Shown piece by piece: positions 1 through 32,945 of a stretch of DNA of 32,945 nt. Numbering within the stretch: position 1 is the first letter of the stretch; each line of letters begins with the position of its first letter. A model generated the notes under the pieces. It did no database searches, was not told where the DNA came from, and saw only the letters and a program-made list of their open reading frames with translations. The stretch spans positions 1-32,945 of the forward strand of contig PDZV01000040.1 of assembly GCA_002753135.1 (NCBI GenBank). The letters run 5' to 3'. Source of the DNA: Magnetococcales bacterium WMHbinv6 (GTDB lineage: Bacteria; Pseudomonadota; Magnetococcia; Magnetococcales; Magnetaquicoccaceae). The position numbers and the translations under genes are program-made.

Positions 1-343
1 GGATGTCATAGGCCCGCTTGTGAACCGACTGGATACCGCAGAACAGAACCTGCGCCTCGGTATCGCGACTGTTCAGCCCAGCACTGTAGATCCCCGCCGG
101 AGCCTCTGGCCAAAGGTTGATCAGCTCGGAAAAATTCTGGCTGATCAACTCCCGCACGTGGGTCACTACCAGAATGCGGGTGTCCGGATAAAGCTGGATC
201 GCCTCCTGGATGAATGAGGCCATCACGAGACTCTTGCCGGATGCGGTCGGCAGGATCACGAGGGGATGACCCGTGTTTTGCTCAAAATACCGGTACAGGG
301 CATCGATGGCCTGCCGCTGATAGGCACGCAGTTGCAGTTTCAT
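1..343 (-). CDS. SF2 DEAD/DEAH-type helicase, N-terminal part (cut by window edge)
   Basis: The 114 visible codons start MKLQLRAYQRQAIDALYRYF, which resembles the Q-motif region of type III restriction/UvrB-like SF2 helicases. A Walker A segment, PTASGKSLV, follows near residues 32-40, then a motif Ia-like stretch (ILVVTHVRELI). The family unwinds or translocates on nucleic acid using ATP. The DEAD/DEAH box and C-terminal RecA domain would lie beyond the window edge. The ATG overlaps the stop codon of the upstream gene by four bases (ATGA), so the two are translationally coupled. It is the last visible gene of the minus-strand phage-like operon. The helicase assignment is firm; its specific role is unknown. 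Confidence 0.85.
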   Translation of the reverse strand, partial: MKLQLRAYQRQAIDALYRYFEQNTGHPLVILPTASGKSLVMASFIQEAIQLYPDTRILVVTHVRELISQNFSELINLWPEAPAGIYSAGLNSRDTEAQVLFCGIQSVHKRAYDI

Positions 344-879
344 GCCGCCACCTCCTTGCCTGCCGGGGGGAGAAACATTTGCCATGTCGGCACGTTGATA
401 CAAACTGTGGCGACAGGAACCAACCGTCCCATGGTGCCGTTCATGGTTGGCAATGGACCGAAAATGTTGAATTGCTCATGAATCGGCCAGAACCATTTCT
501 TGAGCTCTGGAAAGTCGATCAGGTAGCATTCCAGGCCCTGTTCAGGGGTGACAAAACTGTAAAGCAGGTAGTCTGCCTCGCTGTAGAGCATCCAACCATC
601 GCTCTCGTGGCCCTGCTTCGTACAAGATTTTGTTTCCAGTGCAAAATTTCTTGTCTCATAGCCCTGCCAATCGATCTTCTCCTCGACAGCCACTACGCCG
701 CCGTCCAAGGTTTGCACAATCGTGTCAATGCCCAGTTCCTGCTGAAGCCTGGGAGCCAGCCTGCCAGTGTCAAGCAGGACAAACTGGCTACCGATCGTTT
801 GCATTTTGTAAATGTGTGGGACGAGAATCTCGTCCCGTAGTTGTTTTTGCCGTTTGTTATCATGTACGAAATCACGCAT
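340..879 (-). CDS. Probable PD-(D/E)XK-fold protein of unknown function
   Basis: This is a 179-residue protein I do not recognise by family. Around residues 50-70 it reads GIDTIVQ...GGVVAVEEKIDW. That gives an Asp (D52) followed 14-16 residues later by E66-E67-K68 after a hydrophobic strand, the usual arrangement of a PD-(D/E)XK nuclease core. The second half is rich in Trp, Tyr and Phe. The start is supported by AAGGAG nine bases upstream of the ATG. The first eight bases overlap the end of the methyltransferase gene, and the stop overlaps the helicase start. Its position between a DNA methyltransferase and a helicase is compatible with a nuclease role. That role is inferred from the motif and neighbours only. 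Confidence 0.75.
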   Translation of the reverse strand: MRDFVHDNKRQKQLRDEILVPHIYKMQTIGSQFVLLDTGRLAPRLQQELGIDTIVQTLDGGVVAVEEKIDWQGYETRNFALETKSCTKQGHESDGWMLYSEADYLLYSFVTPEQGLECYLIDFPELKKWFWPIHEQFNIFGPLPTMNGTMGRLVPVATVCINVPTWQMFLPPAGKEVAA

Positions 880-2431
880 CGTTCATTCTCCTTTGCGCTG
901 CCTCGAAGAATGCTGCGTTCTGCTCGATGCCGATGAATTTCCGCCCCATATCCCGCGCTGCCCTGGCAGTAGAGCCAACACCCATGAAACCATCAAAACA
1001 AAGGTCACCCGGATGGCTGGACACCTCCAAGAGGTGTTTGAGCACTGCCAGGGGTTTCTGGGTGGGGTGGAGGGTCTCCTTTTTGGCATCCACAAGACGT
1101 TCGGAGCCGCCACAGATCGGAGTCTCAATGAAATTGTGCATTTCATTCTCCCCCTGCCAGTTGAAGGCATGGCCGGATCCTCCCCCCTTGGTGAAAAAGA
1201 GGATATATTCGACTGCGCTCTTGAAGTTGGTCTTGACCACCTGGGTGCCTGGGTTGGTTTTGTGCCAAACCAGTGTGGTCCGGAACGTCAGCCCGGCCCG
1301 TTCCAATGCCTCACGCAAATGGGAGATGTAGCGGTCGGAGGTAAAAACATACCCCGACCCGTTCTCTGCCAGGATGCGGTGAAACTCCTTGGCCCAGGTA
1401 TCGAACAGGGCAATGAAAACCTCCGGGTCGTATTTGTCCCACTCCCCAAAGTCCTGGCTGATGTCGGACCGGCCTTCAAATTTGAAGACGCGCTCGTTGG
1501 CAACATTGTACGGGGGGTCGGTCAGGATGAGATCAACACTGTCGTCCCCCACATCCCGCACCTTTTCGTAAAAGTCACCGTGAATGAGGGTAACGCTGTT
1601 TTTGCGCTCCCATTCCTCCCGGGCAGTATCGACTAGCCGCTGAAGTTTCTGGCCCGGCTTCTGGGCAACCTGCCATTCAGCGTCGTAGATGCCCTTGGCC
1701 ACCTCTGCCAGGCAGCGGTCCAGCATGGTCGTACCTACCAACTGCTGCCGGACCCACTTCCCGGCATCGTTCCTGGCCCGGTAGTCCTTTGCCAGTTTGG
1801 TGAACCGGTTCTTCTGAATCTTGTTACTGGCCAAGTCAGTGACCAGTTCCAGTTGCTGGTCAGCGGTAAGAGGAACGATGTCGCGGAGCAGGCGTTCGGT
1901 GAAGGTGCCCGTGGGCACCAATTTGGTGCCCGCACTTTCGTCTTCACTGGTGCCCATTGTTTGAAAAGTGGGCACTACCAGCTCCCAGGCTTCTGGGACG
2001 ATCTTTTGCAGGACACTCAATCTCTTCACTTTGTCCAGGTTCCAACCCATCTCCTCAGCAATCTGTGGTTGCGTTTGGCCCTGCTTGATCATCCACCACA
2101 CCAGTTCAGCGTTATCTACAAAGGCAGACGGCAAATGCTCCTCTGTCGCCACGTTCAGTTCAACGGCTTCCCGATTGAGACTTTCAGGCTGGTATATCCG
2201 CATCCAGCACTCTGTGATACCAAGCAGGAGGAATGCTTCGTAGCGATGATTTCCCCCAAACAGGATGCCATCCGGGGTGACATCAAGGGGAAAATCCTTG
2301 ATCCCGATCTGTTTCATGGTGTCGGCGAGATGCTCGACATACGATTGGTTGATGCGACGCACCTTGTGCCTGTCGCGGATAAAAGACAGTGGGCGCATTT
2401 CAAATTTTGCGTTCTGATTCTGACCGTTCAT
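872..2431 (-). CDS. ParB-like domain / DNA adenine (N6 or N4) methyltransferase fusion
   Basis: The protein has 519 residues. The N-terminus is a ParB/sulfiredoxin-like domain with GGNHRYEAF (GNHR at about residues 60-63), followed by a helix-turn-helix stretch (TQPQIAEEMGWNLDKVKRL). The C-terminal half is an amino-methyltransferase with DPPY at residues 305-308 and the AdoMet-binding loop FMGVGST near residue 480. DPPY preceding FxGxG is the beta-class order. Such fusions are common in phages and mobile elements, where they modify element DNA. The ATG at 2431 is chosen over upstream codons because AAGGAGG lies about nine bases before it and because it overlaps the exonuclease stop (ATGA). 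No restriction enzyme is obvious nearby, apart from the possible PD-(D/E)XK protein downstream. Confidence 0.93.
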   Translation of the reverse strand: MNGQNQNAKFEMRPLSFIRDRHKVRRINQSYVEHLADTMKQIGIKDFPLDVTPDGILFGGNHRYEAFLLLGITECWMRIYQPESLNREAVELNVATEEHLPSAFVDNAELVWWMIKQGQTQPQIAEEMGWNLDKVKRLSVLQKIVPEAWELVVPTFQTMGTSEDESAGTKLVPTGTFTERLLRDIVPLTADQQLELVTDLASNKIQKNRFTKLAKDYRARNDAGKWVRQQLVGTTMLDRCLAEVAKGIYDAEWQVAQKPGQKLQRLVDTAREEWERKNSVTLIHGDFYEKVRDVGDDSVDLILTDPPYNVANERVFKFEGRSDISQDFGEWDKYDPEVFIALFDTWAKEFHRILAENGSGYVFTSDRYISHLREALERAGLTFRTTLVWHKTNPGTQVVKTNFKSAVEYILFFTKGGGSGHAFNWQGENEMHNFIETPICGGSERLVDAKKETLHPTQKPLAVLKHLLEVSSHPGDLCFDGFMGVGSTARAARDMGRKFIGIEQNAAFFEAAQRRMNDA

Positions 2432-3387
2432 CGTTGGCCCTCCTTGATTTCCTGATTCGAACATCCATCTCGCCAAACACTGCCGTCGCGCAGGCGATAT
2501 TCCACCCATTCCCCGTTGGGGTCGGCATCAACCTGCTCACCGGCCACCAAGTCAGGAATGAACAGATGAGCCGTGCAGCCTGCTTTCTGCTCGTCGATGA
2601 CAAGCAAACGCTCAATGGGACTACACACCCACAGCCCATGCTGGGCAGGTGTCGAGTGCAGGCAGGTCCGACAATTGCGCTCCACCGACTGCCCTTCATG
2701 GCAAACAGGGTGGTGATTGCACATCCGGCACTGGTACCAACTGGGGTCCATGCTGACCCCCATTGGTGGACGTTCCGCATGGATGATCCGCTCGGCTTTG
2801 GCCAGCAACCGCAACGCCTCTGCCTCATCAGCATGCACCCGCTCCGAATAGAGGTCGTCGGTGTCCTTATTGACGGCCAGATACAACGCCCTGCTCATGC
2901 CGGTCAGGTGCATGTAGATCTGCATCTGGGCATAATGCTGTGGTTTGGCCTTCTGCACCCCCTCTTTGCGCAGTTCGGCGAATGAAGCCGCGTTGTGCGT
3001 CTTGAATTCACACACATGCCACGTCTTGGGTGCCTCAATAATGCCCACCGCCGCTGCGTCCAAACTGCCACCGAAATGGCCATCGCAGGCATCAACCCGC
3101 CACTGTCGGCCTGTCTGCGGATCCACATCCAGTACAGTTGCCCCAGTGCGGCGAAGGTTGCGAACGAACCGGTTTTCTTCCAACTGGCCGGTTTCAAACA
3201 ACCGCAGCAGACGCCCGCTGAACTGCGAACGGGTCGTCCATCGGAAATCGAACCAGAGTGCCCGTTCGCACTCTTTGCCGATGAGCGACGCCCCCAGGTG
3301 AGGGCGAAAACCATCCCTGGAATCCGACTCGTATGCGGCCAGGATGGCTTCGACGGTCAGAGAATAGGGTTTGGGAAGAGGTGCCAT
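2428..3387 (-). CDS. RecB/Cas4-like PD-(D/E)XK exonuclease with probable Fe-S cluster
   Basis: This 319-residue protein has the nuclease core GGSLDAAAVG (D110) and CEFKTHN (E127-x-K129), then the RecB motif region QHYAQMQIYM. C40 precedes the core, and a C-x2-C-x5-C cluster (C220, C223, C229) follows it. This is the four-Cys layout of the Fe-S-stapled Cas4/AddB nucleases. Two more Cys (C239, C242) follow. The family resects DNA ends to give single strands for recombination. The ATG at 3387 has AGGAGG six to seven bases upstream and shares one base with the previous stop. It belongs with the Sak4-like ATPase and DUF669-like protein in one recombination module. It could also act in end processing unrelated to recombination. 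Confidence 0.88.
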   Translation of the reverse strand: MAPLPKPYSLTVEAILAAYESDSRDGFRPHLGASLIGKECERALWFDFRWTTRSQFSGRLLRLFETGQLEENRFVRNLRRTGATVLDVDPQTGRQWRVDACDGHFGGSLDAAAVGIIEAPKTWHVCEFKTHNAASFAELRKEGVQKAKPQHYAQMQIYMHLTGMSRALYLAVNKDTDDLYSERVHADEAEALRLLAKAERIIHAERPPMGVSMDPSWYQCRMCNHHPVCHEGQSVERNCRTCLHSTPAQHGLWVCSPIERLLVIDEQKAGCTAHLFIPDLVAGEQVDADPNGEWVEYRLRDGSVWRDGCSNQEIKEGQR

Positions 3388-3770
3388 CACGCACCTCCTT
3401 TTGAAGCAAGAAGCTGGTGCGCCTCATCGAGCACGGCACGCCATTTGTCTTCGCCGTACTCACGACGCACGACGGCGATGATGCACTCCTTCAGTTGATT
3501 CTTTTTTGCGCTGGCCAGATGTCGCAGGCGCTCCTGCAGAAGAACCAAAGCCTCTCGTTTGAAACGCAAGGCGGAACGGGCGCGACGAAACCACACGGCA
3601 TCGATGCGGCCTCCGTTGGCCTGCCGCTCCATGTCGGCGGCGGCCAACTGATCGCGTATAGCAGCGATGTCGAACTGCAAGGAGATGATGCGGGTACGGC
3701 ATTCTTCCATGTCGGAAGGCAAATCGGGCTTGTCCTGGCCCTCTTGGTAGGGCAAGATGGTGCTGTCCAT
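3387..3770 (-). CDS. Small coiled-coil protein of unknown function (phage-type)
   Basis: This 127-residue protein is mostly predicted helix and coiled coil: residues 15-90 are charged and Leu/Arg-rich with a heptad-like pattern. A short C-terminal part follows (EYGEDKWRAVLDEAHQLL). The ATG at 3770 is preferred because a GGAG sits seven bases upstream, whereas the longer frame lacks a ribosome site. Genes of this size and character often sit just upstream of YqaJ/Cas4-like nucleases in phage recombination modules. I cannot name the family. The gene ends in GGT GCG TGA, whose last base is the first base of the exonuclease start. Confidence 0.75.
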   Translation of the reverse strand: MDSTILPYQEGQDKPDLPSDMEECRTRIISLQFDIAAIRDQLAAADMERQANGGRIDAVWFRRARSALRFKREALVLLQERLRHLASAKKNQLKECIIAVVRREYGEDKWRAVLDEAHQLLASKGGA

Positions 3771-3860
3771 GGATATTCTCCAAAAAAGTGTCTTGTGGAT
3801 GGGGCGGCCTGTCACCGGTGCTTGGCGGCGTAATGGGACAGGTCCGCCCGTTTCTTTGCC

Positions 3861-4532
3861 TCAACTCATCCTCCGCCAGGGGCCTAACCCAGGCGCCGTC
3901 GGCACCTGATTGGGAACCTGGTCAGTGGGCTGTGGCTGAGCGGCTTGCTGCACCGGTTGTTGCGCTGCCGGTTGCGATTGGTACTGCGTCGGCTGTTGCG
4001 CTGCCGGTTGCGATTGGTACTGCGTCGGCTGTTGCGCTGCCGGTTTCTGTGTGGCTGGTTGCGGTTGGTGCTGAGCCGGTTGGGTCTGCTGGGCAGCATA
4101 CCGATTTGTCTGCGACTGAAACCCATGACCGGAGGCTGTCGGCGTGTTGGATACCGCCTTGTACCCCTTGATCTGGTTGTACCCCTCCTTGTCCACCATC
4201 ACCTTCACCACCATGGGTTTGAAGTGGAGTTCCTCCGAATCAGCCACCTGCATCCGCCCCACGGCGTGGCAGATGGCCGACAGGGTGCGCTGGGCAATCT
4301 CCTCTGCCTGCCGGTTGGGATTGACCAAATTGAGCCGGTCAAACAGCTTCTTCCCAGCCATTGCACCATCCAATACATCCATCTCCAACCAGAGGTACTG
4401 GCCATTCCCGGCCTTGGTCACCCGCATTTCGCTGGCAATGATCTGCACCCGGTAGTCTCCAGGCGGCAGAGTCTCATGCGGCTGGTTGGGGTCCACCTGA
4501 CTGGCATCGAATGTTCCGCCAAGTTGTGCCAT
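3861..4532 (-). CDS. DUF669-like phage protein (probable ssDNA-associated) with Gln/Pro repeat tail
   Basis: This 223-residue protein has an N-terminal domain (residues 1-130) that resembles DUF669: MAQLGGTFDASQVDPN, a PPGDYRVQI strand, LWLEMDVLDG, and KKLFDRLNLVNPN. DUF669 proteins recur beside Sak4-like annealases and are suspected single-strand-binding proteins. The last 90 residues form a low-complexity Gln/Pro/Ala tail containing a perfect 12-residue duplication (AAQQPTQYQSQP). Unlike classical SSB, the tail ends in basic residues rather than an acidic tip. The start is supported by AAGGAG eight bases upstream. It lies 12 bases downstream of the Sak4-like gene in the same operon. The domain call rests on remembered sequence features, not a search. 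Confidence 0.8.
   Translation of the reverse strand: MAQLGGTFDASQVDPNQPHETLPPGDYRVQIIASEMRVTKAGNGQYLWLEMDVLDGAMAGKKLFDRLNLVNPNRQAEEIAQRTLSAICHAVGRMQVADSEELHFKPMVVKVMVDKEGYNQIKGYKAVSNTPTASGHGFQSQTNRYAAQQTQPAQHQPQPATQKPAAQQPTQYQSQPAAQQPTQYQSQPAAQQPVQQAAQPQPTDQVPNQVPTAPGLGPWRRMS
3961..4046 (-). repeat. 36-bp tandem repeat inside the DUF669-like gene
   Basis: Two identical 36-bp units occupy 3961-3996 and 3997-4032, followed by about 14 bases of a third at 4033-4046. Each unit encodes 12 residues (AAQQPTQYQSQP on the minus strand). The repeat keeps the reading frame, so copy-number change would lengthen or shorten the linker without disrupting the protein. Confidence 0.9.
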
Positions 4533-4544
4533 TGATATAACTCC

Positions 4545-5306
4545 TTACGCTGTCATCGGTTGTTGTGAACCCGTGAGATGGTCTTGGAGAAGGTTCCAGT
4601 CCAAAGGCAACTCAGGGGGAAGTCCATAGCGGTTTTTGGCCAAAAAGGCTGGACGCTCCTGGGTAAACAGCAACCGCTCGCCATTGCCAACTGCCCGGTT
4701 CACCCGCTGGCCGAATCCCACATCGGCCTTGGTGGTAAACACCTTGTAGTTGGCAAACAGCACACAATCGCTGTATTCCTGCACCAGTGCCGCTGCCTTC
4801 TGGTGCAGTTTTACGTCGTAGCGGTCAAAGGGTTCATGCTCTGGAGAATCGAAACGGCGAATGGTGGAGTGCGCCACCTGCACCACGACCATGCTCTTTT
4901 CCGACCGCAACCGGTTGAGCCTGTCCAGATAGCTGCGCCAATAGTCCAATGCCGCCACGTAGCCTTTGCCATACCCCAATTCTTCGATGCTGTTCACTCG
5001 ATGCGCCTGACACACCTTGGCCCAGATCAACGGCTCCAACCAATCCAGCGAGTCCAGCACCACCGACTCAAAATCATGCTGTTCGTTGATCAGGCAATCC
5101 AACGCCCCCATCACATCATCGTAGGTGCTGGCCAGCGGAAAACTGGTCACTTGCAGCAGACCAAGCCCATCTTCAGTGATGATGAACACTGGCCTCGGTG
5201 CACGCGCTGCAAACGTGCTCTTGCCAACACCAGGCACCCCGTACAGCAGAATCCGAGGGGGCAAGTAGATCACCCGCCTTTGCAGAGAATTAAGAGAAAC
5301 GGCCAT
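4545..5306 (-). CDS. Sak4-like RecA-fold ATPase (phage single-strand annealing/recombination)
   Basis: This 253-residue AAA/RecA-type ATPase has Walker A GVPGVGKST at residues 23-31 and a Walker B-like strand (FESVVLDSLDW). The layout resembles the phage nucleotide-binding proteins called Sak4 (AAA_24), which support annealing-type recombination with an SSB partner. The ATG at 5306 overlaps the previous stop by one base (TGATG) and has a G-rich SD. A GTG one codon earlier is possible. Its neighbours, the DUF669-like protein and the Cas4-like exonuclease, are the expected partners. Between 5294 and 5306 it shares a 13-base start context, GGTGCGTGATGGC, with the exonuclease gene. Confidence 0.85.
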   Translation of the reverse strand: MAVSLNSLQRRVIYLPPRILLYGVPGVGKSTFAARAPRPVFIITEDGLGLLQVTSFPLASTYDDVMGALDCLINEQHDFESVVLDSLDWLEPLIWAKVCQAHRVNSIEELGYGKGYVAALDYWRSYLDRLNRLRSEKSMVVVQVAHSTIRRFDSPEHEPFDRYDVKLHQKAAALVQEYSDCVLFANYKVFTTKADVGFGQRVNRAVGNGERLLFTQERPAFLAKNRYGLPPELPLDWNLLQDHLTGSQQPMTA

Positions 5307-5791
5307 CACGCACCCCCACGATTCTTCAGGGGTTCAAGCTTGAAGGTGGCCCGTCCAACCTTCAGGGTACGTGCCGGAGTGAACAGTTGGCGCACCGTGG
5401 TCGGCCACGCTTCAAACCGGCTCTCCGACACCTTGTAGCTCGTGTCGATGTAGTCGGCTGGCTCTTCGCCAATGGATCTGAGTTGCTCGGCAATTGAAGC
5501 CAGTTGACTCTGATCCCATTCCGGCTTCTTGGGTTGATCGGCCACAATCACAAAATTGCCGTCATGAAAGCGGATGATGCCGGTCGGCTTGTTGTTCTGG
5601 TGCCGAAACAAAGCAGCACGATCGCTGTAGCGTTTGGCGATCGCCTCATCCAGGCATTCTTTGATCTCCTTGGCCTTGCGGCAGTGCTCCTCCACCTCCT
5701 GCTGCAGTACAGCCAGTTTGTCGGCATCCATGGCCGCAATGAGCGCAGTGCTCATCTCAGGCAGTTGTTCGATTTTCAGCGGTTCTTGCAT
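5306..5791 (-). CDS. Phage-type protein of unknown function, 161 residues
   Basis: I do not recognise this family firmly. The N-terminal half is helical (LAVLQQEVEEHCRKAKEIKE), as in phage proteins that precede Sak4-like genes. The middle has a short strand segment (TGIIRFHDGNFVIVADQPKK), and the C-terminus ends KNRGGA. The ATG at 5791 is supported by AAGGAAAC upstream, and the longer frame has no site. It is the second gene of the minus-strand operon and is coupled to the Sak4-like gene by a shared base. Its position suggests an accessory role in recombination, which is inference only. Confidence 0.75.
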   Translation of the reverse strand: MQEPLKIEQLPEMSTALIAAMDADKLAVLQQEVEEHCRKAKEIKECLDEAIAKRYSDRAALFRHQNNKPTGIIRFHDGNFVIVADQPKKPEWDQSQLASIAEQLRSIGEEPADYIDTSYKVSESRFEAWPTTVRQLFTPARTLKVGRATFKLEPLKNRGGA

Positions 5792-5846
5792 TGTCTGTTT
5801 CCTTCTCCTGCAGATTGTTCGGTTGGAAAATTGATGGCCCATGCCA

Positions 5847-6167
5847 TCACACGTTCATGGATTCCTTGATTGACCGCCCTTCAGAAAGCTCTTCGTCTCC
5901 CCACGGTGGAATCAAATGCCGCAGATACCTCCGCTCAACCTCCTGAATCACCCGCCCGTACTGCATCCCCACTACGTCACAGATGAACAGGATCCCTCCC
6001 GGATACTCGGAGCGACTGCGGAAAAACCGTTTGAGATGCCGAACTTCAGATCGGAAATGGTGGTTCCGCCACAACTCTCGGTTCTTCCGTACTTTCCTGA
6101 GCAACTGCTCTGCATCGTGTACGGCTTGGTTGAGTACGGCGGCCCATAGTGCGGTTTCTGGTTCCAT
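5847..6167 (-). CDS. First gene of the phage-like operon, unknown function, 106 residues
   Basis: The protein begins MEPETALWAAVLNQAVHDAEQL. It then carries a basic helical part (LRKVRKNRELWRNHHFRSEV) and a segment with two Cys-free hydrophobic strands (GGILFICDVVGMQYGRVIQE). The ATG at 6167 has GAGGA about eight bases upstream. The longer frame would run through the palindromic operators and is unlikely to be translated. It resembles short phage proteins found at the start of early operons, but I cannot assign a family. It lies directly downstream of the double palindrome, so it should be the first gene under that control. Confidence 0.72.
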   Translation of the reverse strand: MEPETALWAAVLNQAVHDAEQLLRKVRKNRELWRNHHFRSEVRHLKRFFRSRSEYPGGILFICDVVGMQYGRVIQEVERRYLRHLIPPWGDEELSEGRSIKESMNV

Positions 6168-6259
6168 TGCTGCGTCCTCGTCTTGGTTGATCCATGAACT
6201 TGGGACACAGCATACAGAGCTTTTCAGGGTGGGACGTTCGGTTGTGGTGCGGTCCTTTA

Positions 6260-6309
6260 AAGAACAAATTCGTTCTTGGTTTCCACCGTGCAAGAACAAA
6301 TTTGTTCTT
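6260..6309. promoter_or_regulatory. Pair of 18-bp palindromic operators
   Basis: Two copies of AAGAACAAATTYGTTCTT lie at 6260-6277 (one mismatched position) and 6292-6309 (perfect palindrome). Their centres are 32 bp apart, close to three helical turns, so bound dimers would sit on the same DNA face. They lie 90-140 bp upstream of the ATG at 6167 in an otherwise gene-free leader. The half-site GAAC with a 6-base spacer differs from the known LexA boxes I can recall. A phage-type repressor, possibly the XRE/sigma-4 protein encoded next door, is a candidate binder. Confidence 0.7.
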
Positions 6310-6325
6310 TCTGATTGCAACGTAT

Positions 6326-6352
6326 GAATTTATAATGACAATTCCTGCACGC
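6326..6352 (-). promoter_or_regulatory. Possible promoter for the phage-like operon
   Basis: On the minus strand a TATAAA hexamer (-10 like) lies near 6331-6336. About 16 bases upstream is a weak -35 (TTAAGC type). Transcription would start near 6320, placing both palindromes within the first 60 transcribed bases, where a bound repressor could block elongation. The -35 match is poor, so this is a weak call. Confidence 0.3.
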
Positions 6353-6511
6353 TTAATCGATTTTTTGTTGGGTTTTCAGTGGAACAGCCATAGTTTGATT
6401 ATTGAGCTGGCTTGTACAAGGGGGGGGATGGAGAACTCGATCTGTACGGGGAGCAACGGTGAAATGGGCAGTGAGGGAACTCACCAGATCACACATGAAT
6501 GAATCAGACCA

Positions 6512-6552
6512 CAAAAACAACATGGGCAATTCACGGAGAGTGAATTGCCCAT
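6512..6552 (-). terminator. Intrinsic terminator of the ATPase/kinase/regulator operon
   Basis: A 13-bp perfect stem (6522-6534 with 6540-6552) closes a GGAGA loop. On the minus strand it is followed by a T-rich run (GTTGTTTTTG). It lies about 40 bases past the stop of the XRE/sigma-4 gene and marks the end of that transcript. The rest of the gap up to 6168 holds only the operators and possible promoter. Confidence 0.88.
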
Positions 6553-6589
6553 TGCGATTACTGCAAGACGGCCTTGATGAACTGCATAA

Positions 6590-7216
6590 TCAGCACCAAA
6601 TTCCTCCTATATCCAACTGGTAGACATCGTGGTAACATTCAATCTCTGGTACGCAAATCGGCTTTCCTGCTTGCATCTGGGAAATCACTGTCTTGACCTT
6701 ATAGATCGCCTTCTTCAGCAACATGATTGCCCGTGTCCGAGAAATTTTCATTTCCTGCGCAACATCCTCATAGTGCAAATTGTCCAACCTCATTGCCAAT
6801 GCCTGCGACTCTCTTTCCGACAAATACTTCATTGCGCGGTTCAGCATGAGACGCTTATCAACCATCTCCTCTATCTCTTCTTCTGTCGTTGGACCACGCA
6901 TCTGGCCAAGAAAACAGGCCAGTTGATCGGTTGACATGGGAACCTGAATTCGGCTCTTTTCCACTGCAGCATTGAGTTGGTGCTCGTTGAATAAATCCAT
7001 CGGTAGGCAATCCAGTACTTCTGCGATTTTTAAGACATCGTCCAGCCATTCACCGTATCGGTCCAATGGTGAAATCCTCATGTTAACAATGCCATAGATA
7101 GTCTTCCTGCTGCCTCCAGTTTTACGCGCCAATTCGGCAACTGACTCAATTCCAATCTTTTTCATCGCCGTGGCAATTCGACCATTGCGTACTCTTATCT
7201 CAACCTCATAGTCCAT
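6590..7216 (-). CDS. XRE-type HTH / sigma-70 region 4-like regulator
   Basis: The protein has 208 residues. An XRE-like helix-turn-helix lies at about residues 23-46 (SVAELARKTGGSRKTIYGIVN), continuing into a helix that ends LPMDLFNEHQL. A linker follows. A second DNA-binding unit at about residues 131-175 (YLSERESQALAMRLDNLHYE, then DVAQEMKISRTRAIMLLKKAI) matches sigma-70 region 4, which normally contacts the -35 element. No sigma region 2 is present, so it is not a full sigma factor. It may be an activator or repressor that mimics sigma-4. GAGGTGAG precedes the ATG. The gene starts three bases after the response-regulator stop and closes the operon. Confidence 0.85.
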   Translation of the reverse strand: MDYEVEIRVRNGRIATAMKKIGIESVAELARKTGGSRKTIYGIVNMRISPLDRYGEWLDDVLKIAEVLDCLPMDLFNEHQLNAAVEKSRIQVPMSTDQLACFLGQMRGPTTEEEIEEMVDKRLMLNRAMKYLSERESQALAMRLDNLHYEDVAQEMKISRTRAIMLLKKAIYKVKTVISQMQAGKPICVPEIECYHDVYQLDIGGIWC

Positions 7217-7219
7217 GGC

Positions 7220-8134
7220 TCACCTCACCGATCTTATTCGAGATGACAGCATTACTATCTCTTTCAGCCTATGCTGTGCCAGCTGCTCATGGTCAATCTG
7301 CGCAACCTCAATCGCAGGGTTAATACGATAACGACCTTGCTTGTCATTCTCGTAAAAAACCAAACCATTTGGCAAAAACATCTGGAGAGTGGAGTTCAGG
7401 TTTGATATCCCTTTAAATCCAGCAGTATCTGTTGAACCAAGATCAACCTTGTGAACCCAACCATGACCATTCATTACCCGTGCCGCTACAAGCTTCATGA
7501 GCAAAATCAGCTTGAAATCAGGCAAATTGAACACACGCCCATTAACAACAATATTCGTTCTTTTCCCGTGATTCTCCCCTATGATCGACAACTGCACTTT
7601 CGAATGGGTACCGGTAGACTGACTCGCATCCTCATCCTGTTTCTGCCTCGCCGTAGCCATCACCATAAAACAATCCTGGTGCGTATTCCGATGACTCCTC
7701 CTGAAACAATTTTCTATCTTTTCCACAAAGACAGAATCTTGCCCGTTTAACGGTTTGGCAATGAAATCGTTTGCTCCATACTGCAGACACCATACTGCAT
7801 CCACCATCTCTTTTGCGAATCCACTCATTACCACGATTTGCAAACAATGATGGTCTGCTTTGTTACGCGCAGGAAAACGATCCCTTATGATCCGCAAAAG
7901 GGTTTTCCCATATTCAATCCTCGGCATATTTCCATTCGCGTCTAACAAGATTTGGAGGTCAAGCAGCACACAACAAAATTCTCCGGCATCCAACAACGCC
8001 ATCGCCTCTTCTTGCGATGGAACCGCCACCATCTGATGCCCAAGCGACTGGAGCCTTTCCGCCAGTTCTTTGACCACATTCGGATCATCTTCAACTACCA
8101 GAACAATATGCCGGTTCTTCTTGGAATGTATCAT
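7220..8134 (-). CDS. Response regulator with divergent winged-helix output domain
   Basis: This 304-residue protein has an N-terminal receiver domain with all key residues: acidic pocket E15/D16/D17, phospho-acceptor D59, S104 and K127. The C-terminal part (residues 175-285) reads VNGRVFNLPDFKLILLMKLV, followed by NLNSTLQMF and a final GRYRINP. This matches the spacing of an OmpR-type winged helix in a diverged form. AGGAGG lies upstream of the ATG. The first four bases overlap the kinase stop, so the kinase and regulator should be made in fixed ratio. The target promoter is unknown. Two insertions (around residues 63-75 and 88-97) make the receiver longer than usual. Confidence 0.88.
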   Translation of the reverse strand: MIHSKKNRHIVLVVEDDPNVVKELAERLQSLGHQMVAVPSQEEAMALLDAGEFCCVLLDLQILLDANGNMPRIEYGKTLLRIIRDRFPARNKADHHCLQIVVMSGFAKEMVDAVWCLQYGANDFIAKPLNGQDSVFVEKIENCFRRSHRNTHQDCFMVMATARQKQDEDASQSTGTHSKVQLSIIGENHGKRTNIVVNGRVFNLPDFKLILLMKLVAARVMNGHGWVHKVDLGSTDTAGFKGISNLNSTLQMFLPNGLVFYENDKQGRYRINPAIEVAQIDHEQLAQHRLKEIVMLSSRIRSVR

Positions 8135-9264
8135 CTTGCTTCCTCCTGCCCTGTTGGTAACACGATTCTTACCGTTGCCCCCTGGCCAGGATTACTCTCC
8201 AAGGAAATCATCCCACGGTGATCCGATTCGATGATCTTTTGGGCAAGAGTCAAACCGACTCCAGTCCCCCCATCCTTATTGGTTGCAAACAACAGAAACG
8301 CCTCTTCGACCATCTCCTTGGACATCCCACACCCACAGTCCATGATGGCCAATTGAATGCGACTGCCATTGTAAAGCGATGCCGTCACCGTAATGGACGG
8401 CGTTTGTTCGGAATTGGCATACGCCTCCACACTGTTCTGGATGATGTTGGTCAGTGCCTGAAGCATCATGTGCCGGTTGACCTCCACGGTAATAGATGGG
8501 TCGATCTGGATGTCAGCCTGTAACAGGCTATTCTCTTCCCTGCGGTCACGAACCAAGTGAACCGCCTCCTCCACCAACGAACTGAGGCTTTCCACCTGAA
8601 ACTCTCGATCCATCTCCCGGGTCAATGAGCGCAACGCATCCAAAACGGAATACAAAAATTTGGTCCGATTCACAGCCTCCTGGACTTTCCCCGCCAAATC
8701 CTCACGGTTGATCCGCTTCCCCTCCTTCAAGGCGATATCAATTTTCCGCAGGGTGGAGTTCAGCGGATAGAGAGTCCGAGTCATCTCGTGGTACATCTCC
8801 TTGACAAATTGGGCATTCAGCTTTTCGGAAACACGCTTTGCCGCATTGCGGGCCATCACCCCGTGTTTGTTTTCAAGATCCTCCAGCCACTGCAGCATGC
8901 GGTCTCCGTGTTGATCTTTCATAGTATCCGCCTTGGACAACTCGGAACGCCGTGCAAGGGTCCGTTTGACCGCGTTGCGCACCAAAACATGGACGTCCTT
9001 TTCCAAGATCGCAATAATCTCGGTGAAGGTCTCGTGTCGAAGGTGCAGCACGGTGTGCGCCAGCGCTTTCCTGACCTCCCATTTGTGGTTTCTGGCGTGA
9101 ACGGCAAGCTGCTTGCCGATCAGGGCATGAACGACAGGGTCTGGTCCAGCCTGCTGCAATACCAAAGTAGCCTGTTCCACCCCCTCCCGAACAAACCCCC
9201 ACTGCATCGACTCGGGCGATTCCAACAAACCCATCATTCCTGTTTCCGGTACAAAAATATTCAT
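8131..9264 (-). CDS. Soluble histidine kinase with HEAT-like N-terminal domain
   Basis: This 377-residue protein has no membrane segment, so it is a cytoplasmic sensor. Residues 30-145 contain repeated helix pairs of HEAT type (KWEVRKALAHTVLHL, then DVHVLVRNAVKRTLARRS, then HGVMARNAAKRV). A dimerisation/phosphotransfer segment has H159 in YHEMTRTLYPL. The ATPase domain shows the N box (NIIQNSVEAY, N277), G1 (DCGCGM, residues 309-314) and G2 (GGTGVGLTL, residues 332-340). The known reaction is ATP-dependent His autophosphorylation and transfer to the receiver Asp of the next gene. It starts two bases after the ATPase stop. The HEAT region probably receives a signal from the ATPase partner; that is an inference. 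Confidence 0.88.
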   Translation of the reverse strand: MNIFVPETGMMGLLESPESMQWGFVREGVEQATLVLQQAGPDPVVHALIGKQLAVHARNHKWEVRKALAHTVLHLRHETFTEIIAILEKDVHVLVRNAVKRTLARRSELSKADTMKDQHGDRMLQWLEDLENKHGVMARNAAKRVSEKLNAQFVKEMYHEMTRTLYPLNSTLRKIDIALKEGKRINREDLAGKVQEAVNRTKFLYSVLDALRSLTREMDREFQVESLSSLVEEAVHLVRDRREENSLLQADIQIDPSITVEVNRHMMLQALTNIIQNSVEAYANSEQTPSITVTASLYNGSRIQLAIMDCGCGMSKEMVEEAFLLFATNKDGGTGVGLTLAQKIIESDHRGMISLESNPGQGATVRIVLPTGQEEAR

Positions 9265-9266
9265 GG

Positions 9267-11162
9267 TCAGTGTCCATATTTGATTTTACGTTGCAAAAAG
9301 GCATCTCTGCCACCTTCCAACAGGAGTTCGATCCGCTCTTTGACGTCATCGACCGTACCCTGCTGGACAATGCTCCCCCGCCGACCGTCCGAGGCCAGCA
9401 CGAACACCCGCTCGGCCTCCCCCAATACGGGAATGTTGGGGTTGTGAGTAACAAAAATGAGCTGCCGATGCGCCTTGGCCGCACGCACGCTCTTGACGAT
9501 CGTCTCAAAAATGAAGGCGTTATCCAGATTGTCCTCCGGCTGATCAATGAGCAGCGGACGATCACTTTCCAACAACAAGATGGGCAGAATGGTCGTGCAA
9601 CGTTGGCCGGTCGACAAAAAGGCGGCGGACTTGTAGTCCCGGCCATCCAGCAACTCAATGCAAGGCAGATCATCCATCTCAACGGTCTCCAGCTTGATGA
9701 GCGTCTGGGAAGCGGCCAACCGCTCGATGATCGTGATCGCTCTCCCCGTGTCGATCCCGATACTCTCTGCCAGACGGGCCGCATCCTTCTGCTTCACGCA
9801 GATGGTCAACTCTTCCGCCGAAATATGCTGCACAATTTTCTCGACCAAACTGGCATACTTGAGACCGGAGCCCTTGAGCCCCTCCGACAACAGATCAACC
9901 AAAGCCTGCCGATTGCCAAACTGGCTCACCGTCACCCGTATGGTGGGGTACAACGCCTTGCTCAAACGCTCCGCAATCGCATTGCGCAAACGAAAGCGTT
10001 CATCACGCAGCAGCGTCAACCGGGAGGTCAGTTGCCAGTGTTTGTTTGACTTGTCGGCATACTGTTTCTTCAACTCCTCCAACTGACGATTGGCGTCATT
10101 CACCTCCACCTGCCGCTTTTGCAGGTTGATGCGTTCGGCAAGCCGCCCCTGCTCTTCCTGGGTTTTGGCCAACAACTCGCGAAAGGCCTGTTCCTGCACG
10201 GCATGCCGCCCCTCCAGTTCCTGCGCCGCCAGACTCAGTGCAGCCAAATTGTTCTGGCACTCCTGTTGAAACCACGGCACGCTGGTCTGAAACTCTGCAA
10301 GGAATTTTTGAATCCGCTCAACCAGAACCCGAAACAGCTCCTCATTCGGCCCGGCAACCACATTTGCGCCGACATAGCCAACCAAACGTTGGGCCAGACC
10401 GTCGACATAGCTTTGAAACTTGCCGCCCAAAGTGCCAAACTCAGCCGTCAAGCTGGCAATGGCCTTCTTTTCCAGATCACGCAGAACCTTGTGTGAATGG
10501 GCCTGTTGGATCAAATGGGCATCCGGCCCGGCGTCCTGCTTCTGAAACCCTTTCAGCTTCTCTTCAATGGCCGGACCTTCCGAAACGGTCTCTGCCAGAT
10601 CTGCCATCCGCCGCTCATACTCCGACAATTCGCCTGCACTGTAGGAGACATCGCGGAGCATCTGGCTGATCCCCATGTTGATCTCACGGATCTTTTCCTC
10701 TTCAAACTGGTCGATCAGCTTCAGTTGGAACTCTGGATCGGTGGCAATTTGCTCAATCTCGTTCTGGCTGTAGACATCGGCCCGAAATATCCGGTCCCTC
10801 TCCAGCGAAATGGTCGTGGCAACCCCCTTCTCATCCAACACCTGACACTCATCGTTCCACGGTCGCTCCGCTGTGTAGCGCATGCCATGCCGCGTCTCGA
10901 AGTGCAATCGCACCCGCCCGTTGGCCAGGTTGTTCTGCACCACCGAATGCGCCCTGGAACGAACCGATCGTTTGGGATCCGGCATCAATCCCAATACGTG
11001 GCGGACCAACTCCAAAATGGTGGTCTTGCCCGTCCCCCGCCCACCGATGATGCAGTTGAGGCCCTGAGAAAACTCAAGACGCGCCCCCTCCAAAAAACCG
11101 CCGGTCACCTCGGCACCCAAAATGGTGTGGTTTGTCTTCGACAACTGTTCTGTGCTACCCAT
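9267..11162 (-). CDS. SMC/ABC-type ATPase with coiled coil
   Basis: This 631-residue protein has Walker A GGRGTGKTT at residues 40-48, a long central Gln/Glu-rich coiled coil (about residues 205-400), and ABC signature STGQRC at about 517. Walker B is LLIDQPEDNLDN, and the His switch is VTHNPNIPVLGEAE. The DQPEDNLDN/THNPNIPV pattern resembles ATPases of the TrlF/SbcC-like group, which occur in several defence systems. No nuclease domain is fused. The ATG at 11162 has AGGAG six bases upstream; an ATG 45 codons earlier lacks a ribosome site and would cross the repeat upstream. It is the first gene of the four-gene operon and probably the damage or invader sensor; that role is inferred. Confidence 0.9.
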   Translation of the reverse strand: MGSTEQLSKTNHTILGAEVTGGFLEGARLEFSQGLNCIIGGRGTGKTTILELVRHVLGLMPDPKRSVRSRAHSVVQNNLANGRVRLHFETRHGMRYTAERPWNDECQVLDEKGVATTISLERDRIFRADVYSQNEIEQIATDPEFQLKLIDQFEEEKIREINMGISQMLRDVSYSAGELSEYERRMADLAETVSEGPAIEEKLKGFQKQDAGPDAHLIQQAHSHKVLRDLEKKAIASLTAEFGTLGGKFQSYVDGLAQRLVGYVGANVVAGPNEELFRVLVERIQKFLAEFQTSVPWFQQECQNNLAALSLAAQELEGRHAVQEQAFRELLAKTQEEQGRLAERINLQKRQVEVNDANRQLEELKKQYADKSNKHWQLTSRLTLLRDERFRLRNAIAERLSKALYPTIRVTVSQFGNRQALVDLLSEGLKGSGLKYASLVEKIVQHISAEELTICVKQKDAARLAESIGIDTGRAITIIERLAASQTLIKLETVEMDDLPCIELLDGRDYKSAAFLSTGQRCTTILPILLLESDRPLLIDQPEDNLDNAFIFETIVKSVRAAKAHRQLIFVTHNPNIPVLGEAERVFVLASDGRRGSIVQQGTVDDVKERIELLLEGGRDAFLQRKIKYGH

Positions 11163-11252
11163 GTCTGTCTCCTGAATGTTCTGGTTGAACGTGATTCCAA
11201 TAAAAACATTGACTTTCCCGCCTGATCGCCCGCGACTGGAAATATTATGCAA

Positions 11253-11280
11253 CACCTTGTGTCTCACCAGATGATAGACA
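11253..11280 (+). repeat. 28-bp direct repeat, copy 1 (candidate operator of the ATPase operon)
   Basis: The core TGTGTCTCACCAGATGATA is shared exactly with the second copy at 11357-11384, and 26 of 28 positions agree overall. This copy lies about 90 bp upstream of the ATPase ATG. It directly precedes, on the minus strand, a CATAAT hexamer that could be a -10 box, so a bound protein would overlap the -35 region. Confidence 0.75.
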
Positions 11281-11356
11281 TAAAATAAAATTTTCATCTG
11301 ATCGCATTTTTTTTCAAAAGGACACGAGCAGCGTCAACTCAGGTTGGATTATAAAT

Positions 11357-11384
11357 CACCATGTGTCTCACCAGATGATATACA
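11357..11384 (+). repeat. 28-bp direct repeat, copy 2 (candidate operator of the WYL gene)
   Basis: This is the second copy of the 28-bp sequence, 104 bp from the first and in the same orientation. It is 50 bp upstream of the WYL-regulator ATG and just after a TATAAA hexamer on the plus strand. Its outer ends, TGTGT and ACACA, form short inverted arms. An opposite-strand TCATCTG at 11294-11300 between the two copies resembles half of the core. Confidence 0.75.
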
Positions 11385-11433
11385 CACGAACTTTTTTTTG
11401 ACCGTTTCATTTTTTTCCGGGGTAAAACAAGGC

Positions 11434-12408
11434 ATGGACCGCACCGAACGCTTCTACCGGATTGACCAACTCCTGCAGGAAAAACAGGTGGTTCCCATTG
11501 CCACCTTCCTGAAGGAACTTGGAATTTCAAAACCAACATTTATGCGAGATCTTGAGTATTTGCGTGACAGGTTGAACGCTCCCATCGTCTGGGATGTGGT
11601 TCAACGTGGGTACCGATATGAAACGGTACAGGAAATGGCCGGCCCCCGTTTTGAATTGCCCGGTTTGTGGTTCAACGCTTCAGAAATTCACGCCATCTTG
11701 ACCATGGAACACCTGCTGGCCAGTTTGCAACCTGGCCTCCTGGCACCCCACGTCACCCCTTTGCGCACCCGGTTGCGGATGCTGTTGGATAGTGGCAGCC
11801 ACAGTGTCGACGAGGTGGTCGCCCGTATTCGGGTGCTGCCCTTGGGCGGTCGGAAAGTGGAACAACCGCTTTTCGAGACGGTCGCCAATGCCTTGCTGTC
11901 GAGGCAGATCCTGCAGGTGCAGCATCTGAACCGAGGACGGGGGGAACTTCTGGAAAGGGAGGTATCGCCGCAACGACTCGTGTTTTACCGAGACAACTGG
12001 TACCTGGACGCTTGGTGCCACATGCGTGAGGCCATCCGGAGCTTCGCCCTGGATGCCATACAGAAAGCAACTCCCACCATGAAACAGGCCATTGATCTAT
12101 CCGATGATGAATTGGATCGCCATCTGAAAGCGGGATACGGCATTTTCAGCGGCGCCAATACCAGAACGGCGGTCATCCGTTTTTCCAAGGAAAGATCCCG
12201 CTGGGTGGCCAACGAGTCGTGGCATCCTGCACAAAGAGGGGAATTTGATTCCGACGGTCGATGGATACTCTCCTGCCCCTACTCCAACGACATCGAACTG
12301 ATCATGGACATCATGCGCTACGGTCCAGACGCAGAAGTCCTGGAACCACCTGAACTGCGGGCGAAAATACAAGACAGACTCCGCAAAGCGTTGTCATGCT
12401 ACGCATAA
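11434..12408 (+). CDS. WYL-domain transcriptional regulator with N-terminal winged HTH
   Basis: This 324-residue protein opens with a DeoR/HTH_11-type winged helix (residues 1-60; FLKELGISKPTFMRDLEYLR). Its WYL domain has the signature W189-Y190-L191 in RDNWYLDAWC, and a C-terminal extension follows (WCX type). WYL regulators bind nucleic-acid or nucleotide ligands, and several (BrxR, CapW) repress anti-phage operons. Start 11434 gives the standard N-terminus MDRTERFYRI; the longer frame would run through the 28-bp repeat. No strong ribosome site is visible. The gene is divergent from the ATPase operon and shares its control region, so it most likely regulates that operon and itself. Confidence 0.92.
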   Translation: MDRTERFYRIDQLLQEKQVVPIATFLKELGISKPTFMRDLEYLRDRLNAPIVWDVVQRGYRYETVQEMAGPRFELPGLWFNASEIHAILTMEHLLASLQPGLLAPHVTPLRTRLRMLLDSGSHSVDEVVARIRVLPLGGRKVEQPLFETVANALLSRQILQVQHLNRGRGELLEREVSPQRLVFYRDNWYLDAWCHMREAIRSFALDAIQKATPTMKQAIDLSDDELDRHLKAGYGIFSGANTRTAVIRFSKERSRWVANESWHPAQRGEFDSDGRWILSCPYSNDIELIMDIMRYGPDAEVLEPPELRAKIQDRLRKALSCYA

Positions 12409-12448
12409 ATTGTAATTGAGACCATCGATTGAAAAAGGAAAACACACC

Positions 12449-13201
12449 ATGCTCGCTCTGGTTTCACCAGCCAAAACCCTGGACACATCGCCATCTCAAC
12501 TGGGTATGCAGGGAACCCAACCAGCATTTTTGGATGATGCCGTCCAACTGGCCAGACAGATGAAAAAACTGAACGAGGAAGAACTGGGAAAGCTGCTCAG
12601 CATCAGTCCAGCTTTGGCCGGGCTCAATGCAGCGAGATTTCAAGCATTTTCAGATGATCCTGCATGTCCGGTGGGAAAATACGCTGCCGAAATGTACCGG
12701 GGAGACACCTATGAGGGGCTAAATGTGGACTCGTGGAGTGCAGATGATTGGCAAATCGCTCAACAATCGCTCCGTATCCTCTCCGGCCTATACGGGGTGC
12801 TCCGTCCTCTGGACCTGATCCAACCCTACCGACTGGAGATGAGTTCACGCCTTGCCACAAACAGAGGTCGGGATCTGTACGCCTTCTGGGGAAATCGTTT
12901 GTCTGAACATCTCGCTGCCTTGGCAATGGACCGAACAGTGGTCAATCTGGCTTCCGAGGAATACATCAAGGCTGTCCGATCTGTACCAATGATTACGCCT
13001 GTGTTCAAAGAACTGCGTCAGGGAAAGCTGCAGATGATCGGATTGATGGCCAAACGCGCCCGTGGTGCCATGGCCAACTTCATGATCAAACAGCGTCTGA
13101 CTGCTCCGAAGCAACTTTGTGGATTCATTGAAGGGGGCTACCATTTCCGCGAGAATCTCTCCAACGATACCCAGTGGCTGTTTGTCCGCGAATCCTCCTA
13201 A
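12449..13201 (+). CDS. yaaA: YaaA family protein (DUF328, peroxide-stress protein)
   Basis: This 250-residue protein opens with the family hallmark LVSPAKTLD. It continues with conserved blocks: a Sxxlxxl...LSGLYGVLRPLDLIQPYRLEM-type stretch at about residues 110-130, then NLASEEYIKA and FKELRQGKLQ. E. coli YaaA (258 residues) lowers free iron and limits oxidative DNA damage, and members can bind unusual DNA structures. The ATG at 12449 has AAAGGAAAA upstream. The gene lies 40 bp after the WYL regulator on the same strand and is probably co-transcribed with it. It normally lives in core chromosome; here it sits among accessory genes. Confidence 0.95.
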   Translation: MLALVSPAKTLDTSPSQLGMQGTQPAFLDDAVQLARQMKKLNEEELGKLLSISPALAGLNAARFQAFSDDPACPVGKYAAEMYRGDTYEGLNVDSWSADDWQIAQQSLRILSGLYGVLRPLDLIQPYRLEMSSRLATNRGRDLYAFWGNRLSEHLAALAMDRTVVNLASEEYIKAVRSVPMITPVFKELRQGKLQMIGLMAKRARGAMANFMIKQRLTAPKQLCGFIEGGYHFRENLSNDTQWLFVRESS

Positions 13202-13254
13202 AATCAAACCGATCGGAGCAGGTGCGACCGCCAATGCGTGCTTCCGGTTTGATT
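13202..13254. other. Inverted repeat between two convergent genes
   Basis: AATCAAACCG at 13202-13211 and CGGTTTGATT at 13245-13254 form a perfect 10-bp stem with a 33-base loop. It sits just after the yaaA stop and before the convergent Sel1 gene end. There is no T-run, so it is not a standard terminator, but it may act as a bidirectional barrier or mRNA end. Confidence 0.4.
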
Positions 13255-13282
13255 GATGACGCGGACAGTTGTCCACGTGACG

Positions 13283-13636
13283 TCACTCCTCTGATGGCTT
13301 CAGTTTCAACAGGTCCAATTGTCGTTGCGCCGTATGATCCCCCTGCGTGGCGGCCCGGCGCAACCAATACCTCGCTTTGCCATCCTCACCGCCCTGCAAG
13401 AACACCATCCCCATAATCGTCTGTGCCCCTGCATGACATCTCTCCATTGCCATCAGGAACCACTTGGTTGCCTCCACGTCGTCCTGCTGAACTCCAACCC
13501 CCCGATGGTATAACCCGCCCAGCGTCGTCATCGCAGAAACATTGCCAGCCTCCGCAGCAGCACGGATGGCATCAAGATCAACTGCGTATGCATCCGTTGG
13601 CAATAGGAAGACGAGGAGCAGCAGTAGGCGAATCAC
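13283..13636 (-). CDS. Secreted Sel1-repeat protein
   Basis: This is a 117-residue protein with a signal peptide (MIRLLLLLVFLLPTDAYA, cleavage near residue 18). Two to three Sel1-like helical repeats follow (AAEAGNVSAMTTLGGLYHRG and DGKARYWLRRAATQGD). Sel1 repeats mediate protein contacts, and the signal peptide puts it in the periplasm. The start is GTG at 13636, nine bases after the previous stop, so it is probably translated by coupling. It is the third gene of a nuclease-led operon and may act on or with the exported nuclease. That is inferred from position. Confidence 0.85.
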   Translation of the reverse strand: MIRLLLLLVFLLPTDAYAVDLDAIRAAAEAGNVSAMTTLGGLYHRGVGVQQDDVEATKWFLMAMERCHAGAQTIMGMVFLQGGEDGKARYWLRRAATQGDHTAQRQLDLLKLKPSEE

Positions 13637-13645
13637 GCTACTGAC

Positions 13646-13900
13646 TCAAGCAAAAGGGTTCGGAACGTCATCCACCACAGGGGGCTCTGTCTGAATCACG
13701 TCGGGCAATTTTGCCTCCGACTCCAACACCCGGATCACCTCATCAAAAAACAACCTCAACTTGCGCGCATGGGCACGTCCAACCATGTCCTTGGTGATGT
13801 CAATATCGCCGTAGATCGCAATCCGGTCCACATGGTTCTCAATTGTCAATCCGCCAATCGTCTCGGATTGTGACTCGTTGGCAAAGGGTGAAATGCTCAT
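13646..13900 (-). CDS. Small unknown protein between a nuclease gene and a Sel1 gene
   Basis: The 84-residue product starts MSISPFANES and contains a strand-rich middle (GGLTIENHVDRIAIYGDIDI), a basic helix (DMVGRAHARKLRLFFDEVIR) and an acidic/proline tail ending DDVPNPFA. It has no signal peptide, unlike both neighbours. AAGGA lies six bases upstream of the ATG at 13900, and that ATG shares its first base with the nuclease stop. I cannot assign a family. A cytoplasmic regulator or immunity-type partner for the nuclease is possible but unsupported. Confidence 0.75.
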   Translation of the reverse strand: MSISPFANESQSETIGGLTIENHVDRIAIYGDIDITKDMVGRAHARKLRLFFDEVIRVLESEAKLPDVIQTEPPVVDDVPNPFA

Positions 13901-14691
13901 CACTTGTCCTTGTGTTGGTGGGATTTTGGACCAGGATCCGGCAAAGCCATCGCTCGGTCCTTGATTGCCTGCGGCAGAGAAGGAAAAACATCCAGTCCCG
14001 TCATCTCACGAAGTTCCGACAATGAGATCGTGCGCCAATCGTCGCCAGGCGCATTATTGGTGAGATAGACGCCTGCGGCCTGACGTTTGGGACTGTAGAC
14101 TGCCTTGAAGATGGATGTCGGAATAAAAACACGCCCGTTCAACCTCTGGATGCTCGCTCCTTGAAAAACAGGCCCAGTGACGACAAACACCTCCCCCTCG
14201 GCCTGCGTCAGTTTCCTCACTGCCTTCTCGATATGCATCCAAACACCGCGATTGTTCTCTGGTGCCTGAGGAACCATGTTGGCCATGCTGAATGATTCGG
14301 CTTGGCTTTGCTCATCCGGCATATCTCCGGAAGGAGCCATATGCCCACGATCAAAGCCGGACTGCTTATAATCGTCCAGGGTTGCCCGATCGCCGACAGG
14401 TAATCGCTCTTCCTCATGGAACAGGTTGATGCGCTCTTGTCCTTTGGCCTCCTTGATGTGAGCCTTTGTCAGATGCTCGGCAGACCATAACGGTGTGCGC
14501 GTTACCCCACTGTGCAGAACCGCAAACTGCCGAAAGCACAGAGGTATCGTCTTTGGGGCAAGTTTTGGATTCGTGATGTCGGGTGCAGAACCACCGACAA
14601 ACTGGTCGGGACACTCTGTTTTGGACGCGTGCGCGGTGCCAAACGCAAGAACAACAGTCAATGCAACGGCAAAAATGGCCATCTTTTTCAT
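13900..14691 (-). CDS. Exported DNA/RNA non-specific endonuclease (beta-beta-alpha metal family)
   Basis: The protein has 263 residues with a signal peptide (residues 1-22, cleaved after AHA). It has the active-site block FDRGHMAPSGD (general base H117) and the metal-binding Asn block NMVPQAPENNRGVW (N146/N147). These are diagnostic of the Serratia/NucA family, which cuts DNA and RNA without sequence preference. A possible disulfide pair sits in the N-terminal part (C27, C52). The ATG at 14691 is preferred since it starts the signal peptide. It is the first gene of a three-gene operon. Its role could be nutrient scavenging, transfer-related DNA degradation or competition. Confidence 0.93.
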   Translation of the reverse strand: MKKMAIFAVALTVVLAFGTAHASKTECPDQFVGGSAPDITNPKLAPKTIPLCFRQFAVLHSGVTRTPLWSAEHLTKAHIKEAKGQERINLFHEEERLPVGDRATLDDYKQSGFDRGHMAPSGDMPDEQSQAESFSMANMVPQAPENNRGVWMHIEKAVRKLTQAEGEVFVVTGPVFQGASIQRLNGRVFIPTSIFKAVYSPKRQAAGVYLTNNAPGDDWRTISLSELREMTGLDVFPSLPQAIKDRAMALPDPGPKSHQHKDK

Positions 14692-14882
14692 GGTGCTGGA
14701 TTCCCCCCACTGTTCTATCTCTGTCGTGAACGCCAAGCTCTGAACTCAATGCCCAGGGTAACAAATCCATGAATGGGCGCAAGGCATTCCGTCCTTAACG
14801 AATATCCAACTCACACCACTGCATAGCCCGTTTTTACGGCTCAACCTGGAACACCCACACTGTCGCAAGGTCCATATCCAGA

Positions 14883-15100
14883 CGCAAACGCCGAAGATGC
14901 GCGAAGATGCTCAACTCTTGGGGCGAGCATCTTGGGCACATTCGGCAAAAACACCCGGCAAAGCCAGCCGCAAACGCCGAAGATGCGCGAAGGTGCTCAA
15001 CTCTTGGGGCGAACATCTTGGACATATTCGGCAGAAACGCCAGGCAAATCCAGCCATAAACGCCGAAGATGCGCGAAGGTGCTCAATTCTGGAGGGGGGA
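14883..15100. repeat. 86-bp tandem repeats, two and a half copies
   Basis: Units begin at 14883, 14969 and 15055 (period exactly 86 bp, not a multiple of three). The first two are very similar along their full length. The third is cut off where the RepA-like coding sequence ends (stop at 15083). Each unit contains an inverted repeat; in unit one AAGATGCTC (14904-14912) pairs with GAGCATCTT (14925-14933) across a 12-base loop. Unit two keeps most pairs. The 14740-14882 stretch before the repeats shows nothing else. Confidence 0.9.
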
Positions 15101-16177
15101 ATTTTGAACATCTTCGTCTGGATCAAACACCTCAACCCCAGGCATGAACCACATCCACCCCCCTTGAAAATCAACTTTGGCCGGTTTGATGTTGAGCAAC
15201 TTCTGCGCCCGCCGTACCGATGCCCATGAAATTCCCATCCCGGTGGCATCTGCTTTGAGATCCTTCGTGAGTTGTGGCCCCTGGCCCAATGCCTCCTGCA
15301 AGAAGGCTTTTGCCTCATCCACTGCTTGACGTGCCGATGGGTTGAGATGTGCTGCCAATGCCTCATCTGCCGATATCGCCACAATATCTGGCTGCCACAC
15401 AAGTCGAGGGGCATTGATATCAACCGATAACTCTACCTCCTCGATCCGAAACGATAGCCCCAGCGAATCCTTCCCCATGTTCATCTTTACCGGCAAAAAT
15501 AAGCGTAGCTCTGGATCATCTCTGTCCCTGCATACCAGATACACGGCACGTGCGGCGGCCACGAACGCACCTGACCCTGTCACTCTATCGATGGCACTTC
15601 CAGACCCCTTGTTGGGATGAGTGATCGCTACGACGGCAACACCATGCCGTTCTGCTATATCGGATAGGGAGGCCAACAACTCCCTGACTTGGGCGTTGCT
15701 GTGACTGTCAACCCCCTGCATATACTCAGAAATCGGATCAATGAGCAATAAGGATACCCCTGCATGCTCGACAATCGCAGCCTCCAGAACATGCATGTCC
15801 CTCTGCAAATTGAACCTCCTGACAATTGGCCTCTCCGGCTGGCTCATGTCTTCAACCGTTTTGATAGAAATCACGTTTGTCATGTCTGCTCCAGCAGCTT
15901 CCAACCGGGGCTTGGTTGTGTCAGAAGGATCGTCCTCTGCTGAAAGAATGATCACCTTCTCAGGGGAACCCTTGAATCCAGCCTCTAACCCTTTCCCTGC
16001 CGAAGTCATTGCCGCTAAAAATGCACCCACTTGGCTTTTCCCAACTCCAGGAGGTCCAACCAGCAAGGTCAGCTTCCCTTTGGCAATGCGGTTCTTCCAC
16101 AGCCAACGGATCGGTTTTTCCTGAATATCATGAAAATACTGGACAATTGCACGAACGTTAGGTGTCTCAGAAGACAT
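15083..16177 (-). CDS. RepA-like AAA ATPase (RSF1010-type replicative helicase family)
   Basis: The 364-residue protein has Walker A GPPGVGKS (about residues 41-48), Walker B VSLLLIDPISEYM, and the arginine-rich/His segment VAVVAITHPNKGSGSA. The sensor-like block GSGAFVAAARAVYLV is also present. This resembles AAA_25/RepA hexameric helicases of plasmids and integrative elements. A C-terminal winged-helix-like tail (SWASVRRAQKLLNIKPAKVD) is typical. The ATG at 16177 starts the family-like sequence and has AAGGAGG about 14 bases upstream, a long spacing; a GTG at 16264 would add 29 residues. It is divergent from the recombinase cassette. Confidence 0.85.
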   Translation of the reverse strand: MSSETPNVRAIVQYFHDIQEKPIRWLWKNRIAKGKLTLLVGPPGVGKSQVGAFLAAMTSAGKGLEAGFKGSPEKVIILSAEDDPSDTTKPRLEAAGADMTNVISIKTVEDMSQPERPIVRRFNLQRDMHVLEAAIVEHAGVSLLLIDPISEYMQGVDSHSNAQVRELLASLSDIAERHGVAVVAITHPNKGSGSAIDRVTGSGAFVAAARAVYLVCRDRDDPELRLFLPVKMNMGKDSLGLSFRIEEVELSVDINAPRLVWQPDIVAISADEALAAHLNPSARQAVDEAKAFLQEALGQGPQLTKDLKADATGMGISWASVRRAQKLLNIKPAKVDFQGGWMWFMPGVEVFDPDEDVQNSPLQN

Positions 16178-16305
16178 TGATTTGAATAAATCCTCCTTGA
16201 TGGGCGTTCCAGGTTTCACTGCTTCACAAACCCTGGCAGGACGAGCCAAAGACACTGAGTACACCGTCCATGTGGCAGCGTCACACTGATTGAAAAACCG
16301 GGAAA

Positions 16306-16405
16306 ATGTTGGACATGCTGCACAAAATTCATCTTTTCGTCAAGATCATCGCAGCGCAGTCCAACATTCCCCAAACAAAAATGTTCGAACGCCATGTTTG
16401 AACAT
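16306..16405. promoter_or_regulatory. Four ATGTT(S)GA(A)C-type motifs in two inverted pairs
   Basis: ATGTTGGAC occurs at 16306-16314 on the plus strand and at 16359-16367 on the minus strand. ATGTTCGAAC at 16381-16390 faces GTTTGAACAT at 16396-16405 across five bases. All lie in the 300-bp gap upstream of the RepA-like gene. They could be operators or origin iterons for the helicase. No AT-rich unwinding region is obvious beside them. Confidence 0.5.
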
Positions 16406-16481
16406 CTTCCGCTCTTAAACCAACCCTCTGCCTTCTCTATCATGGCCTCACCTACACTGCATCGCACCAGGAGACGGCCAA

Positions 16482-16667
16482 TTGATCGCCACCACCACCC
16501 ACCCCACCAACATGACCGCCGACGAACGCCTGAACGAAGTCGCCGCCATCATCGCCACCGGCCTCCGCCGCCTCGGAGAAAAACAAAAAACGGAGAATAT
16601 TCCAGTTGATAACTCGCCAACCAAATGCCCTTATGGTCGAAAAACACCTAAAGGAGAAAGGCGATGA
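16482..16667 (+). CDS. Small protein of the DUF2924/recombinase cassette
   Basis: This 61-residue protein contains MTADERLNEVAAIIATGLRRL, a short helical motif I associate with the small ORF that regularly precedes DUF2924 and serine-recombinase genes in alphaproteobacterial elements. A TTG start at 16482 has AGGAG eight bases upstream. An ATG at 16512 has no ribosome site but would start exactly at the conserved motif. The stop overlaps the DUF2924 start by four bases. Its function is unknown. Confidence 0.75.
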   Translation: MIATTTHPTNMTADERLNEVAAIIATGLRRLGEKQKTENIPVDNSPTKCPYGRKTPKGERR

Positions 16668-17107
16668 AAATCGGAGTGATCAAACAAGTGGCGGCCTTGC
16701 AAAGCATGACAGCCGCCGAGTTGAGAAATGCCTGGAAGACCTACTTTGACACAGAGCCACCCCTCTTCAACCGAACATTCTTGATGAACCGGCTGGCCTA
16801 CCGGATACAGGATCTGGCCCTGGGCGGACTGTCAGCACAAACGGAAAAGAAAATGATGCGGATGGAGGTCGAGGAGGATGCGCCACCGGAAAAACACAAG
16901 GCACCAGAAGGACGATTCCTGGCCGGCACCAAACTGGTGCGGGAGTGGAAGGGGACACAACACAGCTGCGTGGTACTGGCCGATGGCGGGTTCGAGTATC
17001 AGGGACGGCGGTTCCGGAGTTTGTCGGCGGTGGCCAATGCCATTACCGGCACAAAGTGGAACGGGCTGGTGTTCTTTAACCTGAAAAAACAAGGAGAAAA
17101 AGCGTGA
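16664..17107 (+). CDS. DUF2924 family protein
   Basis: This 147-residue protein has an N-terminal helical part (LQSMTAAELRNAWKTYFDTE and FLMNRLAYRIQDLALGG). Its C-terminal part is strand-rich and DNA-binding-like: GTKLVREWKGTQHSCVVLAD, then YQGRRFRSLSAVANAITGTKWNG. The second part matches the DUF2924 pattern. Members sit directly upstream of serine recombinases in phages and integrative elements and may aid recombination. AAAGGAG precedes the ATG. The stop overlaps the recombinase GTG by four bases. Confidence 0.9.
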   Translation: MKIGVIKQVAALQSMTAAELRNAWKTYFDTEPPLFNRTFLMNRLAYRIQDLALGGLSAQTEKKMMRMEVEEDAPPEKHKAPEGRFLAGTKLVREWKGTQHSCVVLADGGFEYQGRRFRSLSAVANAITGTKWNGLVFFNLKKQGEKA

Positions 17108-18414
17108 CAAAACAAACAATAACCTTTAAAACACGCTGCGCCATCTACACCCGAAAGTCCACCGAAGAGGGTTTGGAGATGGACTTCAATTCATTGGATG
17201 CGCAACGGGAAGCCTGTGAATCCTACATCGCCAGCCAAAAGGCCGAGGGATGGCTCCTGGTGGCCGATCGCTACGACGACGGCGGATTCTCCGGCGGCAA
17301 CCTGGAACGGCCTGCCCTGAAACGTCTCCTGAAAGACATTGAGGCCGGCAAGATCAACCTGGTCGTGATGTATAAAATCGACCGCCTTACCCGCTCACTG
17401 ATGGATTTCGCCAAGCTGGTGGAGGTGTTCGAGAAACACAACGTCACCTTCGCCAGCGTCACCCAGTCGTTCAACACTACCACTTCCATGGGACGGCTCA
17501 CCCTGAACATGCTCCTCTCCTTCGCGCAGTATGAACGCGAGATTTCAGCCGAACGCATCAGAGACAAAGTCGCTGCGTCCAAAAAGAAAGGCATGTGGAT
17601 GGGTGGACACCCCCCTTTCGGATATGACGTCCGAGACCGCAAACTGGTGATCAATGAATCCGAAGCCGAAACAGTACGCTGGCTCTTCCAACGGTTCATG
17701 GAATGCCGGTCTGCCACCCAGATGGTCAGAGAACTGACCGAAAAAGGTGTGCATGGAAAACGCGGTAACCCCCTGGACAAACCATCGGTCTATCGGTTGC
17801 TCAAAAACCACCTGTTCATCGGCAAGGTCGCATTTCAGGGCAAGGTGTACGAGGGTGAGCATGATGGTATCGTCGATCCAGCCCTCTGGGAACAGGTCAA
17901 CGCCATCATGGCATCAAACAACTTTTATCAACCAGAGCGATCCCGCGCACAAACCACGTCATTGCTCATGGGCATCATCCGCTGCCAGCACTGCAACATG
18001 GCCATGTCGCCAACCTTCTCTTGCAAGGCAGGGAAACGATACCACTACTACATCTGCAAGGGAGCAGAAAATCGCGGACGCGAAACCTGCCCACTGCGCA
18101 CCGTCCCTGCCGGTGAGATTGAGGCGGTGGCAATCAACCAAGTCCGCACCATGTTGCAGTCCCCAGAGCTGGTGGTCAAGACCTGGCGCGCCAGCGATGG
18201 CATCAGCGAACGGGATGTGACTGAGGCCCTGCGGCGACTGGATCCGGTTTGGGAGGAACTCTTCCCCGTTGAACAGCAACGACTGGTGCAACTGCTCATC
18301 TCCAGGCTGGATGTGGCGCAGGGCGGGGTGAAAGTGCATTTACGCAGTGCAGGGCTGGATACTTTGGCTCACGAGTTGAGCGATCTGTGGAAAAGCAAGG
18401 AGGTGGTAGCATGA
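17104..18414 (+). CDS. Serine recombinase (resolvase/invertase fold with recombinase and zinc-ribbon domains)
   Basis: This 436-residue protein has catalytic Ser19 in AIYTRKSTEEG. The resolvase domain (residues 10-155) contains DRLTRS and the family block AQYEREISAERIRDK. A recombinase domain (about residues 160-275; PPFGYD...) follows, then a zinc ribbon (C-x2-C in CQHCNMAM, then CKGAENRGRETC). It cuts and rejoins DNA via a phosphoserine link, normally for integration and excision. A GTG start overlaps the DUF2924 stop, and AGGAG lies upstream. It is shorter than typical large serine integrases (450-600 residues), with only a short tail after the ribbon. Confidence 0.95.
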   Translation: MTKQTITFKTRCAIYTRKSTEEGLEMDFNSLDAQREACESYIASQKAEGWLLVADRYDDGGFSGGNLERPALKRLLKDIEAGKINLVVMYKIDRLTRSLMDFAKLVEVFEKHNVTFASVTQSFNTTTSMGRLTLNMLLSFAQYEREISAERIRDKVAASKKKGMWMGGHPPFGYDVRDRKLVINESEAETVRWLFQRFMECRSATQMVRELTEKGVHGKRGNPLDKPSVYRLLKNHLFIGKVAFQGKVYEGEHDGIVDPALWEQVNAIMASNNFYQPERSRAQTTSLLMGIIRCQHCNMAMSPTFSCKAGKRYHYYICKGAENRGRETCPLRTVPAGEIEAVAINQVRTMLQSPELVVKTWRASDGISERDVTEALRRLDPVWEELFPVEQQRLVQLLISRLDVAQGGVKVHLRSAGLDTLAHELSDLWKSKEVVA

Positions 18415-18821
18415 AGGCAGAATTGAGCGCAGACGGCAGCACAATCATCGTCAGCATCCCCATGCAATTTCGGCGACGGGGTGGCCGCACGACGATCATC
18501 GCACCAGAGGGACTGGACATGCCAGCACCAAAGACGACCCGTGACGACAGTCTGGCAAGGTTGGTGGTCAAGGCCCATCGCTGGTTGCGCCTGATTGAGT
18601 CGGGCAAATTTGCATCCATCAAGGAACTGGCCGATCGGGAGAATCTCGATGACTCTTATGTGGCCAGGATACTGCGCCTTACCCTGCTCGCCCCGGACAT
18701 CGTAGAGGCCATTTTGGACAACAAACAGCCGAATGTACTGACGGTGCGGGAGTTGATGCGGCCGTTCCCGGTGCTGTGGACAGAACAGCGCGAGCAGTGG
18801 GGGATGGCAAAGTCGGCCTGA
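18411..18821 (+). CDS. Recombinase-linked HTH protein, copy 1 (intact)
   Basis: This 136-residue protein has a short N-terminal strand region (TIIVSIPMQFRRRGGRTTII) and a helix-turn-helix-like core (FASIKELADRENLDDSYVAR, then ILRLTLLAPDIVEAIL). A conserved tail follows (LTVRELMRPFPVLWTEQREQ). AAGGAGG precedes the ATG, which overlaps the recombinase stop (ATGA). Proteins of this type follow serine recombinases in alphaproteobacterial phages and islands, suggesting a directionality or DNA-binding accessory. The function is inferred from linkage. Confidence 0.82.
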   Translation: MKAELSADGSTIIVSIPMQFRRRGGRTTIIAPEGLDMPAPKTTRDDSLARLVVKAHRWLRLIESGKFASIKELADRENLDDSYVARILRLTLLAPDIVEAILDNKQPNVLTVRELMRPFPVLWTEQREQWGMAKSA

Positions 18822-18838
18822 CCCGACGGCGGTTGCGT

Positions 18839-19184
18839 ATGGATACAAATAGCATCCTCATGCCGGACAGCATTGATCTGCCGTCGGCGCCAGCCAAGGA
18901 TGAGACGTTGGCAAAATTGGTGACAAAATCACACATCTGTCTCCGGCAGCTTGAAAGTGGTAGAGTGGCCACCATCTCCGAACTGGCCGAGCGGGAGAAA
19001 TTTGACAACTCTTACGTCGCCAAGGTGATGCGGTTGACGCTGCTGGCTCCGGATATCGTGGAGATGATACTGGACGGGATAACAACCGAAAGCGATGACT
19101 TGGCGGGAGTTGGCGAAGGGGTTTCCGGTGGAGTGGATGGAGCAACGGCGGTTGTGGAGTATCCGGCAACCAACTGATAAATAA
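18839..19184 (+). pseudogene. Recombinase-linked HTH protein, copy 2, frameshifted
   Basis: The first frame (from 18839) closely matches copy 1 through ISELAEREKFDNSYVAKVMR and LTLLAPDIVEMIL, then loses similarity after residue 85. Shifting by one base at about 19091-19095 restores it: MTWRELAKGFPVEWMEQRRL aligns with LTVRELMRPFPVLWTEQREQ, ending at TAA 19182-19184. With that one-base correction the spacing matches copy 1 exactly. Unshifted, the frame reads on to 19177 as an unrelated Gly/Val-rich tail. It lacks copy 1's N-terminal strand region and a clear ribosome site. It may be a decaying duplicate or a sequencing error. Confidence 0.72.
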
Positions 19185-19239
19185 TGAACTATTTTTCGTG
19201 CAATGGCGTTTCCAGCAACCAAAACCGAGGAACGCCGCC

Positions 19240-19458
19240 ATGGACACGCCTTTCACCCTCATCCTGGCACAGGTGGACACCATCAATCTGAGCCTCTCCA
19301 AAGCGTTGGCCATAACCCGCATTGTGGTCGACTGTGGTAAGCAACGGCAACCCACCGAAGACGAACCCAACCCGGCATCTCTGTTCGTTGTCATGCTGAC
19401 GGTGGCGGATGAATTGGAAAAAATTGATGAGTTGGTGCAGTCACTCCGTCGCCTCTGA
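19240..19458 (+). CDS. Small unknown protein, 72 residues
   Basis: The product starts MDTPFTLILAQVDTINLSLSK and is largely helical, with an acidic Pro-containing loop (TEDEPNPASL) and a final helix ELEKIDELVQSLRRL. GAGGAA lies about six bases upstream of the ATG. It is the last plus-strand gene of the recombinase group and converges with the SNF2 helicase. I do not recognise it. Confidence 0.6.
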   Translation: MDTPFTLILAQVDTINLSLSKALAITRIVVDCGKQRQPTEDEPNPASLFVVMLTVADELEKIDELVQSLRRL

Positions 19459-19536
19459 TCAGGAGCACCGGTCCAGCTCAACCAACATGGTTACGGCGGG
19501 AATTGAGTGGGTTGCCCTGGGAATTCCCACGCACGA

Positions 19537-22500
19537 TCAATTCCAGTTGGACCAAGACAGTTTCCCCTCAGCGATCCGTCCTACTACGGTCTTCGTCGCG
19601 AGTTCATAAACCGCGCCAACTTGGTGCTTCCGCAACCCCATAAAAGTTTTTACCTCAGCAATCAGGGCCAGATGTTTTCCCGTCGGGGAAAGAACGGCAG
19701 CCTCCACACGGCATTTGCCGCGATTCAAAACTGCTGCCACTTGGGTTGCGGCGCTTTCCCATAATGGGGTTTCATCTGCCGTTCGCCGGATGCCGTCCAA
19801 CAACTCGGCCAATGGTTTGAGGCGTGGCGTTCCCTCAGCAGCAAACTGAAAATGAATGGGCAAGCGCGTCAGGGCGCAGTCACGCATATCATTCGGGTGC
19901 GCCTTGAGGTCACTCCAGAAACAGGTCCGCAATTCAACCGGCGCGCAATACTTCCCAGTAGATGACCTCGTGGCAACGCTTTCAAGAATGCGTACCTGGG
20001 AGACGCTGCTGGTGACGAGAAGCTGCTTCAAAACATGTTTGCCCGTTGCGGCGCAACCCTCCAATTCTCCCAGCAGGACGTGTTTGCCGCTGACTTCGCA
20101 ATGCCGGAGCACACCAAACCGAACCCGCTTTCCCGTGACCTCGCATTGCTCGGATTCCGCGAGGGCAATTGGCTGATGAGTTTCGTGGCATATAACGAAT
20201 TCCGCCTTGTGTCCCGATCTCCCGGAAACAGCGGAGCGCACATGTTCATCGATGCGGTACGGCTGCCCAGAAATCTCGCTGACAGCGGATTCGACATGGA
20301 GCAACATGGCGCCGGTGAACATGCAGCGGACAAACTGGTCTGGTTCAGCACGCTTGCCGCTAACCGTGGAGGTCTTGAGAAGGGAGGAGGCAATCAACTT
20401 CCCGGTGGCCGCCGACGTCTCAACCTCATCTTTCAGCACGAGCTTGCCGCTGAGTGCGCAAACTACAGCAAATATCGGCAGCGCGGGGCGCCCACTTACT
20501 CCAGATTTCACAAGCAGATGGCGAAGCGCGTAGGCACCGGATAACTCACACCTCGTTAAGCATGACGCGGGGACCGTTCGGGCGGACAGCGTGCAAAACC
20601 CCATGTCCTGCGCATGAGACACTTTTTTGTTGTGAGGAATAACCCCGACAATACTCTCGTAGATGTCATCTGTGTCAAACGCATATCGCGCTCGCATAAT
20701 GATCTCGCGGTATGAATGTCCGGTTAGCCCGACCAGCGTCATGGCCAAACGAGGTGTGAATTCGTCAAACAGCTTTTTTCGTTTGCGCTCGTCTTTTCCT
20801 GCACCCCTAACCTCTTGCTCACGCCGCTCCAGGTAGAAGCGGGAAAACTCCGCTATGGCATCGTCCTGACCTGCGGCAACCTTCAATCTGTCGGGGTCGA
20901 GGCCCATGATTGCGGGGTCTTCGACGGTTTTCGGCAACGGGGCCAGACCGGGCCGACCAAGCACCTTTTTGTGGTCATGCGAGCTGCAAGGCACCTCCAC
21001 AAGGCGCTCGTAGCTGTCGTGCGCAACGGTCGCCCGCACACGCAGGATGGCATTGCCGCCGAAGTACCGCTTCACGTCAGTAATTTCGATTGCTGTTTGC
21101 CGCCCGCCAAAACGCGCAACCCATTCCCTCGCAATGGTCTCTGCCGTCCTGGCTGGTTCATCATCAAGATCTCCAACTTCGTGGATGCCGGTTGCCGTGA
21201 CACGGTCTATGAGCCTTTGGAATGCAGCTGATCCAGGAGCATAGAGGATACTCTTAATGGAGGTATTCGGAGTGTCTTCAAAACGAACATGTTCGCGGCG
21301 GCCGTATTCCTCGGCAAGATAAAGACTGTCCGGCTTTGGACGTAGCGTAACACCCAGCATCCTCAATGCGGCAATAGCGAAGTCCTTCGCATCCATTGAG
21401 CGTGTGACGTCGGGCAGGCTTGGCGTGCGAGGCCCGACATAGGAGGCCCCATCCATGTTGCCGAGCATAGCATCGATGTTCGCTTGCTCTCGTTCGAGTT
21501 CTTCCTTAGCTTCTGCAATGTTTTGTTCTTGGATGCGTGTTTCTTTCTCAACGTCCTTTCCGGCCAGAGCCGCCAGGACCAACGAAAGGATACGGTCTTC
21601 AAAGCTTGTTGTGACGTCTCCATCGCTATCACCAATGTCCGAACCTTGCAGGAGAGCTTCTATATCGCCGATCGCATGGGAGGCCATCTGGAGCTTTTCC
21701 ATCAGGCGGCCGACAATGTATTCCTCGAAAGTGCCGCGCAGCATAACGTTGAAGATGCTGACATTGGCGTAGTCGGAGGCAAGCCGCTGGATACGCCCGA
21801 TCCGCTGCTCCACGATCATGGGGTTCCACGGCAGATCATAATTGACAAGGACGTTGGCAACCTGAAGATTCACACCCTCGGAACCGGCTTCGGTTGACAC
21901 GATCACCCGGTATCCGGGAGGATTCTGGCGGAAACGGGCTACGGTCTCCTGATTGCGAGCGCCTGAATCGCCGTTAATGATGCCAACTTTCAATCCGTGC
22001 GCATCAAGAAATGCTTGGATTGTGGTCTGAGTCTCCCGACGGCCTGTGAACACCACGAGCCGCCAACTATCAGGTTTTTCCTTTTTAAGCTGTTCGATGA
22101 GACGACCAAGGCCGTGGAGTTTGGCACTGGGGGGCATTTTACTCACGATGTCCTTTACCGTCGCCGCCAACTCCTGGGGAACAGTTCTGTTTCTCGCCAT
22201 GTTAACAAGTTGCGCCATGAGCGCTTCCGGGCTGCTTGTGAGGGCCTGAAGAATGGAAATCTGCGCGAGCCTATTCAGCTTCTGGATGGGCTTGGCGATG
22301 GTTTCTATCAGTTTCAGCTCAGAGGGCGTCGGATCGACATTGTGCATCTGTACGACCCGGTCAGGGAAATAGAGCTTGGCGTCCCCTCGACGCACGCGCG
22401 ACATGTACCCATAAACGATGGACCGGAATTCGTCCTGGGCTTCGGTCTTCAACTGGCGCGCCTGATTCTTTCTGTCCGCGATAAATCGGTGAAAATACAT

Positions 22501-23262
22501 ACCCTCGGATCCGAAGGGGTTTTCGTGACCACGTGCGACGGCAAGCAAATCAACGAGCGAATAGATGTCCCACAAGCGGTTCTGAATGGGTGTCGCGGTC
22601 AACATCAGGACAAAACGGAACCGGCGATCTTCAAGTGCCTTTCGGAAACGTTTCGCCACCTGCGGCGTTGCTTGGACGCCGTAGAGATTGCGGAGTTTGT
22701 GAGCCTCATCAAGAATCAGCATCTGAAAACGATCATCGGGGATATCGTCGAGGTATAGCCGAGCCGAATTGTAGGTCGTAATAACGGCTCCTGCCTCATC
22801 GTGATCCGCAGTGATGAGTGCTTTGCCTGTAGCTACCTCCGCCGGAAAATCAAACTTCGTCTCCAGTTCTTCTTTCCATTGCGGGCCGAGCAGCTTTGGC
22901 GCCACGATAAGGACTTTCGATAAGCGCGAGCGGGAGAGGAGTTCGCTGATAATGAGGCCTGCGCTAATCGTTTTGCCAAGACCAACGTCGTCGGCAAGTA
23001 AGGTCACGGGTAGACGTCGGCAAAATGTTATGAGGTTCGAGACTTGGTGATGAAAAGGCGTTAGATGATCGCGCCAGCGCTGTGCGGATTTGAAGTCATC
23101 CGAGCTTTCGATCACGATGGGATCAGTCAATGCCCATTCGAGTCCCGCACGGTAAACCGCAAATTCTTCCGACGAGCGTTTGCGAGTAAGTATCTTTGAA
23201 CGGAACTCGATGGCCGTGTCGGCGCCTAAATCTGGCTGCGTTTGACGCTGACCCATGTTCAT
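19537..23262 (-). CDS. SNF2-family helicase with C-terminal repeat domain
   Basis: This 1241-residue protein has SNF2 motif I DDVGLGKTISAG (GKT at about residues 96-98), II LILDEAHKLRN (about 185-188), III LMLTATPIQN and VI EQRIGRIQRLAS, so it should translocate on double-stranded DNA. A coiled coil (KETRIQEQNIAEAKEELERE) and a mixed domain follow. Residues 890-1140 contain about 16 copies of a 13-17-residue repeat with consensus C-x-(V/L)-(S/T)-G-(K/R)-x-(V/L)-L. It ends in a small domain with TGKHLALIAEVKTFMGL. The ATG at 23262 has AGGTG nine bases upstream; in-frame GTG 23334 (AGGAG six bases upstream) or TTG 23337 are alternatives. It stands alone in its transcription unit. Confidence 0.92.
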   Translation of the reverse strand: MNMGQRQTQPDLGADTAIEFRSKILTRKRSSEEFAVYRAGLEWALTDPIVIESSDDFKSAQRWRDHLTPFHHQVSNLITFCRRLPVTLLADDVGLGKTISAGLIISELLSRSRLSKVLIVAPKLLGPQWKEELETKFDFPAEVATGKALITADHDEAGAVITTYNSARLYLDDIPDDRFQMLILDEAHKLRNLYGVQATPQVAKRFRKALEDRRFRFVLMLTATPIQNRLWDIYSLVDLLAVARGHENPFGSEGMYFHRFIADRKNQARQLKTEAQDEFRSIVYGYMSRVRRGDAKLYFPDRVVQMHNVDPTPSELKLIETIAKPIQKLNRLAQISILQALTSSPEALMAQLVNMARNRTVPQELAATVKDIVSKMPPSAKLHGLGRLIEQLKKEKPDSWRLVVFTGRRETQTTIQAFLDAHGLKVGIINGDSGARNQETVARFRQNPPGYRVIVSTEAGSEGVNLQVANVLVNYDLPWNPMIVEQRIGRIQRLASDYANVSIFNVMLRGTFEEYIVGRLMEKLQMASHAIGDIEALLQGSDIGDSDGDVTTSFEDRILSLVLAALAGKDVEKETRIQEQNIAEAKEELEREQANIDAMLGNMDGASYVGPRTPSLPDVTRSMDAKDFAIAALRMLGVTLRPKPDSLYLAEEYGRREHVRFEDTPNTSIKSILYAPGSAAFQRLIDRVTATGIHEVGDLDDEPARTAETIAREWVARFGGRQTAIEITDVKRYFGGNAILRVRATVAHDSYERLVEVPCSSHDHKKVLGRPGLAPLPKTVEDPAIMGLDPDRLKVAAGQDDAIAEFSRFYLERREQEVRGAGKDERKRKKLFDEFTPRLAMTLVGLTGHSYREIIMRARYAFDTDDIYESIVGVIPHNKKVSHAQDMGFCTLSARTVPASCLTRCELSGAYALRHLLVKSGVSGRPALPIFAVVCALSGKLVLKDEVETSAATGKLIASSLLKTSTVSGKRAEPDQFVRCMFTGAMLLHVESAVSEISGQPYRIDEHVRSAVSGRSGHKAEFVICHETHQPIALAESEQCEVTGKRVRFGVLRHCEVSGKHVLLGELEGCAATGKHVLKQLLVTSSVSQVRILESVATRSSTGKYCAPVELRTCFWSDLKAHPNDMRDCALTRLPIHFQFAAEGTPRLKPLAELLDGIRRTADETPLWESAATQVAAVLNRGKCRVEAAVLSPTGKHLALIAEVKTFMGLRKHQVGAVYELATKTVVGRIAEGKLSWSNWN
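19845..20600 (-). repeat. Coding repeats in the SNF2 helicase C-terminus
   Basis: This segment encodes about 16 degenerate repeats of 13-17 residues. Clear examples are CALSGKLVLKDEVETS, CEVTGKRVRFGVLRH, CEVSGKHVLLGELEG and CAATGKHVLKQLLVTS. The Cys is kept in about half the units and the (S/T)-G pair in most. DNA identity between units is low, so the array is old. Confidence 0.85.
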
Positions 23263-23337
23263 GTGCTGGTTCACCTGGAATTGATCAAATAGGGGTTGGT
23301 TACCCAACCCGGAAAATTTATCACCCTCCTCCACCAA

Positions 23338-24362
23338 CCGCTCCTACACCAACATGCTGTCTGCAGTGTTCATAACACAACACCGCGCAACCAATCAACG
23401 CACAACCTCCAGAGACTCCTGGCTTGGTTGAAACTTGAACAGTCTGCGACAAAAAGGCCATAGCCACCCCACTTCGATTGCCGCACAACCGCGCCGTGTG
23501 TCGCATTCCTGCCGCACTGCGCAGGACAGGTTCCGCTGGCCAGCAAAAGGCGAACACGTTGCCACTGAACGCAGACACCGCGCAACCACTCGGAGGCCAT
23601 TTGCACCCGTCCGCAAGCCTGCTGGCAAGAAAATCAGACGGAACAGGCCAATGTAAAAGGAGAATCCGCTTTGATTGCACCAAGATCGGAACATTGTGCG
23701 CCGCCGTTTCCGACTCTCCATCTTGCCACCCAACAAGCCGCCAGTCGAACATTCTGGACGCGAGTTGAACTCCCGCCAGTCAAAAGTGCCAACCAATGCG
23801 CGTATCAAACGAGTCCAACATCAGTAGCAACGCGGTGACCGCAAGAGCATCATCATGTCTGAAGGCGTTGATCTGTCGTCGGTGCCACTCATACACCCAT
23901 CGGCACCCCCTTCCGCACCACTGCGCCCCTGTCGCCCACCCGATACAGCCCCGCGGGAATGGCCCACCTCCGGCCAAAAGGCGCACACGCGACGACTGTG
24001 CGCAGAGGCGACGCACCCATCTTGACTCGCTACAGAAGAGCCAACGTGTCGATTATATGTGAAAATTTTTCCATCGGCACGGAGTTTCGGACACGCTTGC
24101 AAAAGTTTGCACTTTCATTTGCCGAGCACACTTTTTATCGAACCCTCGATCCATCAGCAAACGCTATTAAACCATGAAATATATCAGGAAAAGCGTGTCT
24201 CTTTTTCAGGGACACGGCAGGGGTGTGTCCACAGCCTTTGGAGAATATCGGCATGGAGAAGGAGAAAATGGCCGATTTCGACCCTCGTTGTGTCCACAGG
24301 GGAGCAAATGCGTTGTCGAACCGTGGTTGCTAACCATTGAAAATATTGGAGTTTTTAGACAC
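23338..24362. other. About 1 kb with no supportable gene
   Basis: Open frames here are short, overlap one another and have no ribosome sites or recognisable motifs. A few imperfect repeats are visible (for example ACCGCGCAACCA near 23381 and 23576, and similar AAAAGGCG-(A/C)ACACG stretches near 23545 and 23977). A short hairpin with an 8-bp stem lies near 24194-24217, and TGTGTCCACAG occurs twice (near 24225 and 24289). It could be a decayed coding region between the island and the core chromosome. Confidence 0.5.
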
Positions 24363-24386
24363 AAAAAAGCCGCTTCGAAAAGCGGC
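24363..24386 (-). terminator. Intrinsic terminator of tRNA-Val
   Basis: On the minus strand GCCGCTT-TTCG-AAGCGGC forms a 7-bp stem with a UUCG tetraloop, followed directly by six T. It ends the tRNA transcript 32 bases after the CCA. Confidence 0.93.
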
Positions 24387-24418
24387 CTTTGCACGGAGAG
24401 TATCCGGTGAATTTTGAT

Positions 24419-24493
24419 TGGTGGGCGATACAAGGTTCGAACTTGTGGCCCCTACCGTGTCAAGGTAGTGCTCTCCCGCTGAGCTAACCGCCC
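24419..24493 (-). tRNA. tRNA-Val (anticodon GAC)
   Basis: This is a full 75-base cloverleaf with encoded CCA. The acceptor stem GGGCGGT pairs with ATCGCCC (one G-U). The D-arm is TAGCTCAGCGGGAGAGCA, the anticodon stem CTACC/GGTAG closes loop TTGACAC (anticodon GAC), and the T-arm loop is GTTCGAAC. It reads GUC and GUU valine codons. Its own promoter, leader and terminator flank it. tRNA 3' ends are frequent island attachment sites, but no second copy of this 3' end is visible in the window. Confidence 0.97.
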
Positions 24494-24498
24494 ATATT

Positions 24499-24524
24499 GT
24501 CGGCGGCGAAGGGGTGCCGCCGAC
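24499..24524 (-). other. GC-rich hairpin in the tRNA-Val leader
   Basis: GTCGGCGGC (24499-24507) and GCCGCCGAC (24516-24524) form a perfect 9-bp stem around an 8-base loop, ending five bases before the mature tRNA. No T-run follows. It may help 5' processing by RNase P or stop read-through from the PBP1A gene. Confidence 0.7.
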
Positions 24525-24535
24525 GAAGAATGGAT

Positions 24536-24564
24536 ACTCTACTGGCTTTGCTGCCGTTTGTCAA
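24536..24564 (-). promoter_or_regulatory. Promoter of tRNA-Val
   Basis: The minus strand has a consensus -35 TTGACA (24559-24564), a 17-bp spacer and -10 TAGAGT (24536-24541, 4 of 6 matches). The predicted start is near 24529, about 35 bases before the tRNA and just past the PBP1A stop. Confidence 0.85.
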
Positions 24565-24570
24565 CAGCCA

Positions 24571-27255
24571 CTAATAAAAACCATCCCCCACTCCCGGTTG
24601 CTGGGTGGATGGCGCGCCGCCGGGGGAGGTGGGGCCGAGGTTGAGGCCAGGGCCGGGAACTACCCCTTCCGGCAGGGTCGTGGCCGTGATCGGTCCTTGG
24701 CCGGGTTTGAAGGACTCCATCACCCGATTGCCGGAACCCTCCACCGCCGGATAGCCAGTCTCCGGGTCAATCTCTTCCTGCACAATCCCTTTCGGCACCA
24801 CAAAATCGGTTACCGGCACGTTCTGCAGCGCCTTGGCCATATATTTGACCCAAATCGGCAAGGCGGCCCGGCCTCCGGTCTCCTTTTGACCCAGGGTGCT
24901 GTTATCGTCCATCCCTACCCAGACCGATGCCACCAGCGACGGACTGAAACCAACAAACCAGGCATCGCGCAAATTGTTGGTGGTACCGGTTTTGCCGGCT
25001 ACCGGTCGCTGCAGCTGTTTGGCCAACTGGGCAGTACCATGGGTGACCACCCCCTTCATCAGATTGGTCACCTGATAGATGGTGGTCGGATCCAATACCG
25101 GTCGACCAAAAACCGTCTGCTCCCGCTCCGGTTGCTGCACCAACTCTGGGGCCAACACCGATGAACGGTCGATATCCTGGTGGCACAAGCTGCAGTCGCC
25201 ACCGCGATGGCGGAAAACCGTGCGGCCAAAACGATCCTGCACCCGGGAGATAACCACCGGTTCCACCAGCTTGCCACCGTTGGCAAACACCGCATAGGCC
25301 GAGGCCATCTTCAACGGCGTAAAACCCATGGTACCCAAAGCCAACGACAGATCATGGCGATTGTCGGGAATCTCAAAACCAAATTTTTTCAGATACGGAA
25401 TCGCCTTGGCCATCCCTACCCGCTTGAGAATGCGAATGGTGACCAGGTTGCGTGAATGAACCAAACCTACCCGAACCGTGGTCGGCCCGTAAAATTTGTG
25501 TTCATAGTTCTGGGCCCGCCACACCTTCAGCTCCTTGGTCACCGGATCCCGGTAGGCCAAAGGCATCGGACTGTCATCAATCAGGGTGGTGGGCGTCAAA
25601 TCATCATCCAAAGCCGCTGCGTAAATAAACGGTTTAAAGGAAGAACCCGGTTGCCGTTGCCCCTGGGTTGCCCGGTTGAACTCGCTCTTTTCATAGTTGT
25701 AACCACCCACCATGGCCAACACCTGGCCGGTGTGGGGATCCAGACTGACCAGGGCTGCTTCCGCCTCCGGCTCCTGGGCCAGATGATAGGTTTTGTGCTT
25801 TTCGTTGGGCGCTTCCACCAGAATGACATCACCGGCGTGCAGCACCTCACCAATCGATTTTGGTGGCGGTCCGGTCAGCTTGCCGGGTTTTTTCTTCTCA
25901 TCCAGACGTCTGCGGGCCCAGTTCACCCCGTCGAAGCCCAGATCGACGGTGGTCTCGTCACCACCCAGCAACACTTTGGCCTTCTGTTTGTCCACCGAAA
26001 GAACCAGGGCAATCTGGTAATCAGATACCGAAGAAAATTCGCTTACCGCTTTGGATTTTAACCAATTTTTGCGCACCGTGGCATCCTGGACCTTTTCCAG
26101 ATGATCCAACGGTCCCCGCCAACCGTGGCGGCGATCATATTCGATCAACCCTTGCCGCACCGCCTCCTGGGCATGACGCTGCAGGGTTGGATCCAACGGC
26201 GTGTAGACATCCAATCCCCCCTTGTAGAGCTGTCCCTCGCCCCAATCGCCAAGAATAATCCGCCGCACATGCTCCAGATAATGGGGAGCGATGGTATCGA
26301 GAGGTTCTTGCGGACGGGCCAAAGCGAGCGGTTCGGCGATGGCAGCCTCGGCATCGGCCTGCGTGATGAACCCTACCTCCACCATGCGGTTCAAGACCAG
26401 TTTTTGCCGACGCTGGGCGTTATCCGGGTGACGCCACGGGCTGTAATGGTTGGGTGCCTTGGGCAGACCGGCCAACAGGGCCATCTGGGCCAGCGACAGC
26501 TCGGAAACATCTTTATCGAAATAAATACGCGCCGCCGCACCGACACCGTAAGCCCCGGCACCCAGATAGATCTGGTTGATATACAGCTCCATGATTTCGT
26601 CTTTGCTGAACTCCCGTTCGATGCGCAGGGCCAGGATGATCTCTTTGACTTTGCGGTCGAGACTCTTCACCGAACTGAGCAGAAAAGTTTTGGCCACCTG
26701 TTGGGTGATGGTGGAAGCCCCCTGCACCGCTCTGCCCGCACGCATGTTGGCCAGTGCGGCACGAAAAATGCCTGTCAGGTCGATACCGGGATGTTGGTAG
26801 AATTTGGCGTCTTCGATGGCCAAAAAAGCGTTGGTCAATTGGCGCGGCACTTCACTCATGCGCACGAATTGACGGCGTTGGAAAAAAAATTCGCCCAACA
26901 ACTGGTAGTCGCGGGCATAGACCCGGGTGATCAGGCTGGGACGATAGTCGGAGAGGCTGTAGAGGGCAGGCAACCCTTTGGAAAAATGGAAATAGGCCCC
27001 CAGCACGACCAGACCACCGCCGGTCACCCCCAGCAGCAGCAACAGCAGCAAAATACGCAACCAGCGCCAGCCACCACCACTGCCTGAATCGTAAGAACGG
27101 GGGGAACGGGGAGAACGGGGCGGCGTTGCACCACCAGCGCGGCCAGTACGGCGCGGGGTTGCCGCCCGGCGTGCCGGAGTAGGCCGACTGCTGGCCGCTG
27201 CTTCCGGCGCGTTGCGTGGTGGAATGTCAAAGTCTAGGTCTGGAGTATTGGCCAT
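24571..27255 (-). CDS. mrcA: Penicillin-binding protein 1A (bifunctional glycosyltransferase/transpeptidase)
   Basis: This 894-residue inner-membrane protein has a Pro/Arg-rich cytoplasmic tail and one membrane helix (about residues 67-88). The GT51 glycosyltransferase has E148 in AIEDAKFYQHPG and QGASTITQQ. The transpeptidase has S538 in PGSSFKPF, SRN, and KTGTT near residue 772. It polymerises and cross-links peptidoglycan. An insert between the last two transpeptidase motifs contains GGDCSLCHQD (C688-x2-C691-H692). AGGA lies just upstream of the ATG. It is divergent from pilM, the usual arrangement in Proteobacteria. Confidence 0.96.
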   Translation of the reverse strand: MANTPDLDFDIPPRNAPEAAASSRPTPARRAATPRRTGRAGGATPPRSPRSPRSYDSGSGGGWRWLRILLLLLLLGVTGGGLVVLGAYFHFSKGLPALYSLSDYRPSLITRVYARDYQLLGEFFFQRRQFVRMSEVPRQLTNAFLAIEDAKFYQHPGIDLTGIFRAALANMRAGRAVQGASTITQQVAKTFLLSSVKSLDRKVKEIILALRIEREFSKDEIMELYINQIYLGAGAYGVGAAARIYFDKDVSELSLAQMALLAGLPKAPNHYSPWRHPDNAQRRQKLVLNRMVEVGFITQADAEAAIAEPLALARPQEPLDTIAPHYLEHVRRIILGDWGEGQLYKGGLDVYTPLDPTLQRHAQEAVRQGLIEYDRRHGWRGPLDHLEKVQDATVRKNWLKSKAVSEFSSVSDYQIALVLSVDKQKAKVLLGGDETTVDLGFDGVNWARRRLDEKKKPGKLTGPPPKSIGEVLHAGDVILVEAPNEKHKTYHLAQEPEAEAALVSLDPHTGQVLAMVGGYNYEKSEFNRATQGQRQPGSSFKPFIYAAALDDDLTPTTLIDDSPMPLAYRDPVTKELKVWRAQNYEHKFYGPTTVRVGLVHSRNLVTIRILKRVGMAKAIPYLKKFGFEIPDNRHDLSLALGTMGFTPLKMASAYAVFANGGKLVEPVVISRVQDRFGRTVFRHRGGDCSLCHQDIDRSSVLAPELVQQPEREQTVFGRPVLDPTTIYQVTNLMKGVVTHGTAQLAKQLQRPVAGKTGTTNNLRDAWFVGFSPSLVASVWVGMDDNSTLGQKETGGRAALPIWVKYMAKALQNVPVTDFVVPKGIVQEEIDPETGYPAVEGSGNRVMESFKPGQGPITATTLPEGVVPGPGLNLGPTSPGGAPSTQQPGVGDGFY

Positions 27256-27342
27256 GGATCCTGTACAAGTTTCCCGAATTGGTGGGGTATTCGTTGCCGG
27301 AAGCGAATCGGTTATCCGGCCTGTCCGAGTCGATTAATTGCC

Positions 27343-28425
27343 ATGTTCACGCTCTCTACCCTGTTGCGCCGTCCCTGGTTTGCTGCCGCCGTGCCGCACC
27401 GTCCGCTGGTGGGCATCGATATCGGTGCCTCTGCCGTCAAGGTGGCGGAAATGGAGCGCCTCGGCAAGGGTTGGCGACTGCGTTACGCCGATTGTCACCC
27501 TTTGCCGCCGGAGGCGGTAAACGACGGACAGATCAAACAGCCCGACACGGTGCTGCAGGCGCTGCAAACGCTGCTCGATCGCCACGCGCAACACAGTAAA
27601 AACGCTGCCTTTTCCTTGAGCGGCAGCGCGGTAATTACCAAAAAAATCCACATGGCACCCCTCTCCGAACTGGAACTGGAAGAGCAGATCGCCCTGGAAG
27701 CCGAAGAGTATATTCCCTTCGAGATACAGGATGTCAATCTGGATTTTCATATTATCAGTCGGCAGGACGACAACATGGAAGTGTTGCTGGTTGCCTGCAA
27801 AAAGGAGCTGATCGAAAGCCATGCGGCGCTGATCCGTCAGGCGGGCCTGCAACCGCTGGTCTGTGATCTGGATCTGCTCGCGCTGATCAACGCCTGGCAA
27901 ACCTTTGTCCCCGGCAACCCGGCGACCATGCTGGTCAATATGGGGGCCAGCATGCTCAATGTGGCCATTGTCAGCGCTGATGGACAACCGGGCTATATCC
28001 GCGATCACGCCCTGGGCAGCCGACAGATGATTCAGGAGCTGCAAAGCCGCTGTGAATGCCCCTTCCCCGCTGCCGAACAACTGCTCATTATGACAGAAAA
28101 CCCAACCCAAAACCAAGTCGTCAACACACAGCGGCAGGAAATTATCGCCACCTTCCTCGAACAACTGCTGCAACAGTTGCGACAGGCGTTGCAATTTTAC
28201 AAAGCGGCCTCACCGGAGCAACCGGTCAGCCGTATTCTGCTGGCGGGAGGAGCTGCCCTGCTGCCTGCAGCGGCAACAACCCTGCAGGAGCGGTTGCAGT
28301 TGCCGGTCACGGTATGGGATCCTCTGGCCGGACTGTCGCCTCTGGCAGCGGCCAGCGCAACCCCCTGTGCCGCCCCACGCTATGCGATTGCTTTGGGTCT
28401 GGCGCTGCGAGGAGAACGGCAATGA
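27343..28425 (+). CDS. pilM: Type IV pilus assembly protein PilM
   Basis: This 360-residue actin-like ATPase has the phosphate-1 motif VGIDIGASAVKVAEM near residue 23. It also has the family block LEEQIALEAEEYIPFEIQDV, a conserved NMGASMLNVAIV strand and RILLAGGAALLP in the second domain. PilM binds the N-terminal tail of PilN on the inner face of the membrane and links the pilus motor to the PilNOP ring. The gene opens the pilMNOP-aroB operon, and its stop overlaps pilN by four bases. Confidence 0.96.
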   Translation: MFTLSTLLRRPWFAAAVPHRPLVGIDIGASAVKVAEMERLGKGWRLRYADCHPLPPEAVNDGQIKQPDTVLQALQTLLDRHAQHSKNAAFSLSGSAVITKKIHMAPLSELELEEQIALEAEEYIPFEIQDVNLDFHIISRQDDNMEVLLVACKKELIESHAALIRQAGLQPLVCDLDLLALINAWQTFVPGNPATMLVNMGASMLNVAIVSADGQPGYIRDHALGSRQMIQELQSRCECPFPAAEQLLIMTENPTQNQVVNTQRQEIIATFLEQLLQQLRQALQFYKAASPEQPVSRILLAGGAALLPAAATTLQERLQLPVTVWDPLAGLSPLAAASATPCAAPRYAIALGLALRGERQ

Positions 28426-29015
28426 TCCGCATCAACCTGCTGCCGTATCGCCCGCAACAGCGGTTGCGTCGCCTGCATGCCATTTTATGGCGTTGGGGCG
28501 GTTTGCTGCTGGGCAGTGTGCTGTTGGCCGGGGGAGTGGATTGGTGGTTGCAGGAGGAGCGACTGGCGCTGCAGCAACAACAGCGGCAACAGGAGCAGAC
28601 CATCGCCGCCTTGAACGAACAGTTGGGTGAAATCAAAGAAATTAACGAACGCAAAGCCCTGGCTGTCACCCGCCTGGCGATGATCCGCCGTCTGAGTCGG
28701 GAACAGGAAAGCACCATCCGCCTGTTGGACGCCATCGCCCGCTCCATTCCCGAACAGGCCTGGCTGACCCGACTGGAGCGACGCCAAAACCGCCTGTTGC
28801 TCAGCGGCATGGCCACCTCCAAATCGGTGGTGGCTGATTTTATGCGCCAACTGAGCCAACTGCCCGAGCTGAAGGCGGTGGAGCTGGTCAAGGTAGCCCA
28901 GCAAGAGAAAAAAGAGCCCAACAATAACAAGGAACTCTTGAACTCTTTTGCCATGGAGTTACAATTTGCCGCAGCCGAGCCGGAACCAAGTCTGGCCACG
29001 GCAGGGGGGAAATAG
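28422..29015 (+). CDS. pilN: Type IV pilus assembly protein PilN
   Basis: The 197-residue product begins MIRINLLPYRPQQ, the INLLPYR motif that docks into PilM. One membrane helix follows (about residues 24-42), then a Gln-rich coiled coil and a periplasmic ferredoxin-like domain (SIPEQAWLTRLERR). It forms a heterodimer with PilO. The ATG overlaps the pilM stop (ATGA), and GGAGAA lies upstream. Confidence 0.96.
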   Translation: MIRINLLPYRPQQRLRRLHAILWRWGGLLLGSVLLAGGVDWWLQEERLALQQQQRQQEQTIAALNEQLGEIKEINERKALAVTRLAMIRRLSREQESTIRLLDAIARSIPEQAWLTRLERRQNRLLLSGMATSKSVVADFMRQLSQLPELKAVELVKVAQQEKKEPNNNKELLNSFAMELQFAAAEPEPSLATAGGK

Positions 29016-29018
29016 CCT

Positions 29019-29636
29019 ATGGAACTCGGTTTTGATCCTCTGCTTATTTTACGGCTGTCGCCGAAGCGCCGCCTGGCCATCTCTGTTGCCATGCTGTTGC
29101 TGCCGCTGGCCGTGTACGCCGCCCTGCTGTTGCCCGATCAACTGGAGGAGAGGGAAAAATTGCAACAGATTCTGCGCCAACAGGAGGAGCAGATAAACAG
29201 CAAACGACGCATGCTGGCCCGCCTGCCGCAACTGCGCCAAGAGCTTGAACAGCTGAAAAACGAAGAGGAGCGGTTGGCACAACGACTCCCCTCCGAAAAA
29301 GAGATTCCCACCCTGTTGAGCGATCTCTCTACGCTGGGACCGGAACAGGGGTTGGAGCTGCTGCTGTTTGCCCCGGAAACAGAGATTGTGCGGGAAATTC
29401 ATGCCGAGGTGCCGGTAGCACTGGAGGTGCGGGGACCGTTTCTGGCCGTAGCCCGCTTTGTTGATCGGGTGGCGCATATGCCGCGCATTGTCACCATGGC
29501 CGATCTGACCCTGGAACCACACAAAGAGCAGCCGGACCGTCTGCTCGGCAAGGTGCGGGCCACCACCTATCGTTTTCTGACCCAGCGGGCCATCGAACAA
29601 AAAGAGCGGCTCGAAAAGGCAAAAAACAAAAAATGA
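29019..29636 (+). CDS. pilO: Type IV pilus assembly protein PilO
   Basis: This 205-residue protein has a short cytoplasmic N-terminus and one membrane helix (about residues 23-43). A coiled coil (LPDQLEEREKLQQILRQQEE) and a periplasmic domain follow, with LPSEKEIPTLLSDLSTLG and VPVALEVRGPFLAVARFVDR. It pairs with PilN and helps align the pilus machine. It begins three bases after the pilN stop, and its stop overlaps the pilP start. Confidence 0.95.
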   Translation: MELGFDPLLILRLSPKRRLAISVAMLLLPLAVYAALLLPDQLEEREKLQQILRQQEEQINSKRRMLARLPQLRQELEQLKNEEERLAQRLPSEKEIPTLLSDLSTLGPEQGLELLLFAPETEIVREIHAEVPVALEVRGPFLAVARFVDRVAHMPRIVTMADLTLEPHKEQPDRLLGKVRATTYRFLTQRAIEQKERLEKAKNKK

Positions 29637-30100
29637 ACCGCCTGATTATCTGGTTACTGTTGCTGTTGCCCAACCTGGCCGGGGCGGAGGAGTCGTATCT
29701 CTTCCAGACAGAGGGGTTGCGCGATCCGTTTCGGGCCCCGCAACTGGCTTTGAGCGATGAGCCGCTGCTGCCAAGGCGCAGCGGTCCGCAACGGAGCAAA
29801 GAGTTTCTCGAATCGATGCACCTGGACAGCCTGAAACTGGTGGCCATTGTTTTGGATCGGGCCAGTGGGCAGAGCGTGGCCATGCTGGAAGATGCCGAAG
29901 GGACGGGCCATGCCCTGCGGGTCGGCAACTATCTGGGGCTGCACGAAGGACGCATCACCCGCATCAGCGACGGCGAACTGCGCATCGAAGAACCGGCTGC
30001 CACGCGCAGCAATCCCCAGGGGGTCCGTGTGATCACCCTGTCGTTACATACGGCGGAGGAGTCCGCCCCCACGCCAACCAAAAAAGGTCATACCCCTTGA
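29633..30100 (+). CDS. pilP: Type IV pilus assembly protein PilP
   Basis: This 155-residue protein has an N-terminal signal sequence (MNRLIIWLLLLLPNLAGAEE), a Pro/Arg linker and the PilP beta domain (SLKLVAIVLDRASGQSVAML, then RVGNYLGLHEGRITRISDGE). Most PilP proteins are lipoproteins; no lipobox Cys is visible at the cleavage site here. PilP normally bridges PilNO to the secretin PilQ. No pilQ follows; aroB comes next with overlapping codons. Confidence 0.93.
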   Translation: MNRLIIWLLLLLPNLAGAEESYLFQTEGLRDPFRAPQLALSDEPLLPRRSGPQRSKEFLESMHLDSLKLVAIVLDRASGQSVAMLEDAEGTGHALRVGNYLGLHEGRITRISDGELRIEEPAATRSNPQGVRVITLSLHTAEESAPTPTKKGHTP

Positions 30101-31209
30101 AGCAAGATCAACAAACTCTCACCGTCGCCCTGGGCAGCCGTTCCTATACGATTGCCATCGGCTCTGGATTATTGGAGACACTCGGCACAACGCTGCAACC
30201 TCTGTTGCCGGGGCGGCAGGTGGCCATTGTCAGCAACAGCACCGTGGCCCCGCTCTATCTGGACCGGGTAGAAAAAAACCTGCAGGATTCTGGCTTTACC
30301 ACTTTGCCGATCATTCTGCCCGACGGCGAAATCTATAAGGATTGGACCCATCTGCAGACCATCTTTGACCAGCTGATTGCCGCCCGCTATGAGCGCAAGG
30401 CAACCTTGCTGGCCCTGGGCGGCGGGGTGGTCGGCGATATGACCGGCTATGCGGCGGCCAGTTTTCTGCGCGGGGTAAACTATGTGCAGGTACCCACCAC
30501 CCTGCTGGCGCAGGTGGACTCTTCGGTAGGCGGCAAAACCGGCATCAACCACCCCCTGGGCAAAAATTTGATCGGGGCCTTTTATCAGCCCAAACTGGTG
30601 CTGATCGATACCGACACCCTGGCCACCCTGCCGGAACGGCAACAACGGGCCGGATTGGCGGAAGTGATCAAATACGGTCTGCTGTGGGACAGCGATTTTT
30701 TTGCCTACCTGGAAGCGCAACGCCCTGCCATACTGCGCCTGGAACAGGAGCCCCTGAACCAGCTCATCCAGCGCAGCTGCGCCATCAAGGCGGCCATTGT
30801 CGGCAACGACGAACGGGAAGCAGAACAGGGACAACGGGCCCTGCTTAACCTGGGCCATACCTTTGGCCACGCCATCGAAACCCTGACCGGCTACGAACAG
30901 CTGCTGCACGGCGAAGCGGTGGCCATCGGCATGGTGATGGCTGCCGAGCTGTCGGAACAGCTGCAGCTCTGCCCTGTCGGCACCGTGGCCCGCACCCGTC
31001 AGCTGTTGCTCGCTTACGGCCTGCCGGTGAGCGCCCCGGCCTTCCCGGTGGAACACTATCTGGAAGCGATGGCCCGCGACAAAAAGGTGCAGGATGGCAC
31101 CCTGCGCCTGGTCATTCTCACCCGGATCGGTAGCGCCGAACTGCGGGGCGGTCTGCCCATGGAGGCCATTCGCCAGGCCATTGTCTGTCACCTGCAGCCT
31201 CAGGATTAA
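30097..31209 (+). CDS. aroB: 3-dehydroquinate synthase
   Basis: This 370-residue protein converts DAHP to 3-dehydroquinate in the shikimate pathway, using NAD and a divalent metal. The NAD-binding block ALGGGVVGDMTGYAAASFLR, the active-site stretch QVDSSVGGKTGINHP and the metal-binding NLGHTFGHAIE are all intact. A TTG start (30097) overlaps the pilP stop and gives the usual N-terminus; no ATG fits. In many Proteobacteria aroK precedes aroB; it is absent here. Confidence 0.96.
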   Translation: MKQDQQTLTVALGSRSYTIAIGSGLLETLGTTLQPLLPGRQVAIVSNSTVAPLYLDRVEKNLQDSGFTTLPIILPDGEIYKDWTHLQTIFDQLIAARYERKATLLALGGGVVGDMTGYAAASFLRGVNYVQVPTTLLAQVDSSVGGKTGINHPLGKNLIGAFYQPKLVLIDTDTLATLPERQQRAGLAEVIKYGLLWDSDFFAYLEAQRPAILRLEQEPLNQLIQRSCAIKAAIVGNDEREAEQGQRALLNLGHTFGHAIETLTGYEQLLHGEAVAIGMVMAAELSEQLQLCPVGTVARTRQLLLAYGLPVSAPAFPVEHYLEAMARDKKVQDGTLRLVILTRIGSAELRGGLPMEAIRQAIVCHLQPQD

Positions 31210-31213
31210 ATCA

Positions 31214-32899
31214 ATGGGAAGCTCTTGGTTGCTCTCTCTCTTCGGCCTGCTCAACAACCGTTATGTCTGGTTTACGGCGGCTATTCTGCTCTATATCGTC
31301 TCCTCGCCGGTGATAGACGGCAATACCGGTATTTTCCGCATGGAATTGCCGTTGATGCTCTATCTCTATTTTTGTCTCAACCGGCTGCTCAAACCCTCAC
31401 CCTGGCAACCACTGCTGGCCGCCCTGCCCCTGGCCATGCTCTATATCGGACACGATTATTATTTTGTCCGCTTTTCGCGCATTCCCAAATGGTGGGATCT
31501 GTATCAGGTGCCGGAGCTGCTGGCGGTGATGGACGGATCAATGATTCTGCTGCTGGGCACACTGGTTTTGCTGCCGATTGTGATCTATCTGCTCAACCTG
31601 CGCCTGACTCTGACCAATCTGCCGCTGCTGATACCGCTGTTGCCCATCTATCTTGGCCCCTTTTTCGCCCCGGTGACGTTTGTTGCCACTTTCAACAAAC
31701 AGTCCAAACAGGTGATCTACTATTCGGCCCAGGTCAACACCAGCCTCAATGGGCGGATGATCACCTCGCTCTATCATGAGGCCAAACGGCTGGAGACCTT
31801 GCAACTGCTCGGCCATTACCGCGATCTGGACAAGCTGAGTATGCGCCTGACCCCGGAACAAGGGCTGCAGGCCAACGGCAAAAATGTTCATCTGATCGTC
31901 CTGGAAAGTTTTCTCGACCCCTCCCTGTTCGAGCGGGTCAAACAGCTGCGTCTGCAACCGGCCCATCCGGACTATTTGGCGATGTTCGGCGATAAAATGG
32001 GTTTTTCCATCTCGCCCATTTTTGGCGGCTATACGGCACAACCGGAGTTTGAAATCTTGTGCGGGGTTCCGGCTTTTCAGGAGTTTGACTCCATCGAGTT
32101 CAACCTGTTCACCGGGGCAAAAACCTATTGCCTGCCCTCCATTTTGCGCCAATTCGGCTACAGTTCAAGCGCTGCCAACGCCTACAAACCGGAATTTTTC
32201 AATACTCCTGCTGCCTATCGCGGCCTGGACTTTGACGCCATCTATTTTGCCAAAGAGTACACCCCCGAGGCGGACACCTACCTGCAGCGCGGGGAAGAGA
32301 AGGTGGATGGCGATGAATATTTTTATGATGGCGACCTGTTTGCACAAAATCTGGCCTTCGTCGAAAAACGGTTGCAGGAGAAAAAACCCTTTTTCAACTA
32401 CCTGCTGACCGTCTATGGCCATTTCAACTTTGAGCTGGGTTCCCGGGCCGGCCCCTCCTTGTTTCGGGTACCGGAAGTGCCAGAGGCAGTAGAAAAAATC
32501 ATCAACCAACACTACTACCGGACCAAAGCCCTGGCCCATTATCTCAAGCAGCTGATCACACTGGATCCCACTGCGCTGATTGTTCTGGTCAGCGACCATC
32601 TGCCCCCCCTGCCCGGCGGCAAGGGAGATTATGATCGTCTGGGCTATTTTCTCCACGATCCGGACCGACTGCTGATCAATCGTCTGCTGGTGATTCGCGG
32701 CGGCGAGGTGGAACGGCACGAACGGCTGGTCCATTTCAACATCTACCGACTGATTCTCGATTTTGTCACCGACCAAGGCTATTGCCAAAAACAGCCCTGC
32801 TCCTGGCACTATCCGGTCGACCGCGAACGCCTCCGCGAAGATTATCGCACCCTGATCGGCCTGGCCTCGGCAGCGGTGGAGGGCAATAAAATCAAATAG
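31214..32899 (+). CDS. LTA-synthase-family membrane sulfatase/phosphotransferase
   Basis: This 561-residue protein has four to five N-terminal membrane helices (residues 1-155) and a periplasmic sulfatase-fold domain. Metal and catalytic residues match the lipoteichoic-acid-synthase family: E231 in IVLESF, T274 (nucleophile) in GGYTAQPEFE, and D461-H462 in VSDHLPPL. In Gram-negative bacteria such enzymes transfer phosphoglycerol or phosphoethanolamine to envelope glycans or lipids. The ATG at 31214 has AGGA eight bases upstream and follows aroB by four bases, so it is part of the same operon. The substrate is unknown. Confidence 0.92.
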   Translation: MGSSWLLSLFGLLNNRYVWFTAAILLYIVSSPVIDGNTGIFRMELPLMLYLYFCLNRLLKPSPWQPLLAALPLAMLYIGHDYYFVRFSRIPKWWDLYQVPELLAVMDGSMILLLGTLVLLPIVIYLLNLRLTLTNLPLLIPLLPIYLGPFFAPVTFVATFNKQSKQVIYYSAQVNTSLNGRMITSLYHEAKRLETLQLLGHYRDLDKLSMRLTPEQGLQANGKNVHLIVLESFLDPSLFERVKQLRLQPAHPDYLAMFGDKMGFSISPIFGGYTAQPEFEILCGVPAFQEFDSIEFNLFTGAKTYCLPSILRQFGYSSSAANAYKPEFFNTPAAYRGLDFDAIYFAKEYTPEADTYLQRGEEKVDGDEYFYDGDLFAQNLAFVEKRLQEKKPFFNYLLTVYGHFNFELGSRAGPSLFRVPEVPEAVEKIINQHYYRTKALAHYLKQLITLDPTALIVLVSDHLPPLPGGKGDYDRLGYFLHDPDRLLINRLLVIRGGEVERHERLVHFNIYRLILDFVTDQGYCQKQPCSWHYPVDRERLREDYRTLIGLASAAVEGNKIK

Positions 32900-32907
32900 C
32901 ATCCACC

Positions 32908-32945
32908 ATGAATGACCACGATGCCACCTACCATCAGATTTACGG
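32908..32945 (+). CDS. Start of a probable Rpn-family nuclease/transposase-like gene (cut by window edge)
   Basis: Only 12 full codons are visible: MNDHDATYHQIY. This resembles the N-terminus of Rpn-type PD-(D/E)XK proteins (HD-x-x-YHxxF-like). It begins eight bases after the sulfatase stop. The call rests on a very short stretch. Confidence 0.35.
   Translation, partial: MNDHDATYHQIY

Follow-up and report, generated by a model that had tools for sequence, protein, structure and literature searches.

An ATPase, histidine kinase and response regulator gene triad at the control region of a Magnetococcales prophage

Genes for an SMC/ABC-type ATPase, a histidine kinase and a response regulator follow one another in the same order and on the same strand in 112 fetched loci, which come from six phyla or more and include 28 viral records (six of the 112 are re-fetched loci, leaving 106 non-redundant triads, a few of them near-copies). 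A gene order that is kept in more than 100 loci is far beyond chance. The triad described here lies in a window, i.e. the whole stretch of DNA that was analysed, which is an entire contig of 32,945 bases from a 3.84-Mb genome. Its locus is the control region of a serine-integrase prophage, situated between the integrase and the early genes; the contig ends inside the element, and structural phage genes were seen in the flanks of triads in viral records. A description of the triad was not found in the literature searched, with the 2020 classification of ABC ATPases (NAR gkaa726) outside that search.

Gene arrangement and distribution of the triad

In the initial annotation, four tightly packed minus-strand genes and a divergent WYL gene were reported. 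All five were found at these positions of the window, and a Pfam search matched the domain calls made for them (AAA_23/SMC_N in the case of the ATPase):

9267..11162, minus strand: SMC/ABC-type ATPase of 631 aa, the TrlF/Ppl ATPase half without the PHP nuclease (NF045780 match, motifs)
8131..9264, minus strand: soluble histidine kinase with a helical, HEAT-like N-terminus and phospho-acceptor His159 (HATPase_c, E 3.6e-19; structure model)
7220..8134, minus strand: response regulator with a receiver domain (Asp59) and an OmpR-like winged helix (Response_reg, E 1.6e-12; structure model)
6590..7216, minus strand: protein with an XRE-type HTH and sigma-70 region 4, an optional fourth gene (HTH_26, Sigma70_r4)
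11434..12408, plus strand: WYL-WCX transcription regulator, divergent (WYL, E 2.1e-19; WCX, E 1.1e-18)

Two bases separate the ATPase stop (9267) from the kinase start (9264), the kinase stop (8131) and the regulator start (8134) overlap by four bases, and a gap of three bases lies between the regulator stop (7220) and the XRE/sigma-4 start (7216). The start of the ATPase was corrected from 11297 to the ATG at 11162, a start that is common to the relative at locus L070. The WYL protein most likely starts at the ATG at 11434, because a repeated operator sits within the longer open reading frame (ORF).

A search with the C-terminus of the regulator across the class, which comprises 48 genomes of a single order, identified 15 matches in 11 genomes, and in the fetched Magnetococcales neighbourhoods all contigs of sufficient length show ATPase, kinase and regulator in a single order. 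The ATPase-kinase-receiver order, which the initial annotation had proposed to look for across genomes, was also found in IMG/VR records and in the majority of 80 bacterial loci (Alphaproteobacteria, Myxococcota, Planctomycetota, Verrucomicrobiota, Lentisphaerota, Gemmatimonadota and further groups). Exceptions are few and include the ATPases of Nannocystis and a sister Myxococcales (no kinase found), the long-branch loci L180 and L183, and contig ends. In almost all of the 112 loci the triad genes overlap or are closely spaced, and the pairwise identities of all three proteins show rank correlations of 0.69-0.77 (0.77 for ATPase and kinase, 0.69 for ATPase and regulator). The four-gene set did not hold up as a unit: besides the window, the XRE/sigma-4 gene is present only at L070, L074 and L083 and is thus optional, while most Magnetococcales loci exhibit a receiver-less sigma-54 activator gene instead of or beside it.

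The ATPase, its partners and related systems

The ATPase matched the TrlF profile NF045780 with an E-value of 4.8e-90, a match that covers profile positions 286-944 only and residues 55-675 of the longer ORF. With 303.6 bits the score is under the cut-off of 350, and the protein falls short of the curated cut-offs of both TrlF/Ppl models (NF045780, NF042955). Within the ATPase half, homology to the PHP-SMC anti-phage proteins TrlF and Ppl extends over approximately 620 residues. Whereas TrlF and Ppl carry a fused PHP nuclease, the window ATPase has a separate kinase and regulator as partners instead. Only about ten residues precede its ATPase domain and the sequence further upstream is occupied by the promoter and the WYL gene, leaving the fused N-terminal nuclease absent. 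The idea of a phosphorelay in place of a fused nuclease was thereby strengthened, as the TrlF match lacks PHP and the kinase and regulator genes come after the ATPase gene in nearly every case. The DQPEDNLDN and THNPNIPV pattern recognised in the initial annotation is present, and 25 of 25 relatives retain it unchanged; the Walker A, signature and Walker B motifs are conserved in them as well. A weak SbcC-like match of the ATPase (phrog_77) was also observed. An ABC/SMC ATPase core is shared with Lamassu LmuB, MADS Mad3, PtuA and GajA; membership in these systems was rejected on account of weak core matches and of an operon that contains none of their partner genes. Ppl itself is kept inactive by bound NTP and senses NTP depletion and 3'-OH ends (PMC12904381).

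Among the 48 Magnetococcales genomes, every full-length short ATPase is part of a triad, and the contigs with long ATPases (ORFs mostly of 840-1111 aa, one truncated at 629) are without a regulator match. The fused viral relatives, all 17 of which are found without adjoining kinase and regulator, occupy one side of an ATPase tree that was built by a quick method and has long branches (support 96). Judged from this pattern of short ATPases only in triads and fused ones without a kinase, a single ATPase family seems to have either the PHP nuclease or the kinase-regulator pair as its partner.

The two-component pair is complete, as had been claimed, and its catalytic residues are intact: H-box, ATP-binding boxes and receiver residues are all in place and invariant in relatives, with H159, N277, D309, G311, G335 and G337 of the kinase retained in 27/27 sequences and D16, D59 and K127 of the regulator (acceptor Asp, acidic pocket, Lys) in 22/22. 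From these residues, the phosphorelay appears intact. The structure model of the kinase combines an all-helical N-terminus with a standard catalytic core and a fold match to HK853/WalK. The assignment of the N-terminus to HEAT repeats was upheld in part, namely by WEVR and VR-AA-TL motifs and the helical model, while a Pfam HEAT match was not obtained. For the regulator, Pfam reports Response_reg only and the structure model (pLDDT 85.8) adds an OmpR-like winged helix-turn-helix (wHTH), the best full-length PDB matches being VanR, DrrB, MtrA and KdpE. This predicted C-terminal winged helix makes transcription, and not a toxin, the most likely output of the triad. ATPase, kinase and regulator yielded no match to a toxic or nuclease effector domain; for the regulator, Pfam search and structure model agreed on this. 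In several Planctomycetota regulators, a further C-terminal tail reads like a second helix-turn-helix. When the regulator was used as query against plasmids and phages, only receiver-domain matches were obtained.

Detocs also employs a histidine kinase and receiver proteins that serve an intracellular signal, and its three genes code for the kinase and two receiver proteins. In contrast, the window exhibits an ATPase, a kinase and a single regulator without a second receiver protein, the third protein of the triad being the SMC-type ATPase. The best-described Detocs effector is an ATP-cleaving PNP (PMC11249213), whereas the window regulator bears a DNA-binding wHTH and no such effector.

Prophage context and candidate operators

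The triad and WYL genes are flanked by two groups of phage genes:

872..6320, minus strand: phage early block (phrog_7024-like, phrog_2480, Sak4 annealing ATPase, DUF669 SSB-like, Cas4-type exonuclease, ParB-like/DNA methylase)
16664..18414, plus strand: DUF2924 protein (E 4.5e-49) and large serine recombinase, the integrase of the element (Resolvase/Recombinase/Zn_ribbon_recom)

A YaaA gene, a DNA/RNA non-specific endonuclease and an AAA_25 gene are located between the triad/WYL side and DUF2924, and beyond the serine recombinase come core genes (penicillin-binding protein, PilM, DHQ synthase). The first genes of the early block occur in the same order in genomes G022 and G026. G022 is the nearest relative (ATPase 98% identical) and shares the layout of the window; its triad contig also carries a Rha antirepressor and an M15 endolysin. 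Among the complete triads of IMG/VR, 23 of 28 have replication or integration phage genes in the fetched stretch. Many viral triads adjoin replication genes, either heading that block or standing divergent from it, and terminase, portal, head protease and tape-measure genes flank them at a distance (phage genes were called by PHROG scans; a single Pfam terminase family matched only 1 of 32 records). CI/LexA-type prophage switches likewise lie between the integrase and the early replication genes and have their operators beside the latter. However, these switches use RecA-driven cleavage, whereas a phosphorelay is proposed as the signal of the window triad. No S24 peptidase repressor was found in the phage records searched, and since control records were equally without S24, its loss was dropped as proof of a switch.

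Repeated sequences were identified on both sides of the operon (no strand assigned):

11348..11384: candidate WYL operator copy 1, TGTGTCTCACCAGATGATATACA, a 37-bp repeat with 86% identity to copy 2
11244..11280: candidate WYL operator copy 2, TGTGTCTCACCAGATGATAGACA, direct-repeat partner of copy 1
6522..6552: perfect 13-bp inverted repeat, ATGGGCAATTCAC-N5-GTGAATTGCCCAT, 3' of the fourth gene
6291..6310: putative palindromic operator, CAAGAACAAATTTGTTCTTT, spaced 32 bp from the one in the next line and the other of two genome-wide copies
6259..6278: putative palindromic operator, AAAGAACAAATTCGTTCTTG, one of only two copies genome-wide within one mismatch

The 37-bp direct repeat flanks the WYL/ATPase promoter and its core, GTGTCTCACCAGATGATA, is absent elsewhere in the window genome. 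This core is present twice each in G000, G022 and G024, solely in the WYL/ATPase promoter, and as one weak copy in G026; it was not found in G044. In G022 and G024 the pair is conserved at a distance of 100-104 bp, and G046 exhibits three copies of a cleaner palindrome, TGTCTATC-N7-GATAGACA. WYL orthologues of 72-96% identity adjoin four other Magnetococcales triads, and loci with an unrelated WYL protein contained no copy of the WYL-promoter operator. The promoter repeat is best read as the operator of the WYL protein. Control of the operon by WYL, as initially suggested, gained support from a repeated operator that is confined to promoters of loci with the same WYL protein. The WYL regulators BrxR and CapW control known defence operons (BREX and CBASS, respectively), in which a divergent WYL gene and inverted-repeat operators in the shared promoter are found as in the window; there, BREX or CBASS genes are the targets, while the window WYL gene adjoins a phosphorelay triad instead. 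Single-stranded DNA is the signal for WYL proteins of the PafBC/DriD type and, by analogy, the input may be of the same kind here.

Palindromes of the consensus CAAGANC-N6-GNTCTTG are located directly downstream of the operon and ahead of the early genes. Apart from the two window copies, each of which has one mismatch, the window genome contains none. Across 18 whole genomes, 18 exact palindromes fall at six triad loci (eight in G024, three each in G022 and G037, two in G046 and one each in G044 and G015) and five elsewhere, about the number expected by chance, and these whole-genome counts rule out dispersed REP-like elements. Helically phased sites occur at nine triad loci, with spacings of 21, 31-32 or 41-43 bp that correspond to whole helical turns. 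The array precedes either an early phage gene or a sigma-54 activator gene, with or without the XRE/sigma-4 gene. Its presence whatever the accessory or next gene points to the triad regulator as the common candidate binder, though OmpR-type regulators often favour direct repeats, which counts against binding of palindromes by the regulator. No array was present at the Magnetococcales loci L076, L077, L078, L081 and L082, and searches beyond the Magnetococcales revealed no comparable array; with all lineages taken together, palindromes were not enriched behind the regulator (median rank 0.55), and six loci of other lineages had no repeats in common. The arms of the 13-bp inverted repeat recur at L070 and L075 with different spacers, and this repeat is a candidate terminator or operator.

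Proposed mechanism, alternatives and implications

We give an even chance to a model in which the triad is an intracellular sensor of DNA or nucleotide state that is wired to a His-Asp phosphorelay and controls adjacent mobile-element or defence genes, with a switch for prophage induction or early genes as its most likely role in the window. Extrapolating from Ppl, the TrlF/Ppl-type ATPase would respond to an abnormal state, e.g. DNA ends or low NTP, and would, by the same analogy, drive the kinase rather than license a nuclease. It would engage the helical N-terminus of the kinase and trigger autophosphorylation on His159, from which the phosphate would be passed on to Asp59 of the regulator; the residues for both steps are conserved. 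The winged helix of the regulator, as the presumed binder, would then occupy the phased CAAGAAC palindromes and turn on the next transcription unit, i.e. the early recombination genes of the serine-integrase prophage in the window or the sigma-54 activator gene in relatives. The divergent WYL protein would set the level of the triad via the paired operator, presumably by repression. The module may also control adjoining restriction or BREX genes in some Planctomycetota and Verrucomicrobiota.

At some loci of these two phyla, the same-strand upstream neighbours of the triad code for type III restriction and an AAA_13 ATPase (L119), BrxL (L129), Mod/Res (L139), HsdM (L127) or a ResIII helicase and an OLD-like ATPase (L148), and type I restriction genes are located nearby at L131 and L135. 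They favour an interpretation of the triad as an anti-phage or anti-plasmid defence module of prophages and defence islands, whose ATPase would detect invading or damaged DNA and whose phosphorelay would switch on a defence or suicide gene close by, or back up restriction. The relationship of the ATPase to the anti-phage protein Ppl and the control of known defence operons by BrxR and CapW point in the same direction, and a prophage control region is also a plausible site for defence cargo. However, the output is a DNA-binding domain and none of the three proteins contains a toxic or nuclease effector domain, the great majority of complete viral triads lie by replication or integration genes, and a restriction marker was detected in the fetched stretch of just 9 of 65 non-Magnetococcales genome loci, a count based on narrow markers and many short contigs. 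As to location in defence islands, the loci are divided: a minority of Planctomycetota and Verrucomicrobiota loci lie by restriction or BREX genes, and many others have a prophage context. Overall, the defence interpretation is a serious alternative, though less likely than the sensor model.

The array itself could be a hairpin-forming or replication-origin signal instead of an operator, with the SbcC/SMC-like ATPase sensing extruded palindromes of replicating element DNA and reporting via the phosphorelay. This scenario fits the SbcC-like match and palindromes that adjoin recombination genes; it is improbable in light of the 21/32-bp helical phasing, which favours same-face protein binding on duplex DNA, and of arrays that precede sigma-54 activator genes without an adjoining replication gene (L072, L073, L083). 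A conserved housekeeping stress two-component system with an incidental ATPase neighbour, for which the ordinary folds of the kinase and regulator domains could be cited, is very improbable given the patchy distribution (found in 11 of 48 genomes, with as many as three copies in one genome), the mobile context and the strict ATPase linkage across phyla.

There is a fair chance that the triad, as a variant on the Ppl/TrlF ATPase theme, constitutes a new class of switch. More tentatively, and with doubt prevailing, it may represent a widespread undescribed signalling class in which the role of intracellular DNA/NTP sensor for a two-component system falls to an SMC/Ppl-type ATPase. Such a class would provide temperate phages with an SOS-independent induction switch and bacteria with a means of tuning restriction or BREX loci, and it would have originated from a partner exchange within one ATPase family, between a fused PHP nuclease and a phosphorelay. 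Two-component systems are usually taken as sensors of the outside world. If the model is true, the state of DNA or nucleotides would be relayed directly to transcription, bypassing RecA/LexA, temperate phages would gain a second way of deciding on induction, and one portable module would link phage control and bacterial defence.

Genes and repeats around the triad

Between the divergent WYL gene and the serine integrase of the window lie two genes that resemble cargo of the element. Further features were located at the operon end, beyond the integrase and at a Planctomycetota triad locus (L164):

window 6522-6552, inverted repeat GGCAAYTCAC / GTGARTTGCC
window 12416-14736, YaaA peroxide-stress gene and DNA/RNA non-specific endonuclease gene
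window 19537-23337, SNF2-type helicase (1266 aa), resembling BrxHI/DrmD/HmaA
L164 6541-9417, 959-aa protein with a HEAT_2 match, directly upstream of the triad

The repeat follows the regulator or the fourth gene and occupies the equivalent position in two further triad loci, L070 and L075; across all three, its arms are kept while the spacer varies from 5 to about 90 bases. Relatives of the helicase adjoin two Magnetococcus-type triads (L077 and L081), and another is contained in a viral record (L046).

Triad copies and ATPases with no partner found beside them

The single-contig genome G037 (4.7 Mb) carries three triad copies, of which L077 and L081 are nearly identical; other inserted genes accompany the copies. 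Nested within the triad clade are the ATPase of Nannocystis and a related one from Myxococcales (L175, L176 and L181), beside which no kinase or regulator was found, the L181 sequence stopping at a contig end.

Sigma-54 activators and the fourth gene

Receiver-less sigma-54 activators adjoin the triad at four loci:

L072 9943-11223
L075 1366-2742
L077 12815-13993, with a different repeat family upstream
L083 10599-11825

In L070, the XRE/sigma-4 gene is overlapped by an apparent leftover fragment of such an activator, which suggests a replacement.

Follow-up and report, generated by a model that had tools for sequence, protein, structure and literature searches.

The window analyzed here, the whole 32,945-nucleotide stretch of Magnetococcales bacterium WMHbinv6, encodes a helicase of the SNF2 group that ends in an array of 17 short tandem repeats, predicted to fold into a rigid solenoid of β-hairpins. 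The reading that we favor, at about even confidence, is that of an accessory double-stranded-DNA translocase, probably directed against invaders, with a metal-free docking arm derived from zinc knuckles; the structure of this arm is predicted, while we infer its origin and its function. Within the literature searched, on SNF2 helicases in defence, on DUF2779 and on solenoids of tandem knuckles, this protein was found nowhere described.

The SNF2 motor and its nearest named families

The gene and the two motor lobes are placed as follows.

19537..23262 (-), SNF2/RapA-type helicase with a C-terminal solenoid, 1241 aa counted from ATG 23262
22276..23004 (-), SNF2 N-terminal motor lobe, Pfam PF00176 (Walker A DDVGLGKT, DEAH box)
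21781..22098 (-), Helicase_C motor lobe, Pfam PF00271

The reading frame on the reverse strand is open to 19537 from either TTG 23337 or ATG 23262. Because the homologues begin at approximately residue 38 (near 23226), the exact start is uncertain and may be TTG 23337, ATG 23262 or slightly downstream; residues are numbered here from TTG 23337, and subtracting 25 gives the numbering from ATG 23262. Both lobes score well above their Pfam cut-offs (SNF2-rel_dom, E 2.2e-24, 86.5 bits versus 24.9; Helicase_C, E 1.5e-16, 61 bits versus 23.5), and the motifs DDVGLGKT, DEAH, TATP and QRIGRIQR are all present. The gene product is thus an SNF2/Swi2 (SF2) helicase with intact motor motifs. Pfam covers these two lobes and nothing else in the protein.

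The nearest named families are DrmD, DpdE, BrxH and RapA, each of them matched below the curated cut-off where one exists. The best NCBIfam match is DISARM DrmD (NF038317), with which the helicase shares the common SNF2 motor plan, but the match is partial, the array falls outside the matched part, and the DrmD scores (194 bits versus a cut-off of 610, and 166 versus 950) lie below the equivalog cut-off. Among the window proteins scanned, none was named as a DISARM partner, and none as the BREX core proteins BrxC, PglZ or PglX; the BrxH model itself gives a partial match to the helicase. With 117 bits versus a cut-off of 576, the protein is not RapA by the curated threshold either. RapA and BrxHII have been described as sharing a plan of Tudor, Snf2, inactive nuclease fold and alpha+beta domains (PMC12839542), and they resemble the present protein in having further C-terminal regions after the SNF2 motor; however, that plan, as described, includes no C-terminal solenoid of this kind.

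A regular array of 15-residue units

The region behind the motor is occupied by a single repetitive feature.

19834..20595 (-), repeat array, 17 units in tandem of the form [C/S]xx[S/T]G[K/R]x(V)L..(D/E)(L)xx, modeled as a hairpin solenoid with knuckle-like turns

The 17 units span residues 915-1168, with 15 residues in each of u1-u14, 14 in u15 and 15 in both u16 and u17. Within 256 residues, the pattern [CS]xx[ST][GSAR][KRHQ] matches 11 times, whereas 5000 shuffles give 0.38 matches on average and 4 at most, and the self-similarity of the array (BLOSUM), sharpest at lags 15, 45 and 30, exceeds that of every shuffle. The 826 units compared across the family yield the consensus C/S1-x2-V/L/I3-S/T4-G5-K/R6-x7-V/A8-L9-x10-D/S11-E12-L13-x-x. 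Cys fills position 1 in 52% of these units and Ser in 46%, a choice that is fixed for each orthologous unit and almost never swapped (mean entropy 0.08 bit). Ser or Thr fills position 4 in 97-99% of units, and Lys or Arg fills position 6 in 60%, the latter giving a Lys/Arg-rich row just past each knuckle; the net charge of the array is only +6. Majority identity across the family reaches 65% in the array and 80% in the helicase, and this conservation rules out a rapidly diversifying, hypervariable surface. It also argues for a common target over a fast-changing invader protein.

The first-pass annotation, made from the letters alone, had described an SNF2 helicase ending in short repeats, which agrees with the Pfam lobes and the array reported here. 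The array is real and far above the shuffles; the count of about 16 repeats becomes 17, and the unit length of 13-17 residues gives way to a register in which 16 units have exactly 15 residues and one has 14. Its mention of one Cys in many units is half right. Its view that the array is no recognized domain was borne out, since the Pfam, NCBIfam and PADLOC models are all blank over this region. A search of the array sequence against the PDB gave nothing convincing, the best hit being a pentapeptide-repeat protein (E 0.0014) and probably one of composition, and a tblastn comparison of two arrays with phage sequences returned zero matches.

Predicted fold and likeness to zinc knuckles

AlphaFold2 models of the array, which take no account of metal, are confident. 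For the array alone (20 sequences) a regular solenoid of β-hairpins was obtained with a pLDDT of 94.2 and a pTM of 0.68, while the array with the following cap (32 sequences) reached a pLDDT of 89.9.

19540..19833 (-), C-terminal cap from approximately residue 1169, two helices and a four-strand sheet in the AlphaFold2 model

In each modeled unit, residues 1-5 form a loop, 6-8 a strand, 10-12 one helical turn and 13-15 a second strand, and the loop connects two strands in the manner of a zinc knuckle. A reading of the array as a pentapeptide or left-handed β-helix was rejected, as each modeled unit is a hairpin with a helical turn.

As the cap dominated the matches of the whole C-terminal model, the array was refolded and searched by itself. 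Against the PDB it retrieved mostly zinc folds (FYVE, LIM, PHD, double PHD and RBR), all of them weakly, with a best Z of 4.8 and no match at a Foldseek E of 0.001 or below. The treble-clef and cross-brace domains FYVE, LIM and PHD dominate these structural matches and have a hairpin-knuckle architecture like the one predicted for the array; they differ from the array, which has Ser/Thr as the second knuckle ligand and 17 units in one rod, and no similarity to them exceeds Z 4.8. Among viral models, fold matches with probability 1.00 were found to phage proteins, some named LIM or amidoligase. One of them, the uncharacterized protein gp08 of Klebsiella phage KpV48 (L123, 3323-5302), carries C-terminal CCCCGE...CDDC followed by CTWSD...C, a mixture of knuckle and degenerate turns that resembles the array; this protein, however, matches over a short stretch, lacks a helicase and has 11% identity in the structural alignment.

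A distant relative with 31% identity (L063) keeps the exact 15-residue register from residue ~1056 to 1535, and it retains true knuckle units (CPVCN, CDVCA and CSVCQ), immediately preceded by CTQCARLVCSTH and CSACSKQLCEDH. Since these CxxC units share the register of the array, Ser/Thr at position 4 occupies the place of the second CxxC Cys. By its sequence register, therefore, the [C/S]-x-x-[S/T]-G-[K/R] unit takes the position of a CxxC(G) zinc knuckle, and the array would descend from tandem zinc knuckles that lost their metal, or would at least share their geometry. A precedent is found in the RING-like domain of alpha-COP, where the treble-clef fold was kept after loss of the zinc ligands (PMC4678705); that case differs in being a single domain of a eukaryotic coat protein, while the array is tandem.

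Possible metal sites at the ends of the array

Potential metal ligands are conserved at both ends of the array.

20548..20595 (-), conserved Cys cluster at the array start, C915, C926 and C930, 94-100% conserved
19876..19947 (-), array end, candidate for a metal site that was kept, C1131, C1139, H1147 and C1154, invariant in 32 sequences

These two Cys/His clusters may be metal sites, as judged from their conservation. They could also be taken, together with the many units that begin with Cys (all of u10-u13 among them), as signs of an array that truly binds zinc, with the Cys of successive units sharing a metal. We consider this very unlikely, however, given that the second ligand position is almost always Ser/Thr, that at least three knuckle-position Cys occur together in just 3 of the 758 pairs of neighboring units, and that Cys and Ser columns rarely interchange. 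The four Cys/His ligands per site that define LIM and FYVE domains were not found mid-array. On the prevalence of Ser/Thr at position 4 and the same pair count, zinc in every unit was rejected. Thus, of the two structural proposals in the first-pass annotation, the solenoid agrees with the confident models, while zinc held by neighboring Cys finds no support for the array overall and may occur at its ends.

Distribution of the family and changes in array length

With each species represented by a single genome, the scan recovered 65 loci, about 50 of them with the full architecture and mostly at 49-65% identity. They belong to Alpha-, Beta- and Gammaproteobacteria, Nitrospirota, Acidobacteriota, Planctomycetota, Lentisphaerota and several Patescibacteria, in a scattered distribution that is patchy across many phyla; the array is present in a single genome among the 18 of the taxonomic family, and likewise in one among the 398 phylum genomes sampled. 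On plasmids and viral contigs the full helicase-array architecture was absent and helicase-core relatives only were recovered; the array is likewise absent from helicase-core relatives outside the family. Five copies (L021, L044, L051, L053 and L055) appear broken by frameshift or truncation, which may include assembly errors.

The order u1-u17 is maintained in the relatives and array length shifts by whole units (13, 17, 20, 25 and up to ~90). For instance, u10-u13 are missing from L035 and L045, whose array length L036 shares, a u5-u12-like block is duplicated in L028, L037 and L039 to give 25 units, additional u12-like units are present in L032, and L059 and L057 contain ~48 and ~90 units. 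The last, a planctomycete protein of 2466 aa (L057, 4896-12296), has a strong 90-residue higher-order repeat.

Two loci deserve separate mention. Read with table 11, the Gracilibacteria gene (L038, 375-4070) is interrupted by many stops, which would be expected were TGA a glycine codon there. The helicases of L019 and L020 are near-identical although their contigs are labeled Nitrospira and Nitrosospira, and either a recent transfer or a binning error would account for this.

Genomic setting

On one side of the helicase lies a mobile module and on the other a tRNA gene, with the core ponA-pilMN genes adjoining.

16664..18414 (+), DUF2924 gene and large serine recombinase, mobile module adjoining the helicase
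24419..24493 (-), tRNA-Val(gac)

In the sister genome (G002), the DUF2924-recombinase module recurs at 78% DNA identity and the tRNA-ponA side is also shared; between them it carries an HU-like gene and lacks the helicase, and homology with the window resumes at 24160, right beside the tRNA. The recombinase is multi-copy within the genus, and an alphaproteobacterial locus (L015) has DUF2924, recombinase and helicase in the same order. The helicase would thus be the cargo of a mobile element. Nevertheless, this recombinase cluster is common to 6 loci only, and most relatives are not beside it.

Other parts of the window have features of their own. Two adjacent small ORFs on the forward strand (18387-18821 and 18776-19177) share a helix-turn-helix-like stretch, SYVA...LRLTLLAPDIVE.ILD; both match a single stretch in the sister genome and one is likely a diverged duplicate. 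Between 872 and 11297, on the reverse strand, there are mobile-element-like genes for an N6/N4 DNA methylase, DUF669, AAA_24, a response regulator, a sigma-70 region 4-like protein and two ATPases, one histidine kinase-like and the other SMC/AAA.

The neighborhoods of the relatives were examined over 66 genes, from which the 25 commonest families were listed. A gene with RecB/Cas4-like and DEDD exonuclease domains (TIGR03491, PF13482 (RNase_H_2) or DUF2779) adjoins or lies near the helicase in 13 of the 57 related loci. It may stand to the left or the right of the helicase and point either way, at distances from a few bases to 300 bases and, in L038, ~0.8 kb. The RNase H-like families of this nuclease have been placed among the 3'-5' exonucleases and can be fused with a PD-(D/E)XK-like DUF83 domain (PMC3985635). 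On the tree, where 12 of the 13 nuclease loci could be placed, the nuclease neighbor needs 7 changes. Most loci, the present one included, have no neighboring nuclease, and there is no TIGR03491 protein anywhere in the present genome. In L037 (4260-7727) and L061 (2317-5739) the nuclease is fused with an SF1 (Upf1/IGHMBP2-like) helicase. Other neighbors are SIR2-HerA in L016, a CD-NTase in three Methylobacterium loci, which are near-identical copies, and OLD-like ATPases. By raw counts, defence neighbors occur in a minority of loci.

Proposed function and alternative explanations

By its motor motifs and family matches, the protein would belong to the RapA/DrmD branch of SNF2 and use ATP to translocate along double-stranded DNA. 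Its C-terminus would form a rigid rod of stacked β-hairpins, derived from tandem CxxC knuckles whose ligands changed to Ser/Thr except in the end units, and, in the predicted structure, hydrogen bonding together with a hydrophobic core would hold it in place of zinc. The docking or measuring of nucleic acid or of a partner protein would be the most likely task of such an arm. The helicase would move along or remodel invading DNA, which the neighboring exonuclease, where present, would degrade. A role in anti-invader defence, as the first-pass annotation suggested, is plausible from the gene context, namely the patchiness, the mobile module and the nuclease and defence neighbors in relatives. 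Counting against this explanation are the conservation of the array, its low net charge, the weak likeness to zinc folds, models that leave metal out of account, the lack of a neighboring nuclease in most loci and the minority of loci with defence neighbors. A bolder version is possible but doubtful: that the array is a previously undescribed solenoid class, with knuckles metal-free save at the ends, and forms a recognition arm of adjustable length on an anti-invader translocase that acts as one gene, or at times as helicase plus exonuclease, and that mobile elements have spread over many bacterial phyla.

Two other functions were weighed. The sub-threshold match to RapA and an array that is conserved instead of hypervariable would suit a gene-expression factor, for instance one that recycles RNA polymerase in the manner of RapA, with a solenoid that binds polymerase or RNA and no part in defence. 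This is unlikely, considering that nearly all related genomes lack the gene, that it adjoins a recombinase module and has nuclease neighbors in relatives, and that its copies are patchy over many phyla, five of them apparently broken. The adjacency of DUF2924 and recombinase to the helicase, both here and in the alphaproteobacterium, and the multi-copy recombinase of the genus speak for a fitness or maintenance gene of the mobile element, whose targets could be, for example, the DNA of its own element or competing elements, while the solenoid would dock a protein. We regard this as improbable, since most relatives lie away from that recombinase and the sister element does without the helicase.

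If the favored reading, an accessory translocase with a knuckle-derived arm, is correct, a new repeat-arm type of SNF2 motor would join the accessory, probably defensive, translocases. It would also suggest a route from a zinc-finger repeat to a metal-free solenoid, with relatives spanning the change, and the natural gains and losses of whole units would be ready length variants for probing what the arm measures or binds.
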